A stretch of 64,000 bases of DNA from Spartobacteria bacterium (GTDB lineage: Bacteria; Verrucomicrobiota; Verrucomicrobiia; Chthoniobacterales; UBA10450). Shown here one piece after another: positions 1 through 64,000 of this stretch. Where the stretch lies: positions 1-64,000 of the forward strand of contig PNAA01000017.1 in assembly GCA_003169975.1 (NCBI GenBank), read 5' to 3'. The translations under genes were made by a program, and so were the position numbers. The notes beneath the pieces were generated by a model. That model searched no databases. It had not been told where the DNA came from and was given only the letters and a program-made list of their open reading frames with translations. Positions within the stretch are counted from its first letter, which is position 1; every line of letters begins with the position of its first letter.

Positions 1-24
1 AGCTACTTTTCGGATAGCTTCTAA

Positions 25-142
25 CACATCTACCTCACAAGATGTGCAACGGTTACGCGTTCAGTAAAGCTGCGGAGCTTATTCGGGCGGCCGCAGAGCG
101 CAATCAGCCGTCATGCTTCACCGCATGATGGCTTTTTGTTTT
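25..142 (+). ncRNA. Candidate structured small RNA, left copy
   Basis: Three consecutive hairpins are visible: a 7-bp stem CACATCT/AGATGTG (25-31 with 40-46), a 6-bp stem CTGCGG/CCGCAG (70-75 with 91-96), and an 11-bp stem at 106-133 followed by a T-rich tract. All three stems persist in the right copy at 16059-16176. In the last stem the differences between copies keep pairing (G-U exchanged with G-C, A-U with G-U). A short reading frame (42-128, 28 codons, starting MCNGYAFSK) overlaps the element, so a leader peptide or truncated gene is the alternative. Confidence 0.4.
106..142 (+). terminator. Rho-independent terminator
   Basis: An 11-bp stem (106-116 with 123-133, one G-U pair) has a 6-base loop TTCACC and is followed by TTTTTGTTTT. 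This is a classic intrinsic terminator. It would end a transcript entering from the left edge, upstream of the tRNA remnant. Confidence 0.75.
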
Positions 143-410
143 CCCGCGAGGCAGACTTTCGCAAGGAAGAATTTTTCTCCAAGAACGGCCCTCCTTTTCG
201 TTTGATGAATCCCGCTCCACCTCCCCACTTTCCCCTCGTAAAGGGCGCGATGAGATTCCGGCGCAAGCCATCTCAAATCATTCAAAACCTTGACTTTTGC
301 GGACAGAAGCGGACTCTCCGAAAAGTGCCGGGGGGGCAAAACGGGCGGGCCCCCAGCCTCAGAATGGGCTGTGGTTTTGAATGTTAAGTCTCAGCGGAAG
401 AGCAGGTTGA

Positions 411-481
411 GGGGGTATAGCTCAGTTGGTAGAGCGTCTCGTTCGCAATGAGATTGGGGTTAATATTCCCATTTTCTCCCA
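411..481 (+). pseudogene. Decayed tRNA-Ala(CGC)
   Basis: Positions 411-453 are identical to the intact tRNA-Ala at 16444 through the D arm and the anticodon arm with CGC. After the anticodon stem the variable loop is shortened, the T-loop TTCGAAT is replaced by TTAATAT, and the acceptor 3' strand reads TTCTCCC, so pairing with GGGGGTA is incomplete. It is probably non-functional. Confidence 0.75.
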
Positions 482-1276
482 AACGACCTCATGCGCTCAC
501 ACCTCTGAAAAAGCCTTGAAGCGCCATTCCCCACTTGCTCCAAAATGATCTCAAATATTTTGGGCAATGGATAAAATAGTGGATAAGGCGGTTGCTGGCC
601 AAAGGCCGTGGGGGCCGAATTTTCGACCCGGGCTCTCCCTGGATGGGCATACCCCGGGGTGGGTCACCCCACCCCCCTCCTTTGGATTACCCGCCTGCCC
701 TTGCGATTAAAAGGAGAGGCCAACGACTCAATCTCTCGGTGGGGTTCTTCGTGAAAAACTGCCGCATCCCTGCTCTACGAGGTCTGTCGGTGGGGATGGG
801 ATTCCTGCGCGATGAACGAATTCCTGCGCGGTGCCGAATCCGTAATGGCTCACCGCCTTACGTGTATGAAAATGAAATTACGTCCTAAAAAAAAGCCAGC
901 TCCGAATCCGCACTTGAGACGCAAGGAGCCCTCAAAACCAAAGAGCCAAAACGTCTACTACAGGACGCGGATGATCCAGCGCGGCGCGAAGGAATTCACC
1001 AGTCTGATCGCGCGTTGGCGCTCGCAAGTCTTCATTCAACCGAGATTCCACGTGTCGAAAAGCGATCCTTATCACGGCTTTCAGATTCCGAGTTCAGGAT
1101 ATATTCCGCAGAACAGCGTCAACGGAACGAACGCAAGAAGCGGACGCGACGCGATCCGCATGATAACAGGGTCTGGCTACCAGGACACGGCTCCATCTAA
1201 ACATGAGCGACGAACATCTAAACCGGCGATGCAGCTGTATCCTCTGGCACCCGTGCCGGATGGGTTAGAAAAAGCC
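482..1276. other. Intergenic stretch without a recognisable gene
   Basis: No convincing coding region is seen. A plus-strand open frame at 812-1327 (171 codons) has unremarkable composition, resembles nothing I recognise, and overlaps the end of the next real gene on the other strand. A GC-rich hairpin GGGGTG/CACCCC lies at 656-670. The stretch may be scar DNA at the island edge. Confidence 0.5.
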
Positions 1277-1984
1277 TCACCTCAGCCGCCTCCCGTCTCG
1301 CTCGGGCGCCGTTTGGTTTGCGCTTAATTCGCTCTCCTTAGGGCCGACGGTAAAACGACACTGTGGATACTGTCCCCTGAGACAGCTTTCTCGCACGGGC
1401 GCGCGGATAATTCCGGCTAGAAATTTCTCCACCATATAACATGTCTCGGGATGTTCGGCCACGAGGGGAGCCAAGGGACATCCGTGGCTGCGAATGGCAA
1501 AGCCGTCGCCCCGCTTTTCTACATTGGCCGCACCTCCGATCGAGTTGAGAACCCGCGCGCCGTTTTTCACACGGGAGGTCAATGGCTTTTCGAGATTGTA
1601 GGTTCCAAATCGGAAGGCTAATGCCTTACCTGCGGCTTCCAGCAATCGCGGCAGATCCTGCTTGGGAAGATGGCGTTTCAGGGCAGTAACCAGGGCGCAA
1701 AGGGTGGCGCTCGAAGCCTGGGCCAAATGTTTGTGGGCGCGTGCCGTGAGCTGGTAAACCTCATGGGGGCGCCGCGTTCCCGGTTGTGAACCGATGCGGT
1801 GGACCAACCCTTCACGCTCCAAAGCGAGGAGATGGGAACGCACGGCGTTGTTCGTGAGTCGAAGCCGGGCGGCGAGTTCCCTGACGGTGCCGACGCCGCG
1901 TTGCAGAAGATCCACCACTTCCGCTCGGCGACTCCCGAAAGGAGCCTTCTTCCTCCGCGCCGCGGTCGGCAGTTCCTTCGTCAT
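1277..1984 (-). CDS. HTH transcriptional regulator with C-terminal cysteine (Fe-S type) domain
   Basis: The 235-aa protein has an N-terminal winged helix-turn-helix (about residues 15-80: VRELAARLRLTNNAVRSHL) and a C-terminal segment with four cysteines in order: GCPLAPLVAEHPETC, ESC and PQC, roughly the last 60 residues. This layout matches COG2345/SufR-like regulators, in which the cysteines may hold an iron-sulfur cluster; cluster binding here is inferred. I chose the ATG at 1984 because the longer frame needs a TTG at 2023 lying inside a perfect palindrome. It is divergent from the halogenase pair and may control it. Confidence 0.75.
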   Translation of the reverse strand: MTKELPTAARRKKAPFGSRRAEVVDLLQRGVGTVRELAARLRLTNNAVRSHLLALEREGLVHRIGSQPGTRRPHEVYQLTARAHKHLAQASSATLCALVTALKRHLPKQDLPRLLEAAGKALAFRFGTYNLEKPLTSRVKNGARVLNSIGGAANVEKRGDGFAIRSHGCPLAPLVAEHPETCYMVEKFLAGIIRAPVRESCLRGQYPQCRFTVGPKESELSANQTAPERDGRRLR

Positions 1985-2017
1985 TTCTGGAGCATAGCGG
2001 AGGATTCGCTTTTTAAT

Positions 2018-2036
2018 AGTCAAAAATGTTTTGACT
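2018..2036. promoter_or_regulatory. Perfect palindrome, likely operator
   Basis: AGTCAAAAATGTTTTGACT is an 8-bp perfect inverted repeat with a 3-base centre, 34 bases upstream of the regulator start and about 255 bases from the divergent halogenase gene. Position and symmetry suit autoregulation by the adjacent HTH protein. Confidence 0.55.
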
Positions 2037-2292
2037 TTTTCGTGGCGATGTTCAGAATGCGTTGTGTGAGCCAGTCATATCGAATCACAAAATAAGGCGC
2101 GAATGATAGAATCATCCAGTAATCCGCGGCCTTTCCCGGACGCCACTGTCCGTCAGGCGTATCTGCTCTTTCGGTTTGGCTTCACGGTCGCGCCGATCGT
2201 CGCCGGTCGTCTGAGTCACAACTTCGATTGAGCTGGCGGCTTCGGCCGGTTCCCACCCAGTGCTCCAAGAGAGATGTCACATCTATATAATT

Positions 2293-3657
2293 ATGAAAAC
2301 TGATGTTCTGATAATCGGCGGCGGTCCTGGTGGATCAGCCGCGGCGATGTTTCTGCTCCGTGAAGGTATTGCACCTGTTATTCTCGAACAGGAACCATTT
2401 CCGCGCTTCCACATCGGCGAATCGCTAACGGGTGAGTCGGCCCAGGTTCTCCGCCGCCTGGGGCTCGAAAACGAAATGGCCAAGCGCGAGTATCCAATCA
2501 AACACGGCGTAAAGGTATACGGAACGAACGCGACCAACAGTTGGTACGTCAAGGTCTCTTCCCGGGACGAGAACTGGAAACTCTACGATAATATTACCTG
2601 GCAGGTACGCCGGAGTGATTTCGACGATATGATGCAGAAGGAAGCGGTGAATCGGGGCGCCACACTCCGGCGCGGCCAAGCGGTGCAGGCCTTAATGCGG
2701 GACGGTGGTGGTCTGCGCGGAGTACTTGTCCGCTGGCCGGATGGAACCATCGAGGAGATCGAGGCTAAAGTGACCCTGGATTGCTCAGGGCAGGCAACTT
2801 TTCTGGCCAACCAAAAGGTGACCGGTCCGAAATACATGGGCAGTTACGATAAGCAGGTAGCGTTCTTCTCGCATGTTAAAGGCGCGATTCGCGACTCAGG
2901 CACGTCAGGCGAAAATGCGAAGGATAACACCCTCATTCTTTACCATCACAAGTTTCACTGGGCCTGGTTCATCCCGGTCGACAGCGAGACGGTCAGTATC
3001 GGGTTGGTCACCCCGCGAGCAGACTTCCTCGAAAAGAAGCAAACACCCGAGGAATTCTTCCGCCACGATCTGTTCACGATTAACCCGGAGCTGAATCGTC
3101 GAATTCCAGCTCTCGACTTGGCCGAGAAGGTTCACGTCGTCCCCAATTATTCGTATCAGGTGCGCGGATTTTGCGGCAAAGGCTTCATCTGCCTCGGCGA
3201 CTCCCACCGTTTCATTGATCCCATCTTCTCCTTCGGAGTCACTGTGACACTGCGAGAAGCCGAACTGGCCGCTCCCCTTATCCGCCAATATCTGGAGGGT
3301 AAGATACGAGAGACTGAGAACCCGTTCCGTGAACATCAAATCGCGTGCGAAAAAGGGATCGATAACCTCGAAGACATGATCGATCTCTTCTGGGAACAGC
3401 CGTTTGCGTTCGCCACTTTTGTCCACTCACGCTACCCCGAGGAGATGACCGATGCCTTCGCTGGACGCATCTACGAATCCGAACACCAGCCATCGCCTGC
3501 CATCCACGCCTTTAGGAAGATGCTCAAGCGGACCCGGAGCTACGACCAGGACGATTATTCGATCCCGATCGGTTCGCGCTATCATCCCGAACGCGCGGCA
3601 TTATGGGAGCCCAATTCTCCGGTTGAGACCACGGAAAAATGGATGGGAGCACGTTAG
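2293..3657 (+). CDS. FAD-dependent halogenase-like oxidoreductase
   Basis: The 454-aa flavoprotein has a Rossmann GGGPGG at residues 9-14, the ribose-binding acid E32, the FHIGESL motif near 39-45, a Lys-x-Gly (IKHGVKVYG), WAWFIP at 223-228 and the FAD-closing GDSHRFIDPIF. The W-x-W-x-I-P motif is the signature of flavin-dependent halogenases (PF04820-type) as opposed to ordinary monooxygenases. Geranylgeranyl-reductase-type enzymes share the fold and are the main alternative. The substrate is unknown. The start at 2293 places the Rossmann strand at the N terminus. A second homologue follows 43 bases downstream, suggesting an operon; the FADH2-supplying reductase is not seen nearby. Confidence 0.75.
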   Translation: MKTDVLIIGGGPGGSAAAMFLLREGIAPVILEQEPFPRFHIGESLTGESAQVLRRLGLENEMAKREYPIKHGVKVYGTNATNSWYVKVSSRDENWKLYDNITWQVRRSDFDDMMQKEAVNRGATLRRGQAVQALMRDGGGLRGVLVRWPDGTIEEIEAKVTLDCSGQATFLANQKVTGPKYMGSYDKQVAFFSHVKGAIRDSGTSGENAKDNTLILYHHKFHWAWFIPVDSETVSIGLVTPRADFLEKKQTPEEFFRHDLFTINPELNRRIPALDLAEKVHVVPNYSYQVRGFCGKGFICLGDSHRFIDPIFSFGVTVTLREAELAAPLIRQYLEGKIRETENPFREHQIACEKGIDNLEDMIDLFWEQPFAFATFVHSRYPEEMTDAFAGRIYESEHQPSPAIHAFRKMLKRTRSYDQDDYSIPIGSRYHPERAALWEPNSPVETTEKWMGAR

Positions 3658-3700
3658 GGAGAAATTCTTCCTCGAAAAAACACCCCATATCTTTTCATTT

Positions 3701-5122
3701 ATGTTACAAACTAGTTCACACGACGTGATCGTCATCGGAGGGGGTCCGGCCGGTTCCACCTCCGCCACCTGGCTCGCCCGCCACGGGTATAATGTCCTTC
3801 TGCTGGAGCGCGAGAAATTTCCGCGCGAGCATGTCGGGGAATCCCTTCTTCCGTTTTGCTACTCGCTCCTCGACGATCTTGGGGTCATCGATGAGTTAAA
3901 GAAAAATTTTGTTCGCAAGCCTGGCGTTCGCTTTATTGATCGCGACGGCAACATCTCGACGACCTGGTGCTTTGATCACGTCATCAAAAATGAGACATAT
4001 CTTTCCTTTCAGGTGATCCGCGGTGAGTTCGACCACATCCTCCTTAGGAACGCCGCGAAAAACGGTGCCGACGTCCGCGAGGAAACTTCCGTTACTAACG
4101 CCGACATTACCAGTTCATCCGATCAAGTCACAGTCACAAGTCTCGATTCGGCCGGCAAGGAAAGCGTGCATACTGCCCGGTTCCTAATCGATGCGAGCGG
4201 CCGCGAAGCCTTTATCGGGGCCAAGAGTGGCTGGCGCAAGGCGCGGGAAGAACTCGATCGGACTGCGATCTGGTCCCATTGGGGAGATGTCAAGCTCAGT
4301 GGCGGGCTGGAGGAAGGGCTCTCCATCATCATTTACATGGGACTGGAGCAGAAGGGCTGGATCTGGGTTTTCCCTTTGGGCGAGAATCGAATTACCGCCG
4401 GTTTCGTGGCGCAAAACTCCTACATCCGCGATCAACAGCGCAAGCTGAAGGGAAGTGGCTCGAAGGACTGGAAACAAGACTTGTGCATGCAGGAGTTGCT
4501 GCATTCGAAGTACGTCCAGGGTTTGCTCGAAGGCAGCAAGATGCTCATCCCGACGCAGATCAACGGCAACTATTCCTACGAAGTGAAGAACCACTACGGC
4601 TCCAACTACGCCATGGTCGGGGACGCGCGCGGTTTCGTCGATCCGATTTTTTCCAGTGGGGTCTTTCTCTCGATCAAAAGCGCATCGCTCGTTTCCACGG
4701 CCATCCACAAGCAATTGACCGGAGAAGTGAACGGCAAGAATGAAGCAATGGAGACTGCCTACCAGCAGATCACCGGTGCCTACAATTTCGTGCATCGCAT
4801 GATCAAACTCTTCTACAACCCGCATAGCGTGACCTGGGCGCAGGCAGGTGCGGACGGAGAGGCGCACAAGAACCACGAGAGCGCGATGGCCGCGGGCCAT
4901 TACATGCTCTCGGGAGACTTCTTCGAGAACTATAAAAAGTTTGAAGGCTTCTTTGAAATCCTGGAAGATCCAGAACAGTTCCGACGCTACAAGAAACTGG
5001 TGATCGATCGGGACGAATTCGTGCAGCCGACCTGCAGCAGCCGCTGGGATGAGGTTTTCAAGGATATGGTGCAGCGGGATCAAGAGCGCACTGCCGGGAC
5101 TCGAGATCTAGTGGTCTTGTGA
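3701..5122 (+). CDS. Second FAD-dependent halogenase-like oxidoreductase
   Basis: This 473-aa paralogue of the upstream gene has GGGPAG at residues 13-18, EHVGESLLP, the Lys-x-Gly context RKPGVRF, WIWVFP at 220-225 (isoleucine of the halogenase motif replaced by phenylalanine) and GDARGFVDPIFSSGV. The HVGESLLP plus DPIFSSGV combination is typical of phenol/pyrrole halogenases of the PltA/CndH type, by family knowledge. The upstream frame is open but overlaps the previous gene; the ATG at 3701 gives the normal N terminus. It is probably co-transcribed with the gene at 2293. Confidence 0.75.
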   Translation: MLQTSSHDVIVIGGGPAGSTSATWLARHGYNVLLLEREKFPREHVGESLLPFCYSLLDDLGVIDELKKNFVRKPGVRFIDRDGNISTTWCFDHVIKNETYLSFQVIRGEFDHILLRNAAKNGADVREETSVTNADITSSSDQVTVTSLDSAGKESVHTARFLIDASGREAFIGAKSGWRKAREELDRTAIWSHWGDVKLSGGLEEGLSIIIYMGLEQKGWIWVFPLGENRITAGFVAQNSYIRDQQRKLKGSGSKDWKQDLCMQELLHSKYVQGLLEGSKMLIPTQINGNYSYEVKNHYGSNYAMVGDARGFVDPIFSSGVFLSIKSASLVSTAIHKQLTGEVNGKNEAMETAYQQITGAYNFVHRMIKLFYNPHSVTWAQAGADGEAHKNHESAMAAGHYMLSGDFFENYKKFEGFFEILEDPEQFRRYKKLVIDRDEFVQPTCSSRWDEVFKDMVQRDQERTAGTRDLVVL

Positions 5123-5153
5123 GACGGCTTAAGAATTTTTCGATCCCCCGCTC

Positions 5154-6605
5154 ATGCACGATGTCGTTTCGGGAACGTTGAGAGAGACGGTCCGCCTTTA
5201 CGTGGTTGTCATGACCCTGTTTGGCACAGGGATTTTGCTCGCTCTCTATAGCGGGACTGGGCTCACCGCGCCAAATCCGCCCCTCGCCCCCCACAGCTAC
5301 GCTGCCTCCGCGAACCCGGAACATGACGAGACCGCGCCAGCCTCGATTCTCTCCGCCATTGAGGAAAACGCCAGCAGTCCGCTCAGCCGGCTCTTTCTGC
5401 AGATCGCGGTGATTGTAGGCGCTTCCTGGGCGGTGGGCTGCGTCTTTCGGTCGTTCGGACAACCCGCGGTCTTAGGGGAAATGATGGCGGGGATTCTACT
5501 GGGTCCATCGCTCTTTGGCTTGTTCGCTCCACACGCGTTCAATTTTGTCTTTGCGCCCTCGTCGCTCGACACGCTCCGGCTCTTTAGCCAGATCGGCGTC
5601 TGCTTTTTCATGTTTGCGGTCGGGATGGAACTGGATCTCTCGCGGCTGCGCCATAGTGCGCATCGCTCGCTGGTAATCGGTCATTCGAGCATCCTGATTC
5701 CCTATTTCCTGGGCGTACTCCTGGCGATACCGCTCTATCATATTTACGCCCAACCGGGCGCTTCCTATGCCGCTTTCGCGTTGATCATGGGAATCGCGAT
5801 GAGCATCACCGCCTTCCCTGTGCTGGTGCGGATTTTACAGGATCGCGATCTTTTCAAGACCAAGCTGGGCGGGATTGCAACGCTCTGCGCGGCGGTGGGG
5901 GATGCGACGGCATGGTGCATTCTGGCTTTCGTCATCGCAGTCGCCCGTGCGACAGATTTTCGGACCGCTTCCTTTGCGCTGGCGCTTGTCGGCATCTACG
6001 CAGTGCTTATGCTATTTGTCGTTAGGCCAGTCCTGCAAAAACGCATGCGCGGATCGCTTCTCCGCGAAATCGAACCGAGCCGGGGAGTTCTCGCGCTTTC
6101 TTTCGGCGTGGTGCTCGTTTCCGCCCTTTGCACGGAACTAATGGGTATCCACGCTTTATTCGGCGCGTTTGTCGCCGGCGTGGTGATGCCCGCCGGCGGC
6201 GGTTTCCGCAAGAAGCTGATCGTACGAATCGAACATTTTAGTTCGGTGCTTCTCCTCCCTATCTTCTTCGCCTTTATCGGTCTTCGAACCCAGATTGGCC
6301 TGCTTAGCGGCGCGCGAGATTGGCTGATTTGTCTTATGATCATTTTTGTGGCCACGGTCGGCAAGTTGGGCGGGACGGCGGTCGTTAGCCGGATGTTAAA
6401 GATGCCGTGGCGCGAGTCGCTGCAGTTGGGCGCTTTAATGAACACCCGAGGCCTGATGGAGTTGATCGTCCTCAACATCGGATACGACATGGGGATTCTT
6501 TCCATACGGATTTTCACCATGCTCGTTCTGATGGCACTGGTGACCACCTTTATGACCGGGCCGCTCGTTGACCTCTTCCGTGGGCGCCGAGCGAGCTCGG
6601 GATAA
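5154..6605 (+). CDS. CPA2-type cation/proton antiporter
   Basis: The 483-aa membrane protein has an N-terminal helix, a ~40-residue polar stretch, then about a dozen hydrophobic segments typical of the Na+/H+ exchanger domain (PF00999). Features include GQPAVLGEMMAGILLGPS, MGIAMSITAFPVLVRIL and GMELDLSRLR. No C-terminal TrkA-N or universal-stress domain is present, as in short Kef/CHX-like members. It would exchange Na+ or K+ for H+ across the inner membrane. It lies 31 bases after the halogenase gene and may share its transcript. One TCGTTAGGC word falls inside at 6019. Confidence 0.8.
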   Translation: MHDVVSGTLRETVRLYVVVMTLFGTGILLALYSGTGLTAPNPPLAPHSYAASANPEHDETAPASILSAIEENASSPLSRLFLQIAVIVGASWAVGCVFRSFGQPAVLGEMMAGILLGPSLFGLFAPHAFNFVFAPSSLDTLRLFSQIGVCFFMFAVGMELDLSRLRHSAHRSLVIGHSSILIPYFLGVLLAIPLYHIYAQPGASYAAFALIMGIAMSITAFPVLVRILQDRDLFKTKLGGIATLCAAVGDATAWCILAFVIAVARATDFRTASFALALVGIYAVLMLFVVRPVLQKRMRGSLLREIEPSRGVLALSFGVVLVSALCTELMGIHALFGAFVAGVVMPAGGGFRKKLIVRIEHFSSVLLLPIFFAFIGLRTQIGLLSGARDWLICLMIIFVATVGKLGGTAVVSRMLKMPWRESLQLGALMNTRGLMELIVLNIGYDMGILSIRIFTMLVLMALVTTFMTGPLVDLFRGRRASSG

Positions 6606-6775
6606 GCCTACGAGGTCGTCGGTTTGGCACACTGGTTCAAGACAGGCGCGATGCAGCCCCCCGCTGGTGACGTACGGCCTCGCTTCCCTTTATGAATACA
6701 CACCCGTTGCAATCCACGTTCGCTCTTGCCGGCGGTGCTCAGTTCTGTCTCGCTAGACGGCAAGAGGCAACGACG

Positions 6776-7639
6776 ATGACAGCGCAAGAGAATCGACGCA
6801 CCCGTTGGGCGACATTGCCCGTTGCACTGCGGGCCGTCATCATCGGCATTCTCATCGCTCTCATCCCTGCCAACGTGTGGCCGCCGTTGCTCTTGAGTCT
6901 CGGCGTGCCTCTCGCGGCGACTATCGAGGTGGTTTTCCTTGGACTGTATGTCTGGTGGGCAAGTGGAGCAGGCCCCCCAGAGAGAACGCGCGCCGCTCGC
7001 GGTGTTGCTTTCCGGAGACGCGCGCTGTCCCCAGCGCAATGGTTTTGGGGTGTCCTCGCCGCGTTTTCTTTCGCGGCGACGGTTCACGCGGCGATTGTGT
7101 TGCTGTTCCGCTTTGTGCCCTTTCCGATTGAGGCGTTCCGGCACGGCTACGATTTTTCATTCATTCCTTCACTGCCCTTGAGGTGGATCGCCGTGGTGGT
7201 TTCGGCGACATCGGCAGGGATTTGCGAAGAGACAGGATTTCGCGGCTATATGCAGCAACCGATCGAACAACGTCATGGCGCGCCGATAGCAATTGTCGTG
7301 TCTTCGTTTTTCTTCATGCTTTTACATCTCACTAAAGCCTGGGCGATGGTCGGGATGGTGCCTATTGTTCTTGGCGCGGGCGTGCTGCTTGGACTTCTCG
7401 CGTGGTCCTCCGGATCTCTCATTCCGGGCATGATTGGCCATGTCGTGATGGACATTGGGCTGTTTGGCTATTGGTGGACCGGCATCGCGGCCGACTTCCG
7501 CGCGCGTCCGATCTCGGAGACGGGTGTCGATCGGGCGTTTCTCATCACGTGCGTCATCTTGGCAACCACGCTTATTATTGTGCTGCTCGCGGCAAGACGG
7601 CTCAGCCGAATTACCGTGTCACCTGCGGTTGCCGTCTGA
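6776..7639 (+). CDS. CPBP (CAAX-like) intramembrane metalloprotease
   Basis: The 287-aa polytopic protein carries the ABI/CPBP motifs: EETGFR at 151-156, FFFMLLH further on and a third HVVMD. The glutamates and histidines are the expected metal ligands. Family members act as prenyl-protein proteases, bacteriocin-immunity proteins or membrane maturation factors; which applies here cannot be told. An upstream ATG at 6692 is in frame but gives an atypical leader, so 6776 is preferred. Confidence 0.75.
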   Translation: MTAQENRRTRWATLPVALRAVIIGILIALIPANVWPPLLLSLGVPLAATIEVVFLGLYVWWASGAGPPERTRAARGVAFRRRALSPAQWFWGVLAAFSFAATVHAAIVLLFRFVPFPIEAFRHGYDFSFIPSLPLRWIAVVVSATSAGICEETGFRGYMQQPIEQRHGAPIAIVVSSFFFMLLHLTKAWAMVGMVPIVLGAGVLLGLLAWSSGSLIPGMIGHVVMDIGLFGYWWTGIAADFRARPISETGVDRAFLITCVILATTLIIVLLAARRLSRITVSPAVAV

Positions 7640-7660
7640 CCATGCAGGCAGCCCGTTCTC

Positions 7661-8216
7661 TCATTTTCGAATTGGCAACCGCGCGACAAGCAGCGCTCCG
7701 GCAAAAAAAAAGGACTGCGCTGTATGCAAAGGCAATCCTGGCTCCAGCCGCGCTCCACAACGCGCCGACGATGATGCTCGAGATAAAATCGCCTACGCCG
7801 TTGACTGTGGCGAGAACACCAAATGCCATGCCGTGATGATTTTCCTCCACCAGCTCCGCGCAGAGTGAATCTTCCAGCGTCTCCTCGATCGCCACATAGA
7901 CGCCACCGGAAATAAAGATGAGCGCGAATGTCCAGATGCTCACCGGAAGAAAGATGATCGCCAGCGCCATCGCTCCTCCGAGAGCGTATCCAATCGCAAG
8001 CAGCAGATTTTTCGGCACCCAATCCGCAAACCAACCGGCGATGAAAGAAAAGCTCGCATAGAAAACATTGTGCAAGATGTAAAGCGACACGGCGTTTTGA
8101 GCGGGGTGATCGGTGCGGCGCTGCTCGCACTCGTTGATATCCTTCACGCCTTTGACGAGATCGGCGGCGAGCGTGTCCACTAGCTGAACTATATTGAGTT
8201 CGCGCGGATTCTTCAA
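7661..8216 (-). pseudogene. MFS transporter C-terminal half, frameshifted
   Basis: The encoded protein resembles only the second half of a major-facilitator transporter: segments like TM7-8 (NAVSLYILHNVFYASFSFIAGWFAD) through about TM12. The first six helices are missing because the frame begins right at the divergent gene at 8238. Near the 3' end a run of nine A's (7702-7710 on plus) shifts the frame. With eight, the product would continue AGALLVARLPIRK and stop at 7661, a natural transporter tail. It is therefore truncated and probably frameshifted, unless the run is a sequencing error. Confidence 0.7.
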
Positions 8217-8237
8217 TATTGATCATCCCGCATCCGT

Positions 8238-9905
8238 ATGATTCATTTCGATGAGGCACATCGGGCGGTTTACTATCCGGATGATCGGCGTTTTCGAATT
8301 TGGATCCGTCCTTCTATCCTAATCCCGCTGCTGTTTCTCGCGCTCAGTCCCTTCGTCCTGGCCTGGATGCAGAAAGCTATCTTCGGTCTTCCTTACATCG
8401 CACTGGCATCCGCTTCGCACGAGGGCGTCACGAGCGGCCCGCATGGCTTTCCGTTCTGGATTCGCTGGAGCCATTTCATCAACCTCTTTTTCCTGTTCAT
8501 GCTCATCCGCAGCGGTCTTTCCATCCTGATGGAACATCCGCGGCTCTATTTCAATGACGGTTGCACGCCAGGTACGGAATGGATTCGTTTCACGCCATTG
8601 CGGGTGCCGACGGACCGCATCTGGACGGCCAAGGACGATGGGCGTTACATCTCGCCGATGGTCGCGACTCCCGGTTATCGTCACACGGTAGGCGTCGCTC
8701 GCTCATGGCACTTCATCACCGTTTACGGATTTGTTCTGACCGGCGTATTTTTTGTAATTGGACTGTTCACCACTGATCAATGGCGACGGCTCGTGCCTAC
8801 TTCGCCCGATATCTTCCTGCAGGCGTGGAAGATTTTCGTCCATTATGGCAACTTTCACATTCCGCCCGAACCGAATGGGTTCTACAGCTACAATCCGCTC
8901 CAGCAGCTTTCTTATTTCGCCACGATCTTCATCATGGCGCCGCTATCCATTCTCACCGGGATGGCCATGTCGCCGGCTTTGGTGAATCGCTTCCCACTCT
9001 ACGCCCGATTATTCGGCGGCCGCCAAGCCGCGCGCTCGATTCACTTCATCATGCTCATCGGATTCATCGGATTTACCATCGTGCATGTGACGCTGGTCGG
9101 ACTCACGGGTTTCGCGCGAAACATGAACCACATCGTATTAGGCATCGACGATCTGCGACCCGCGGGAATGATTCTGGGATCCATCGGGATCGCGGCCGCC
9201 GTGCTTTCCTGGATTGGCGCGCATTACATCTCGTGGTATTTTCCCCGCAAATTGCAGCACGCGCAGAAGGCTGTCACGCAACCGGCGAAATTGGTAACGC
9301 TCGATCGGCTTCTCCCGAATCAGCATTATCGCAGAGACCAAATCTCGCCACGCCTCTGGCCTAACGGCAAAATGCCGGAGCGCGAGGACTGGGAACAGCT
9401 CGCCGCCGGAAACTTCAAAGATTACAAACTAAAGGTTGCAGGTTTGATTGAGAATCCAGTCCAGCTCTCTCTCGACGACCTTCGGGCGCTGGGCGGGGAA
9501 GAGTTCATCACGATGCATCATTGCATTCAGGGTTGGACTGGCATTGCGCAGTGGCGTGGGCTGCCGATGAAAAAGTTGATCGAGCACGTTAAGCCCAAGC
9601 CATCCGCAAAAGTGATCGCATTCTACTCGTTTGGCCCGTCACTTTTCAGCCCCACCTACTACGAGACGCAGACGCTGGATAACGCGCTCAAGCCGGAGTG
9701 CCTGCTGGCGCTGGAGATGAACGGCGAGCCGTTGCCCGCCATCCATGGTGCGCCTTTGCGACTGCGCGTGGAGAACCAGCTTGGCTACAAAATGATAAAG
9801 TGGATCGAACGCATCGAGTTCGTCGAATCCGAGAAGCAGCTTGGCAAAGGCGAAGGCGGTTCGAACGAAGACGACGAATATTTCGACCTGCTGCCGAATA
9901 TCTGA
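8238..9905 (+). CDS. Cytochrome b561-type membrane domain fused to molybdopterin oxidoreductase
   Basis: The 555-aa fusion starts with ~370 residues containing several membrane helices and scattered histidines as in thiosulfate-reductase/b561 cytochromes (RWSHFINLFF, RSWHFITVYG, HFIMLIGFIGFTIVHV). The C-terminal ~180 residues form a sulfite-oxidase/MsrP-like molybdopterin domain (PF00174) with HHCIQGWTG, in which C429 would coordinate Mo. In MsrPQ systems the Mo enzyme and the haem membrane protein are separate; here both sit on one chain with the Mo domain following the last helix. It probably passes electrons between the quinone pool and a periplasmic oxo-acceptor or donor; the substrate is unknown. 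Confidence 0.8.
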   Translation: MIHFDEAHRAVYYPDDRRFRIWIRPSILIPLLFLALSPFVLAWMQKAIFGLPYIALASASHEGVTSGPHGFPFWIRWSHFINLFFLFMLIRSGLSILMEHPRLYFNDGCTPGTEWIRFTPLRVPTDRIWTAKDDGRYISPMVATPGYRHTVGVARSWHFITVYGFVLTGVFFVIGLFTTDQWRRLVPTSPDIFLQAWKIFVHYGNFHIPPEPNGFYSYNPLQQLSYFATIFIMAPLSILTGMAMSPALVNRFPLYARLFGGRQAARSIHFIMLIGFIGFTIVHVTLVGLTGFARNMNHIVLGIDDLRPAGMILGSIGIAAAVLSWIGAHYISWYFPRKLQHAQKAVTQPAKLVTLDRLLPNQHYRRDQISPRLWPNGKMPEREDWEQLAAGNFKDYKLKVAGLIENPVQLSLDDLRALGGEEFITMHHCIQGWTGIAQWRGLPMKKLIEHVKPKPSAKVIAFYSFGPSLFSPTYYETQTLDNALKPECLLALEMNGEPLPAIHGAPLRLRVENQLGYKMIKWIERIEFVESEKQLGKGEGGSNEDDEYFDLLPNI

Positions 9906-10126
9906 TCCAGAGCGGAAAACCTCGCTGACACCGCCGCTTTGGCGTACCTCAGAATTCCTTCCCAGCCAAGATCAGATACCGTTTTGCGTTTATCAGGTTC
10001 GCGCTTGAGTCCCGGAAGCTGGCTGCAGGCGGTGTTGGGGCAAGATGGGGATCAAACGGATCTCCCATCCCTGTCGAACGAACCCGCCTTGAATCTTCGC
10101 GGAACCCGCTGAAAATTGCCGGCCAA

Positions 10127-10350
10127 ATGCGATCGGCCGCTTCGCCTTCCTCCAAACCAATAGTTGCCGACGGGCATTCCGTGCTGCGGGATTTCCGGAC
10201 CAACTCGCGCATGCTGGTGCTTGTCGGTCTGGCGATCCCTGTTGGCGTGGTGAGCGCGCTCATGGCGAAGCTGCTGCTTTGGTTGATAGCTGAGATTACC
10301 AATCTCGTTTTCTTTCAACGTTTCGGAACCCTTCTCCCTCCGCTGGAAAA
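10127..10350 (+). pseudogene. ClC chloride channel, N-terminal fragment
   Basis: Residues from about 20 (LRDFRTNSRMLVLVGLAIPVG through ITNLVFFQRFGT) match the first helix and start of a ClC-family channel. Only ~75 residues remain. The frame then runs into the antisense of the next gene, whose own 3' end is also missing. The gene was evidently cut at about 10350. Confidence 0.6.
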
Positions 10351-10356
10351 TCATCA

Positions 10357-10908
10357 TCAGTTTATCGGGTTCTCCAGCGCCTGCTTCATCCACACCACCT
10401 GCACCTGCGCCGGGCTTACCCCGGCCGTGCTCAGGCGTAGCGCGAGATTTGCCCAGGCATCGTTATTCGGATCGGCCCACGCTGCGGCGTCCTTCCCGCC
10501 CTGCGCGCCGTCCACGATTGTCAGCTGAGGATTCTTGCTGGGATCTGCGTCAGCCTGCGGCTTGAAAGAAACGTCACCACCGCTCGCAAACTCATCCGTG
10601 GCGTTGGACATTCCGATCGAGATAAGTCCTATTATCCCGTGGCTATTGTCCGAGTTGCCGGTGGCATCGAGTGGTTTAACCTGGTTCGCTTCGGAAAGTC
10701 CGGCGGCTAGGTGCTGAGCCGGGCGCGTGTCGTTCCCATTGGGATAGAGGCCGCCCTCAAACCCCTGGTAAGTTCCCGTTCCCAGATCGGGAAGTGGAAT
10801 ATTGCCGGTAGTCGTCAGCGAACAATCACCCCGAACGACCGACGGCATGATTCCGAGTGCTACGACGAAGAGTGAACTAAGCGCCCGTAACGTAATGTGA
10901 GTTCGCAT
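10357..10908 (-). CDS. Secreted hypothetical protein, C-terminally truncated
   Basis: The protein starts with a signal peptide (MRTHITLRALSSLFVVALG, cleavage near VVRGD) and continues with an acidic, Gly/Asp-rich region (GIIGLISIGMSNATDEF, QAQGGKDA-like stretch, QVVWMKQAL) that looks like the N-terminal part of a larger secreted, SGNH/esterase-like protein. It stops abruptly four codons after the junction with the ClC fragment. I chose the ATG at 10908 because it begins the signal peptide. Function is not assigned. Confidence 0.5.
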   Translation of the reverse strand: MRTHITLRALSSLFVVALGIMPSVVRGDCSLTTTGNIPLPDLGTGTYQGFEGGLYPNGNDTRPAQHLAAGLSEANQVKPLDATGNSDNSHGIIGLISIGMSNATDEFASGGDVSFKPQADADPSKNPQLTIVDGAQGGKDAAAWADPNNDAWANLALRLSTAGVSPAQVQVVWMKQALENPIN

Positions 10909-11084
10909 GGTAACCAATGGAGCGGCCTTCCGACTCAGCAAGGCCGAATTTGGATTCCGTTCAAGATGTAATCTCGTGGCCACAATGCATTTTCGATGGC
11001 GTCTTCTGGCTCAAGCACACATGGTTTTGTCATTCAAAAATCAGAAATGATCACCAAACAAACGGGCGCGCGCAGAACATTATC

Positions 11085-11106
11085 TAGGTATGGTTAGAAA
11101 TACCTA
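11085..11106. promoter_or_regulatory. Inverted repeat, possible operator
   Basis: TAGGTAT and ATACCTA form a perfect 7-bp dyad with an 8-base spacer in the divergent gap between the truncated secreted protein (10908, minus) and the esterase (11414, plus). The rest of this ~500-base gap holds no recognisable gene. Confidence 0.3.
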
Positions 11107-11413
11107 ATGAGCCAGCATTGTTCCTACGAATTCTGGATGAGCAAGGCCGCGAGTTTGCGCACCACCGCGCTTTCTCGCCATGCCTCTTCCGCGGTTCCGA
11201 ACCATCCGATCAGCCAACCGCTGGCCAGACGCGCTACCCGCGCTGTTAGAGGGCGATCTCCGCATCGACATGGTTTTCCGGATTGTGACCGCAAGATTAC
11301 AATCGCAAAAGAACCCAAATCTGTCTTGCCATGCCTTGGCACAGGATCATTATCGATCCGTCCGGCACCTCCGCCATGCGCCACCGGGGGGTCGGCAAGT
11401 TTGGAGAATCCCA

Positions 11414-12292
11414 ATGAAGACACTTCTTCCAACCCTCTTCGTTAGCCTGCTAATCGGGCAGACACTTGTCGATCCCTCGCCCGCCTTGCTGGCCCAGCAG
11501 ATTTCGAGTCAACCGTCGCAGGCTCTGCGGCCAATCACCGAGCAATATGCGGTGGCGGACGACGGAACAATCCTGACCTGGGAAGCCTTTCTGGCCCCGG
11601 GGGGGGGAGTGCATCCCAACGTTCTAATCATTCATGGTGGCGGGTTCAACGGAAACGAAGACGGCCCCGGGCAACTGGTTTGTGCACAAGATTTGAGTGA
11701 CGCCGGAATGAACGCCTTTATTATCTCCTACCGGCTTGCGCCCCCCGGTATGCTTCCGGGCCAGACGTCGGATGGCCGCTACCCTGATCAGACAAATGAT
11801 GTCCATTTGGCCGTCCGTGCGGCACGTCAGGATCCTCGTGGAAACGGCAAGGTCGGCGCGGTCGGTGGTTCAGCCGGTGGTTCCCATACAGTTTACGTAG
11901 CTGCTACCGGAACGCCGGGCGACGACCAGATCGACGCCGGGGTCAGCCTAAGTGGCGCATATAACTTTGGCGACAAGGCATCGTGGCAATGGCAGAGCGG
12001 CCTTTTTTTCGCCTCCGTGAGCAACTACGTCAACTCAACCAATGCCGGAGTTCTTACGGCAGCATCGCCTATCGCGTTTGTCAGAGCGCCCTTGCCGCCG
12101 CTACTGCTCTATGCATCTGCGGACGAATCTATGCCGCCGCAGCAAATTGCTGATCTGATAGCCCAACTAAATACTGTGCGGGTGAAGAATTACCAGCAGA
12201 CGGTATACTCTGGACACGGACACGCTTTCGCCTACTGGAGTAAGATCAGCCCCGATGTGATCGAATTCTTGCTTGACGTATTGAACCGCTAA
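11414..12292 (+). CDS. Secreted alpha/beta hydrolase (carboxylesterase/lipase-like)
   Basis: The 292-aa protein has a signal peptide (MKTLLPTLFVSLLIG..., cleavage before AQQIS) and an alpha/beta-hydrolase core: oxyanion HGGGFNG, nucleophile elbow GGSAGG, acid in YASADES and histidine in SGHGHAF. This is the BD-FAE/hormone-sensitive-lipase style of small esterase. An in-frame ATG far upstream (11180) would add a non-secretory leader, so 11414 is chosen. The substrate is unknown. Confidence 0.75.
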   Translation: MKTLLPTLFVSLLIGQTLVDPSPALLAQQISSQPSQALRPITEQYAVADDGTILTWEAFLAPGGGVHPNVLIIHGGGFNGNEDGPGQLVCAQDLSDAGMNAFIISYRLAPPGMLPGQTSDGRYPDQTNDVHLAVRAARQDPRGNGKVGAVGGSAGGSHTVYVAATGTPGDDQIDAGVSLSGAYNFGDKASWQWQSGLFFASVSNYVNSTNAGVLTAASPIAFVRAPLPPLLLYASADESMPPQQIADLIAQLNTVRVKNYQQTVYSGHGHAFAYWSKISPDVIEFLLDVLNR

Positions 12293-12343
12293 GGTGTCAA
12301 CCGTCTCGGCGCCCTGGGCTCCGTTGGCAACGGATCAAGGGGG

Positions 12344-12569
12344 ATGAGAATCATCGACGTCCGACCTTCCAGAAGGTTTGAGAAATATTGGGAAGCCTTC
12401 GAAGGACTGAGCGTGCAGCCAGCCTTTCACTCAAAGAAGGATGCGATCGCATACGCCAGGTTGCGTTTCGGCGGCGGCAACGGCCGAGATCCATGTCTAC
12501 GACGATGCCGGCGAAAACATCATCGAGAAGATCCCGATCGACGATCGGATCAAGTATCTCAACGCCTGA
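12344..12569 (+). pseudogene. DUF2188-like small protein, frameshifted
   Basis: The first ~45 codons (MRIIDVRPSRRFEKYWEAFEG, FHSKKDAIAYARLRF) are followed, after a frame change near 12480, by EIHVYDDAGENIIEKIPIDDRIKYLNA ending at 12567-12569. Together they read as one small DUF2188-type protein. A single-base indel next to the GGCGGCGGCAACGGC stretch breaks it. AAGGGGGATG gives a good ribosome site. Confidence 0.6.
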
Positions 12570-12730
12570 TGAACGAGCAGCGGACTGGAGTTTGATCTGG
12601 ACAAAAGCACGGCCAATCGGTCCAATCTGCATCGAACAAGATCTGTGCATGACGATCAGGGTAACACGCTCAGTTCCGCCTCGGCGAGCATGGGCATATT
12701 GGGGTAGTGGTTCAGTTTGAAAAGAAATCG

Positions 12731-12949
12731 CTAGTCGTCTCGCAGAAAACCCAAGTAAATCGCGTAGGCCGCAAGAGCAAGGAAGAGGAAAGCCGCTAAG
12801 TACGCTTGATTTGGAGTCACCCAACCTCCTCCGTGGTAGCCGCGCAACAACGTATGATGCACCTGGGCATGGCGCGCCGAAAACAGAAAGAAAAGGCCGA
12901 AACCTCCACACAAGGCAGCACCGACCAAACCAGACTTTCGCGGAGTCAC
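12731..12949 (-). CDS. Small membrane protein, unknown
   Basis: The 72-aa product has two hydrophobic segments (GLVGAALCGGFGLFFLF and AYLAAFLFLALAAYAIYLGF) separated by a His/Gly-rich loop. The stop lies near the decayed DUF2188 gene and the start abuts the transposase 3' end (4 bases). No family is recognised. Confidence 0.45.
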   Translation of the reverse strand: MTPRKSGLVGAALCGGFGLFFLFSARHAQVHHTLLRGYHGGGWVTPNQAYLAAFLFLALAAYAIYLGFLRDD

Positions 12950-12953
12950 GTTT

Positions 12954-13778
12954 TCAGCCTAGCAGAGCGATAATTTCGTCCAACTCCCAAACGTGATCGG
13001 AAACACCGGCTTCCATCGCTGGCGTAACGCGGAGCGATTGATGGATGCGAGCGAAATTGTAGTGCATGTAATGCAGCGCCAGCATGTGTTCGTGATTCTC
13101 GACCTTCTTTGAAAATCCATTCGTTAAGCGAGTGAAACGCCGCATCTGCATGCGCATCGTCAAATTCTGACGCTCAACGTAGCTCGTTGAAATATGAGCA
13201 TGGTCGGGATTGCCGGTGATGACCGCTTTCTTCGCTCCCATGCAGATTGCGGGGCTGTAGCGCACTTGCGGACCTTCTGGAGCGGCTCCGTAGATTTTCT
13301 GGAGCATCGCAAAATCAATTTCGGTCCCAAACACGTCCTCTACCGCGTGGAAGTAAGCGCGGTGCCCGTCGCTTGTTAGTTGCACGCGATGCGCCAAACG
13401 GTCTTTCAAATCAGAAAGAAAATGATAAGCGCATCCCGCGTGGCGCTCCCCAACGAACCAACACGGCACGAGTTTTGTATCCGCGTCGATTGCAACCCAA
13501 GTCCACACGTCGCCTGCCCCGTTCGCCTTCATTTCCTCGGTGCAATTCTTTTCCTTCGCTCCGATGAACGACCAAACTTCGTCGCATTGAATACGCTTAC
13601 ACTGAAGGCTGCGAAGCGCACGGTCCTGATAATTCGAGCAAGCGCCGCCGAGATCGACGAGCAACTTGTTGATCGTGTTCCGTGCGACGCCGGTAATACG
13701 GCTAACGGCCCGCATTGAATTGCCCTCAACAAGAGCGGCAACGATCCGGGTCCGTTCCTCAATGCTCAGCTTATTCAT
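12954..13778 (-). CDS. IS1-like transposase
   Basis: The 274-aa single-frame transposase has an N-terminal HTH ([25 protein letters not shown]) followed by a DDE core: D66 in [12 protein letters not shown], the second D in TSDGHRAY and [17 protein letters not shown] for the third acidic residue. This matches the IS1-family group that is encoded in one frame and common in Verrucomicrobiota and cyanobacteria. Terminal inverted repeats and a target duplication were not found by eye, so this may be an immobile copy. A palindrome TGAACGTTCA lies just upstream of its start (near 13789-13798). Confidence 0.8.
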
Positions 13779-13869
13779 ACTTTCAAACTGAACGTTCAAA
13801 GCAATTTGTCAAGCATTATTTAATTATTCTTCGTTTTCGAAATATGAGAATTGACAACTTGAATGCAAT

Positions 13870-15042
13870 ATGTATTTTCAGGAATTGATGCAACTGGATC
13901 TGCCGATTTTTCACGACCCCGATGCGAGCGGCGAGATGCGCTCGCCCGGCTGGTTTATTCAAACCGAGTTGGACAAACGCAGCTGGAGTCAAGCTGCTCT
14001 GGCCGAAGTCCTGGGTCGCCCCGTTGGAGCGGTAAACGAGATGATTAAAGGCAAGCGTGCTCTTACTCCTGAAATAGCCGTTGGTCTTGGCCGCGCATTC
14101 GAACAACCGCCCGAACTTTGGGCTCATCGAGAAGCGGCATACCGCCTGTCATTGGTGAAGGATGCGCCTGATGATGAGACAGCAAAGAAGGCGAGGCTCT
14201 TTGAGGCAGCCCCTATCAAAGATTTGCAGCGCCGTGGCTGGATTAGTCCAGCAGCGGAAAGCGCGGCCGAGATAGAAGCGGAACTAACGCGATTTTTTGG
14301 GAAAAATCCTTTGATTGACGGTCCGATCGCCCTTGCTCGTAAGGTGGACCCAACCGCCGATTTCTCCAACGCGCAGCGTGCATGGCTGATGCAAGCGGTT
14401 CATCTTGCCAAGAAGATCAACGCCAGAGCTTACCGTAAAGAGCTACTTGAAGCTGCGTTGCCAAAGATTCGGCGTCTGGCCGCGAAACCGGAACACGCTG
14501 CAAAGCTGTCGATCATGCTGGCAGAAGTGGGAGTCAGATTCGTAGTCATTGAAGACCTACCCAGAACCAAGATAGATGGAGCGGCTTTCTTTATTTCTAA
14601 CGACGGGATGCAGCCCGTTGTGGCCGTCTCATTACGAATCGACCGAATGGAAAGCTTTTGGCACACCCTTGGCCACGAGCTACGGCATATCCTTAACCAA
14701 GACTCTCTGTCTTTGGACGCTGATTTGGTCGGTAGTGATCGAAGCAAGCGTCTATCTGCCTTCGAAAGTCGTGCGGATAACGAAGCTGCGGAATGGCTAG
14801 TTCCTTCTGATGAAATCAATAGCTTCGCGCTGCGAGCTAAACCTCTATTCACTAAAGAAGCCATTCTGCCGTTTGCAGGCCGCATGGGCGTTCATCCCTC
14901 TGTCGTGATCGGTGTTCTTAACCATAAGGGAGCACTGGATTGGAACAGGCACGCGGACTTGCGCCCGAAGATTCGTGAACACGTAATTTCTACCGCTACC
15001 TGCGACGGTTACGGGCGAAAGCCGTTTTTCAACCTAATATAA
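13870..15042 (+). CDS. XRE/HigA-type HTH fused to ImmA/IrrE metallopeptidase
   Basis: The 390-aa protein has an N-terminal HTH of HigA type (WSQAALAEVLGRPVGAVNEMIKGKRALTPEIA, ~residues 38-75) and a C-terminal ImmA/IrrE (PF06114) domain with HELRH at 269-273 plus a downstream EAAEWLVP glutamate. Such fusions regulate mobile elements or toxin-antitoxin modules by binding DNA and cleaving a repressor. The stop is 2 bases before the next gene, so the two are coupled. The local sequence is more AT-rich than the core genes and contains no TCGTTAGGC, consistent with acquisition. Confidence 0.8.
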   Translation: MYFQELMQLDLPIFHDPDASGEMRSPGWFIQTELDKRSWSQAALAEVLGRPVGAVNEMIKGKRALTPEIAVGLGRAFEQPPELWAHREAAYRLSLVKDAPDDETAKKARLFEAAPIKDLQRRGWISPAAESAAEIEAELTRFFGKNPLIDGPIALARKVDPTADFSNAQRAWLMQAVHLAKKINARAYRKELLEAALPKIRRLAAKPEHAAKLSIMLAEVGVRFVVIEDLPRTKIDGAAFFISNDGMQPVVAVSLRIDRMESFWHTLGHELRHILNQDSLSLDADLVGSDRSKRLSAFESRADNEAAEWLVPSDEINSFALRAKPLFTKEAILPFAGRMGVHPSVVIGVLNHKGALDWNRHADLRPKIREHVISTATCDGYGRKPFFNLI

Positions 15043-15044
15043 CT

Positions 15045-15548
15045 ATGAGCAAGACATATAACGAGATAGTAATAGATAAGATTGTTGAGCCATTCCGAAG
15101 GGCCCACGGAGACGGCGAATCTTCTTTAACCGACATGGCGCTATGGGCCATCCAAAACAAACTGTGGGCCCCAACCGTGAAGTCCCAAATCGCTCTCCTG
15201 CGAGGCGAGATAAGCGAAGCGATGCAAACAGCGCGCAGGGAATACAAGGGACTCAAGGTGCGACAATATCATTGCGTCCAGCGGAAACTCGAAGACGGAG
15301 CCATTCAGACAGTGTGGTCTCATATCGACGTGGCCACTCCAGAGTTCATGGAGAACAGCTTCGGCAGACGCCGAACAGCGGAAGCTAATCGCTGTTACCA
15401 GCTACACAGTGACATTATTTATTGGAACGAAGTCAAAAATCCCGGAAGGCCGGTAGATATGCTGTTCGATTTTCGCGACGACATTAAAGACCGCGACCAC
15501 GCCCGCGAATCAGGCGAGGGTTTAAACGATTTTCAGGACTTGGATTGA
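15045..15548 (+). CDS. Hypothetical partner of the XRE-ImmA protein
   Basis: The 167-aa soluble protein has no signal or membrane segment. It resembles a family of unknown function often seen in prophage-like or mobile DNA, with a pattern of IVIDKIVEPFRR, an N-terminal ALWAI, MENSFGRRR and a C-terminal MLFDFRDDI. It follows the regulator by 2 bases, so both are probably made together. The arrangement could be a regulator plus effector, for example toxin-antitoxin; no catalytic motif is visible. Confidence 0.6.
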   Translation: MSKTYNEIVIDKIVEPFRRAHGDGESSLTDMALWAIQNKLWAPTVKSQIALLRGEISEAMQTARREYKGLKVRQYHCVQRKLEDGAIQTVWSHIDVATPEFMENSFGRRRTAEANRCYQLHSDIIYWNEVKNPGRPVDMLFDFRDDIKDRDHARESGEGLNDFQDLD

Positions 15549-15775
15549 TTTTTGTTCCAACGAGCCCGAGCCGCGTTTTGCGCGATCTGCGCCCTTTGCT
15601 CGGCTGACAGTTTTTTTGCCCGCGCCTTGCCGCCTTTTAGGCCGCCGAGTCGTCCTAAGCTGACAGCGGCAGGGTTCTTTTTGGCGGTCTCAGGCTCAAT
15701 TTGCCCCGTGGAGATGGCCACGATCCGCGCCGCTCGCGCGTTTGCATCGCGGGGAAGTTTCTTCGGCCTTTGCAC
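15533..15775 (-). CDS. Small basic KGG-type protein
   Basis: The 80-aa lysine/arginine/alanine-rich protein contains AAVSLGRLGGLKGGKARAKKLSAEQRAQIAQNAARARW. This is a known small family carrying a GGLKGGKAR core, usually annotated as histone- or stress-protein-like; a nucleic-acid-binding role is inferred. It converges on the preceding gene with a 16-base overlap of the 3' ends. Confidence 0.65.
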   Translation of the reverse strand: MQRPKKLPRDANARAARIVAISTGQIEPETAKKNPAAVSLGRLGGLKGGKARAKKLSAEQRAQIAQNAARARWNKNQSKS

Positions 15776-15840
15776 GAGGACAGTATGCTTGAGCGGTCAT
15801 CCTTTCACAAGTTTTCAATTTTCAAACTGAGCCACTACCC

Positions 15841-16023
15841 ATATTGGTCGGTGACGTCACCGGCGACGGCAGGGTCACGAACGGCGACACAGCGGCAGTC
15901 CAAGCGGTCCAAGGTCAACAGACCAACAGCTCGAACTTCCGCGACGATATTACGCTGGACGGAAAGATCAACACTCAGGACGTGCAAACGGTGCGGTCGC
16001 ACAGAGGCGAGGTCCTGCCGTAA
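15841..16023 (+). pseudogene. Dockerin-like C-terminal remnant
   Basis: Read in one frame, this stretch encodes GDVTGDGRVTNGDTAAVQAV and then DDITLDGKINTQDVQTV before the TAA. These are two Ca-binding repeats spaced like a type I dockerin. No start codon or upstream protein fits, since the KGG gene's promoter region lies immediately before. It is therefore the severed tail of a larger secreted protein and marks a DNA junction just inside the right repeat. Confidence 0.6.
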
Positions 16024-16058
16024 TTAGAAAGGTGTCCGGTTTGCATTCACTTGCCTAA

Positions 16059-16176
16059 CACATCTACCTCACAAGATGTGCAACGGTTACGCGCTCAGTA
16101 AAGCTGCGGAGCTTATTCGGGCAGCCGCAGAGCGCAATCAGCCGTCATGCTTCACCGCATGGCGGCTTTTTGTTTT
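16059..16176 (+). ncRNA. Candidate structured small RNA, right copy
   Basis: The same three hairpins as at 25-142 are present: CACATCT/AGATGTG (16059-16065 with 16074-16080), CTGCGG/CCGCAG, then the 11-bp terminator stem. Here the short overlapping frame beginning MCNGYALSKAAELI reads through the terminator because the TGA of the left copy is changed. That argues against the short peptide being the conserved product. Confidence 0.4.
16140..16176 (+). terminator. Rho-independent terminator
   Basis: An 11-bp stem (16140-16150 with 16157-16167, one G-U pair) has loop TTCACC and the tail TTTTTGTTTT. Relative to the left copy one G-U has become G-C and one A-U has become G-U, so the helix is kept. 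Confidence 0.75.
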
Positions 16177-16443
16177 CCCGCGGGGCAGGCTTCTCGCACG
16201 GAAGAATTTCTCTCCAAGAACGGCCCTTTTTCGCTTGATCAATCCCGCTCTACCTCCCCACTTCTCCCTCGTAACGGGCGCTAGAGATTCCAGCGCAAAG
16301 CCATCTCAAATCACTCAAAACCTTGACTTTTGCGGACAGAAGTGGACTCTCCGAAAAGTGCCGGGGGGGCAAAACGGGTGGACTCCCAGCCTAGAAATGG
16401 GCTGTGGTTTTGAACGTTAAGTCTCAGCGGCAGAGCTGGTTGA

Positions 16444-16516
16444 GGGGGTATAGCTCAGTTGGTAGAGCGTCTCGTTCGCAATGAGAAGGCCAGGGGTTCG
16501 AATCCCCTTACCTCCA
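16444..16516 (+). tRNA. tRNA-Ala(CGC)
   Basis: The 73-base cloverleaf has acceptor GGGGGTA paired with TACCTCC, including the G3-U70 pair that identifies alanine tRNAs. The D arm is GCTC/GAGC, the anticodon loop TTCGCAA holds CGC, the T arm is AGGGG/CCCCT with loop TTCGAAT, and the discriminator is A. CCA is not encoded. It reads the GCG codon. Confidence 0.95.
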
Positions 16517-16562
16517 GCCTCCGCTTGGAGCGTAGCGGGAAGCGAAGGGCGGAACGGCTGAT

Positions 16563-17231
16563 TTAAAGGGCTGCTCGAACGCGTTTCAGGAAGCCGTCCG
16601 GCGCATAGGTGAGCAAGAATTTTTCGCGGGAGCGGTCCATGATGAAAGCGTCGTTTTCCGCCACGAACTGGTGCGCGGCCACCGTTGGCCCAGGCGTGAA
16701 TTCCTTCCACTCCATCACATCCACGATGCCGTCTTCGGCGATAAAGTAGGAGCCCTCGGCGACGAGAGGACCGTATAAGCGCATTTCTTGGAGGACGTGT
16801 CCGGCGGCGTGATTGCCATCGGCGATGACCAACGCTTTGCGCCCGGCCGCGAGTCCTCGTGCTTTCTCGACCGTAGTCGGCGCGATGCTGTCACCATTGA
16901 TGAAGCGCACTTCCGGCGGCAACTGAATCGCAGGCGGCTCCAGATCGATCGCAATGACCAGTGCGTCATCCGCGCGGAACGTCCGCAGCATGTCCGCAAG
17001 CCATAGCGTGGTGCCGCCGTGGCGCACACCGATCTCGATCACCGTATCCACCGCGGTTTCCCAGAGGATTTCCTGCAGAACCCAGAGGTCGAGGACATTT
17101 TTCCACGTCTGCACGCCGCGATAGTGCACTTGATCGAAAACGATCTCACGCTGGTAACGCTCGATCCACTCGCGCAGCGTCATCTCCAGATTCGCCTTCA
17201 ATCCGCTGCCTCCCGCATTCATTTCAGCCAT
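16563..17231 (-). CDS. CmcI-family methyltransferase/hydroxylase-like protein
   Basis: The 222-aa protein matches the cephalosporin hydroxylase family (PF04989), a Rossmann-type SAM-binding fold. EIGVRHGGTTLWLADML (~residues 66-82) is the SAM-binding loop, and ALVIADGNHAAGHVLQEM and YFIAEDG follow. Members usually act as O-methyltransferases in sugar or natural-product pathways. It converges on the tRNA-Ala gene, 46 bases apart. The partner and substrate are unknown. Confidence 0.75.
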   Translation of the reverse strand: MAEMNAGGSGLKANLEMTLREWIERYQREIVFDQVHYRGVQTWKNVLDLWVLQEILWETAVDTVIEIGVRHGGTTLWLADMLRTFRADDALVIAIDLEPPAIQLPPEVRFINGDSIAPTTVEKARGLAAGRKALVIADGNHAAGHVLQEMRLYGPLVAEGSYFIAEDGIVDVMEWKEFTPGPTVAAHQFVAENDAFIMDRSREKFLLTYAPDGFLKRVRAAL

Positions 17232-17324
17232 CTCCCTGATTACTAGGATTCACGCTCCGCCGCCAACTGCAGCAAACGCAGTATTGCGAAGAGAGATAAC
17301 GCCGCAGATCTTCGTAAGAAGTCG

Positions 17325-18362
17325 TTAGGCTGCGCTGAGCGGTTGCGGAGCCGGCGTGATTGTGGGTAAACGCCCGTTGATAAAATCCACGATCTGCTGC
17401 ACGCGAGTCCCGCGACCACGCTCGAAAATGAAGAGGGCGGTCGAGCCTTTCCCGTTTTCCGGAGCGATGACCAGGTTCTCGGAAAGAAATTTCGGCTCCC
17501 GGGCGGCCAGGCAGCCGTCGAGCTGGATTGTCTGCGCTCGCCCACTCCAGCCGCGGCGCGCGACAAAAATAAGTTTCACCGGATCTTCATTCGTCGCGAT
17601 CAGCATGCCGGATGAATTCGCCGGCACACCCCGCAGGCGTTTGCTGATGCACGGCACCGCCCAAGCGACCGTCTCGCCTAACAAATTCTCGCGGGCAAAG
17701 GCGGACGCGTAGCGGGAGGCCAGCGTCGTCGGCAGGGCCGAAGCGGTCTCGCTGGCGGCCGGACCGTTTAGTTTCTTCCAGATGAGCCAGAGCTTTACTT
17801 TCACCGCCCGAAAGATCTTGGGCGCGAAATAAAGGATGATTGAAATGAGGAGAACGAAAATCCCGAGCGCCAATACCGGATTATAATGAATGAGCGCGAG
17901 CCCGCCGATGACCGCGGCGTCCTCCGCCAGGCTTAGGAAGACGTTCGAGAACGGCTCGGGCGACGTGTTGGCCACGAGGCGGGTCGAGGCTTTGGCCGAG
18001 TGCGTAACGAGACTCGCGCCGCCTGCCACGAGCCCGATGACGACATCGAAGGAAGGGCTCGTTTGACCAAGGACCCGAATCGCGAGCAGCGCACCGCCGA
18101 TCGGCCGGATGATGGTGTGGACAGTATCCCACGCCGAGTCGACCCAGGGGATCTTGTCCGCGAAAAATTCCAGGACGTAGAGCGTGCCGGAGATCCAGAG
18201 GATGAGCGGGTCGCCCAGGATGGCGAGTGATTGGTAGGCAGGCGCCAGCACAATCCAGTGCTGGTGAATCGCGAGGCCGGTGACAAAGACGGTCAGGTAA
18301 AGATTAACGCCGGCCAGGCAGGCGAGGCCAAGGGCCACGCCAAGCAGTTTCAACTGGTCCAC
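17325..18362 (-). CDS. DUF4126-domain membrane protein
   Basis: The 345-aa protein has an N-terminal DUF4126 region (~residues 1-190) of about five hydrophobic segments (LGVALGLACLAGVNLYLTVFVTGL, PIGGALLAIRVLG and others). A soluble C-terminal half of ~140 residues follows, with IFVARRGWSGRAQ and ALFIFERGRGTRVQQ. Function is unknown. Its TAA stop is contained in GCCTAACGA, the complement of the recurring word. Confidence 0.7.
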   Translation of the reverse strand: MDQLKLLGVALGLACLAGVNLYLTVFVTGLAIHQHWIVLAPAYQSLAILGDPLILWISGTLYVLEFFADKIPWVDSAWDTVHTIIRPIGGALLAIRVLGQTSPSFDVVIGLVAGGASLVTHSAKASTRLVANTSPEPFSNVFLSLAEDAAVIGGLALIHYNPVLALGIFVLLISIILYFAPKIFRAVKVKLWLIWKKLNGPAASETASALPTTLASRYASAFARENLLGETVAWAVPCISKRLRGVPANSSGMLIATNEDPVKLIFVARRGWSGRAQTIQLDGCLAAREPKFLSENLVIAPENGKGSTALFIFERGRGTRVQQIVDFINGRLPTITPAPQPLSAA

Positions 18363-18493
18363 GACGAAATTATGCGGGCGGGCGCAACGAAGTCACGCGG
18401 TTTCGCGCGCGGCCTTCTTTTCGACCGGATTTGCGAAATTCAAGGGATGAGAAAAATCTTGTTAATCCGGTTAATCCTGTCTTTTTCCTGCCG

Positions 18494-19774
18494 ATGCTCG
18501 ATATTCGTCTGATCCGTGAAGAGCCCGACTTCGTGAAAAGCCGGCTCGCGAGTCGCGGTGGAGACGATCAGCGGAAGATCGATGAAGTGCTCGCGGTCGA
18601 CACGGAGCGACGGAAAATGGAGACGGCGCTGCAGCAGTGCAACGCCGACCGGAAACGTCTGAGCAAGGAAATTGGCGGTGCCCGCAGCCGGGGCGAAGAC
18701 GCCACCGAGCTGGAGGAACATGTCCGGCAGATCGGCGACGAGATCGCAGAGCTCGTTAGGCAAACAGCCGCGGCGGAAGAACGCCAGCGTGATTTGCTCC
18801 TCAATATTCCGAACCTCCCGCACGCCGATACGCCCGTCGGCGCGACGGCCGCGGATAATCCAGTCGTGCGCAGCTGGGGCGAGAAACCGCAATTCGACCA
18901 CCCGGTTTTGGATCACGTCGCGCTCGGCGCGAAGTTGAAACTCTTCGACGCCGAGCGGGCGACGAAGCTGAGCGGGAGCGGATTCATTTGTTTCACTGGA
19001 GCGGGCGCGCGCCTGGAACGGGCGTTGATCCAGTTCATGCTCGACCTGCACACCCGCGAGCACGGCTATCTGGAGGTGAGCCCGCCGTTTCTCGTGCGGC
19101 GCGATTGCATGGTCGGCACGACGCAGTTGCCGAAGTTCGAGGAAGACATGTACGGGCTGGAAAACGGGGCCATGTTTCTCGCGCCGACCGCGGAAGTGCC
19201 GGTGACCAATCTCCATCGCGAAGAGCTGCTCGCGGCGTCGGACCTGCCGAAGAAATACACGGCTTACACACCGTGCTTTCGCCGCGAAGCCGGTTCCGCC
19301 GGACGCGAGACGCGCGGGATCATTCGCGTCCATCAGTTCGACAAAGTGGAACTGGTCAAGATCACCGCGCCCGAAAATTCCTACGCGGAACACGAGGCGC
19401 TGACGGCCGACGCGGAACACGTTTTGCAATCGTTAGGACTGCATTACCGCGTGATCGAACTTTGCACCGGCGATCTCGGTTTCGGTTCGGCTAAAACCTA
19501 CGATCTCGAGGTTTGGTCGCCCGGGTCCCGCGACGGCGGGACCTACCTGGAGGTTTCGAGCTGTTCGAATTTTGAAGATTTCCAGGCGCGCCGGATGAAT
19601 CTGCGTTTCAAGGACGCCGCGGGCAAGAATCGCTTCTGCCACACCCTGAATGGTTCGGGCACGGCCCTGCCGAGGCTTTTCGCCGCGCTGGTGGAGACGA
19701 ATCAGCAACCCGATGGTTCAATCCGGATTCCCGAGAAGCTGCAACCGTTCTTCGGCGCGGCGGAAATTCGTTAG
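18494..19774 (+). CDS. serS: Seryl-tRNA synthetase
   Basis: The 426-aa enzyme has an N-terminal coiled-coil tRNA-binding arm (residues ~1-110, MLDIRLIREEPDFV start), then the class II core: motif 2 FRREAGSAGRETRGIIRVHQF and motif 3 LNGSGTALPRLFAALVE. It charges tRNA-Ser (and tRNA-Sec) in the cytoplasm. The ATG at 18494 gives the canonical N terminus. The TAG stop lies in TCGTTAGGC at 19768-19776, and the facing DUF72 gene takes its TAA from the same nine bases. Confidence 0.95.
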   Translation: MLDIRLIREEPDFVKSRLASRGGDDQRKIDEVLAVDTERRKMETALQQCNADRKRLSKEIGGARSRGEDATELEEHVRQIGDEIAELVRQTAAAEERQRDLLLNIPNLPHADTPVGATAADNPVVRSWGEKPQFDHPVLDHVALGAKLKLFDAERATKLSGSGFICFTGAGARLERALIQFMLDLHTREHGYLEVSPPFLVRRDCMVGTTQLPKFEEDMYGLENGAMFLAPTAEVPVTNLHREELLAASDLPKKYTAYTPCFRREAGSAGRETRGIIRVHQFDKVELVKITAPENSYAEHEALTADAEHVLQSLGLHYRVIELCTGDLGFGSAKTYDLEVWSPGSRDGGTYLEVSSCSNFEDFQARRMNLRFKDAAGKNRFCHTLNGSGTALPRLFAALVETNQQPDGSIRIPEKLQPFFGAAEIR

Positions 19775-20694
19775 GCTGAGGGCGGCGTTTCGGCGAAGAG
19801 ATCGAGCTGACCGCGCTCGTTAGGCGAGGAGGCCTTTTCACCGGCCGGCAACGGCAGATCGAAGCCGAGGCGTCGCGCGAGACGCTGGCACGTCTCCGGA
19901 GAGAAACCTTCGTAGTGATTGTTGGCGAACGTCCAGACGCTGCGGATTTCGGCGAGATGCCGCTGGATGCGCAGGGCCCAGCTATCCAGCGCCGCCTCGC
20001 GTTTCCAGAGGAGTTTGCCGTAGCGATGGATGCGCTGGCCGGCGCCATCATATTTCGTCAGGGCATCGCCCAGCAGCCGGAGATAGAGGAAATCAGTCGT
20101 GATCGGCTGGAACTCGAAGGGCGCCAGGTTGCGCTCATTCAGCGGGCTCATATCGGACCAAACCCAGCAGAGGCGGTGTTTCTCGAAGAGCCGAATGAAG
20201 TGCGGCCGATGCCAGCCGGGGTGGCGGAATTCGATCGCGAAACGAAAATCCGCCGGCAATTGCGCGACGAAATCCCGAAACGCTGTTTTCTCCTCTTTCG
20301 GCGCGTAGGAGGGCGGTAGTTGAATCAGGACGACGCGCAACTTCGGCGCGAGCGGCTCGAGCGCGCGGAGAAATGCGCTCAGTTCGGTGCGGCAATCGCG
20401 CAGCCGGCGCTGATGCGTAATTTCGCGGGGTAATTTGCAGGTGAACCGAAAGTGCGGCGGCGTCATCTCCACCCACCGCCGGGCCGTCGCTTCCGATGGC
20501 GCGCTGTAAAAAGTCGAGTCGATCTCGACCGCAGGGAAGAAGCGAGCGTAAAATTCGAGCCAGCGATTCGAAGGCCAATCTCCCGGGTAGAACGCGCCGC
20601 TCCACTCGTCGAAGCTCCAGGCACAGGTGCCGATGCGGATTTTCTGCTGCTCGATCAAGTTCAAGGTGCGCCGAAGACCAGCCCGCGCCTCCAT
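19771..20694 (-). CDS. DUF72 (YecE-like) family protein
   Basis: The TIM-barrel-like DUF72 protein contains RIGTCAWSFDEWSGAFYP, FARFFPAVEIDSTFY, FAIEFRHPGW, YLRLLGD and the C-terminal FANNHYEGFSPETCQ, all family landmarks. Function is not established for the family. I start it at 20694 (MEARAGLRR); an in-frame ATG at 20811 would add 39 unlikely residues. It is convergent with serS with a 4-base overlap. Confidence 0.85.
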   Translation of the reverse strand: MEARAGLRRTLNLIEQQKIRIGTCAWSFDEWSGAFYPGDWPSNRWLEFYARFFPAVEIDSTFYSAPSEATARRWVEMTPPHFRFTCKLPREITHQRRLRDCRTELSAFLRALEPLAPKLRVVLIQLPPSYAPKEEKTAFRDFVAQLPADFRFAIEFRHPGWHRPHFIRLFEKHRLCWVWSDMSPLNERNLAPFEFQPITTDFLYLRLLGDALTKYDGAGQRIHRYGKLLWKREAALDSWALRIQRHLAEIRSVWTFANNHYEGFSPETCQRLARRLGFDLPLPAGEKASSPNERGQLDLFAETPPSA

Positions 20695-20827
20695 CGTCGC
20701 GTCGCCGTTGCCAAGGTTATCGAATCGGAGCGCACGGTCACGTGTTTTCCCGGGAGCCTTTCCTGCGCGAGGCGGCGGGTCCCCCGGCTTGACGGCATGG
20801 ACATCGTTCATTACCCTGCGAATCCCG

Positions 20828-22069
20828 ATGACCTATCGAGTTCGCTTCCTTCTTTTGTTCGCTGCCGCCTGCGTGGCGTTTCCCGAGCGAAGCCCCGCCC
20901 CCGTCGTTTTTCGCCCGAACGCGAAAGCGAAATATCAGAATCCGGGTGAAGCGGAGATCAGCGGCAACGCCAACGAGCTTTTCAACAAAGCGGAGGCCGC
21001 GGAGACACGTGGCGACCACAAGTTGGCCATCAAGATCTACAAACGGCTGGTGAAGCGCTACCCGCGTTCGAATCACGCGCCGGAGGCGACCTACCGCGCG
21101 GCGCGGCTGACGGAGAACGGAGGCGACCTGCTCAAAGCCGCCGGCATTTACCGGGGCCTGATGGAGGCTTACCCCCAGACGGAGCATTTCCAGGAAGCAA
21201 TCGAATCGCAGTTCCGTATCGGCGAGATTTATCTCAACCAGAGAAAGAAAAAGGTCCTTGGCGTGACCGTCGGCGCGACCCTGGACTACGCGGTCGAAAT
21301 CTTTGCCTCGATCGTGCGCAGCGCGCCCTACGGCCGCTATACGGCGCGGGCGCAGTTCGACATCGGACGGGCGCGTGAGAAACAAGGCTCGTCGGACCTG
21401 GCGATCGACGCCTACCAATCGGTCGTGGAGAAATTCTCGAATGATCCGTTGGCGGTCGATGCCCAGTACCAAATCGGATACATCTGGCTGGCGGCCACCC
21501 GCGCCGGCACCTACGATCCGGATGCGGCCGAGAAGGCGCGGATCGCCTTCCAGGATTTTCTTTTCCGCTTTCCGAAAAGTGAGAAGGCGCCGCAAGCGCG
21601 GGAAAATCTCGCCTTGCTCGAGCATCGGCAGACCAAGGGGTCTCTCGATATCGCAAAATATTACGACAAGGCAAAGAACTACCGCGCGGCGGTGCTTTAT
21701 TACAACGAGGTGATTCGGCAGCAGCCCGGCTCGAGCGAGAGCCAAATCGCGCAAAAGCGGATCGATCAGTTACGCGCCAAAGTGGGCGAAGCCGCCTTGC
21801 AATCGGCCGCCACGATCGCGGAACGCAACGCGAAGAATAATCCGAAAAAAACAGCCGCCAAAGCTCCCGCTTCCGCGCCTCCCACCCATGAGGAGCGAGC
21901 GCCGGTCCCGCCCCAAATGCGCGGCAATCCGAACGATATCGCACCGTTGCCGCCCTCGGCGGATTCGGACTCGCTGCCACCGCCCGCTTCGACGGACGGT
22001 TCCGCCCCCCCTGATGCCGCTGCGACGCCGGAGCCTTCCGCGACGCCAGAGGCAACCGCCACCCCGTAG
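20828..22069 (+). CDS. bamD: BamD-like outer-membrane assembly TPR protein
   Basis: The 413-aa protein has a signal peptide (MTYRVRFLLLFAAACVAF) and then BamD/YfiO-type TPR repeats across residues ~40-280 (LFNKAEAAETRGDHKLAIKIYKRLVKRYP; ATYRAARLTENGGDLLKAA). A proline/serine/alanine-rich tail with TPEPSATPEATATP ends it. It would act in the BAM complex inserting outer-membrane proteins. Classical BamD is a ~245-residue lipoprotein. This version is longer and no lipobox is obvious, so membrane attachment may differ. The next gene, an LptE-like lipoprotein, starts 2 bases later. Confidence 0.75.
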   Translation: MTYRVRFLLLFAAACVAFPERSPAPVVFRPNAKAKYQNPGEAEISGNANELFNKAEAAETRGDHKLAIKIYKRLVKRYPRSNHAPEATYRAARLTENGGDLLKAAGIYRGLMEAYPQTEHFQEAIESQFRIGEIYLNQRKKKVLGVTVGATLDYAVEIFASIVRSAPYGRYTARAQFDIGRAREKQGSSDLAIDAYQSVVEKFSNDPLAVDAQYQIGYIWLAATRAGTYDPDAAEKARIAFQDFLFRFPKSEKAPQARENLALLEHRQTKGSLDIAKYYDKAKNYRAAVLYYNEVIRQQPGSSESQIAQKRIDQLRAKVGEAALQSAATIAERNAKNNPKKTAAKAPASAPPTHEERAPVPPQMRGNPNDIAPLPPSADSDSLPPPASTDGSAPPDAAATPEPSATPEATATP

Positions 22070-22071
22070 CG

Positions 22072-22581
22072 GTGAAAAGACCTTTTACCGCCGCCGTGCT
22101 CCTCCTTTCGTTAGGCGGATGCGCGGGGTATCACATCGGGCCGGTGCAGCCTTATTATCTGCGCGCCATCCACAGCATCGCGGTGCCGACTTTTGAAAAC
22201 AGAACGCTCGTCCCGCGCATCTCCGTGCTCGTGACCGATAGCGTGATCAAGCAATTCCAACAGGATGGCACCTATCGCGTCGCGAGCGACGACCAGGCCG
22301 ACGCGATCGTGAAAGGCGCAATCGTCCGGATCACCCGGGCCCCGGCACGTTCCCTGCGCGGCAACGTCCTCGCGACGACGGAATTCAGCCTCTCGCTCCA
22401 GGTTCGCTATTCGCTGGTGGAACGCGGGAGCGGCAAAATTCTGGCCGCGCCGGTGGACGTGTTCGGCACGACCAGCTTCTTCGTTGGACCCGACATCACT
22501 TCCGATGAACAACAGGCCTTGCCGCTCGCGGCGGAGGAATTGGCGACCCGTCTCGTCAGCCAGCTGAGCGAAGGCTGGTAG
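22072..22581 (+). CDS. lptE: LptE-like LPS-assembly lipoprotein
   Basis: The 169-aa product begins at GTG and has a lipobox LSLGGC (C17), then the LptE pattern GYHIGP, IHSIAVPTFENRTLVPRIS and LVTDSVIKQFQQDGTYRV. LptE plugs the LptD barrel and helps LPS reach the cell surface. Two-base spacing from bamD and from the next TPR gene indicates one operon. One TCGTTAGGC (22108) encodes part of the lipobox. Confidence 0.8.
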   Translation: MKRPFTAAVLLLSLGGCAGYHIGPVQPYYLRAIHSIAVPTFENRTLVPRISVLVTDSVIKQFQQDGTYRVASDDQADAIVKGAIVRITRAPARSLRGNVLATTEFSLSLQVRYSLVERGSGKILAAPVDVFGTTSFFVGPDITSDEQQALPLAAEELATRLVSQLSEGW

Positions 22582-22583
22582 CC

Positions 22584-23462
22584 GTGAAAGGCGAAGAAAA
22601 ACTCTGGTCCATTCTAAACGATAAGCTGGAGATGCTGCGCGCCGGCAATCGCCTGCCGGAGGCGATCCGCGTCGGCGAGACGGCGCTCGAACTGGCCCGG
22701 CGAACTTTCCCGGAGACGCATCCATCGCTTGCCCTCAGCTACGAACGCCTCGGGCAACTTTACGATCAGCAGGGGCGCCGCGCGGAAGCGAAACCCTATC
22801 TGGTCAAAGCACTCCGGATGATCGAAAAAAACGAACCCGCCGATCAGCGGGCGATTTATCGAATGGCGCGCCGCCTGGCGTATCTATGCGATGTGAACGG
22901 CAGCCAGGAAGAAGCCATCACTTACTACGAAAAGGCCATCCACGCCGAAGGCGAGCTGGGCGCAGTGCTCCACTCCGATCTCGGCACGATGCTGAACAAC
23001 GTCGCGCTCATCTACCGCAAGAGCGGCCGGGAAAAAGCCGCCGAGCCGTATTACCTGCACGCTCTCGAAATTTATGAAAAGCAGCTCGGGCTCGAGCACG
23101 CCGACGTCGCCGCGGTGCTCAATAATCTTGGCGTCTTTTATACCAACGAGGGACGCTTCGAGGAAGCGGAGAAGATGCACGACCGCGCCCTTGCGATTCG
23201 CCGCAAGGCAAACCCGGGCAGCCATGCGGATATTGCGCAATCGAACTGCAATCTAGCGGTCGTTTACCATTCGCGGGGCGACCTGGCGCGCGCCGGGGAG
23301 CTTTACCGGGAATCGCTCCGGGAGTGGGAGGAGATGGCGGGAAAACCGCCGGAGGATTACGAAATCGTCGCCTCCAATTACGCCGACCTCCTGAGATCGT
23401 TAGGCAAAGCGCGCAAGGCCGGCTCGATCGAATCGCGCGCCCGGAAAATGCGCGGTCGCTGA
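22584..23462 (+). CDS. TPR repeat protein
   Basis: The 292-aa protein is composed of about six TPR units of the kinesin-light-chain style (LALSYERLGQLYDQQGRRAEAKPYLVKAL, VLNNLGVFYTNEGRFEEAEKM). It has no signal peptide, starts at GTG, and is 2 bases behind lptE, so it is probably translated from the same transcript. It is likely a scaffold or regulator; the partner is unknown. Confidence 0.7.
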   Translation: MKGEEKLWSILNDKLEMLRAGNRLPEAIRVGETALELARRTFPETHPSLALSYERLGQLYDQQGRRAEAKPYLVKALRMIEKNEPADQRAIYRMARRLAYLCDVNGSQEEAITYYEKAIHAEGELGAVLHSDLGTMLNNVALIYRKSGREKAAEPYYLHALEIYEKQLGLEHADVAAVLNNLGVFYTNEGRFEEAEKMHDRALAIRRKANPGSHADIAQSNCNLAVVYHSRGDLARAGELYRESLREWEEMAGKPPEDYEIVASNYADLLRSLGKARKAGSIESRARKMRGR

Positions 23463-23516
23463 TTGGCGCTTGCGGTCGGGGCGGCGTCGGGCAACTTACC
23501 ACCCGCGCAGCGCGAC

Positions 23517-23597
23517 GCTCACGTGGCGGAATGGCAGACGCGTACGGCTCAGGACCGTATGGGGCAACCCGTGGAGGTTCGACTCCTCTCGTGAGCA
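23517..23597 (+). tRNA. tRNA-Leu(CAG)
   Basis: The 81-base type II tRNA has acceptor GCTCACG/CGTGAGC, anticodon stem TACGG/CCGTA around CTCAGGA (anticodon CAG), a long variable arm, T loop TTCGACT and discriminator A. CCA is not encoded. A 7-bp hairpin CTTCCGC/GCGGAAG follows at about 23639-23658 but lacks a T tract. Confidence 0.93.
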
Positions 23598-23808
23598 CCC
23601 GCTCGGCCGGCCTTGTACGTTCACGGAATATTTGATTACTTCCGCGAATAAGCGGAAGAAGCCGGAAATACCCCTCATTGGGGCTACTTACGCTGCGGTT
23701 CAACGAACCTGCAACGTAGATGCAGCGGCTCTAAACGGTCTTCAAACGGGGCGTAGTCCAACAGGAGACGAGAATGGGAGGTTGGTCCCACGTCCTCAGA
23801 TTGATTCG

Positions 23809-24246
23809 TTAGCGCGGCGGACCTTCGCGGCTCGCGTAGTAGGCTTGGACTTCATTGCGCTCGAGAAAGCCGTCGTGATTGGTGTCCGCCTCCTTCATGA
23901 TTTTGTTCGCGATTCCGTGCGCGCGGCCATACGTGATCGCTTCCTCCTTCGTTACGATTCCGTCGTGGTTCGCATCGCGTTTCTTGAAATCCGCGATGAG
24001 TCTGGGGTCACCGCCGGTCCATTCCTCCTGGGTCATGCGACCATCATGATTCGCATCGCGCGAATTGAAAATTTCGTTGACGAGAAAATCGCTCGCTTCA
24101 TTTCGCGAAAGTTTGCCATCGTGATTCGCATCGGCGGCGTCGAAGCCGCCCGGTCCATTTTCGGCCACCTGTTTCGGTTGCAGGTTCTTGTTTGTCGCGC
24201 ATGCGCTCAAAGCAGCGAGAGCAAGAGCGACGACGGCGCGTCGCAT
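23809..24246 (-). CDS. EF-hand lipoprotein
   Basis: The 145-aa protein starts with a lipoprotein signal (MRRAVVALALAALSAC) and contains four EF-hand loops: DANHDGKLSRNE, DANHDGRMTQEE, DANHDGIVTKEE and DTNHDGFLERNE, each with the canonical Asp/Asn/Gly/Glu positions. It is likely a Ca-binding envelope protein. An upstream in-frame start at 24291 would place 15 basic residues before the signal; 24246 is preferred. Confidence 0.75.
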   Translation of the reverse strand: MRRAVVALALAALSACATNKNLQPKQVAENGPGGFDAADANHDGKLSRNEASDFLVNEIFNSRDANHDGRMTQEEWTGGDPRLIADFKKRDANHDGIVTKEEAITYGRAHGIANKIMKEADTNHDGFLERNEVQAYYASREGPPR

Positions 24247-24348
24247 TTGCTCGCTCAGATTACGAATGGTGTTTTGATGTTTTCTCTTCATGATCAGGTT
24301 TCGATTTCAGCTGTTGTATGAAAGCGAGCACGTACAATCAACCATCAA

Positions 24349-24737
24349 TCACGGTGTCTTGTCGTTTTTGTTTTCCGGCAGTGGCAGCCCGACGCGTATT
24401 AGTTCCGAGAAATCTGGCGATACGCCGGCCGCCTTGGCGCGAGCATTGATCTGACTGCGTGCCTTAAGTTCGGGAAAAGGCAGGCTACGATCAATAAAGC
24501 GGCGCGAATAAAGCAGTTCGTCCATCTTGCCGTTAAGGAGAACCCTCCAATTCCAAGGCGGCATGTTCCCATGCTCGACTGCGATGTTGGCCGCTCGGAT
24601 GTTCGTGGTGCAGTTGTCGGTTATCGCGTTATAAAATTCCGGTTTATCGTGCAACTTATCGTGCAACTGATTGAGGTGCTTTAAGTACTCAAGAAAAATC
24701 AGGCGCGTTTCTCCCAAGCTGAATACTTGTCCTTTGT
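24349..24737 (-). pseudogene. DUF4105 protein, C-terminal fragment
   Basis: The last ~125 residues of a DUF4105 (Lnb-like) protein are recognisable: FLEYLKHLNQLH, PEFYNAITDNCTTNI with the conserved N-C-T-T, WRVLLNGKMDELLYSRRFID and DFSELIRVGLP. The N-terminal two thirds are missing. Upstream the frame merely mirrors the plus-strand fragment, so the gene was cut near 24737. Confidence 0.6.
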
Positions 24738-24744
24738 CCGTCGG

Positions 24745-25189
24745 GAGGGACTTTGAACTCGATGAAACCATCAAGCTGGCAGTGGACGCCAAAACTGCGG
24801 TGTGCATGTGGGGGCCGTACGAGATCAGCAACGAGGCCTTCGATCTGGTCGTGAAGCGCCTGCGCCTGCTCGATGGAGGAACCATTAAATATCGCGCCGA
24901 TGACCGCCTTTATCGCAAGGATAGAATCGCCATCAATTGCTTCCATGCCATGGCGGGTTTGGACGAACTTTACCCCAATGGTGGAATCTTCGGGACAGGA
25001 TTTAAAATGTGGGGGCTCAATGGCACGGCAAGAGTCCTGATCGAATACAAAGCGAAGGCGGGTAAAAAAGGCCTCCTTCTTGAGCCAGTAGATGAGAAAA
25101 AGGACCGTTATGGATTTGTCTATGCGCCCACCCGGAATAGCCACGATGTTTATGATCCCTTCAAAATCGCGTCTGCATATCGAAGGTAA
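24745..25189 (+). pseudogene. Unknown gene, 3' fragment
   Basis: About 148 codons look coding (TIKLAVDAKTAVCMWGPYEISNEAFDL..., DRIAINCFHAMAGLDELYPNGG) and end normally at 25189, but no start codon or ribosome site lies near the junction with the DUF4105 fragment. No family is recognised. The only in-frame ATG (24671) lies inside the neighbouring fragment. Confidence 0.4.
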
Positions 25190-25316
25190 CACTGGGCGGA
25201 AATCGAGCGTCTGACATTACCCGACGCTCCGTCAGGGACAGATAAATGCGGTTTTGCAATCCGGGCGTGAAACCGTTGGACTGCTGGAGGGGCGGCCCTA
25301 AGATGCCGCACCTATT

Positions 25317-26702
25317 ATGCGAAATCCTTGCCGCGCCATTGTAGCCTGCTTCGTTTTGATGACGCTGGTTTTGAGTGGTTGCTCTACACTGCGGAACGGT
25401 TCCTCGAATCCCATATTTATCGCCTATTGGCCGCCCCCGAAGAACGATCAGCGGTTGAGATTGGCACTCAAGGACAATATCGATGTGCGGGGCGTAGTCA
25501 CCACCGCTGGTTCCGAATATCTCTCCAAAAACCGCCCGCCAGCGGCCCACGATGCCAGATGCCTGGCCATCGCCCGGCAGCGCAACGTCCGGATCGTGGG
25601 GAAAGCGAACCTTAGTGAATTTGCGATAGCCCCGTCCGGAATTAACGATTACTTCGGGACTCCGAAGAACCCTTATAATGGTTGGCGCAAGCTAATCCCG
25701 GGAGGTTCATCGAGTGGTTCAGCGGAAGCCGTGGCCGAAGGCCTTGCAGACGTCGCTTTTGGAACGGATACTGCCGGCTCAGTCCGTGTCCCTGCCGCTT
25801 GCAGCGGCATTGTGGGTTTAAAGACGACTTTTGGGCTCGTGTCCTTGGAGGGCGTGTTTCCGGTTGAGCCGGAGCATCTCGATACTGTGGGTCCGATGGC
25901 CAAGGACGTCGCCCACGTGGTTCAAGGAATGGACCTCTTGCAGGATGGGTTTGCCGCTCGGTACGAAGCAGCGGTCGCCGCCAAACCTTCAGGCACAACC
26001 ATCAAGATCGGGCGACTCACCCTCAGCGGCACCGATCGCCGGATCGACCGGGCCGTGGACGAAGCGCTCGCCAGGGCACAATTTCAAGTCGTCGCCCTGG
26101 ATGACGCTTTCAAGGCGAAGTGGGAACAGGCGCAGAGAGATGGCAGCGCCGTTGCGGCCGCCGGCGCTTGGATCAGTGATCGAAAGTATGGCGACAAACT
26201 CGGGGTCAGCCCCCGGACCAGATCGATCCTTTTGGTAGGGGCAGTCAATTACTCGACCACGTATCGGCAGGCACTCGCGAGAAGGGCCCAGTGGCAGCGT
26301 ACTCTCCGCGATGTCTTCAAAAAGGTGGATTTCATCGCGCTGCCGACCCTTCAGACGCTGCCGCCCAAGATTCCACCGAGCCTGAAACTTGACCTTTTGA
26401 AGGCGCAGGCCGGGGTATCGAACCTGCAAAACACCGCGGCGAATATCGCAGAAAATCCGGCGGGGGCGATATTGAACATTCCAATCACCGGCCTGCAACT
26501 GCTCGGAATTGACGTTTTGGAAGCGCAACTTTTAAACGTGCAAAACACTGCGGCAGTCAATTTTGCGGGAAATCCTGCGCTGGCGATACCGATTCCCGTG
26601 CATCATGGGAGCAAGCCCGTCACCAGCTTACAGCTTGTCGGACCGCGATTGAGCGAGGCGGAGCTTTTGAACGCGGGCCGCCTAATCGAATCTAAGCGCT
26701 GA
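25317..26702 (+). CDS. Amidase-signature lipoprotein
   Basis: The 461-aa enzyme carries a lipobox (LVLSGC, C22) and the Ser-cisSer-Lys amidase signature: KDNID for the lysine, GGSSSGSAEA for the cis-Ser and GTDTAGSVRVPAA for the nucleophile. It would hydrolyse an amide in the envelope. Near the C terminus a ~50-residue unit appears twice (NLQNTAANIAENPAGAILNIPI and NVQNTAAVNFAGNPALAIPIP), an internal duplication absent from typical members. Confidence 0.8.
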   Translation: MRNPCRAIVACFVLMTLVLSGCSTLRNGSSNPIFIAYWPPPKNDQRLRLALKDNIDVRGVVTTAGSEYLSKNRPPAAHDARCLAIARQRNVRIVGKANLSEFAIAPSGINDYFGTPKNPYNGWRKLIPGGSSSGSAEAVAEGLADVAFGTDTAGSVRVPAACSGIVGLKTTFGLVSLEGVFPVEPEHLDTVGPMAKDVAHVVQGMDLLQDGFAARYEAAVAAKPSGTTIKIGRLTLSGTDRRIDRAVDEALARAQFQVVALDDAFKAKWEQAQRDGSAVAAAGAWISDRKYGDKLGVSPRTRSILLVGAVNYSTTYRQALARRAQWQRTLRDVFKKVDFIALPTLQTLPPKIPPSLKLDLLKAQAGVSNLQNTAANIAENPAGAILNIPITGLQLLGIDVLEAQLLNVQNTAAVNFAGNPALAIPIPVHHGSKPVTSLQLVGPRLSEAELLNAGRLIESKR

Positions 26703-26781
26703 GGACATATTCGACCGCAACAGCTTTCGGGCTACAATCAATGCAGCTGGCGGAATGTGTCGCCCGATCGATTATCAAGGC

Positions 26782-27552
26782 ATGCGTTTTTCTTTTTCCG
26801 TCAAAGCATTTTCAGTCGCCACTTCGTTGCTGCTGGTCTGCGCGGCAAGTCGGGCTCAATCCGCGGACGACCTCATTAAAAAGGGGGACGTCTTCGATCT
26901 AAAATTCCAGTCCGACGCGGCGCTCAAGGATTATCTGCAGGCGGAAAAACTGGAACCGAAGAACGTGCGACTCCTCTGTCGCATTGCGCGGCAATACCGC
27001 CAGCTGATGACCGACGCGACAGTGCGCGAGGACCAGCTTAGGCTGGGCGCTATCTCTCTGGAATATGCGCAGCGCGCGGCGGCACTCGCGCCGAACGACT
27101 CCGAGGCGCAGCTTTCTCCCGCAATCAGTTACGGAAAGATGCTGCCGTATCTAGGCACCAGGGAGCAGGTGGAGGACTCGCCGCGAATCAAGGAGGCTGC
27201 CGACAAGGCGATCAAGCTCGATCCGCGTAATGATACAGCCTGGCACGTGCTCGGCCGCTGGCATCAGGTGCTGGCCGATGTCGGCTTGCTCAAACGCACA
27301 CTGGGTCAGATGATCTATGGCAAACTGCCGGAAAGCACGAACGAAGAAGCGGTGGCATGCTTTGAAAAAGCCATCGAAATTAACTCTCACCGCCCTCGGC
27401 ACTACATCGAACTGGGGCGCACTTATGCGCAGATGGGACGAAGTGCGGACGCGCGACAATTCATCGAAAAGGGTCTGGCGATGCCGGCCGTGGAGAAGGA
27501 CGACCCGGAAATCAAGCGGCGCGGACAAGAGACACTGGCGAAACTTCCCTGA
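26782..27552 (+). CDS. Secreted TPR-like protein
   Basis: The 256-aa protein has a signal peptide (MRFSFSVKAFSVATSLLLVCAASRAQS) and about five helical repeats, LARQYRQLM-like and WHVLGRWHQVLADVGLLKRTLGQMIYG. The latter resembles eukaryotic RMDN-type TPR proteins, by family memory. The ATG at 26782 begins the signal peptide. The role is unknown. Confidence 0.65.
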   Translation: MRFSFSVKAFSVATSLLLVCAASRAQSADDLIKKGDVFDLKFQSDAALKDYLQAEKLEPKNVRLLCRIARQYRQLMTDATVREDQLRLGAISLEYAQRAAALAPNDSEAQLSPAISYGKMLPYLGTREQVEDSPRIKEAADKAIKLDPRNDTAWHVLGRWHQVLADVGLLKRTLGQMIYGKLPESTNEEAVACFEKAIEINSHRPRHYIELGRTYAQMGRSADARQFIEKGLAMPAVEKDDPEIKRRGQETLAKLP

Positions 27553-27751
27553 TTTCGTCCGCTACGGTTCGCCGATCGGCGAGATGAAGAAGGCCCGCTA
27601 TGCCACACACTGTTTTTAGTCATTCGAAACTCGCTCCCCGACAAGCGCTTCTTTGCCCGAACAGGAAAGCGATTAAATCAGGGACGCGGTCCAAGGACCC
27701 GAGACGAATCCTGGAAACATCCGCCTTGGGCCAAGTCCTCTCCCGGGCAAT

Positions 27752-27770
27752 GGCGTGGCGAAACCACGCC
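27752..27770. other. Short perfect hairpin in a gene-poor gap
   Basis: GGCGTGG-CGAAA-CCACGCC forms a 7-bp stem with a 5-base loop within the 27553-27824 gap. There is no T tract; TTGACC follows and could be a -35 element. The remainder of the gap shows nothing I can assign. Confidence 0.3.
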
Positions 27771-27824
27771 TTGACCTTTAGTCGTCATTGCGGCACTAAT
27801 CGCGCCCGCTAACTTTCTTGCTCC

Positions 27825-28268
27825 ATGCTCAATGACCGTATCGCCGTCAGAGGAATAGGCTGCCGTTTCCCCGGTGCGATCTTCCTGTGGTTGCACGCGA
27901 TTCCGGCGAGCCTCGTTGCGAACATGCAAAGCGTGCGCAAATACATCGAACACGTCGGAATGACCGGCTCCACGATTAACAGCTCCACGCGCAGCATCGT
28001 CGCAAATAATTGGCGCGGACAGCTCGTGTCGTTCACCCTACTCCCCGAGCCGTTCCAGGGCGTGCGTCGCCGCTATGCCGGCCTGTCGCATGCCGAACTC
28101 CCGCAACGCGCTGCTGAACTCAACCCTAAAACCCCCGAGGAACGCCCGCCGTTTCGGAGCTACGGACACGCCTTTCAAGACTTGGTGCAAAACCTCGCCA
28201 ACGCCCGCGTCGGCGCGCAATGGCGGGAAGCGACCGCCGCTCCGCGGGATTTGGCCAACGCCGAATGA
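27825..28268 (+). CDS. Hypothetical protein upstream of ABC exporter
   Basis: This 147-codon frame has its TGA overlapping the ATG of the ABC ATPase (ATGA at 28265-28268), the usual sign of translational coupling. It has one hydrophobic stretch (GAIFLWLHAIPASLVANM) and a polar, proline-containing remainder. No family is recognised. It may be the first gene of the exporter operon or a degenerate upstream fragment. Confidence 0.35.
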   Translation: MLNDRIAVRGIGCRFPGAIFLWLHAIPASLVANMQSVRKYIEHVGMTGSTINSSTRSIVANNWRGQLVSFTLLPEPFQGVRRRYAGLSHAELPQRAAELNPKTPEERPPFRSYGHAFQDLVQNLANARVGAQWREATAAPRDLANAE

Positions 28269-28990
28269 ACACCATGGCCAACCTCGTTTTCGAAGGCGTC
28301 GGACTGAAAAAAGAATTCGATGATGGCCAGGTGCATGCTCTGCGCGGCGTGGACTTTCGCATCGCCAAAGGCGAATTCGTGGCCGTCATCGGCCCGAGCG
28401 GCTGTGGAAAGAGTACGTTGCTCCAGATGCTCGGCGCACTCGACCGGCCTAGCGGGGGAACCTTGTACTATTGCGGAAACTCGATTCCCGATTTGCCCAA
28501 TCCCTCGGCCTACCGCGCCCGCGAGATCGGCTTCATTTTTCAGGCTTTTCATCTGCTGCCGACGTTCACCGCAGTCGAGAACGTGCAGATCCCGATGTTT
28601 GAAACGGACTTGCCCGCATCGAAGCGCAGAGACCGGGCTATCAGCTTGCTAAAGTCCGTCGGGATGGATCATCGCCTCGACCATTTTCCCGCCAAGCTGT
28701 CTGGGGGAGAGAGGCAGCGCGTCGCCATCGCCCGCAGCCTGGCCAATGGCCCTTCCGTGCTGCTCGCAGACGAACCCACGGGCAACCTCGATAGCGAAAA
28801 CGCACGTCTCATCCTTGAACTCGTTGTTCGGCTTCACCGCGAGCAGAACATGACCTTGGTGCTGGTGACGCACGACATGGCCATCGCGCGGCTGGCGTCG
28901 CGGACGATTACGATGAAGGACGGGCGGGTCGTGTCCGATAACGCCTCAGCCCCAGACGCCCACCGTGAGAAGGAGCAAGCAATAAAGTGA
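28265..28990 (+). CDS. ABC transporter ATP-binding protein (LolD/MacB type)
   Basis: The 241-aa ATPase has Walker [10 protein letters not shown] (~42-50), a Q-loop in [11 protein letters not shown], signature [15 protein letters not shown], Walker [14 protein letters not shown] and the switch histidine THD. The GNLDS extension and gene order match type VII (MacB/LolD) mechanotransmission exporters. It is coupled to the upstream frame and followed by its permease. Confidence 0.9.
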
Positions 28991-29061
28991 TAAGTAGGTA
29001 TGCCCGTACAATATCCAGCTTTAGCCAGGATATGAGCACCTATAACTAAAAACTTCTTCCG

Positions 29062-30177
29062 ATGACCTTTTTCACCATTGTAGTGCGCGGCCTGATCCGG
29101 CGTCCAGTCCGTACGGCACTGACGCTGGTCGGCATATCCATCGGCATCGCGGCTGTCGTGGCCCTGGTTGGGATTGCTTCTGGCTATGAGAAAAGTATAG
29201 ACAAGCAGCTGGACGTTATCGGCGTCGATATCGTGGTCAGCAACATGAGCGGCGGGTTCCTGCCCAAGGTATTTGACGAGTCACTTCAAGCTCGGATTGC
29301 AAAGCTGCCGGGGGTGGCTGAAACCACCTCCGTTCTGATGGAGATGGAGAGCATCGAAGATGCTCCGATGATGATGGTGTCCGGCCGGGAGTGGGGAGGG
29401 TTCACCTGGGGAAAGCTCAATCTGATGACAGGCCGGATGCCTCGTGACGGCGCGGAACACGCGGTTATCCTGGGTCGAATGGCGGCGGAAGTGCTGAACA
29501 AAAAGGTCGGCGACACGGTGCAGATCGAGGCCGAAGAACTGCCTGTGGTCGGAATTGTGGATGGCCGATCAGTGGTGGAGAACGGAGCCATTATGCTTTC
29601 CCTCAAGGTGCTTCAGGATGTCACCGGCAACGAGGGCAAGGCGAACTTCGTTGACGTCCGCGTCACCCCCAACAGCACAAGGGAAGACGTGCGCCGGCTC
29701 TGTGAGCGGATCAAGGGAATCTTCCCGGAAGGCCGAGCTTTGGTGGCCGGTGAAGTGGTGTCCAACAGCCAGGGATTCCGCATCGCGAGGGCCATGAGTT
29801 GGAGCACCTCGCTCCTCGCCATCATCGTCGGGGTGCTTGGCGTGATGAACACGATGCTGATGACCGTGTTCGAGCGCACTCATGAAATCGGCATCTTGCT
29901 GGCCGTGGGATGGACACGTCGGCGGATTGTTTACATGGTTCTGTGCGAGTCCGCCCTGCTGGGCCTGCTCGGCGGTCTGGTCGGTGTGGCTCTGGGAGCC
30001 CTGGGCGTCCAGATATTGGAGCACACGACCGGCATCCGCGGTCTGCTGGAACCTAATCTCAGCCCCAAGCTCCTACTCACCTCCGTGACCATCGCCGTCG
30101 TGGTCGGCGTGATTAGCGGCATGTATCCTGCGTGGCGCGGTTCACGCCTCACGCCCAGCTTCGCCCTTAACGGTTAG
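29062..30177 (+). CDS. ABC transporter permease (MacB/LolC-E/FtsX type)
   Basis: The 371-aa permease has the type VII layout: one N-terminal helix (TALTLVGISIGIAAVVALVGI), a ~200-residue periplasmic domain, then three C-terminal helices (LLAIIVGVLGVMNTMLMTVFERTHEIGILLAVGW). The FtsX coupling motif with ERTHEIGIL is clear. Two copies would make the transporter with the preceding ATPase. The substrate is probably a lipoprotein or amphiphile, given the LolA-like protein downstream. Confidence 0.85.
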   Translation: MTFFTIVVRGLIRRPVRTALTLVGISIGIAAVVALVGIASGYEKSIDKQLDVIGVDIVVSNMSGGFLPKVFDESLQARIAKLPGVAETTSVLMEMESIEDAPMMMVSGREWGGFTWGKLNLMTGRMPRDGAEHAVILGRMAAEVLNKKVGDTVQIEAEELPVVGIVDGRSVVENGAIMLSLKVLQDVTGNEGKANFVDVRVTPNSTREDVRRLCERIKGIFPEGRALVAGEVVSNSQGFRIARAMSWSTSLLAIIVGVLGVMNTMLMTVFERTHEIGILLAVGWTRRRIVYMVLCESALLGLLGGLVGVALGALGVQILEHTTGIRGLLEPNLSPKLLLTSVTIAVVVGVISGMYPAWRGSRLTPSFALNG

Positions 30178-30211
30178 TTTCATCCCAATCGCGAACGCAG
30201 ACTTCAATCAA

Positions 30212-31408
30212 GTGCCAACGGTCCGATCCGAAGAGTTAAAAACTCAAATACCAGCGACCAATCGACTTTCAAAAATGCTCCACCTCAAACCCATGGATGC
30301 GGTCGCCGCCTTATATTCAGGTGACGACGTTGAATTGTCCGGGAAAATTGTGGCGAGTCTGAGCCACGCCATATTCAACGGAAGCGAAATAAGGCCGGCC
30401 GGCCGGGTTCAAAGAACCATGGCCAGAGTTTCCTACCGGATGCTGCAATGGACTACAACGTCTGGCAAGGGTAAGGATGAGAAGGGCTCCGAAGTGACGG
30501 TCTTCAGCAATCCCGTGCTGGAGCGGTCCGGGCATCCGTTTGCCAGATCGCTGCTCGGATCTTCCAGGAGCGACACCGCGTCGTTGATCGAGGGCGGCGA
30601 TCCAATGAACGGAAATTACATGATGATCGCTCCCGAGATCAGAATGAACGGTGCTTTGTGGGACAGGCTTCTTTTAGACTCGGTCCAGGGAAAAGATGTG
30701 CGGTTAAGGATGGCATTGGAAACGCGAGCGACCTACGAGACGGCCAGGCGTTGGCTCGAGCGAGGGGAAGCGGTCCGGCTGAAAGCAGTGGCGGCAGGCA
30801 CCGGCTTGAGCATGATACTGGCTTATGACAAGCTTGTTCGGGACGGATACAACCCGGAACTGATAACCGCCACCATAACCGACAGGGAAAATGCGAATAT
30901 CGACAAGACCAACTGCTTGCTGGATAATCTTGCCACGACCAGGGGAAACAGGCGCGGACTTGGAAAGGGGTATGGCATTTCGGCCAACACTGAAGACATT
31001 CTTGCGGAGAACGGGAGAGACGGCACGGCGGACATAGCACGGTACGATGTTCTCACCGCCATAGGCATCCTGGAGTATTTCCAAGGGTTTTCATATCGCA
31101 CAACCGAGCGACGGCTCAAAATCGAGTCGCCGGTTGATTCGGCCTCGGCACAGGACCTTGCAATGAGACTCTATGGAATGACCACGGACCGTGCCAGTTT
31201 GATCGTCAACACCTACAGGGACGATGCCAGCACACGGATCTTGGAGTTGTTTGGAAGAAGATTTGATTACCGCAACAGGGAGAATCTGCGCTCCCTCCTG
31301 GCATCCGTGAATTTTCAGCCTGTACGACTTGTGGGATCCGGCAATATTTACGACGTTGAAGTATACGAGAAGAATCCTCGCCCTCTGGAGACTATGGCGC
31401 CTCATTAA
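30212..31408 (+). CDS. Methyltransferase-like protein in exporter operon
   Basis: The 398-aa protein has a C-terminal half that reads as a class I SAM-methyltransferase fold: VAAGTGLSMILAYDKL (glycine loop), ITATITDRENAN (second acidic strand), RYDVLTAIGILEYF (strand 4) and the terminal strand NIYDVEVYEKN. The N-terminal ~170 residues are unassigned. It starts at GTG 30212 or ATG 30275. Position between the ABC permease and a LolA-like gene suggests it modifies the exported molecule, which is inference. Confidence 0.55.
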   Translation: MPTVRSEELKTQIPATNRLSKMLHLKPMDAVAALYSGDDVELSGKIVASLSHAIFNGSEIRPAGRVQRTMARVSYRMLQWTTTSGKGKDEKGSEVTVFSNPVLERSGHPFARSLLGSSRSDTASLIEGGDPMNGNYMMIAPEIRMNGALWDRLLLDSVQGKDVRLRMALETRATYETARRWLERGEAVRLKAVAAGTGLSMILAYDKLVRDGYNPELITATITDRENANIDKTNCLLDNLATTRGNRRGLGKGYGISANTEDILAENGRDGTADIARYDVLTAIGILEYFQGFSYRTTERRLKIESPVDSASAQDLAMRLYGMTTDRASLIVNTYRDDASTRILELFGRRFDYRNRENLRSLLASVNFQPVRLVGSGNIYDVEVYEKNPRPLETMAPH

Positions 31409-31436
31409 GCTGTTTCTCTTTTGGCAGAATCCGACG

Positions 31437-32246
31437 ATGCACCAACTACCATTGAGTCTTCGTACCACCTATTTTGCGCTTGCGGTTCTCGTTTCCGTTG
31501 CCCGCGCCGCGGACAACGTTCCCGCGGCTATATCCGCGACAGATCTCGCGTCCCGCCTCAACGCGGTCATCCAGGACGGCGATTCCTATGTCCGCGTGCG
31601 ACTGGAAGTGACAGGAGCTGCGCAGGAGATTCTCCAACTCCAGATTAAGGCGCGCCGTACGAAGAACTCAACGGACGTCGTCTACCAAGTGCTCTGGCCG
31701 AAGGAACGCAAAGGAGAAGCCGTTCGCCTGCGGAAATCGGGAAACCTACCGGCGAGCGGCACCCTCTTCGTGCCGCCCGCTAGCGTTCGCCCCCTCGGCG
31801 TCGGCGATATGAAAGAACCGCTCTTCGGCAGCGATCTTTCCTACGAAGATGTAGTCGAGAATTTTTTCGCGTGGAATCAGCAGGCAATTGTCGGCACCGA
31901 GGAAGTGGACGGCGTGGCCTGCCAGATTCTCGAGTCGAAACCGGGCAAGAACGGTCGCTCGATCTACGGCCGCGTGCGCAGTTGGATCGACATCCGCCGC
32001 CTTGTCCCCCTCCGGGTCGAGAAATTCTCAAGCTCAGGCCAACTGCTGCGCCGGATCAACACCATCCGCGTCGTCGGAGTGGATGGCCGTCAAATTCCCA
32101 CCAATCTCACTGTGTCCCGGCCTGGTCAGAATTCGTCAACTACCTTTGATGGTTCCCAGATCAAACACGGCGTGGCTTACACTGGTCGTGAATTCACCGC
32201 CGACGGCCTCAAGGACCTAGGTCTTCCCCACAATCCGCCGGAATAG
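31437..32246 (+). CDS. LolA-like outer-membrane lipoprotein-sorting protein
   Basis: The 269-aa protein has a signal peptide (MHQLPLSLRTTYFALAVLVSVARA) and the PF17131 LolA-like pattern: LRKSGNLPASGTLFVPPASVRPL, the LFGSDLSYEDV motif, CQILESKPG and RRLVPLRVEKF. Such proteins ferry lipids or lipoproteins across the periplasm, often next to MacB/RND exporters. It ends the presumed operon starting at 27825 or 28265. Confidence 0.8.
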   Translation: MHQLPLSLRTTYFALAVLVSVARAADNVPAAISATDLASRLNAVIQDGDSYVRVRLEVTGAAQEILQLQIKARRTKNSTDVVYQVLWPKERKGEAVRLRKSGNLPASGTLFVPPASVRPLGVGDMKEPLFGSDLSYEDVVENFFAWNQQAIVGTEEVDGVACQILESKPGKNGRSIYGRVRSWIDIRRLVPLRVEKFSSSGQLLRRINTIRVVGVDGRQIPTNLTVSRPGQNSSTTFDGSQIKHGVAYTGREFTADGLKDLGLPHNPPE

Positions 32247-32377
32247 GCGACGGCTAACCAAATCGCCGAATGTGAGGACACTCCACAACAGCTCAAATAT
32301 TGGGAGAAGCTACCGGGCGCGAGCGCGCGTGGACATTTGACCCCTCCCCATTGACGGATTCAAGAGGAGATTGCCGC

Positions 32378-32707
32378 TCATGAGCGGATGTCCAGCGACG
32401 CGATCTTGTCGCCATCGAGCGCAAAGATGAAATCAAGCTCGATGGGACCGCCAGGAAAATTCCCGGTAAGCCGGTTAGTGACGATAGTCTTGTTGTCCTT
32501 CTGAGCGGACGCAAGCGGCTCGACCGTGTGCTGGTATTTCCGCTTGGCCTCAGCCTTTCATTGTTTAATGGCAGGCAAACCTTCGATTGTCTGGCCTTCG
32601 TCGCGGACAACGGCATCGTCGGTATAGCACTGGTTCAAGGCCTCGGTATCGCCTCGATTCTCGACGGAGATGTAGATCGCGATGGGTTCGGGAAGTTTCG
32701 TAGTCAC
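32378..32707 (-). pseudogene. SnoaL/NTF2-like protein with in-frame TGA
   Basis: From a GTG start at 32707 the frame encodes an SnoaL-like fold (IYISVENRGDTEALNQCYTDDAVV, then EGLPAIKQ). It meets TGA at 32558-32560 and continues in the same frame with KAEAKRKYQH... to a proper stop at 32378. The family has a tryptophan here (AIKxW), so TGG became TGA. It is a pseudogene unless read through. Confidence 0.65.
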
Positions 32708-32803
32708 ATTGAAACCTTAATTAACGGCTGGTTCTGTCCTGAACGACGGTGGGGGTTGAAGAGCGGGGTCACCATCGCCCGCCTCGGACCTGGAGCTCGG
32801 TGC

Positions 32804-35026
32804 CTAACGACCGAAAATCCCGCGCAGCCCGCCGTGCGATTCCGGCTTTTGCGCAAACTGCGCCGGCCAGCATTCCACGATCTCGAGCGCGAGAAAGCGG
32901 AAAAGGGTCAGGCGCGCGAACTTGATGTCGAGGCGCAGATTCTTGGAGATCTGCGCGATCGATCGAGTACCGTTAAATTGCGAGGCAAATTGCGCCTCCG
33001 CGACGGTCAGGCGCAAGTGCTGCACGCGCTCATAGCCGTCGCGGGTATAAGCCGGCACCGACGACGTCTCCTGCATCGCCTTCGCGTCCAGCTCCTGATA
33101 TTGCACAAAACGCAGCGTGCTCAGCGCCCATTGATCAATGTGATCCTCGGACGACGGGAGATCGATGAAATAAGCAGGCAACTCCTGTTGCTCGAAGGTG
33201 AACCGGACGCGATCCGTCCAGAGCTGCGAGAATAATTTCTGCCCGTAGTGCTGCACGAGCTGCAAACCCGGCTCGCGCAAGATCAGGCCCTCCTTCGCGA
33301 GGGTGATAAATAAGGGACAGCCATCCGTCATTTGCCGGGCGCGCGCGGCTTCGATCTGCGCGCGCTCGACGTTCAACAAGGTGACGGGCGCTTCTTCGCA
33401 ATAGAGGTTCGGGTTGCGCGTCGTGACAACCACCACCCGACCGTTGCGCGCCAGCAGTTCGACCGAGTCTCGCGCCCAATACGCGTGGAGGGTTCCGGTT
33501 AACTCCTGGCGGGCAATCGTCTGCAGAGCCCAGTGCAGGGAAAAGAAACTTGAGTCGCCGCAGAAATAGGCGCTGCTGGACGCAGGCCGCTCTTTCGCAT
33601 CATCGGAGGGCGCAACCGACGCTACGGGTGCCGTGAAAGGCGGCTGATGGCTCGCACTGGGTGGCACCAGATCCGTGGGCCCGGACTCCGCGGAGTGGCT
33701 GGCAGCTTCGATTGGCGGGGGCACCGGCTCGGCGAGCGGAGCTGCCGGCGGCTCCGGTTCCACGTTTCCGCCTAACGAGTAAGACGGGACCACCTTCGCG
33801 ATTGCCTGCGGCGCCGGCGAGGCAACGGGCGGGGCCAGCGACGCCTCCGCCGGCGCAACCGGCTTCATTTCGTCAGGGACGTCCCCGCTTGCCGCAAGAT
33901 AACTCCGCACCGCGTTGATGAGCGATTCCGAGGTGAACGGCTTGCTTAAAGAACCGATCACATTCGGGATGGGCTGGAGATCGCTCCCAAATCCCGACAT
34001 GTAAACCACCGGAATCTTGGCCGTGGCCGGATCGGCCACCAGTCGACGGCACACTTCGTCGCCCCTCATGTCCGGCAAAACGAAATCGAGCAGAATCAAG
34101 TCGGGCGGAGAAGAGCGACAGAAGTTCAAACCCTCCTCCGCGGTCGGCGCCGTCACCACGATAAAATTTTGTTCTTCCAAAATTTCCTTCACAAAACTGA
34201 GCAGCATCAGGCTGTCGTCGATCACCAAAACCTTATGAACGGCCGCGGCCCGCGGCGCGCGGTTGGCGACGGCATCCGACGCCGCGCTGCGCGATTCGTC
34301 CATCGTGCGCACCGCATCCATGAGCAGCACCTGCCATTCGATATTGATCGTATGCGGCGTCCCGTGCCGCACCGGCACTTCGGAAATCATGCCACCTTTC
34401 CAGTCCACGATTTCGTTAAACGCCGCCAGCCCTTCCTTGGTTGGCGTGGTGGCGTGACGCACCTGCCCGTTCTCAAAATAAACTCGCGCCTTCTCGCCGC
34501 GTGGCCCGGTAAACTCCAGCATCGAAGTCGCGCCGCTGATGCACTTGAGCTGGATGATGTCGGCGATATGCAGATCGCTCAACGTTCCTTGAAAACGCTC
34601 GCCCTCGGCCGCCTGGCTTCCCGTCGCGAGGAGCACCTCGACCAAAGTCACAAAGTCGCCCCGCGGGAATGGTTTCTCGAAAAAATGAATCGCGCCCAAA
34701 CCGGCAACCTGCTCGCGCTGCGCGGCGAAATGAATCGCCGTCAGGATGATCGCGCGGGCATCGGGATGACTCGTGCGCAGATCGTAGATGAACTCCTGCG
34801 CCAGGTCATAGGTCGCGTCCACATCGAGGACGAAAAGCGCCGGCCTTTGGTCGATGACGAGTTGCTGCGCTTCACTTAACGACTGGGCGACGGCCGAGCT
34901 CGTCCCGGGCGCTGCCTCTTCGAGGGCGGAAACGATTTCCGCGGCGACCTTCTCATCCGGTTCGAGGATCAGGACCTGTAGGCCGCGGGGTGGAGTGACG
35001 GGAGTGGTGGCGCTTGCTTCGTTCAC
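32804..35026 (-). CDS. Double-receiver DUF4388 (PATAN) regulator
   Basis: The 740-aa cytoplasmic protein contains a first receiver-like domain (~residues 15-130) with VLILEPDEK, LFVLDVDA and FFEKPF. A DUF4388/PATAN domain follows (~140-250, FQGTLSDLHIADIIQLKC). A second, canonical receiver (~264-380) has VIDDS, LILLDFVLPDMRGDEV and LSKPF. A Pro/Ala-rich linker (~385-490) precedes a second PATAN-like region. Receiver-PATAN proteins tie phosphorylation to motility, polarity or surface responses. No kinase is adjacent. The TAG stop falls in the recurring 9-mer (32802-32810). Confidence 0.75.
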   Translation of the reverse strand: MNEASATTPVTPPRGLQVLILEPDEKVAAEIVSALEEAAPGTSSAVAQSLSEAQQLVIDQRPALFVLDVDATYDLAQEFIYDLRTSHPDARAIILTAIHFAAQREQVAGLGAIHFFEKPFPRGDFVTLVEVLLATGSQAAEGERFQGTLSDLHIADIIQLKCISGATSMLEFTGPRGEKARVYFENGQVRHATTPTKEGLAAFNEIVDWKGGMISEVPVRHGTPHTINIEWQVLLMDAVRTMDESRSAASDAVANRAPRAAAVHKVLVIDDSLMLLSFVKEILEEQNFIVVTAPTAEEGLNFCRSSPPDLILLDFVLPDMRGDEVCRRLVADPATAKIPVVYMSGFGSDLQPIPNVIGSLSKPFTSESLINAVRSYLAASGDVPDEMKPVAPAEASLAPPVASPAPQAIAKVVPSYSLGGNVEPEPPAAPLAEPVPPPIEAASHSAESGPTDLVPPSASHQPPFTAPVASVAPSDDAKERPASSSAYFCGDSSFFSLHWALQTIARQELTGTLHAYWARDSVELLARNGRVVVVTTRNPNLYCEEAPVTLLNVERAQIEAARARQMTDGCPLFITLAKEGLILREPGLQLVQHYGQKLFSQLWTDRVRFTFEQQELPAYFIDLPSSEDHIDQWALSTLRFVQYQELDAKAMQETSSVPAYTRDGYERVQHLRLTVAEAQFASQFNGTRSIAQISKNLRLDIKFARLTLFRFLALEIVECWPAQFAQKPESHGGLRGIFGR

Positions 35027-35201
35027 AGTGGTGGACAGAGAGCAAGTGAAGAACCAATTCTTCGACTCTTACCGCTGTCCCGACCTAGAAATGCCTGCTG
35101 GAAGCAAAATGAAAAGTATTTTCTTCCGCAAATGAGCCGTGACTACCCGACGCAGCTCTATCGCCGCAGCGGTCGCAACCGCCGCCGACCGCGCAACGGG
35201 A

Positions 35202-35324
35202 CTAACCAGTATGCACGCCGGTCGTCACCGAGTGGCCGTTGTCCGTCCGGACCGTCGTGGAACAGCTGGAAAAAGCCGCGAGCAGGATGATCGCGCCGAG
35301 TGTGGAAAGCAGAATGGTTCGCAT
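35202..35324 (-). CDS. Mini-lipoprotein
   Basis: This 40-codon gene encodes a lipoprotein signal (MRTILLSTLGAIILLAAFSS then C21) followed by a short polar tail STTVRTDNGHSVTTGVHTG. Size and design resemble entericidin-like small lipoproteins. It sits in the gap between the AMP-ligase gene and the receiver-PATAN regulator. Confidence 0.6.
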   Translation of the reverse strand: MRTILLSTLGAIILLAAFSSCSTTVRTDNGHSVTTGVHTG

Positions 35325-35396
35325 GATGATGTGTTTGTTTTCATTACGATTCGTAAACCGCCGCCCGCGCGGGTGTCTGCCGCGCGCGATTGTTCG

Positions 35397-36800
35397 TCAT
35401 AAATTTCGGTCCGCGAAATATTCCGCCAGCTCGCGGCGGCTGATCTTCCCGCGTTCGTTGGCGGGGATCGTGGCGCGCAAGAAAATCCGCTTCGGCACCT
35501 GCCAGCCGCTGAGGTGCGCGCGACAAAATTCCAAAAGCGACGCTTCGTCCGTTTCCTCCGCCGCGACGACACAGGCGACCACTTCCTGGTTGCGCAACGA
35601 CGATGCCCTTCCAAAAACGACCGCCTGCCGGACGCCAGCGAAACTCAGGAGATGCGCCTCGACCTCGGCCGGATTGACCTTTTTCCCCGCCACGTTGATC
35701 ACATCCGAGAGGCGCCCAACGAGGCGAAGACCCGCGTCGCTCATCGTCACGAGATCGTCCGGCAGGAACGAGTCGGCGCCGAGTTTGCCCACTTCCGCTT
35801 GCGGAAAATAGCCGTCGCCCACGGCCGCGCTCCTGACCCGAACCTGGGTCGCGCCGGCGGCGGCATCGAGAGCTTGCAGCTCAACCCCGCGCAGTGCCGG
35901 CCCGACAAAACCTTCCACTTCACCCGTCGCGGCGTGGTCGTAGCAAATGCCGCCGCACTCCGACGCGCCGTAGAACGAATGAATTGCTCTGCCAAATTTC
36001 TCCCGAAACTTGCGCGCGACAGCGCAACTCAGCGGCGCGCCCGCGGAAATGCACAAACGCAGATTCGGCAGCCGCGGCGTCTCCAGCATTTCGCCGAACG
36101 CCTGGAAAAAAATCGGCGTCCCTGGAAACACGGTGGACTCGGTCCGCGCCAGATCGTCGAGCACCGCGCGCGGCATCCGGTCGCTGCTCATCGCCAGCGG
36201 CACCCCGCGAACCAACAACGGCGTGAGCAGGTTGCTGAAGCCGTAGGAATGCGACACCGGGATGACCGCGAAGTTCAAGTCCGCCGCGGTGATTCCCATC
36301 GTGTCGCAAATCTGCACCGCATCCGCGAGCAGTTGCGCACTGCGGAAACGAATCGCCCGCGGCGCCGCGGTCGTCCCGGAAGTGAGCTTGAGCAAGACCG
36401 GAACGTGCTCGCCCCACTCGATCGCGCCGGCAGCAGCGAGCCGCGCCATCGGCTGCTCCGGAGTGGTCATCAGCCCGGCTACGCGGCAGGTATTTAACGC
36501 CGCGGCCCGTTCCTGCTCGCTCATCGTCTGCTCGAGGGGCAGCGCTACGATGCCACGCCGCAGACAAGCCAGGAAAAGCGCCGGCCAATGCGCGTGATTT
36601 CCGATTTGGATCGCGACGATCTCGCCAGCTTCGAACGCCTGCAACCCCCCGCCCACTGTTCCGAGGCGCCGGCTGCATTCCTCGATCTCTCCGAAGCGGG
36701 CGAGCACGCTACGCTGCCTGTCGAATAGCGCCGGCTCATCCCGCTGCCGCGCCAGCGTCTGCTCCCAGGCCGTGAGCAAGGGATCGCCGGTTTTCATCAC
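35397..36800 (-). CDS. AMP-binding acyl-CoA synthetase/ligase
   Basis: The 467-aa ANL-superfamily enzyme has a P-loop [24 protein letters not shown] (motif A5), [20 protein letters not shown] (hinge region) and the C-terminal catalytic lysine in [11 protein letters not shown]. It activates a carboxylate as acyl-adenylate, usually then to CoA or a carrier. The substrate cannot be told. It is divergent from rpmE, 47 bases away. Confidence 0.85.
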
Positions 36801-36847
36801 TTGCGACCAGCTCCTTCCGCGGCTACTGTGCCGACTCTTTTTCCAAT

Positions 36848-37081
36848 ATGAAAACGGACATTCATCCTGACTACAACGAGACGGAAATTAGCTGCGCTTG
36901 CGGCGCGGTCTATCATACCCGCTCGACGCGCCGGGACATTAAAATCGGCATCTGTGCCGCCTGCCATCCGTTTTTCACCGGCGAACAGAAGTTCGTCGAC
37001 ACCGCGGGCCGGGTCGAGAAATTCGCCCGCCGCTACGGCAGCACCAAGGCAACCCGCGCCGGCGCCGCCAAAAAAGCTTAG
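36848..37081 (+). CDS. rpmE: Ribosomal protein L31 (zinc form)
   Basis: The 77-aa L31 begins [20 protein letters not shown]16, C18, C36 and C39 (SCACG and ICAACHPF) make the zinc ribbon of the zinc-requiring paralogue. It precedes prfA by 58 bases; that gap contains one recurring 9-mer at 37090-37098. Confidence 0.93.
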
Positions 37082-37139
37082 CTGATTTCGCCTAACGAAC
37101 GGTGATTGCGCCCCCGGCGCGCAGTCGCCGTTTTTGTTT

Positions 37140-38219
37140 ATGGACTTTCAATCCCTCATCGAGCGCAAACGCGAACGCTTCCAGCAACTGGAAAGCGAGA
37201 TCGCCGATCCGAACCTTTTCGCTAATCGGAAGCGGGCCAGCGACACGATGCGCGAGCATGCGTCGATCAAGGGTTTGCTCGCGAAATGGGAGGAACTCGT
37301 GACCGCGCGGCGGCAGTTGGAAGACAACCGCGGGCTGGCCGCGTCGGCCGATGGCGACCTCGCGCAACTGGCCCAGGAAGAAATCCCGACGCTCGAAAAG
37401 CGGGTCGCCGATCTCGAGTTCGACGTGCAGATCGCGCTGCTGCCACCGGATGAAAATGACGACCGCGACGCGATCGTGGAAATCCGCGCCGGCACCGGCG
37501 GGAGCGAAGCCGCCATCTTCGCAGCCGACCTTTATCGCATGTACAACCGCTATGCGGAAACGGCCGGGTTAAAAATCGAAGACCTCGAATCGAGCCCGTC
37601 CGAGCTCGGCGGTTTGAAGGAAACCATCTTCAAGGTTTCGGGCGAATCGGTTTTCCGCAAGCTGCGTTACGAGAGCGGTGTCCATCGGGTGCAACGCGTG
37701 CCCGCGACCGAAGCCCAGGGCCGCATCCACACTTCCACCGCGACCGTCGCCGTCCTGCCCGAAGCCGAGGAAGTCGATTTCGAACTCAAACCGGAAGATC
37801 TCCGGATCGAAGTCTGCCGCGCCGGTGGCCCCGGTGGTCAGGGCGTGAACACGACCGATTCCGCGGTCCAGGTGATGTACATCCCGACCGGCCGCATCGT
37901 TCGCTGCCAGGATGGCCGCAGCCAGCAGAAGAACAAGGAAAAGGCGCTCAGCATCCTGCGCGCGCGGCTGCTCGAGGACAAAAAACGGGAGGAGGAAGCG
38001 AAATATTCCGCCACCCGCAAAAGCCAGATCGGTTCCGGCGGACGCGAAGAAAAGATCCGCACCTACAACTTCCCGCAAAACCGGATCACCGACCACCGCA
38101 TTGGGCTCACGCTCTATAATCTCGACCGCATGATGGAGGGCGATTTGAACGAAATGATCAGCGTTCTCCAGCACGCCGACCTCGAGCAGCGGCTGAAGGA
38201 ATCGTCGATTTCTGGCTAA
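37140..38219 (+). CDS. prfA: Peptide chain release factor 1
   Basis: The 359-aa RF1 has an N-terminal helical domain, the stop-reading PAT motif in RVPATEAQGRIHTS and the catalytic GGQ at about 232-234 (GPGGQGVN). It releases peptides at UAA and UAG. I chose the ATG at 37140 over an in-frame TTG six bases earlier. The methyltransferase for its GGQ glutamine, prmC, lies two genes downstream. Confidence 0.95.
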   Translation: MDFQSLIERKRERFQQLESEIADPNLFANRKRASDTMREHASIKGLLAKWEELVTARRQLEDNRGLAASADGDLAQLAQEEIPTLEKRVADLEFDVQIALLPPDENDDRDAIVEIRAGTGGSEAAIFAADLYRMYNRYAETAGLKIEDLESSPSELGGLKETIFKVSGESVFRKLRYESGVHRVQRVPATEAQGRIHTSTATVAVLPEAEEVDFELKPEDLRIEVCRAGGPGGQGVNTTDSAVQVMYIPTGRIVRCQDGRSQQKNKEKALSILRARLLEDKKREEEAKYSATRKSQIGSGGREEKIRTYNFPQNRITDHRIGLTLYNLDRMMEGDLNEMISVLQHADLEQRLKESSISG

Positions 38220-38300
38220 GCGCTTGCGGGGTCATCGTCACGTTCGTCGTCTACCTGGCGCCCAATGGTAAGAGATTGACCTATTTAGTAGGATGCGTCG

Positions 38301-39899
38301 ATGTCTGGCATACTCTTCGATTACCTGTTGCTACTGTGGGTGCTGGTGTCGATCCTCGTGATCGGCGTCGCCTTCTGCCATCGCTTTGCTCGCCTGGCGG
38401 GGATTGAATTGATCGGATACGGACTGGGCGCGGGAGTCCTTTTCCACGGGTTGCTCGGACTACTAATTGCCCTTGACCGCCATCTCCGCCATTACGTCGT
38501 TTTTCTGACCATCGTTTGCGCTGCTACAGCGATCGGCTACCTCATCCGCCACCGAGTGTGGACTGAGTTGACGAATTCGCTCACCCGATCACTCCGGTTA
38601 TCGCTCTTTCTTTGGCTCGTTTTTCTCGGCCTCTGCGTAGCGCTCGTGCATGTCGAGGTTCGATGGCCGGCCGAACTCCAAGATGGCCAGTACATCTTCA
38701 AGCAGCACAGCTTGAACGTGAAAATCCAGTACCTGACCGCGCTGCCCGCCGATAACTACATCGCTTACACCGTAACCGAGTTTTTCAACCGTAACATTTC
38801 CTTTAAGAAAGTTCGACCCATTCTGCCCGCCAATGAAGTAAGCAATCGAACTATTCTCATGTCTTTGGTTGCTTTGCCGTTTCGAACCGCCTTGAGCTGG
38901 GGACAGCGCGGGGTGAAGGATGTGGGGACGTTTCATTACGTCGGACATCTGTGGCCCGATGTCGAAAAACTGAACGAGGACAATTCTTTCGAGCAGTTCC
39001 TGATCGTTGGAATTTTTCTAAATTCGCTGCTCCTGGTGGGACTGCTGGTCCTGTTCTCGAACTTCGATTCGCCTAATACCCTCCCGGTGGCGGCGCTTCT
39101 TTTCGTCACGAGCCCCTACTTCATCGGTCAGACGATTTTCACCTGGCCCAAAGCAATGGCGGGGTTTTTTATTGTCTTGTCCTGGAATTCGATCCGCCGC
39201 CAACACGACGCGAAGGTTGTCGCCCTGTGTCTAGCCCTGGCTTTCCACTCTCATCCGTCCAGCATCGCGGTGGCCGTCAGTATAGGCCTGTGGTATGCGC
39301 TCAAAGCATGGCGGGAGAAGAGCGGCTTCAAATCTGCGCTTGAGTATGCCGGCGTCTTTGTTCTCGCGATCCTTCCCTGGGAGGTCTGGACCGGGATGGT
39401 TCTAAAGATTCCTTCGAATATGTTCGCGCAGAACTTTGCCGGCGCCGGCACGGCGGAAGCGCTGGCTTCTCCGATTAACTTCATTTGGATTCGCGCTGCA
39501 AACGCCTTTACCACGCTGACTCCGGTCATGTTTGTCATTTATCCATTTGAACCGGAGAGTGTGGTGGGCTACGCTACGACCAGCCTTCCGACAGTGGTGG
39601 GATTGTTTCTCATCGGGTTCGCGGTCCTTGAATGCATCAGGCTGGCAACCACCGAGCGCATGTTAGTCTGGCATGGCCTGATCATTCCGGCGGCGGTCAT
39701 TTTGGCGCTCTATAGTTGTCGCGCGATTCCTGTGCTTCATGGATGGCAGTCGATCGTCGGCGTTCTCATGTTCCTGGCCGTGCTGAGAATGCGCAGGACC
39801 TGTCGGCCATCTACCTTTAGACTTATTGTTCTCCTGCAGCTCATGTGCAACCTCGCTGTCTTGTCGCTGCGCGGCGCGGTCGTCGGCGCGCATCTTTGA
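38301..39899 (+). CDS. Polytopic membrane protein, possible glycosyltransferase
   Basis: The 532-aa protein has about 11 hydrophobic segments and a soluble loop near residues 110-220 (VEVRWPAELQDGQYIFKQHSLNVKIQY). The layout recalls GT-C/PMT-like glycosyltransferases, but no catalytic acidic motif is certain. It interrupts the usual prfA-prmC order. It contains none of the recurring 9-mers that are dense on both sides, suggesting insertion. The role is unknown. Confidence 0.6.
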   Translation: MSGILFDYLLLLWVLVSILVIGVAFCHRFARLAGIELIGYGLGAGVLFHGLLGLLIALDRHLRHYVVFLTIVCAATAIGYLIRHRVWTELTNSLTRSLRLSLFLWLVFLGLCVALVHVEVRWPAELQDGQYIFKQHSLNVKIQYLTALPADNYIAYTVTEFFNRNISFKKVRPILPANEVSNRTILMSLVALPFRTALSWGQRGVKDVGTFHYVGHLWPDVEKLNEDNSFEQFLIVGIFLNSLLLVGLLVLFSNFDSPNTLPVAALLFVTSPYFIGQTIFTWPKAMAGFFIVLSWNSIRRQHDAKVVALCLALAFHSHPSSIAVAVSIGLWYALKAWREKSGFKSALEYAGVFVLAILPWEVWTGMVLKIPSNMFAQNFAGAGTAEALASPINFIWIRAANAFTTLTPVMFVIYPFEPESVVGYATTSLPTVVGLFLIGFAVLECIRLATTERMLVWHGLIIPAAVILALYSCRAIPVLHGWQSIVGVLMFLAVLRMRRTCRPSTFRLIVLLQLMCNLAVLSLRGAVVGAHL

Positions 39900-39938
39900 G
39901 AGGCGGGTATCCCAAAGCAGGATCGCATCACGCGTCAG

Positions 39939-40775
39939 ATGAATGTTCTCGAAGTGCTTCAGTCGACGAGCGCGTATTTTAAGAAGCGCGATATCGAGAG
40001 CCCCCGGTTGAATGCCGAGCACCTGCTCGCGCACGTGCTAGGCCGGAAACGCATCGAGCTTTACCTCGACTTCGAGCGCCCGCTCTCCGAGCCGGAACTC
40101 GCGCCCCTGCGCGAACTCGTTAGGCGCCGCGGCCAGGGCGAGCCGCTCCAACATCTTCTCGGCACGGTCGAATTCGCCGACCATGTCTTTGTCAGCGACA
40201 AACGCGCTCTCATCCCGCGCCCCGAAACCGAGCAACTGGTCGAATATCTGTGCGACCTCGCCTGGACGGAGAATCCGCGCATCCTCGATGTCGGGACCGG
40301 CAGCGGTGTTATCGTGCTCTCGCTCGCGGCCCGTTTTCCCTCCGCGGAATTGCATGCGGTCGATCTCTCCCCGGATGCCCTCGCCCTGGCTCGTGAAAAT
40401 GCAGACCGCCTCGGGATTGCAGACCGAATCCATTTCATGCAAGGTCATTTGCTCGAAGCGATCGAGGGCACTTTCGATTTAATCGTCGCCAACCTTCCCT
40501 ATGTCGCCGCGAGCGAAGCGGCGCAGCTCGCACCCGAAGTGCGCCACGATCCGCCCGTGGCACTTTTTGGCGGGGCGGCTGGCGACGAACTGCTCCGCGA
40601 ACTCATCGCCACCGCGCCGCCGTATTTGCGGCCGGGCGGCCTGCTCGCACTCGAGATCGGCGTCGATCAACAAAATGCGCTCTGCGACTTTCTCGAGGCG
40701 AAAAATTACCACGACATTTGTTCGAAAAAGGACTATGCAGGGACCCCACGTTTCCTCTTCGCGCGGTATGGATAA
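39939..40775 (+). CDS. prmC: Release-factor glutamine methyltransferase
   Basis: The 278-aa enzyme has an N-terminal helical domain (VLQSTSAYFKKRDIESPRLNAEHLL), the SAM loop ILDVGTGSGVIVLSLA, AVDLSPDALALARENA and the active-site motif NLPY at N185. The usual motif is NPPY; one proline is leucine here. It methylates the GGQ glutamine of RF1/RF2. It overlaps murA by 8 bases. Confidence 0.9.
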   Translation: MNVLEVLQSTSAYFKKRDIESPRLNAEHLLAHVLGRKRIELYLDFERPLSEPELAPLRELVRRRGQGEPLQHLLGTVEFADHVFVSDKRALIPRPETEQLVEYLCDLAWTENPRILDVGTGSGVIVLSLAARFPSAELHAVDLSPDALALARENADRLGIADRIHFMQGHLLEAIEGTFDLIVANLPYVAASEAAQLAPEVRHDPPVALFGGAAGDELLRELIATAPPYLRPGGLLALEIGVDQQNALCDFLEAKNYHDICSKKDYAGTPRFLFARYG

Positions 40776-42030
40776 GATTCTTGTTCACGGCGGTTATCCG
40801 CTCTCCGGATCGATCAAGATCAGCGGCTCGAAAAACTCCGCGCTGCCGATCATCGCCGCGACTTTGCTCACGCCCGACCCGTGCGTGCTGCGCCGTGTCC
40901 CCGACCTGAGCGACACGAATTACATGCTCCAGATCCTGATGCATCTCGGGGCCGAAGTGGAGCGGGCCAGCGGCACGGTAACGGTGAAGGCGGAGAAGGT
41001 AAACTCGGTTGCGCCCTATGAAGTGGTGCGCAAAATGCGGGCCTCGGTCTGCGTTCTCGGGCCATTGTTAGGCCGGTGCAAGGAGGCGACTGTCTCGCTC
41101 CCCGGCGGCTGCGTCATCGGGGATCGCCCGATCGATTTGCATCTCAAGGGTTTTGAAGCACTCGGCGCGGCGGTCCGGGTGGAAAACGGCAACGTCAAGG
41201 TCTTTGCTCCCAAGCTCACCGGCGCGGTGGTCAATCTGCAGGGCAAATTCGGGCCGACCGTTCTCGGCACGGACAACGTCATGATGGCGGCGGTTCTGGC
41301 GGAAGGCGTGACCGTGATCGAGGGCGCCGCGACCGAACCGGAAGTGTGCGACCTGGCCGATTTCCTGAACAAGATGGGCGCGAAAATCGAGGGGGCAGGC
41401 ACGCGCCGCATCATTATTGAAGGCGTGAAAGAACTGCACGGCGCCGAGCACGACATTATTCCGGACCGCATCGAGACCGGCACATTCTTGGTCGCGGGCG
41501 CGATCTGCGGCCGCGGGATCACGCTGCATCGGGTCCGGCCCGAGCACGTCATTTCGGTGACCACGGCCCTGGCGCAATCGGGCTTTAACGTGGCGACGAC
41601 GGCAAACTCGATTTCGGTCTCGCCCAATGGCGCCCACACCAAACCGCTGGAGTTAACGACCCAGCCGTATCCCGGTTTCCCGACCGATATGCAGGCGCAA
41701 ATGTGCGCGCTCCTCGCCACGACCGAAGGGACCAGCGTGATCACCGAAAAAGTTTTCCCGCAGCGTTACATGCACGTTGCGGAGTTGAAGCGCATGGGCG
41801 CACAGGTCGAGATTGAGGGCGCGACTGCGGTCATCCAGGGAGTCGAGCGCCTCTACGGCGCGCCGGTGATGGCGAGCGATCTGCGCGCTTCCGCGGCGCT
41901 CGTCCTCGCCGGCCTGAAAGCTGATGGCGTGACCGAGATTCGCCGCGTCTATCACATCGACCGTGGCTACGAACATCTCGATGAAAAACTGAGCGAGCTT
42001 GGCGCGCACATCGAACGTGTGAAAGAATAA
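40768..42030 (+). CDS. murA: UDP-N-acetylglucosamine 1-carboxyvinyltransferase
   Basis: The 420-aa MurA has the N-terminal loop GGYPLSGSIKISGSKNSALPI with the catalytic lysine and the flexible loop PGGC with Cys at residue 115, the classic fosfomycin-sensitive form. It transfers enolpyruvate to UDP-GlcNAc, the first step of peptidoglycan synthesis. The ATG at 40768 lies within the end of prmC. A 4-base gap leads to the DUF4870 gene. Confidence 0.95.
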   Translation: MDKILVHGGYPLSGSIKISGSKNSALPIIAATLLTPDPCVLRRVPDLSDTNYMLQILMHLGAEVERASGTVTVKAEKVNSVAPYEVVRKMRASVCVLGPLLGRCKEATVSLPGGCVIGDRPIDLHLKGFEALGAAVRVENGNVKVFAPKLTGAVVNLQGKFGPTVLGTDNVMMAAVLAEGVTVIEGAATEPEVCDLADFLNKMGAKIEGAGTRRIIIEGVKELHGAEHDIIPDRIETGTFLVAGAICGRGITLHRVRPEHVISVTTALAQSGFNVATTANSISVSPNGAHTKPLELTTQPYPGFPTDMQAQMCALLATTEGTSVITEKVFPQRYMHVAELKRMGAQVEIEGATAVIQGVERLYGAPVMASDLRASAALVLAGLKADGVTEIRRVYHIDRGYEHLDEKLSELGAHIERVKE

Positions 42031-42034
42031 CCGC

Positions 42035-42412
42035 ATGGAAACGACACCACCACCACTGCCGATCCCGGTCACGCCCTCCAACACTCGCACCTGGACTGTT
42101 CTCTGCCATGCCAGTGCGCTGCTGGGCCTCTTCTTTCATTTTCTCGGCCATATTTTCGGGCCGCTCATCGTCTGGCTGCTCAAACGCGGCGATGCTCCGG
42201 AGATCGACGCCCATGGCAAGGAGTCGCTCAACTTCCAGCTCTCGATGCTGATCTACGACGCCGTCGCATTCATCCTTTGCTTCGTCCTGATCGGAATTCC
42301 GATTCTGATCGTCCTCTGGGTGCTCAATACGGTTCTGGTCATCGTCGCCTCGATCAAAGCGAGCGAAGGGCAGCTTTACCGTTATCCCCTAACGATTCGG
42401 TTTGTCAATTAG
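42035..42412 (+). CDS. DUF4870 membrane protein
   Basis: The 125-aa protein has a proline-rich N terminus and the DUF4870/Tic20-like core: LCHASALLGLFFHFLGHIFGPLIVWLLKR, HGKESLNFQLSMLIY and a third helix pair. Function is unknown. It is four bases after murA, probably co-transcribed. Confidence 0.8.
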   Translation: METTPPPLPIPVTPSNTRTWTVLCHASALLGLFFHFLGHIFGPLIVWLLKRGDAPEIDAHGKESLNFQLSMLIYDAVAFILCFVLIGIPILIVLWVLNTVLVIVASIKASEGQLYRYPLTIRFVN

Positions 42413-42467
42413 TGGAGCGCCGACCTGGACCTGCGGCTAGTCTCTCGCTGTCGACAGAGCGAAATGT

Positions 42468-43334
42468 TTACAGCGCGCGCAGCGTCCGCATGTTTTCCAC
42501 ATCTTCGCGCAGCTCTTTGCCTTTCGGAGTTTCAAGGACCTTCGGGATTTTGCGAAATCGGCGGTCGCGCATGATGACGCGGAACGCCCCCAGGCCGATC
42601 TGCCCTTTCCCGATATGCTCGTGACGATCGACCCGCGATCCGCGCGCCGTCTTGGAGTCGTTCAAGTGCAAGGCTACGACCTGTCGCAACCCGACCGTCC
42701 GGTCGAATTCGCGGAATGTTTTTCGCGTCCCCGCCTCACTCGTTAGGTCATAACCGGCTGCGAAGACGTGCGCGGTGTCGAGGCAAACGCAGAGCCGCTC
42801 CGGCTCGCGCACCTGCGCGAGGATGGCAGCCAGGTGCTCAAAAGTGTGACCGAGAGACGAGCCCTGGCCCGCCGTCGTCTCGAGCGCGAGGCGCGTTTTC
42901 ACCTTTGGAATCCCGGCAAAAATTTGATCGATCGACGCCACCACTTGCGCGAGACCGGCTTCTTCGCCGGCTCCGAGATGCGCGCCCGGATGAAGGACGA
43001 TGAAGGGCAGGCGCAGCTGATCGGCGCGCGTTAATTCCTCGGACAGGGCACGGAGGGACTTGGCGTGAAACTGCGGGTTGGTCGCGGCGAGATTAATCAG
43101 GTAATTGGCGTGCGCAAAGACCGCGCCGAGCTCGGCGCGCTGCGGATGGTTCAGGAACGCCTTGATTTCCTCGCGGCTCAACGGCCGGGCAAACCACTGC
43201 ATGTTGTTCTTCACGAAAATCTGCATCGCGGTGCACTCGATCGAGCGCGCGCGATCGATCGAGCGCTCTACCCCGCCCGCGATAGACATGTGCGCGCCTA
43301 ACAAAAGGCGCGCGGCTCCCGCCCTGGCCGACAT
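42468..43334 (-). CDS. nfo: Endonuclease IV
   Basis: The 288-aa AP endonuclease has TIM-barrel metal ligands in order: LGAHMSIAGG, FAHANYLINLA, IVLHPGAHLG, LETTAGQGSSLG, CLDTAHVFAAGYD, ALHLNDSK, DRHEHIGKG and VLETPK. It cuts at abasic sites using three zinc ions. Its ATG overlaps the stop of the AsmA-like gene by one base, so the pair is co-translated. Confidence 0.93.
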   Translation of the reverse strand: MSARAGAARLLLGAHMSIAGGVERSIDRARSIECTAMQIFVKNNMQWFARPLSREEIKAFLNHPQRAELGAVFAHANYLINLAATNPQFHAKSLRALSEELTRADQLRLPFIVLHPGAHLGAGEEAGLAQVVASIDQIFAGIPKVKTRLALETTAGQGSSLGHTFEHLAAILAQVREPERLCVCLDTAHVFAAGYDLTSEAGTRKTFREFDRTVGLRQVVALHLNDSKTARGSRVDRHEHIGKGQIGLGAFRVIMRDRRFRKIPKVLETPKGKELREDVENMRTLRAL

Positions 43335-45727
43335 CAGAATCGTTTCGGCCGCCAGATCGGTTTCGTTAGGCTGCCTTCGCCGTGGTATTCGAAGAGCTTG
43401 TAGAGCGGCGTCAGCACCGCGCCCGGGCCGGCGGCGTCGATCCGGATATCGAAGTCGAGTTTGTTCTGGAGAAAATTGACGTCGCCGTGCCCGACCATGG
43501 AGAACAGGTTGCCCGCGACTTTTAACTTGTCGGTGTGAATGACGCCATTTTTGATCGTGAAGGGCGCGGTCGCTTCGTGCGCGACGCTGTAGCCCGCGCC
43601 GGCGAACACCTTGTTCAGGAGTTCGGAGAGCGGCCCGAAAATCGGAATCGCGAAAACGTTGCCCTCGGTGACCTCGACGTTTCCCTCCCCTTTGAGGAAA
43701 CGCGCGTCGCCCCCTCGGCCGGCGAAATCGAACCGACCACTGAGCGCGCCCTGCGAGGTCTTATATTTGAAATAGAGATCCGTCAGGCTGGGAAAATTCG
43801 CCTTTTCGACGGCGATCTGCGCCGTGTAATGCGGGTCGCCTTTGGCTAACGAAATGTCGGCGCCGCCGGTGACGCCGCCGGAGAACAGGGCCGCCTTCAG
43901 GCCGAGGATTTGCAGGCGGTCGTCGGTGAAAAGCAACTGCCCGGCGACCCGCTCGAAGGGCAGAATCTGGTCGATGAAGGTGTAATCCATTCCGCCGGGC
44001 GCATCGACGTCGATCTGCAAATGAGTCTGCTTCCCGCCGCCGAACTGCACCACGCCGTTGGTGGTAACGTGGGGCACGCGATGGAAGCGATAAGGCGTGA
44101 CATGTTCCCAGAAGCGCGGCTCGATCCACATGATCGCTTCGCTCGGTTTCAAGGTGGTTTGCACGTTCGTTAGGCGGACTTCGTTGCGACCCGAGTCGTA
44201 GGCGAAGGCGCCAGTCCCGACGCCCTCGTCGCGCGTCACGCGCAGGTTTTCGAGCCCGAGAACGCCGTCGCCAAAGTGGACGTTGGCGCTCGCGCTGTTC
44301 ATCCAGACACCGCGAAACCGCGCGCGGCCGAGCGCGAGGGTGCCCTCGCCGTGCCAGGTCGCGGGGTCTCGTCCCGTCCCTTGGAGGCTAAGGTGAATGT
44401 TCGGCGAACGCGCCCACTCCCATTGCTGGAGAAACGGGCGGAGCCGGGGCGGCGCGAGCGGCCCAAGCGCGCTCGGGACGATCGAACTATCGACGTTCAA
44501 TCGAAAGTCGTTAGGCGCATTCAGCAGATCGGCGTTGAGCTGCCCGCTGCGATGCCGCAGGCGGATGTCGCGCAACATCGTGCGCGCTCCGTCCCAGGCG
44601 AAATCGCAGGTCAACCCCTCGAAACCGATCTCCCCGTAGGCAAACTTCTCGAGCGCGACTTTGCCCACCACTTCAAATTGCTTTTCGGCCCCCCCGATGG
44701 TCGCAGAGCCGGACGCCTCGATCAGCGGCGGCGAAAAAAGGGTCACCTCGTTGAGCACGGCACCGAGGCCAAAGCTGCCTAACAATGTTTTGAGGTCCGC
44801 GCTGCTGCGCGCCTGGAAGGTCGCCCGCCCGTTCGCCCGACTCCACGCCGCCGTGCCGGCAAAGCGGCCTGTCTGGTCGCTCCACTCCAGCTGCGGAACG
44901 GTCAGCGTCAGGTTTTTCCACTCGGTCGTGAGATAAAAATTTCGCGCTTCGTAATTGTCGCGCACGATTCGATCGCCGCGGAGCGTTGCCTCGACCCGCG
45001 CATCTTCCAGCCGGGAAAGATCGCCGGAAAATTTGACCTGCAATTCCGGCGCGCTGCCGGGATAACGAAAACGCTGCAAAAGAGTGACCGCCGTCTGGAG
45101 GAGGCGGAGCCGCTGCGCGGCTTCCTCGGCCGAGTTCTCCGTCGCCGGCCGATAGTCTTCGCGCTTGATCAACTGCCCGCTGGCAGAGATCCGGATCCCG
45201 CAGAAAAGACCCTCCGCCTGGCTCACTTCGATTCGCTCCGGCGGAAAATAAACGTGGGCGCGAAATCTTTTCAGCTCGGCGTTGGAAACCTGCCCGGCGA
45301 CCGGCGGAAGCGGAATGGTCAGGTCACCGTTGCGAATGTCGAGCGCATTGAGGAACGGCTGGTGATGAAAAAGCGCCGCGTAATTGATATCGAGCGAGAG
45401 CTCGCTCACCACCGCGAGCGTCTTCTCGCGCTTCTTGTAGTCGTAAATGCGCACGTCGCGCGCGATCAATCCGCGGAAGGGATCGAGCGTCAGGCGGCGG
45501 ACCGACGCTTCGACGCCGCGCTTGTGCAGTTCCTCGACGACCTTCTCGCGCCAGTTGCGGCTGAAACCTTTTTTCGCCAGATACCAGCCGCCGGCCGCGA
45601 GTCCGGCGAGGAGCAGGATGATCGCCAGGCGCAGGAGCGTGCGGACGACCCGCACGCCGAGCGGATGCCGGATGCGCCCGCGATGCAGCCGCGGCCGGGG
45701 AGGCTCGCGCAGCAGGGTCGAAGGCAT
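43334..45727 (-). CDS. AsmA/TamB-like envelope protein
   Basis: The 797-aa protein has an N-terminal membrane anchor (LLRLAIILLLAGLAAGGWYLA) and a long periplasmic, beta-rich body. The C-terminal AsmA-2-like segment includes VTEGNVFAIPIFGPLSELLNKV and FTIKNGVIHTDKLKVAGNLFSMVGHG. Relatives form bridge-like tubes moving phospholipids between membranes. Three recurring 9-mers lie within it (43363, 44167, 44508), plus one-mismatch copies. Confidence 0.75.
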   Translation of the reverse strand: MPSTLLREPPRPRLHRGRIRHPLGVRVVRTLLRLAIILLLAGLAAGGWYLAKKGFSRNWREKVVEELHKRGVEASVRRLTLDPFRGLIARDVRIYDYKKREKTLAVVSELSLDINYAALFHHQPFLNALDIRNGDLTIPLPPVAGQVSNAELKRFRAHVYFPPERIEVSQAEGLFCGIRISASGQLIKREDYRPATENSAEEAAQRLRLLQTAVTLLQRFRYPGSAPELQVKFSGDLSRLEDARVEATLRGDRIVRDNYEARNFYLTTEWKNLTLTVPQLEWSDQTGRFAGTAAWSRANGRATFQARSSADLKTLLGSFGLGAVLNEVTLFSPPLIEASGSATIGGAEKQFEVVGKVALEKFAYGEIGFEGLTCDFAWDGARTMLRDIRLRHRSGQLNADLLNAPNDFRLNVDSSIVPSALGPLAPPRLRPFLQQWEWARSPNIHLSLQGTGRDPATWHGEGTLALGRARFRGVWMNSASANVHFGDGVLGLENLRVTRDEGVGTGAFAYDSGRNEVRLTNVQTTLKPSEAIMWIEPRFWEHVTPYRFHRVPHVTTNGVVQFGGGKQTHLQIDVDAPGGMDYTFIDQILPFERVAGQLLFTDDRLQILGLKAALFSGGVTGGADISLAKGDPHYTAQIAVEKANFPSLTDLYFKYKTSQGALSGRFDFAGRGGDARFLKGEGNVEVTEGNVFAIPIFGPLSELLNKVFAGAGYSVAHEATAPFTIKNGVIHTDKLKVAGNLFSMVGHGDVNFLQNKLDFDIRIDAAGPGAVLTPLYKLFEYHGEGSLTKPIWRPKRF

Positions 45728-45785
45728 GCCTGACTCCTACGAGCGGCGGTTGTTATTTCAAGCCGGACACGCGTAGGCTGGCCGC

Positions 45786-46235
45786 ATGACGATCTCGGAT
45801 CTGCCGACGCTGAACGCGTCGCTCAATGCCATCAGCACGGTTTTTATTTCGTTAGGCTGGTATTTTATCCGACGCGGCTTCTGGCGGCAGCACGTCGCCT
45901 GCATGATCACCGCAGTTTGTTCCTCGACTGTGTTCCTCACCTGCTACCTCATTTACCACTACCACGTGGGCGAGAAATCGACCCATTTCACGGCCCCGGG
46001 ACTCGTTAGGCCAATTTACTTCACGATGCTTATCTCCCACATCCTCCTCGCCTTCGTCACCCTCCCCCTCGTGATCATGACGCTGCTCCCGGTTTTCCAA
46101 CGGCGCTGGGACAAACATCGCCGGATCGCGCGCTGGACGATGCCGATTTGGCTTTACGTTTCGGTGACCGGCGTGCTGGTTTACCTGATGCTCTACCAGT
46201 GGTTCCCACCGGCCAGTCTTGCGCTCGGGCGCTAG
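45786..46235 (+). CDS. DUF420 membrane protein
   Basis: The 149-aa protein has four hydrophobic segments with conserved histidines (RQHVACMITAV, CYLIYHYHVGEKSTHF, LISHILLAFVTLPLV), matching DUF420 (YozB). That family is often associated with cytochrome c oxidase assembly or electron transport. Two exact 9-mers are inside (45849, 46003). Confidence 0.8.
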   Translation: MTISDLPTLNASLNAISTVFISLGWYFIRRGFWRQHVACMITAVCSSTVFLTCYLIYHYHVGEKSTHFTAPGLVRPIYFTMLISHILLAFVTLPLVIMTLLPVFQRRWDKHRRIARWTMPIWLYVSVTGVLVYLMLYQWFPPASLALGR

Positions 46236-46276
46236 TTGATGTTTGATCAGACACGCCCGGCGATTGCGGGCATTTT

Positions 46277-46720
46277 ATGGTGACGATTGCGACCTACAAC
46301 GAGCCGGCCAAGGCCAAACGGCTGAAGGAAAAATTCCAGCGAGCCGGAGTGAAAGCCGACCTGCATAACGAGGCCAGTCTGCAGACCTACGCTTTCATGT
46401 CCAAGCCGCAGGCCAACGCGAAAGTGATGGTCGCCGAGCCGGATTTCGCACGCGCCCAGGCGCTGATGGTGGAATGGGAAGCGGCTGATCCCGACATCGG
46501 CGCGATCCGCTGCCCGCAGTGCAATTCGCCGCGGATCGAGTACCCGCAGCTGACCCGCAAATTTCTCACCCCGGCGTTGGCCGGAATTCTTTTCGCCCTG
46601 AAGGTTTTCCCGAAGGAATTCTACTGCCAGGATTGCCAGTTTACCTGGACGAACCAGCCGGAACATCCGCGCTATCGCTTCTGGAACCGCTTTTTTTCCG
46701 GCCCTGAAAGCGAGGGCTGA
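46277..46720 (+). CDS. DUF2007 protein with zinc ribbon
   Basis: The 147-aa protein has an N-terminal signal-transducing DUF2007-type domain (TIATYNEPAKAKRLKEKFQRAGVK, VMVAEPDFARAQALM) and a C-terminal zinc ribbon with CPQC and CQDC. A short hydrophobic stretch between the two cysteine pairs may touch the membrane. Function is unknown. Confidence 0.65.
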   Translation: MVTIATYNEPAKAKRLKEKFQRAGVKADLHNEASLQTYAFMSKPQANAKVMVAEPDFARAQALMVEWEAADPDIGAIRCPQCNSPRIEYPQLTRKFLTPALAGILFALKVFPKEFYCQDCQFTWTNQPEHPRYRFWNRFFSGPESEG

Positions 46721-46818
46721 GGCGGTCGCGATGGCCTCGTTAGGGTGACAAATCAGCCGGTTGCAATGATCGTTGCCGGCGCCGCCGAACGAGGGTCGCG
46801 CAGCGCTTCGATTGCTCG

Positions 46819-47658
46819 ATGAAATGGATTTTCGCTTTCCTGCTCGCGGTGCTGATTTTTGGCGGGGCCGCGCTTTTTAGCTACAAGATCTTTATTCGTC
46901 CCGAGATCGTGATGCGGGCCGAGCGCCAATCCGCGGCGACGCCCGTACCGCCGCCGGATATCGGCCTGCCCGAATTCCAGGCCGCGGAAAAACTGAAGGC
47001 GGCGGGCCAACTGGCCGAAGCGCGCGACGCGTTGACCGCGTTCATTCAGAAATATCCGAGCGGCCCCCACGTCGGCGCCGCGCAGGACCTGCTCGGCGAA
47101 GTAAATATCAGCGTCTTGCTTTCGGATTATCCGGCGCCGGAAAAGGAGGAATACATCGTGCGCAGCGGTGACGTGCTGGCGCGGGTCGCGATGAAGTTTA
47201 AGTCGACTCCCGAGTTGATCATGCGCACGAACAACCTCAGTGGAACGATGTTGCGCATCGGCCAAAGGTTGCTCATCTCGCACCCGGAATTTTCCATTCT
47301 CATCCAGCGCGGCACCAAACTGCTCTACCTCCTCGATCACGAGCATTTCTTCAAACGCTACCTGGTGCGGGAGGAAAAATTGCCCGCGAATCCGCCCGCA
47401 AAACTCAACACCCGCGTCGCGGAAATCATGGCTTGGAAGAACGGCAAACGGATCGGCATCGGGAGCCGGGATTTCCTCGGCAGCACCCGCTGGATCCGCC
47501 TCAACTCGCCCGGCTACGTCATCTATTCGCTGCCGGACGATTCCCATCAGGTGCTCGACATTCCGCCGCCAGCGCAGGGCTTCGGCATGCCGGCCTCCGA
47601 CGTGGAGGAATTGAGCAGCCTTGTAAACCCGAGAACGGCTGTCACCATTACTCCCTAG
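46819..47658 (+). CDS. LysM protein with inactive L,D-transpeptidase-like domain
   Basis: The 279-aa protein has an N-terminal membrane anchor (MKWIFAFLLAVLIFGGAALF), a helical TPR-like spacer, a LysM domain (~112-157, YIVRSGDVLARVAMKF) and a C-terminal region that aligns with YkuD L,D-transpeptidases by GSTRWIRLNSPGY and MPASDVEELSSLV. The catalytic histidine motif IHGT is replaced by IYSL, and SHGCIRM is replaced by AQGFGM, so the Cys and His are absent. It is likely a peptidoglycan-binding pseudoenzyme or scaffold. It ends 5 bases before accA. Confidence 0.7.
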   Translation: MKWIFAFLLAVLIFGGAALFSYKIFIRPEIVMRAERQSAATPVPPPDIGLPEFQAAEKLKAAGQLAEARDALTAFIQKYPSGPHVGAAQDLLGEVNISVLLSDYPAPEKEEYIVRSGDVLARVAMKFKSTPELIMRTNNLSGTMLRIGQRLLISHPEFSILIQRGTKLLYLLDHEHFFKRYLVREEKLPANPPAKLNTRVAEIMAWKNGKRIGIGSRDFLGSTRWIRLNSPGYVIYSLPDDSHQVLDIPPPAQGFGMPASDVEELSSLVNPRTAVTITP

Positions 47659-47663
47659 CGACC

Positions 47664-48641
47664 ATGGATTCGCCACCGCTCGATTTCGAAAAGCCGATCC
47701 TGGAATTGCAGCGCCGCCTCCAGGAACTCAAATCGCATTCCGACAAGCACGAGATCGATTTCGACTCGGAGGTGGAATCGATGGAACTGAAGATCCGCGA
47801 GACGCGCCGTCAGATTTACGAGAATCTGACCGCATGGCAGCGGGTGCAGATCGCGCGGCATGTGCGCCGGCCGTTCGCGCTCGATTACATTGCCCGCTGC
47901 TTCACCGACTGGGTGGAATTGCACGGCGACCGCGTCTTCGGCGACGACAAGGCTATGCCCTGCGGTCTGGCCAAACTCGGGCCCTACCGCTGCGTCGTGA
48001 TTTCGCAACAGAAGGGCCGCGACACGAAGGAAAACGTGAAGCGCAATTTTGGTTGCGCCTACCCGGAGGGCTATCGCAAGGCGCTGCGCGTGATGCGCCT
48101 CGGGGAGAAATTCAATCTGCCGGTGATGGCGTTAATCGACACCCCTGGAGCATATCCCGGCATCGGTTCCGAGGAGCGTCACATCGCGGAGGCGATCGCG
48201 GTCAATTTGCGCGAGATGATGGTCTTGCGCGTGCCGATCATCGCGACCGTCATTGGCGAAGGCGGCTCGGGCGGCGCGCTCGGGATCGGGATCGCGGATC
48301 GCGTCCTCATCCTCGAGAACGCCTATTATTCGGTCATCAGTCCGGAAGCCTGCTCGGCGATTTTGTGGAAGGATCGCAAGCACGCGCCCGAGGCGGCGGA
48401 GGCGCTTAAGCTGACGGCGGACGATTTGATGCGACTCGGCGTGGTCGACGAAGTGGTCTCGGAACCGGAAGGAGGCGCGCATCGCGATCACGATCTCGCG
48501 GCGGCGAACCTGGGCGCGGCTCTGCGGCGTAATCTGAAGCGCGCGCTCGAGACCCCGATCGATGAGCTGCTGCGGGAACGCTACGCAAAATTCCGCAAGC
48601 TCGGCAACTTCGCCGAGCCGAAGGTCAAGAACGGCGCCTGA
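47664..48641 (+). CDS. accA: Acetyl-CoA carboxylase carboxyltransferase alpha subunit
   Basis: The 325-aa subunit starts LDFEKPILELQRRLQEL and contains RPFALDYIARCFTDWVELHGDR, QQKGRDTKENVKRNFG, LIDTPGAYPGIGSEERHIAEAIA and GEGGSGGALGIGI, all AccA hallmarks. With AccD it forms malonyl-CoA for fatty acid synthesis. accD is not in this window. An inverted pair of the recurring word follows the stop. Confidence 0.95.
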   Translation: MDSPPLDFEKPILELQRRLQELKSHSDKHEIDFDSEVESMELKIRETRRQIYENLTAWQRVQIARHVRRPFALDYIARCFTDWVELHGDRVFGDDKAMPCGLAKLGPYRCVVISQQKGRDTKENVKRNFGCAYPEGYRKALRVMRLGEKFNLPVMALIDTPGAYPGIGSEERHIAEAIAVNLREMMVLRVPIIATVIGEGGSGGALGIGIADRVLILENAYYSVISPEACSAILWKDRKHAPEAAEALKLTADDLMRLGVVDEVVSEPEGGAHRDHDLAAANLGAALRRNLKRALETPIDELLRERYAKFRKLGNFAEPKVKNGA

Positions 48642-48650
48642 CGAATTGGT

Positions 48651-48686
48651 CGTTAGGCGGGCCGCCCCGGCATTTTCAGCCTAACG
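48651..48686. terminator. Inverted pair of the TCGTTAGGC word
   Basis: CGTTAGGC (48651-48658) and GCCTAACG (48679-48686) form a perfect 8-bp dyad with a 20-base loop between convergent accA and the esterase. The esterase stop codon lies inside the right arm. There is no T tract, so a bidirectional terminator is only plausible. Confidence 0.45.
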
Positions 48687-49538
48687 TTCCGCGGCGAGCA
48701 GGAGCCGCTTCCGCGCCCGGCTCCCCTTCCGGCGCGACCGCGGCGGATATAGAAAACGCAGCGCCGCTTCCACGCGCGTCCCCCAGGCCGCTTCGTTGTG
48801 GTCGGCGCCCTTCGCTTCGAAATAAGCGAGATCATCGGCAAGTCGCCAGCCTTTCTCGACCAGCCGGTCGCGCAGTTTGCGGGCGCTTTCCCAGCCGGTT
48901 TCATTGGTTCCCGTGTCCAGCCAGATCCTGAGCGGAAGTTTATGATCGAGTTTCCCGATCACGCGCAGGATGACTTCGTCATCCCACCATACAGCCGGTG
49001 ACATGACCATGAGCCGGCGGAAGAAATCCGGGAACGAAAGCCCGAGCGACAACGTCAGCAGCCCGCCCATGGACGAGCCTCCCAGACCGGTAAATTCCGC
49101 TTCAGATTTCGTGCGGTACTCCCGGTCGATGCAGGGCTTGAGTTCTTCCATCAGAAACTGGCCGTACTTTTTCGCCTCGCCACGGCTGCGTTTTTCCTCG
49201 AGCGCACTTTCGAAAATCGCGCCGGCGGTCGGGGTGTATTCGTGGATCCGATCGTCGCCCGTATTGGCGATCGCCACGATGATGAGCGGCTCGATCAAGC
49301 TCCGGCGAAGCAAACGCTGCGCGGTTTCGTCCACGCCCCACTCCACCCCGGCAAAGGACGTAGCCGCGTCGAAAAGATTCTGGCCGTCCTGCAAATAAAG
49401 CACCGGATAACGCCGTCGCCGCGCGCGCCGGTAACCGCGCGGCAGATAAACCAGCACGTCGCGGCGGTTGCCCAGAATACGCGATTCGAATTGCGGATGC
49501 GGCCTGATATCGCCGGTCAGGGTGTGTTTTGGCTCCAT
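48681..49538 (-). CDS. Esterase (esterase D / Fes-like)
   Basis: The 285-aa alpha/beta hydrolase of PF00756 has VLVYLPRGYRRARRRRYPVLYLQDGQN, nucleophile elbow GGSSMGG, LRIWLDTGTNE near the acid and GADHNEAAW with the histidine. Relatives hydrolyse ferric-siderophore or feruloyl esters. Start at M of MEPKHTLTG (49538); a longer frame to 49613 lacks the family's N terminus. The tail is Arg/Lys-rich. Confidence 0.75.
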   Translation of the reverse strand: MEPKHTLTGDIRPHPQFESRILGNRRDVLVYLPRGYRRARRRRYPVLYLQDGQNLFDAATSFAGVEWGVDETAQRLLRRSLIEPLIIVAIANTGDDRIHEYTPTAGAIFESALEEKRSRGEAKKYGQFLMEELKPCIDREYRTKSEAEFTGLGGSSMGGLLTLSLGLSFPDFFRRLMVMSPAVWWDDEVILRVIGKLDHKLPLRIWLDTGTNETGWESARKLRDRLVEKGWRLADDLAYFEAKGADHNEAAWGTRVEAALRFLYPPRSRRKGSRARKRLLLAAER

Positions 49539-49646
49539 CAGCGCGCTTGTATCGCCGAGGAGAATCGTCTTGGCAACCGCCGCCGGCCGGACGCTGCATT
49601 TTCTCATCGCCAAGTGCGTCGCCGTTGTCTTAATTCGGCATCACGC

Positions 49647-50357
49647 ATGAACGAACGTTATCTCCGCTGGTGGACACCGCACTTGAATCGCGAATTCGAG
49701 ATGCTTGTCTTCGGCAACGGCGGCGGGTTGCCGCTTATCCTTTATCCAACGTCTTTCGGCAATTTTCGCCAGTGCCAGGATTTCGGCCTGGTCGATGCCT
49801 GCGCGCCGCTCGTCGACAGCGGCCGAGTGACCGTTTACTGCCCCGACGCGATCGACCTCGAAAGTTTCTACAACAAATCCATCCATCCCGCGGATCGGAT
49901 GCGGACCCATAACGCCTACGAAAACGTCATCCTCTATGACGTGATCGATTTCGCGCGGCGCGAAGCCAGTTGTCATCGGGTCGCGATCTGCGGTGCGAGC
50001 CTCGGCGCCTACCATGCGGCCAATCTCGCTTTCCGCCATCCCGACGCCATCAGCCATCTCATCAGCCTGAGCGGCGCATTCGACATCAGCGATTTTTTCG
50101 ATGGCTACCACGACGAGAACATTTATTTCAACAGCCCGTATCAGTACCTGCCGAACATGCCCGACCCGTGGAAGTACAATCACATGGGCATCATCATCGG
50201 GACCGGTGAGTGGGATAACACCCGGCACGAAAGCCTGCGCATGAGCGCGCTCTTGAACGCGAAAGGCGTCCGGCATTGGTTCGACGACCGCAAATGGTGC
50301 GGGCACGACTGGAACTATTGGCGCGACATGCTGCCGTATTACTTGTCGACCTTTTGA
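49647..50357 (+). CDS. Esterase-like alpha/beta hydrolase
   Basis: The 236-aa protein, divergent from the preceding esterase, has LPLILYPTSFGNF, the elbow GASLGAYHA, SGAFDISDFFDGY and a C-terminal GHDWNYW histidine. It belongs to the same PF00756-related group, here the short cytosolic form often annotated as esterase. The substrate is unknown. Confidence 0.75.
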   Translation: MNERYLRWWTPHLNREFEMLVFGNGGGLPLILYPTSFGNFRQCQDFGLVDACAPLVDSGRVTVYCPDAIDLESFYNKSIHPADRMRTHNAYENVILYDVIDFARREASCHRVAICGASLGAYHAANLAFRHPDAISHLISLSGAFDISDFFDGYHDENIYFNSPYQYLPNMPDPWKYNHMGIIIGTGEWDNTRHESLRMSALLNAKGVRHWFDDRKWCGHDWNYWRDMLPYYLSTF

Positions 50358-50447
50358 CCCAGATTAGTTAGGCAGTCGCCGCAAGATTCGGCGAGAAATT
50401 GCCAAGAGACGGAGAGCACCTTCGCCCTGGGCGCGTTTTGGTTAGGC

Positions 50448-50894
50448 ATGATCATCATGCGGCCACGCGCAAGCGGGTCCACCCCGGTCGCCCCGCCCAA
50501 CCAAAATCGCGCCGAGCCAGTGGAAATCTGGAAAGCGCGCAAGTTCATCCACGAACATTTTGATGAAGAAATTTCGCTCATGACAGTGGCGCGCTTTGCG
50601 AACATCAGCCCGAACTATCTCAGCGAAAAATTCAAACGCGTGACCGGTCTCAACTTTGTCGATTACGTCGCGCGCGCACGGTTCGAGAAAGCGTGCGATC
50701 TCCTGCGAGATCGACAGCTGCGGATCAGCGAAATCGCGTTTGCCGTCGGTTTCCAATCGTTGTCGCAGTTCAATCGTGTTTTCAAGAGACTCTCGGGCAA
50801 GTCACCGACGGAATATCGCGCGGCGGAAGCGTCCCACCGAGACTCGCCCAAGCCGGTTAATAAACCGAAGAATATTCTCCGTAAAAATGCGTAG
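50448..50894 (+). CDS. AraC-family transcriptional regulator
   Basis: The 148-aa protein is essentially the AraC DNA-binding domain: first HTH ISLMTVARFANISPNYLSEKFKRVTG and second HTH RISEIAFAVGFQSLSQFNRVFKRLSGKSPTEYR. There is no separate ligand domain. It lies 36 bases before the multihaem cytochrome gene in the same direction, so it is the natural candidate regulator of that cluster. Confidence 0.85.
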   Translation: MIIMRPRASGSTPVAPPNQNRAEPVEIWKARKFIHEHFDEEISLMTVARFANISPNYLSEKFKRVTGLNFVDYVARARFEKACDLLRDRQLRISEIAFAVGFQSLSQFNRVFKRLSGKSPTEYRAAEASHRDSPKPVNKPKNILRKNA

Positions 50895-50930
50895 CCGACT
50901 AAGTGGGTTTCCGATAACACTGCAGCCACT

Positions 50931-51770
50931 GTGTGCCGTTCAAAGCTGATAAGATGGTTCCGCGAGAAGCGCGAAAGAGTTCTTTGGTGCGCGGGAGGAA
51001 GCGCTGCGCTCACGGTCGTTCTCCTTTCCTGCAGCAGCTTTGAAACAACCCGCTCCATCATGGCGCCGCCGAGTATCCCTGGCGCGGAATTTGTCGGCTC
51101 CGGGGAATGCGCCACCTGTCACGAGGCGATAACACGGGATTTTCCCACGGCCACGCACGCGCGTTTGAAAGCGCCGGGCGACAACGCCAAGAACATGGGT
51201 TGCGAATCGTGTCACGGCCCCGGGAGTCTGCATGTGAAAAGTGGCGGCGCGGCACACACCATCGTCAACCCGCTGCGCTCGCCTGAGACTTGTTTCCAAT
51301 GTCACTTGGAGGTGCGTGCTCAGTTCGACCTTCCTCATCACCACCCAGTCCTGGAAGGGAAAGTGAGTTGCGCCGATTGCCATAATCCGCACAAGGGGGA
51401 CGCCATCAAAGGGGGCGGAGCCAATTTCCCCCAGTCGATCAAGGGCGGCGGCACGGCTTTGCTAAGCCAAAACGACACCTGCTTCCAATGCCACGCGGCG
51501 CAACGCGGGCCGTTCGTTTTTGAGCACGAAGCGCTGCGGGAAGGATGTGTGAGTTGCCATTCGCCCCATGGCTCGGTCAACCAGCGGATGCTGACGCAAC
51601 GCAACCAAACGCTTTGTTTGAAGTGCCATTTCCAGCAGCAGACCGTGGCCGGCAAAATTTATATCGCCGATGTCGATCACTCGAGCTTCCTGCAACAGGG
51701 GACCTGCTGGTCAGCGGGCTGTCACGAGGCGGTCCATGGCTCGCAAGTGACCCCAGTGCTGAGGTACTAG
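50931..51770 (+). CDS. Octahaem MtrA/DmsE-like c-type cytochrome lipoprotein
   Basis: The 279-aa protein starts at GTG, with a lipoprotein signal ending LLSC (about C34). It then carries seven CXXCH sites (CATCH, CESCH, CFQCH, CADCH, CFQCH, CVSCH, CLKCH) and a last CWSAGCH, a CX4CH variant. Order and spacing resemble the MtrA/DmsE/PioA family, normally decahaem, which threads a haem wire through a beta barrel. The barrel gene follows after 2 bases. It presumably spans the outer membrane and exchanges electrons with the periplasm. Confidence 0.85.
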   Translation: MCRSKLIRWFREKRERVLWCAGGSAALTVVLLSCSSFETTRSIMAPPSIPGAEFVGSGECATCHEAITRDFPTATHARLKAPGDNAKNMGCESCHGPGSLHVKSGGAAHTIVNPLRSPETCFQCHLEVRAQFDLPHHHPVLEGKVSCADCHNPHKGDAIKGGGANFPQSIKGGGTALLSQNDTCFQCHAAQRGPFVFEHEALREGCVSCHSPHGSVNQRMLTQRNQTLCLKCHFQQQTVAGKIYIADVDHSSFLQQGTCWSAGCHEAVHGSQVTPVLRY

Positions 51771-51772
51771 TC

Positions 51773-53926
51773 ATGACCACGAATTTATATCTGACATTTC
51801 CGCGTCTAAGGAAGACTCGCCTATTTGCGCCCCTGCTCTGCGTTTTCCTCTTCGCCAGCGCTCCTCTCCGCGCCGGAGAAACTATTCCGCAAACCAACGC
51901 CGACGGCCAGGCGGTGCCTGGCGAGACTGCGCCCGAAGAGCCAGCGCTTGATAATTGGATCGAGCTTGGAGTCGGCGGGACGATCATTAATGGCGACGCG
52001 GCCCAGTTCAAGCAGGAGCACCGGGTGTCGGGCGACGTCTTTGGCGGGATTCAGGATCTGCATTACGAGCAAAACATTAGCAAAGACACATCCTTCTCGA
52101 TCGATGGCCATGCGATTTTCGATAACCACGATTATGATTTGAAGCTGGAGTTGACCAAGCAGGGATTGGGTTACATCCAGGCCGGCTACAGTGAGTTCCG
52201 CAGTTGGTATGACGGCAATGGCGGATTTTTCCCGGTCAATGGCCAATTTTTCAATCCGCCCATACCGGAAATGCATATCGATCGGGGCGAAGCATGGGTC
52301 GAACTCGGCTTGCGTGCTCCGCATTGGCCGGAGATCACGCTGCGTTACTCGCATGAATTTCGCGATGGCCAGAAGGATTCGACCGAATGGGGCGACACTA
52401 CGCTGACGGGCCCGACGCGCAAGATCGCGCCGGCCTACCGCGACATCGATGAAACGCGCGATATCGTCGCGCTCGACGCCGTCCAGACCTTTGGCAATAC
52501 CGATGTCGGGCTGGGCATGCGCTACGAACACGACAGTAACAATGATGCGCTGCAGCTGGAACGTGGCGCCGGTCAACTCCCGCCCGTCGTGCCGCCGCCG
52601 GGCGCCCAACGGTTTATCACGCAACAGGAGACGGACAAGGTCGATCTCTTCAGCGGTCATGCCACGACCGAAACACGGTTCAGCGATTCTTTCTGGTTAA
52701 CGACTGGCTACTCCTATACGACGCTGGGAAGCGACCTGACCGGCACGCGGATTTACGGAACCGACTACAACTCAGCCTACAGCGATCCGATCACGACGCT
52801 CAGCAGCCGCGACCACGGCTATCTGAATCTTGCCGGCTCCGCTCAAGTTGAGCAATACGTGGTGAACCTCAACGCGATGTGGCTGCCGATGAAGAACCTG
52901 ACGGTGCTCGGGGCCTTCCGTTATACGGGCGAGAATAAGCAGAGCGACGCGGTCTACCTCGATACAACCCTGCGCACCATTCCTCCCATCCCAACCGCGA
53001 CCAGCAGTTTCGAGAACTTCAATACCTTCGCGGAGACCTTGGAGTTGCGTTACGCCGGCATTAACAATTGGGTTCTTTATGCCGGGGGCGACTGGGAGGA
53101 ACAGCACGGGGACATCCACGAGAACGAAATTGCCGGTGGGCAGGGTTTGCCGGGCATCAAGAATCTCGATCTCCTTTGGCAAAAGTACAAGGTCGGTTTC
53201 AACTGGTATCCCACGGCCCAGCTCAATTTCGCGGGCGAGTACTATCACAAGATTCTGCGCTACGATAACGAATCGACCGCCGACGGCCCAGAACTCCAGT
53301 TCCAGGAATGGAATACCGATGATGTCAATATTCGCATGACCTGGCGGCCTCGAGTTCCAGTGTGTCTTGGGAGTCTTGCTTTCGTAACCCGCTACGATTT
53401 CACCACCTCGTCGGTGGTCGGTCAGTGGGGACTTCCAGACGAAGTGCCTTTCCTTCCCGAGAGTACGGCCTTGATTACCAATCATGTGTTCACGGAGAGC
53501 TTGACGTGGAGTCCGCTCGCCCGGCTCTATTTCCAGGGAAATTTTTCCTACGTTTTGAATGATACCAAGACTCCCGCCGCCAACATTGAGCTTGTGCCCG
53601 GCGCCGGCCCGTCGGTCCTGAATTTTACGAATGACTATTGGACGGTGGAAGCGGCGGCCGGATTTGTCCTGAACGACAAGACCGACTTCCGGGTCGACTA
53701 TACGTTTTACCGGGCCGACAACTACGTGAACAATGCCCTGGCCAGTCTGCCCTATGGCACGGGAGCGACGGAACATACGGTCTCGGCCACCGCCACGCGG
53801 CAACTGAGCAAGAGAGTCCGGTTACAGTTGAAGTACAGTTACTTTACCTACGAAGACCAACTTTCCGGCTACCACAATAACTACGAGGCGCACTCGCTCT
53901 ATTCCACTCTGCAGGTCCGGTTTTGA
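51773..53926 (+). CDS. MtrB/PioB-like outer-membrane beta-barrel
   Basis: The 717-aa protein has a signal peptide (cleavage near APLRAGE) and many alternating amphipathic strands ending in the aromatic terminus LYSTLQVRF typical of outer-membrane barrels. Family-like features include GGTIINGD near the start, long aromatic strands such as YRDIDETRDIVALDAV and no haem site. With the upstream cytochrome it fits the MtrAB/PioAB porin-cytochrome conduit. The N-terminal CXXC of Shewanella MtrB is absent. No MtrC-like surface cytochrome is adjacent. Confidence 0.8.
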   Translation: MTTNLYLTFPRLRKTRLFAPLLCVFLFASAPLRAGETIPQTNADGQAVPGETAPEEPALDNWIELGVGGTIINGDAAQFKQEHRVSGDVFGGIQDLHYEQNISKDTSFSIDGHAIFDNHDYDLKLELTKQGLGYIQAGYSEFRSWYDGNGGFFPVNGQFFNPPIPEMHIDRGEAWVELGLRAPHWPEITLRYSHEFRDGQKDSTEWGDTTLTGPTRKIAPAYRDIDETRDIVALDAVQTFGNTDVGLGMRYEHDSNNDALQLERGAGQLPPVVPPPGAQRFITQQETDKVDLFSGHATTETRFSDSFWLTTGYSYTTLGSDLTGTRIYGTDYNSAYSDPITTLSSRDHGYLNLAGSAQVEQYVVNLNAMWLPMKNLTVLGAFRYTGENKQSDAVYLDTTLRTIPPIPTATSSFENFNTFAETLELRYAGINNWVLYAGGDWEEQHGDIHENEIAGGQGLPGIKNLDLLWQKYKVGFNWYPTAQLNFAGEYYHKILRYDNESTADGPELQFQEWNTDDVNIRMTWRPRVPVCLGSLAFVTRYDFTTSSVVGQWGLPDEVPFLPESTALITNHVFTESLTWSPLARLYFQGNFSYVLNDTKTPAANIELVPGAGPSVLNFTNDYWTVEAAAGFVLNDKTDFRVDYTFYRADNYVNNALASLPYGTGATEHTVSATATRQLSKRVRLQLKYSYFTYEDQLSGYHNNYEAHSLYSTLQVRF

Positions 53927-54021
53927 TCCCTGGGAGATTCCTGCGTCTGGGATTAAAGGGTGTATTCCAGCCCCGTTCGGGCTTGGTTGCGTTTACGATC
54001 ATCGTTCCTCGCTCGATATTT

Positions 54022-54060
54022 ACCGGACTAGACAACAAACCTTTGTAAGGTTTTTCCGGT
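54022..54060. terminator. Nested hairpin upstream of resB
   Basis: The inner stem AAACCTT/AAGGTTT has loop TGT (54037-54053) inside an outer stem ACCGGA/TCCGGT (54022-54027 with 54055-54060). It lies 18 bases before the resB start, in the gap after the barrel gene. It could terminate or attenuate transcription between the two. Confidence 0.45.
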
Positions 54061-54078
54061 TCGCTCCATTCTGACAAC

Positions 54079-55254
54079 ATGCTGCGAACGTTTTTCAGTT
54101 GGTTCACGTCGCTCAAGCTGACGATCACCTGCCTGATCGCCGCCATGATCCTGATCTTTGCCGGAACGCTCGCGCAGGTGCATTTCGGGATTCATGAGGT
54201 CCAGCAGCGTTATTTCCAAAGCTGGTTTGTTTGGTGGCCCACGGAGAGCCAGGGCTTCAGGATTCCGATTTTCCCCGGCGGGCATTTGATCGGCGCGGTC
54301 CTGCTCATCAATCTCGTCGCCGCGCATTGGAAACGATTTCGTTGGGCCTGGAGCAGGCTCGGCATTCATCTCACGCACGCCGGTCTGATCATCATGCTTG
54401 CCGGCGGTCTCTTTACCGATCTCTTCGCGGTCGAGAGTCAGATGCGCCTCGTGCAGGGCGAAACGAAAAATTATTCCCAGGATCCGCGTTTCGTGGAGCT
54501 GGCGGTCATCGACACGACCGATCCGGAATTCGACCAGGTCGCCGCCATTCCAGAAGCGGTGCTGCGCCGTCACGAAACGATCAAGCATGGCACGTGGCCA
54601 TTCCAAATTGTGGTAAGACAATTTTTCCAGAATTCGCGCCTGCGGCTGCTCAGCGGATCGAACATCGGCGCCGCGCCGATTGCAAATCAAGGGCCCGGCG
54701 CGCAGGTCGCGGTGGAATCGCTTCCGCGCGCCACCGGGGTGGATGAACGCAACGTCGTCTCCGCCGCGATCGAGATTGTGCCGATCGACCAGGCGACGGG
54801 CGCGGCGGGGCCGTCGCTCGGCACCTGGCTGGTCTCGGATGCGCTCGGCGCGCTCCAGACATTTTCCTGGGCCGGTCACACCTGGCAGCTCGTGATGCGG
54901 CCGGCGCGTTATTACCAGCCGTTCAGCGTCCGGTTGCAAAAATTCACGCACGAGCGTTATCCCGGCACCGAAATCCCGAAGAATTTTTCCAGCCGCATCA
55001 CCTTGCTGGATGCAGAGCGCGCGCTAAGTCGCGATGTACTGATCTACATGAATCATCCGCTGCGCTATCGCGGCGAAACGTTTTACCAGGCCGGATTTCA
55101 GAAGGATGACCAGGCGTCGATTCTGCAAGTGGTGCGTAATCCGAGTTTCATCGCGCCCTATGTCGCGTGCGTGATTGTCGGCCTCGGATTGCTCGTTCAG
55201 TTCGGTTACCATCTCGTAGGATTTGCCCGGCAAAGGAGAGCTGCCCTCGCATGA
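54079..55254 (+). CDS. resB: Cytochrome c biogenesis protein ResB/CcsB
   Basis: The 391-aa protein has three N-terminal helices (LTITCLIAAMILIFAGTLAQVHFG; GHLIGAVLLINLVAAHW; GIHLTHAGLIIMLAGGLF), a large periplasmic domain and a final helix (YVACVIVGLGLLVQFGYHLVGF), the ResB/Ccs1 layout. With CcsA it exports haem and attaches it to apocytochromes (System II). Its stop overlaps the ccsA start (ATGA), so the two are coupled. Confidence 0.85.
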   Translation: MLRTFFSWFTSLKLTITCLIAAMILIFAGTLAQVHFGIHEVQQRYFQSWFVWWPTESQGFRIPIFPGGHLIGAVLLINLVAAHWKRFRWAWSRLGIHLTHAGLIIMLAGGLFTDLFAVESQMRLVQGETKNYSQDPRFVELAVIDTTDPEFDQVAAIPEAVLRRHETIKHGTWPFQIVVRQFFQNSRLRLLSGSNIGAAPIANQGPGAQVAVESLPRATGVDERNVVSAAIEIVPIDQATGAAGPSLGTWLVSDALGALQTFSWAGHTWQLVMRPARYYQPFSVRLQKFTHERYPGTEIPKNFSSRITLLDAERALSRDVLIYMNHPLRYRGETFYQAGFQKDDQASILQVVRNPSFIAPYVACVIVGLGLLVQFGYHLVGFARQRRAALA

Positions 55255-57167
55255 GACGTTTCCTGCCCGCGCTGATTTTCGTTTGCGCGCTTCTCTGGGC
55301 CGCCTCGAGCTGGCGCCCGCCAAGGGCCGCCGCAAATGATTTCGATCTGGTCACGGTCGGAAAGATTCCAGTGCTCGTCGGTGGCCGGATCAAACCGCTC
55401 GACACGGTCGCGCGCAATTCGCTCCTCATTATTCACGGCAAGCAGACTGCCCAAGGAGCGAAGGGAGAACCACTCAGCGCGCGGCGCTGGCTCGCCGACA
55501 CGCTCTTCAACGCGCCGGTCGCCGATCAGGATCCGGTCTTCGTCATTCAGAACGCCGACGTGCTCGGACTCTTCGGTTGGGAGCAGAGCGACCGGAAGTA
55601 TTTCTGCTTTGCCGAGCTGATGCCCTTCCTCAGGCAGATCGACGAACAGGGCGCGCTCTCCGAGAAGCTGCAATCGGTGGAACGGACCGCCTATCAGAAC
55701 GCGGTTCTCAACCTGCGCAATGCGATGGTGCTGGACCAACGCCTGAAGAATAGCGTGCAGCCGGAAGATGCCCGGAGCTTTACGCGCGAGCTGGAAGCCT
55801 TTGAGGGCGGTTTGCCGGCGGCCGGAAAAGCAGCGCGACAACGCGAGACGGGAAAGAGTTTCGACCAGACCAAGCTCAATGATACCGCCGGATTGATCGC
55901 GCTCTACCAGAAATTGTCGGAGATGGCTTACATCCTCGCCGTGCCGCCTGGCTCCGCGCAAAACAGCGAATGGCACTCGGTTGGCGACAGTCTGCTCGGG
56001 TCGATCCCGACGGACGAAATTCACCCGGTGGTAAGAATGTATGCCCGGATGGGAGACGCCTATCGCGCCGGCGATCATGTCGCATTTAATCAGCACGTCG
56101 ACCTTCTTTCGAACTGGATGGCGCAACATCAACCGACTGCGGTCAAGCGCGCCTCCTTCGAGTTTCTTTTCAACCAGGTCGATCCCTTCACGCACAGCAT
56201 GGTTCTTTATGTCCTGGCGTTCCTGCTCGCCTGCGGCTCGTGGCTGGCGTGGAGCCGCACGCTCAATCGTTCCGCCTTCTATCTCTTGCTCCTCGCCCTC
56301 GCGATCCACACCTTTGGCCTCGTCTCGCGGATGTACCTCCAGGAACGGCCGCCCGTCACCAACCTCTACTCGTCCGCCATTTTCATCGGCTGGGGCGCGG
56401 TCATCGTGGCGCTCATCCTGGAGCGGATTTTTCGGGACGGCATTGGCGCCGCCTGCGCGGGCGCGATCGGTTTCATTACGCTGATCATCGCACACCATCT
56501 CGCGGGCAGCGGAGATACGCTGGAGATGCTACAAGCCGTCCTCGACACCAACATCTGGCTCGCCACGCACGTGGTCGCGATCACCACCGGTTATTCGGCG
56601 ATGTTCTTGGCCGGCATGCTCGCCATCATCTATGTCATCCGCGGCGTGTTCACCCGGTCATTGAACAAAAAAACCGCCGATTCACTCACTCGGATGACGT
56701 ACGGCGTCGTCTGTTTCGCCACCTTCTTCAGCTTTGTCGGCACCGTGCTGGGCGGCATTTGGGCCGATCAATCATGGGGCCGTTTCTGGGGATGGGATCC
56801 GAAGGAAAACGGCGCCGTCCTGATTGTGCTCTGGTGCGCGGTCATTCTGCACGCGCGCTGGGGCGGGTACATTCGGCAACGCGGTCTCATGATCATGGTC
56901 ATCTTTGGCAACGTCATCACCAGCTTCTCGTGGTTCGGGGTGAACATGCTGGGCGTCGGGCTGCATTCCTACGGGTTCATGCAAAAGGCATTCCCGTGGC
57001 TCTGTGGTTTCATCCTAAGCCAGCTCGCCCTCATGGCCGTCGCCGCAGTTCCACTGGAGCGTTGGCGAAGTTTTCAAACAACCGCGGAATCGTCCCGCCT
57101 GCGAGCTGGACGGCCAGCGATGAAATTTACACCTCCCAGATTAGCGGTAGAAACCATTCCAGATTGA
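55251..57167 (+). CDS. ccsA: Cytochrome c assembly protein CcsA
   Basis: The 638-aa protein has a signal-like helix, a ~300-residue periplasmic region, then about eight helices of the CcmC/CcsA haem-handling domain with GRFWGWDPKENGAVLIVLW (the tryptophan-rich haem motif) and conserved histidines (LAIHTFGLVSRMYLQERPP, THVVAITTGYS). Partner of ResB. Placing it inside the cluster means the cytochromes come with their own maturation machinery. Confidence 0.87.
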   Translation: MRRFLPALIFVCALLWAASSWRPPRAAANDFDLVTVGKIPVLVGGRIKPLDTVARNSLLIIHGKQTAQGAKGEPLSARRWLADTLFNAPVADQDPVFVIQNADVLGLFGWEQSDRKYFCFAELMPFLRQIDEQGALSEKLQSVERTAYQNAVLNLRNAMVLDQRLKNSVQPEDARSFTRELEAFEGGLPAAGKAARQRETGKSFDQTKLNDTAGLIALYQKLSEMAYILAVPPGSAQNSEWHSVGDSLLGSIPTDEIHPVVRMYARMGDAYRAGDHVAFNQHVDLLSNWMAQHQPTAVKRASFEFLFNQVDPFTHSMVLYVLAFLLACGSWLAWSRTLNRSAFYLLLLALAIHTFGLVSRMYLQERPPVTNLYSSAIFIGWGAVIVALILERIFRDGIGAACAGAIGFITLIIAHHLAGSGDTLEMLQAVLDTNIWLATHVVAITTGYSAMFLAGMLAIIYVIRGVFTRSLNKKTADSLTRMTYGVVCFATFFSFVGTVLGGIWADQSWGRFWGWDPKENGAVLIVLWCAVILHARWGGYIRQRGLMIMVIFGNVITSFSWFGVNMLGVGLHSYGFMQKAFPWLCGFILSQLALMAVAAVPLERWRSFQTTAESSRLRAGRPAMKFTPPRLAVETIPD

Positions 57168-57199
57168 GTTATCGTTTAACGACAGGAAAGATTCATAAC

Positions 57200-57529
57200 A
57201 TGAAAAAAATCGTCACCATCGCTATCAGCTTGTTCGCCGCCTCGGCAATTTCTGCCCGCGCGGCTGATGCCAATCAGAATTGGGACAGTCACTGCGCGCA
57301 ATGTCATGGGAAAACCGGGCACGCCGACACAAAAATGGGAATGAAGCTCCAGGCCAAGGATTTCAACGATCCGAAAGTCCAGGCCTCTTTCACCGATGCC
57401 GAGGCCGCCACCGCGATCAAAGATGGAATCAAAGAGGGCGGTAAAACAAAAATGACCGCTTTCGGCAGCAAGTTGAGTGACGACGAAATCAAGGCGCTCG
57501 TCGCCTACGTGCGCACCTTGAAGAAATAG
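57200..57529 (+). CDS. Monohaem class I cytochrome c
   Basis: The 109-aa protein has a signal peptide (cleavage after ISARA), the haem site CAQCH and a likely axial methionine in KTKMTAF, ending EIKALVAYVRTLKK. It is a soluble periplasmic electron shuttle. It is a close paralogue of the next gene, pointing to tandem duplication. Confidence 0.88.
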   Translation: MKKIVTIAISLFAASAISARAADANQNWDSHCAQCHGKTGHADTKMGMKLQAKDFNDPKVQASFTDAEAATAIKDGIKEGGKTKMTAFGSKLSDDEIKALVAYVRTLKK

Positions 57530-57767
57530 GCCGCTCGGCCGCTAAATCCAATCCTTCGCACGCGAGTCGGTATTGTCGACGGCACTGTGATTTTGGGTCG
57601 TACTGAGAGTTGCGTGCGGGCGACAGCAAGAATTTTGGAAATCGAGCCCGCTCAGCTACACCAGAGACCCGTGCCGGGTCCGGAAAAACCGGTTGCGATT
57701 ACGATCGGCCGACTTCAACTTGGCGATGAAACAACTGCAGCACGGTTAACCAAGAAAGAACGACCCG

Positions 57768-58103
57768 ATGAAAATGAAAACGAAAGCAGCATTGTTAGTC
57801 GCACCCATCGCCCTCTGTGCGGGCGCCGCTTTGGCAGCGGACGCCCCAGCCAACTGGAGCCAGCACTGCGCCTCGTGCCACGGCAAGGATGGCAGCGGGA
57901 GTACGACAATGGGCAAAAAGTTAGGCGTAAAGGACTACCGGGATGCCAAAGTGCAGGCGGAGTTTGATGACGCCAAAGCCGCACAGGTGATCAAGGACGG
58001 CGTGGCCGAGGGGGGCAAGACCAAGATGAAGCCTTTCAAAGACAAGCTTTCTGACGAAGAAATCAAGGCTCTGGTCGCATACGTTCGGTCATTAAAGAAA
58101 TAG
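57768..58103 (+). CDS. Monohaem class I cytochrome c, paralogue
   Basis: The 111-aa protein has a signal peptide (cleavage after GAALA), CASCH and KTKMKPF, and the same C-terminal EIKALVAYVRSLKK. Roughly 60% of mature residues match the preceding cytochrome by eye. The 238-base gap between the pair holds no gene I can see. Confidence 0.88.
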   Translation: MKMKTKAALLVAPIALCAGAALAADAPANWSQHCASCHGKDGSGSTTMGKKLGVKDYRDAKVQAEFDDAKAAQVIKDGVAEGGKTKMKPFKDKLSDEEIKALVAYVRSLKK

Positions 58104-58139
58104 ACCTGATCGGCTGGGGCGCAAAACACGGGCGCGAGC

Positions 58140-58158
58140 GCGCGGTTTGCGACCGCGC
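58140..58158. other. Perfect hairpin between cytochrome genes
   Basis: GCGCGGT-TTGCG-ACCGCGC is a 7-bp stem with a 5-base loop, 37 bases after the cytochrome stop. There is no T tract. It may be an RNA-stabilising or weak terminator element. Confidence 0.35.
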
Positions 58159-58215
58159 CTGAACGGATTGCCTTCTTCATCCAGCAAGGTGGCGATTCGG
58201 CGCAGAGAAGTTGTC

Positions 58216-58242
58216 TTGCCTCCCCGAACATTTTTCTATAAT
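58216..58242 (+). promoter_or_regulatory. Possible sigma-70 promoter before NapC-type gene
   Basis: TATAAT at 58237-58242 is a perfect -10, with TTGCCT at 58216-58221 as a -35 candidate (15-base spacing, slightly short). Transcription would start near 58249, 31 bases before the gene at 58280. This suggests a separate transcript for the second half of the cluster. Confidence 0.4.
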
Positions 58243-58279
58243 CAGGCTGATGTTCCCACCACGCGCGGACATTTGACTG

Positions 58280-59764
58280 ATGAACGATAACCCGGCGAAA
58301 CCACGCTCCTTTAAGCGCTTCTTTCGCAACTGGCTTAGCTGGGCCGGAATGGTGCTTGGCACCAGCGCGCTATTCGCCTTCCTTCTTCTTGTCGCGATTG
58401 ATCAGTTCGCTGGTCATCGCAATCCGTACGTCGGCATTCTCGCCTACGTCGTGGCGCCCGGGTTTCTCATTCTCGGCGTCGCCCTTACCGCAATCGGCGT
58501 GTTGCTTCAACGGCGGGCGGAGCACCGGGCGGTGCGTGGCGCGGCCCCCTTCGTGCTCAAGATCGATTTGTCGCGACTCCGTGACCGCAGGATTCTTGCT
58601 ATTTTCGCCGCGGGCAGTGTCATCTTCCTGTTTCTAACTGCTCTGGGCAGCTACCAGACCTACCAATACACCGAGTCGGTGAGTTTCTGCGGCCAGACCT
58701 GTCATCTGCCGATGGAACCGGAGTTTGTCGCTTCGCACCATACGGCGCATGCCGAGGTGGAATGCGTCGCATGCCACGTCGGCCCCGGCGCGGCCGCATA
58801 TTTCAAAACCAAGATCAACGGCGTCAAACAGCTCTATCACACGGTGACAAACGACTTCGAGCGCCCGATCCGCGTCACCGCAGCGAATCCGCGTCCGGCG
58901 CAGGCAATTTGCGAGCAATGCCATTGGCCAAACAAATATGCCGGCAACGTCGAACGTACCTATCGCCATTTCCTTTCAGACGAGAAGAACACGCCCTTCA
59001 CTGTGCGCCTCTTGCTCAACGTCGGAGGTGGAGACCCGTCGAATGGCCCCGAGGGCGGCATTCATTGGCACATGAATATTGCCAACAAGATTGAATACAT
59101 CGCGGCGGATGACCGACTCCTCTCGATTCCGTGGGTCCGAATGACCAGCCCTAACGGCGTGGTCACCGAGTACCGAACCCCGGACTTCAAAGGGGATCCC
59201 TCTCAATACCATATCCGCCGGATGGACTGCATGGATTGTCATAGCCATCCGGCGCACAAGGTCCACGCGCCTAACGATGCGGTCGATCTGGCGTTGTCTA
59301 CCGGGCGGATCGATTCCAGTATCCCCTGGGTTAAGTCGAAAGTCGTAGCGGCACTGGTCAAGCCATACGCAACCAAAGCGGAAGCTCTGCAGAAGATCGC
59401 CGCCTCCTTACACGAAGCTTATCACGACGCCGCCCGGGCTGACCCGATTATTGAGGAAGCGCAGTCGATCTATCGCGATAATTTTTTCCCGGAAGTGAAA
59501 CTTGATTGGCGCACGCACCCGGATTTTGTCGGCCACAAGAATTGGGATGGCTGCTTCCGCTGCCACGACGGCAAGCACAACGCGCCCGACGGCAAGATGT
59601 CGATCAAGGCCAGCGATTGCAGGTCATGTCATCTCATTCTCGCGCAGGGCAGTGGCGAAGCACTCAACCAAGTGAATCCAAAAGGCCACGATTTCATGCA
59701 CATCGATGCGGAGTATGCCGACTTCTCCTGCACCGAGTGTCACACCGGCGGGCTGCAGAAATGA
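58280..59764 (+). CDS. NapC/NirT-type heptahaem membrane cytochrome
   Basis: The 494-aa protein has three N-terminal helices (~20-40, ~52-78, ~112-130) and a periplasmic multihaem domain. Haem sites are CGQTCH (CX3CH, with the following LPMEPE as in NapC/NrfH proteins), CVACH, CEQCH, CMDCH, CFRCH, CRSCH and CTECH. This is the form of quinol dehydrogenase that takes electrons from the membrane pool, comparable in role to CymA. It could feed, or be fed by, the MtrAB-like conduit. Confidence 0.85.
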   Translation: MNDNPAKPRSFKRFFRNWLSWAGMVLGTSALFAFLLLVAIDQFAGHRNPYVGILAYVVAPGFLILGVALTAIGVLLQRRAEHRAVRGAAPFVLKIDLSRLRDRRILAIFAAGSVIFLFLTALGSYQTYQYTESVSFCGQTCHLPMEPEFVASHHTAHAEVECVACHVGPGAAAYFKTKINGVKQLYHTVTNDFERPIRVTAANPRPAQAICEQCHWPNKYAGNVERTYRHFLSDEKNTPFTVRLLLNVGGGDPSNGPEGGIHWHMNIANKIEYIAADDRLLSIPWVRMTSPNGVVTEYRTPDFKGDPSQYHIRRMDCMDCHSHPAHKVHAPNDAVDLALSTGRIDSSIPWVKSKVVAALVKPYATKAEALQKIAASLHEAYHDAARADPIIEEAQSIYRDNFFPEVKLDWRTHPDFVGHKNWDGCFRCHDGKHNAPDGKMSIKASDCRSCHLILAQGSGEALNQVNPKGHDFMHIDAEYADFSCTECHTGGLQK

Positions 59765-59841
59765 CGGGGCCATAAATTCCGAAAAAATGCGCAGTTTTTT
59801 TCCTCGCCAAACGCGGTGTCGCGGGTGTGAAGTGAGAGTTC

Positions 59842-60219
59842 ATGGAATCAGGCAAACAATCTTTTTACTCGATGAGAGCCACGAATCGCCTCAGTTTGTC
59901 GAAACCGGGGCTGTTGGTATGGGCGGGTCTGGCGGTCGCTGTGGCAGGTGCTTGCACCATGTTTTCCGAGGTTGTTTATGCGGGTGGAGACAGTAAGTCG
60001 TCGAAGACGACGACTTCTTCGAGCGGCGAGCAACAAAAACTTACAGGGCAAGAGTTATACGCGATCAACTGCAACCGGTGCCACTCTGAACGCTATCCGA
60101 CGGAGTGGACACCGGCCCATTGGAGGACGGTCATGCTCCATATGCGCGTACGAGCCAACCTTCCCGCCGAGCAAGCGAAAGAGATATTAAAGTATCTCGA
60201 ACAAGATGCCGGGAACTGA
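59842..60219 (+). CDS. Membrane-anchored monohaem cytochrome c
   Basis: The 125-aa protein has a hydrophobic N-terminal segment (LLVWAGLAVAVAGACTMF), a Ser/Thr-rich linker and the haem site CNRCH, followed by WTPAHWRTVMLHMRVRANL with possible axial methionines. It is probably a periplasm-facing cytochrome. An alternative start is ATG 59872. The following porin begins 19 bases after its stop. Confidence 0.75.
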   Translation: MESGKQSFYSMRATNRLSLSKPGLLVWAGLAVAVAGACTMFSEVVYAGGDSKSSKTTTSSSGEQQKLTGQELYAINCNRCHSERYPTEWTPAHWRTVMLHMRVRANLPAEQAKEILKYLEQDAGN

Positions 60220-60238
60220 CAACCTGGGAATAATACTT

Positions 60239-61588
60239 GTGAAAATCCGTGCTGAGATTCTTGGGGTCCTGGCAGCCGGATGTCTGATGGGAATCGCCCT
60301 GCCGCCACGCGCCGCGGCGGAGGTAAGCGACGAGGACTTCAATAACTTGAAGGCGATGGTTGAGCAGTTAAGTCAGAAAGTAGACGGATTGGAAAAGACG
60401 CACGAGGAAGACCAGGGGAAAATCCGGCAGCTCCAATCCCAGCTCGGCGAAACGGAGAAGACGGCCGCCGACGCGCAAAAGAAAGCCGAGACGGCTGCTC
60501 AGGCACCGCCTCCGGTGGCGGAAGGCCCCCCCGCCGCCCTCGCCACGCACGACTTCATGATGGTGGGAGACGCCGAGGTTCAATACGGCAAGACTCACGG
60601 ACAACACGGAGGGTTCGGGCTGGCTGATTTTGCTCCGATCTTCCTGTATCGGGCAAGCGACAATATCTTGTTCGAAGTTGGTGTTGATATCACGTTGCAG
60701 AACAATGCGCCCGACGGCGCTGGCGCCACCACCACGTTTGATTTGAGTTTCGCGCAATTGGACTATCTCTATAACGACTACGTATCGGTGGTAGCCGGAT
60801 TGATGGTGCTCCCTTTGGGCACCTATTCTGAGCGCGCGGCAGGTTGGCTGAACAAGATCCCGACCGACCCCCTGGCGCGTGATTTCCTGCCCGGTGCCGG
60901 TGTCGGCGTCCAATTGCGTGGGGCCATCCCGGTGGGACAGTCCGGTGCGAGTTTCACCTACTCTGCTTATGGAGTGAATGGACCCGGATCAGTGGACGGT
61001 TCAGGCAACGCCGACCAGCTCGATCTCGGCGGGAACGTGGGCGTCAAATCCGACGGCAACAATGGGAATTTGCACGGCAATCCCAGCGGCGGCGGCCGGC
61101 TCGGTGTTTTCGTTCCGTTCAAACCTCATTACGATGTCGAGCTTGGGATTTCGGGCCAGACGGGCGAATGGGATAACGCCGGCAACCGGTCGTGGTCGGG
61201 GCTGGTGGTGGACGGGGCGGTACACATCAGTCCTTACTTCGAAGTGAAGGGTGAGTATATCAATACCTGGGTAGAAACCGATGACATGGGCACCATTCAT
61301 CCGCAGGGGGGCTGGGTTCAGGCCGGCTATAAGCTGGGCGGATTGAATCTGGATGTCCCCATCCCGCTCATTAATCTTAGCAGCCTTGAGCTTGTCGGAC
61401 GCTATGATACGGCGAACGATGGCCTGCTCCAGCATCAAGGGACGAATACGGACCGCGAAACGGCCGGCTTCGTCTATTACCTCACCAATACGCTTTGGTT
61501 TGAAGGCGACTACGAATGGCTGCAAAGCCATGGCCCAAACAGACTGCCATCCCACGATTTTGTTTTCCAAATCTCTTACGGATTCTAA
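60239..61588 (+). CDS. Outer-membrane porin with coiled-coil N terminus
   Basis: The 449-aa protein starts at GTG with a signal peptide ending RAAAEV, then a short coiled coil (LKAMVEQLSQKVDGLEKTHEED) and an Ala/Pro linker. A beta barrel with Asn/Gly-rich loops follows, ending in aromatic ISYGF. The layout resembles coiled-coil-anchored porins. It contains no haem site. It may bring substrate to the cytochrome system. Confidence 0.75.
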   Translation: MKIRAEILGVLAAGCLMGIALPPRAAAEVSDEDFNNLKAMVEQLSQKVDGLEKTHEEDQGKIRQLQSQLGETEKTAADAQKKAETAAQAPPPVAEGPPAALATHDFMMVGDAEVQYGKTHGQHGGFGLADFAPIFLYRASDNILFEVGVDITLQNNAPDGAGATTTFDLSFAQLDYLYNDYVSVVAGLMVLPLGTYSERAAGWLNKIPTDPLARDFLPGAGVGVQLRGAIPVGQSGASFTYSAYGVNGPGSVDGSGNADQLDLGGNVGVKSDGNNGNLHGNPSGGGRLGVFVPFKPHYDVELGISGQTGEWDNAGNRSWSGLVVDGAVHISPYFEVKGEYINTWVETDDMGTIHPQGGWVQAGYKLGGLNLDVPIPLINLSSLELVGRYDTANDGLLQHQGTNTDRETAGFVYYLTNTLWFEGDYEWLQSHGPNRLPSHDFVFQISYGF

Positions 61589-61611
61589 ACAAACCAGCAA
61601 AGGAATCGATT

Positions 61612-62082
61612 ATGTTAACGAAGGTAAAAGTTCCCATGTTACTCCTCGGTGCGGCCGCGCTCGCCCTCATCTGGGGGAGTTTAGCGCGCGCTGCGGATCA
61701 GCTTGACGCTGAGACCAAGGCACGAGTGGAACGCTTTGAAAAAGGCGCAGCGACGATCAACGTCTCCAAGTATCCGTCGGGGATCCAGGCTAACTACGAA
61801 GTGTTTTCGCAGAAATGCTCGCAATGCCACAAGCTGAGTCGTCCGATCAACTCCGACTACGCGCTGCCCGATGAGTGGTCGCGCTACATCAAACGCATGA
61901 TGAACAAACCCGGTTCGGGCATCAGCAGGGGCGACGGCAAGAAGATTTACGACTTCCTCGTGTATGACGCCAGCGTCCGCAAGAAGACGATGGTGGACGC
62001 GAAGCTCGCGAAGGCAGCCCCTGCCGAGAAGACCGAGGCAGAAGCAAAGATCAAAGAGGTCCACAGCACATACGATAAGTAG
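61612..62082 (+). CDS. Monohaem cytochrome c
   Basis: The 156-aa protein has a signal peptide (MLTKVKVPMLLLGAAALALIWG, cleavage near ARAAD), the site CSQCH and RYIKRMMNKPGSGIS with candidate axial methionines. A Lys/Glu/Ala-rich tail follows. It is distinct from the paired cytochromes at 57200 and 57768. The next gene starts 32 bases later. Confidence 0.8.
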   Translation: MLTKVKVPMLLLGAAALALIWGSLARAADQLDAETKARVERFEKGAATINVSKYPSGIQANYEVFSQKCSQCHKLSRPINSDYALPDEWSRYIKRMMNKPGSGISRGDGKKIYDFLVYDASVRKKTMVDAKLAKAAPAEKTEAEAKIKEVHSTYDK

Positions 62083-62114
62083 CCGTTCGCTCCTTCAAGC
62101 CGAGGCTCAGTGAA

Positions 62115-64000
62115 ATGTCTTCGACGTATTCAGTTGAGCTGCCGGACTTGAATTATTTCACCCGGCAGGTTCTCTGCCGCGAGGGCTGCCCGGTGCGCAC
62201 GGATTCCGGCGGCTATGTCCAAGCGATTGCAGAAGGTCGTTATGAAGATGCCTACATCATCGCGCGAACACCAAACCCTTTTGCCTCCATCTGCGGCCGC
62301 GTGTGCGCGGCGCCGTGCGAGGCCAAATGCCGGCGCGGAGCACTCGACGCCTCGATTTCCATCCGTGCGCTGAAACGGTTCGTCTGTGAAAAATTCGGCG
62401 TTGAGTCGGAAAGGTTTGACCTCGGCAGGGTCTATCCTGAACTGCGCGATCCGCGGCGCGAGCGCATCGGCGGCGGTCGCAAAGTCGCGGTGATCGGGGC
62501 CGGGCCGGCCGGCCTGTCGTGCGCGCATGAACTGGCGCTGATGGGTTTCGAGCCGACGGTGTTCGAGGCGCAGAACCTGGCGGGCGGAATGTTGGTGCTC
62601 GGCGTGCCCGAATACCGACTGCCGCGTGAAATCATCCAGGCGGAAATCGAAGCGATCAAATCGCTCGGCGTAGAGATCCGCTTGAACACCCGGCTCGGTC
62701 GCGACTTCGCGTTTTCGGACCTCAAGCAACAGGGTTATGAAGCGATCTTTCTCGGCATTGGTGCGCACAAAAGCCGCGAGCTGGCCATCGAAGGTGTGGA
62801 AATGGATGGCGTCCTGCGGGCGATTGATTTTCTTCTCAACGTCAATCTTGGCTACCGTGTGACGCTCGGACGCAAAGTCGTCGTCATCGGTGGCGGTAAC
62901 GTGGCATTTGACGTGGCGCGTTCGGTCCTGCGGCAGACGGAAAAACTGGCGGACATGAGCGAAGCGGAGTTGCGCGCGGCGTTGCACACCGCTGCCGCGA
63001 CACTGGAGGAACTGACTATCCGGGAACCCGAAGCGCCTGATCAAGTTCGGCTCGCCTTGGACGTGGCGCGCGAAGCCATCCGCAAGGGTGTGCCGGAAGT
63101 CCACATGTATTGCCTGGAGAACCTCGACGAAATTCCGGCGGCGCGCGAGGAAATCGAGGAAGCGGAGAAAGAAGGGATTCGGCTACACACGCGGTTTGGC
63201 CCCAAACGCATTCTCGGCGACGACGGCAAGGTTTCCGGCATCGAATTGATTAAGTGCAGCCGGGTATTCGACGAGAACCGGCGCTTCAATCCGCAATTCA
63301 TCGAAGGCAGCGAGGAAACGGTTGATTGCGATACGGTCGTTCTCGCCGTCGGACAAGCGGCGGATCTTTCCTGGATTCATCCCGAGGACACCCTGAAGCT
63401 GACGCCGCGCGGCACGCTGCAAACCGATCCTACAACGATGGCGACGTCGCGGCCCGATGTGTTCGCGGGCGGCGATGTGGCTTTCGGACCGCGCATTATT
63501 ATTACGGCCGTCGCCGAGGGCAAAAGAGCGGCGAACTCCATTGCGAAGTTCCTCACGGGCCGCGTTCCGGCCGAGCCGCACCAGGCGCGTATAACCATCT
63601 ACGACACACAGCAGTATCGGATGAAGCCCGATTACGAGAAGCTGGTGCGCCGATCCCCGCCGACTCTGCCGTTGGACCGGCGTATCGGAATTGCCGAAGT
63701 GGAGAAGGATTACCCCGAGACCGAGGCGGTAGTACAGGCAATTCGCTGCCTCAAATGCCACGTCAGTCCCGTGTTTAACGGGGACGAGTGCGTCCTTTGC
63801 GGCGGCTGCGCGGATGTCTGCCCTGAGTATTGTTTTCGTCTGGTGGATGTCGCCGACCTGCGTGGCGCTGAAGATTTGCAAGCGGCGGTGCTCGCGCGCT
63901 ATGGACGCATCCCCGAGCGCGGGGAGCAGGCTGCGATTATCAAGGACGAAACTCGTTGTATCCGCTGCGGCCTGTGCGCTGCACGCTGCCCTACCGGCGC
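62115..64000 (+). CDS. GltD-like FAD/Fe-S oxidoreductase, partial
   Basis: At least 628 codons run off the right edge. The N terminus carries GltD-type cysteines (CREGCPV; CGRVCAAPCEAKC), then an FAD Rossmann loop GAGPAGLSCA (~residue 128), the NAD(P)-site GGGNVAFDVAR and FAGGDVAFGP. The C-terminal ferredoxin part has CVLCGGCADVCPEYC and CIRCGLCAARCPTG, two 4Fe-4S clusters. It is related to the glutamate synthase small subunit but lacks the large-subunit gene here. It probably links NAD(P)H to the adjacent electron-transfer chain. The 3' end is not seen. Confidence 0.8.
   Translation, partial: MSSTYSVELPDLNYFTRQVLCREGCPVRTDSGGYVQAIAEGRYEDAYIIARTPNPFASICGRVCAAPCEAKCRRGALDASISIRALKRFVCEKFGVESERFDLGRVYPELRDPRRERIGGGRKVAVIGAGPAGLSCAHELALMGFEPTVFEAQNLAGGMLVLGVPEYRLPREIIQAEIEAIKSLGVEIRLNTRLGRDFAFSDLKQQGYEAIFLGIGAHKSRELAIEGVEMDGVLRAIDFLLNVNLGYRVTLGRKVVVIGGGNVAFDVARSVLRQTEKLADMSEAELRAALHTAAATLEELTIREPEAPDQVRLALDVAREAIRKGVPEVHMYCLENLDEIPAAREEIEEAEKEGIRLHTRFGPKRILGDDGKVSGIELIKCSRVFDENRRFNPQFIEGSEETVDCDTVVLAVGQAADLSWIHPEDTLKLTPRGTLQTDPTTMATSRPDVFAGGDVAFGPRIIITAVAEGKRAANSIAKFLTGRVPAEPHQARITIYDTQQYRMKPDYEKLVRRSPPTLPLDRRIGIAEVEKDYPETEAVVQAIRCLKCHVSPVFNGDECVLCGGCADVCPEYCFRLVDVADLRGAEDLQAAVLARYGRIPERGEQAAIIKDETRCIRCGLCAARCPTG

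Follow-up and report, generated by a model that had tools for sequence, protein, structure and literature searches.

Does a pair of adjacent genes in this DNA of a Spartobacteria bacterium encode an electron conduit across the outer membrane, and in which direction would such a conduit carry its electrons? The window, by which we mean the whole analysed stretch of 64,000 nucleotides, contains the two genes on the same strand:

50931..51770, + strand: octahaem c-type cytochrome lipoprotein related to MtrA, DmsE and GSU2203, without MtrA haems 3-4 (profile and PDB sequence matches)
51773..53926, + strand: 26-strand outer-membrane beta-barrel, remote MtrB homologue and putative sheath (profile-profile and fold comparison)

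An earlier note on this DNA had described an octahaem lipoprotein two bases before a 717-residue barrel, and the ORF coordinates, haem sites and lipobox show this description to be correct to the base. The cytochrome ORF of 279 amino acids begins with a GTG, which is in register with the start of the relative at L003, and its TAG stop ends at 51770, leaving a spacing of 2 bp to the ATG of the barrel ORF at 51773 (717 amino acids, ending at 53926). A longer frame of 793 amino acids (51545-53926) overlaps the cytochrome gene and was discarded, as it arises from calling ORFs at their first start; for the barrel the ATG at 51773 is the more sensible choice.

The family relations of the cytochrome are seen from its profile matches. 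The GSU2203-type family (NF041028) gives the best family score with 173.7 bits (5.5e-51, below the curated cut-off of 325 bits), and the DmsE/MtrA decahaem family TIGR03508 gives 163.8 bits (5.1e-48, below the curated cut-off of 192.2 bits). A PDB sequence search led to 6r2q_A at 3e-26, a chain which is named otherwise in the result table but which we take to be MtrA, 6R2Q being the Mtr complex. Outside the haem motifs, too, the homology to MtrA and DmsE extends over N- and C-terminal parts, and the alignment with MtrA-type proteins takes in the C-terminal GPF-EHE, CHxPHGS-N and HGS motifs. Compared with the ten haem sites of the MtrA/DmsE decahaem proteins, the cytochrome possesses eight, namely seven CXXCH and a C-terminal CX4CH (CWSAGCH), which align to MtrA sites 1, 2, 5, 6, 7, 8, 9 and 10. 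We compared this arrangement with 56 verrucomicrobial rows showing 37-80% identity and the same motif set, whose counts are not independent as some rows are near-identical or perhaps represent one organism in two collections. The equivalents of MtrA sites 3-4 are missing in all 56 of them, but are present in 41 of the 43 other rows. The CX4CH motif is the last site in 54/56 verrucomicrobial rows and was found outside them in the Omnitrophota row only. A lipobox (LLS-C34) follows a charged n-region and a hydrophobic stretch, and its cysteine is kept in 56/56 rows. Exactly eight histidines outside the haem motifs are conserved, seven of them in every verrucomicrobial row and H250 in 55/56, a number that would fit one distal histidine for each haem and thus makes bis-His ligation a candidate. 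The AlphaFold model of the cytochrome, built with 11 sequences, was too poor for use (pLDDT 40.7), and a linear haem stack threading the barrel would be expected by analogy with MtrA.

For the barrel the fold prediction was more informative. The AlphaFold model, built with 29 relatives, reached a pLDDT of 83.5 and a pTM of 0.78 and shows 26 predicted strands, with short strands 1-4 (10-14 residues) and a helix (residues 76-83) between strands 1 and 2. Likewise, the strands in the crystal structure of MtrB number 26, the first four of them are short, and a capping helix lies between strands 1 and 2 (PMC7198977). Comparison of the model with the PDB placed MtrB first by a wide margin in Foldseek (6r2q_B, 3.1e-15; runner-up 6.4e-11) as well as in VIA-align (Z 24.1, rmsd 3.6, 567 residues; runner-up 16.7), and the outcome that the earlier note had named as refuting, a barrel matching unrelated porins only, did not come about. 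In hhalign the verrucomicrobial barrel profile matched MtrB-type barrels at E 6.9e-22 over 636 columns and GSU2204-type barrels at E 1.3e-28 over 586 columns, both near full length, the comparison sets being barrels beside decahaem cytochromes that include proteins scoring as MtrB_PioB or GSU2204. Reversed-profile controls of those barrels scored at most 47 compared with 191-243 for the real profiles, and the verrucomicrobial profile against its own reverse gave 88, a background from repeat-like barrel patterns that lies well below the real scores. No match was found between the barrel and NCBIfam (including TIGR03509), PF11854 or PDB sequences, and a PF11854 search of the whole genome found nothing; the kinship with MtrB was reached by profile-profile and fold comparison only. 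Seven barrel relatives (L056, L059, L065, L068, L069, L071 and L072) carry an N-terminal PSCyt1 haem domain (up to 8.4e-17), by which the sheath itself would carry a haem on the periplasmic side. That this domain corresponds to the separate monohaem cytochromes of the cluster was not supported by BLAST, as the best hit (E 4e-4) was to a different cytochrome.

Among the 388 genomes of the phylum that were searched the barrel occurs in 22 (16/199 genera), and in 21 of these the 7+1-haem cytochrome lies directly upstream, the 22nd match being a short fragment. With this adjacency and the motif set shared by the 56 verrucomicrobial relatives, the octahaem gene pair is no product of chance. In the named genomes a scan with the cytochrome alignment found verrucomicrobial relatives in Opitutae, Limisphaerales, Akkermansiaceae-labelled MAGs and others. 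Beyond the phylum it found one Omnitrophota MAG, as well as decahaem relatives in Proteobacteria, Desulfobacterota, Acidobacteria, Nitrospirota and Elusimicrobia, and a frame of 600-1000 amino acids follows the cytochrome in nearly every intact locus, other phyla included. A scan of viral contigs found nothing. In a quick maximum-likelihood tree, which has several long branches and moderate support, the verrucomicrobial rows fall into a single group that includes the Omnitrophota row, and decahaem proteins of Acidobacteria are adjacent to it. The Omnitrophota locus (L082:2296-15775) resembles the window in carrying the pair together with ResB, CcsA, a nine-haem-type cytochrome, Rieske, cytochrome b and a NapC-like gene, and it may reflect a transfer or a misbinned contig. 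Two further loci were noted in passing: L060:5734-12162 holds two barrel-size frames of which the second is the better match to the window barrel, and L038:5402-10587 holds an MtrC-MtrA-MtrB set on a 2.1 Mb Photobacterium plasmid that is unannotated in the gene table used.

The question of the direction leads to the genes around the pair, all of which are encoded on the same strand:

50448..50894, + strand: AraC-type DNA-binding protein, candidate regulator directly upstream (HTH by inspection)
54079..55254, + strand: ResB, cytochrome c biogenesis system II (Pfam PF05140, 8e-23)
55251..57167, + strand: CcsA/CcsB haem handling, cytochrome c biogenesis system II (PF01578, 5.2e-25; TIGR03144, 9.8e-37; start at ATG 55251 inferred)
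57200..57529, + strand: periplasmic monohaem cytochrome c (PF13442, 6.2e-13)
57768..58103, + strand: periplasmic monohaem cytochrome c, paralogue of 57200..57529 (PF13442, 2.8e-13)
58280..59764, + strand: inner-membrane NapC/NrfH-like multihaem cytochrome, candidate quinol dehydrogenase (PF03264, 3.2e-9; NrfH, 7.6e-12)
59842..60219, + strand: small monohaem c-type cytochrome (PF13442, 6.2e-4, under the cut-off)
60206..61588, + strand: second outer-membrane-like protein with an N-terminal coiled coil (no Pfam match)
61516..62082, + strand: monohaem c-type cytochrome (weak cytochrome matches only; the ORF start overlaps the preceding gene and the real start is probably later)
62115..64000, + strand: GltD-like FAD/Fe-S NAD(P) oxidoreductase, continuing to C13:64037 (NF009410, 1.5e-130, below the cut-off)

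In L025, L026 and L039, too, the pair is directly preceded by a homologue of the AraC-type protein (65-68% identity). The NapC/NrfH-like cytochrome contains six CXXCH and one CX3CH, and nothing was found to relate the second outer-membrane-like protein to MtrB (E 0.09 with the barrel profile in hhalign). With the GltD-like gene begins a bc-complex cluster that runs past the window (C13 to ~71.2 kb) and includes two Rieske/cytochrome b sets with one six-haem and one nine-haem cytochrome; this cluster (window 62115-64000 and L023:115-9178) directly follows the conduit genes. In the 49 loci examined, many of them on short contigs, homologues of the monohaem cytochromes were found near the pair in 27, NapC-like genes in 17 and ResB in 9. 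We found no surface decahaem MtrC in the window cluster and no gene for a surface-type multihaem cytochrome between the barrel and the window end, the next multihaem gene being the inner-membrane NapC-like one. The single PF22113 match in the genome (L129:4372-5853) lies on another contig (C15) and is a protein of 493 amino acids with ten haems and an N-terminal membrane segment. Near the pair in relatives we observed 13-haem proteins (L029:8099-10453, L030:5049-7283 and L032:7364-9604), and a scan of the L029 and L030 proteins led us to reject these two as MtrC-like, as they carry a cytochrome b561 domain and appear to be of the CbcL-like inner-membrane type.

Taking all this together, we consider it likely that the pair is a shortened trans-outer-membrane conduit of the MtrAB kind, which would pass electrons from the quinol pool to an extracellular acceptor without a dedicated MtrC. 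It could be argued instead that the barrel belongs with the ordinary large porins or TonB-type proteins, that the cytochrome is a free periplasmic carrier and that their adjacency is incidental, as the only Pfam match of the barrel is a weak one to Porin_4 (9e-4) and other large barrels fit the fold too (Z 14-17). MtrB stands far above these barrels in both fold searches, however, the profile matches to MtrB- and GSU2204-type barrels are near full length, and the adjacency is kept across the phylum and in the Omnitrophota MAG, with a barrel-size frame beside the cytochrome in nearly all intact loci of other phyla, so that we regard this reading as most improbable. The score of the cytochrome against the DmsE model and the presence of molybdopterin oxidoreductases elsewhere in the genome could also suggest a DmsEF-like module, in which the conduit would serve a dedicated extracellular reductase such as a molybdoenzyme and not minerals or humics. 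But the PF00384 matches are located on other contigs (C26, C27 and C36), and among the window genes that surround the pair we saw none for a molybdoenzyme, making such a role very unlikely.

More serious is the possibility that the same conduit works inward, with extracellular Fe(II) or reduced humics as its electron source as in PioAB and MtoAB, and delivers the electrons to oxidases, or through the bc complex and the GltD-like oxidoreductase to NAD(P). This would agree with the cluster having no MtrC-like gene, with the FAD/Fe-S NAD(P) oxidoreductase and the two Rieske/cytochrome b sets directly downstream, and with four haem-copper oxidase matches in the genome. Import and export would use the same wire. 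The absence of MtrC does not set the direction, though; NapC/NrfH-like partners are typical of quinol oxidation, a search of the genome found no RuBisCO, and relatives have been reported from anoxic, humic waters (PMC5615132). We therefore judge the inward reading to be rather unlikely. As RuBisCO was not found and the cluster contains a NapC/NrfH-like cytochrome and bc complexes, the outward direction is the more likely one; resting on neighbour genes, it is the weakest step in our argument. From the proposal of an MtrAB/PioAB-like conduit in the earlier note the MtrAB-type core has thus held up in sequence, profile and fold, but the hint at iron oxidation of the PioAB type, for which the missing MtrC is the only ground, has not, given the missing RuBisCO and the quinol-linked neighbours.

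For the preferred outward conduit we propose the following model. The 26-strand barrel would span the outer membrane as an insulating sheath and would hold the eight-haem lipoprotein inside, the C-terminal haem lying at the outer face and the lipid-anchored N-terminus at the periplasmic face. Solved MtrA has an outward-facing C-terminus and a protruding N-terminus, and its haem 1 lies about 20 Å into the periplasm (PMC7198977). Relative to decahaem MtrA the wire would be shortened by one internal two-haem module (haems 3-4) from the periplasm-facing half, and by analogy this loss in the N-terminal half together with the lipidation would move the entry haem towards the membrane face. The NapC-like cytochrome, the adjacent bc complexes or both would probably take up electrons of the quinol pool, and the small monohaem cytochromes would relay them to haem 1. 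The last haem would then hand them to an extracellular acceptor, possibly humic substances or Fe(III), with no dedicated MtrC in between. One could go further and imagine that in the verrucomicrobial lineage an MtrA-like ancestor lost a dihaem module and was lipidated at its periplasmic end, that MtrC was dropped, and that the window genome coupled the conduit to the bc complex and the GltD-like NAD(P) oxidoreductase, which would let the conduit work in the inward direction too and yield NAD(P)H from extracellular electrons; as a whole we hold this scenario to be quite unlikely. If the conduit works, it would bear on anaerobic carbon turnover, as Verrucomicrobiota are an abundant group in soils and humic lakes, and the lack of one two-haem module makes the pair a natural test case for the minimum length of an outer-membrane wire.

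How does the pair compare with known systems? With Shewanella MtrAB (6R2Q) it shares adjacent genes, the 26-strand barrel with short strands 1-4 and a helix after strand 1, and a cytochrome that aligns at both ends and has candidate bis-His sites; with PioAB and MtoAB it shares the AB arrangement without C. In contrast to MtrAB, MtoAB and PioAB it has eight haem sites instead of ten, an N-terminal lipidation, CX4CH as last site and a barrel below the detection of PF11854 and TIGR03509. Pairs of the GSU2203-GSU2204 type from Geobacter, Nitrospirota and Desulfobacterota provide the best family score for the cytochrome and a near full-length profile match for the barrel, and several of their cytochromes also carry a lipobox, but these have nine CXXCH and an odd first site (decahaem) compared with eight sites here, and the window protein scores below the family cut-off. 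OmaB-OmbB of Geobacter sulfurreducens, an octahaem cytochrome with a porin (PMC6344600), can be likened to the window pair by description only.

The closest counterpart is found within the phylum itself. He et al. (2017, PMC5615132) described clusters from bog Verrucomicrobia in which a porin with 20 or more transmembrane segments accompanies a cytochrome that has eight haem sites. They noted homologues in Opitutus terrae and Ca. Udaeobacter, and proposed that the electrons are transferred to humics. The conduit is thus not the first for Verrucomicrobia, such gene pairs having been predicted there, and Verrucomicrobia go unmentioned in the survey of Baker et al. (2022, PMC8805035), who found MtrCAB in three phyla. 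Matched by description, the window pair agrees with the 2017 clusters in phylum, in the many-strand porin adjoining an eight-haem cytochrome and in further cytochromes nearby, and it has close relatives in Opitutae and other verrucomicrobial MAGs. He et al. called their cytochrome periplasmic, stated that homologues of the Mtr or Geobacter type were absent and regarded the system as non-homologous to Mtr (PMC5615132), whereas lipidation and a distant MtrAB homology are indicated here. The locus is therefore a further member of the family predicted in 2017, and new are the remote MtrAB homology, the loss of the two-haem module, the lipidated N-terminus and the last site of the CX4CH type. Our structural and profile data support that prediction and revise its statement of non-homology, as judged from sequence comparison and a predicted fold the MtrAB family seems to include the verrucomicrobial conduits as a distant branch.
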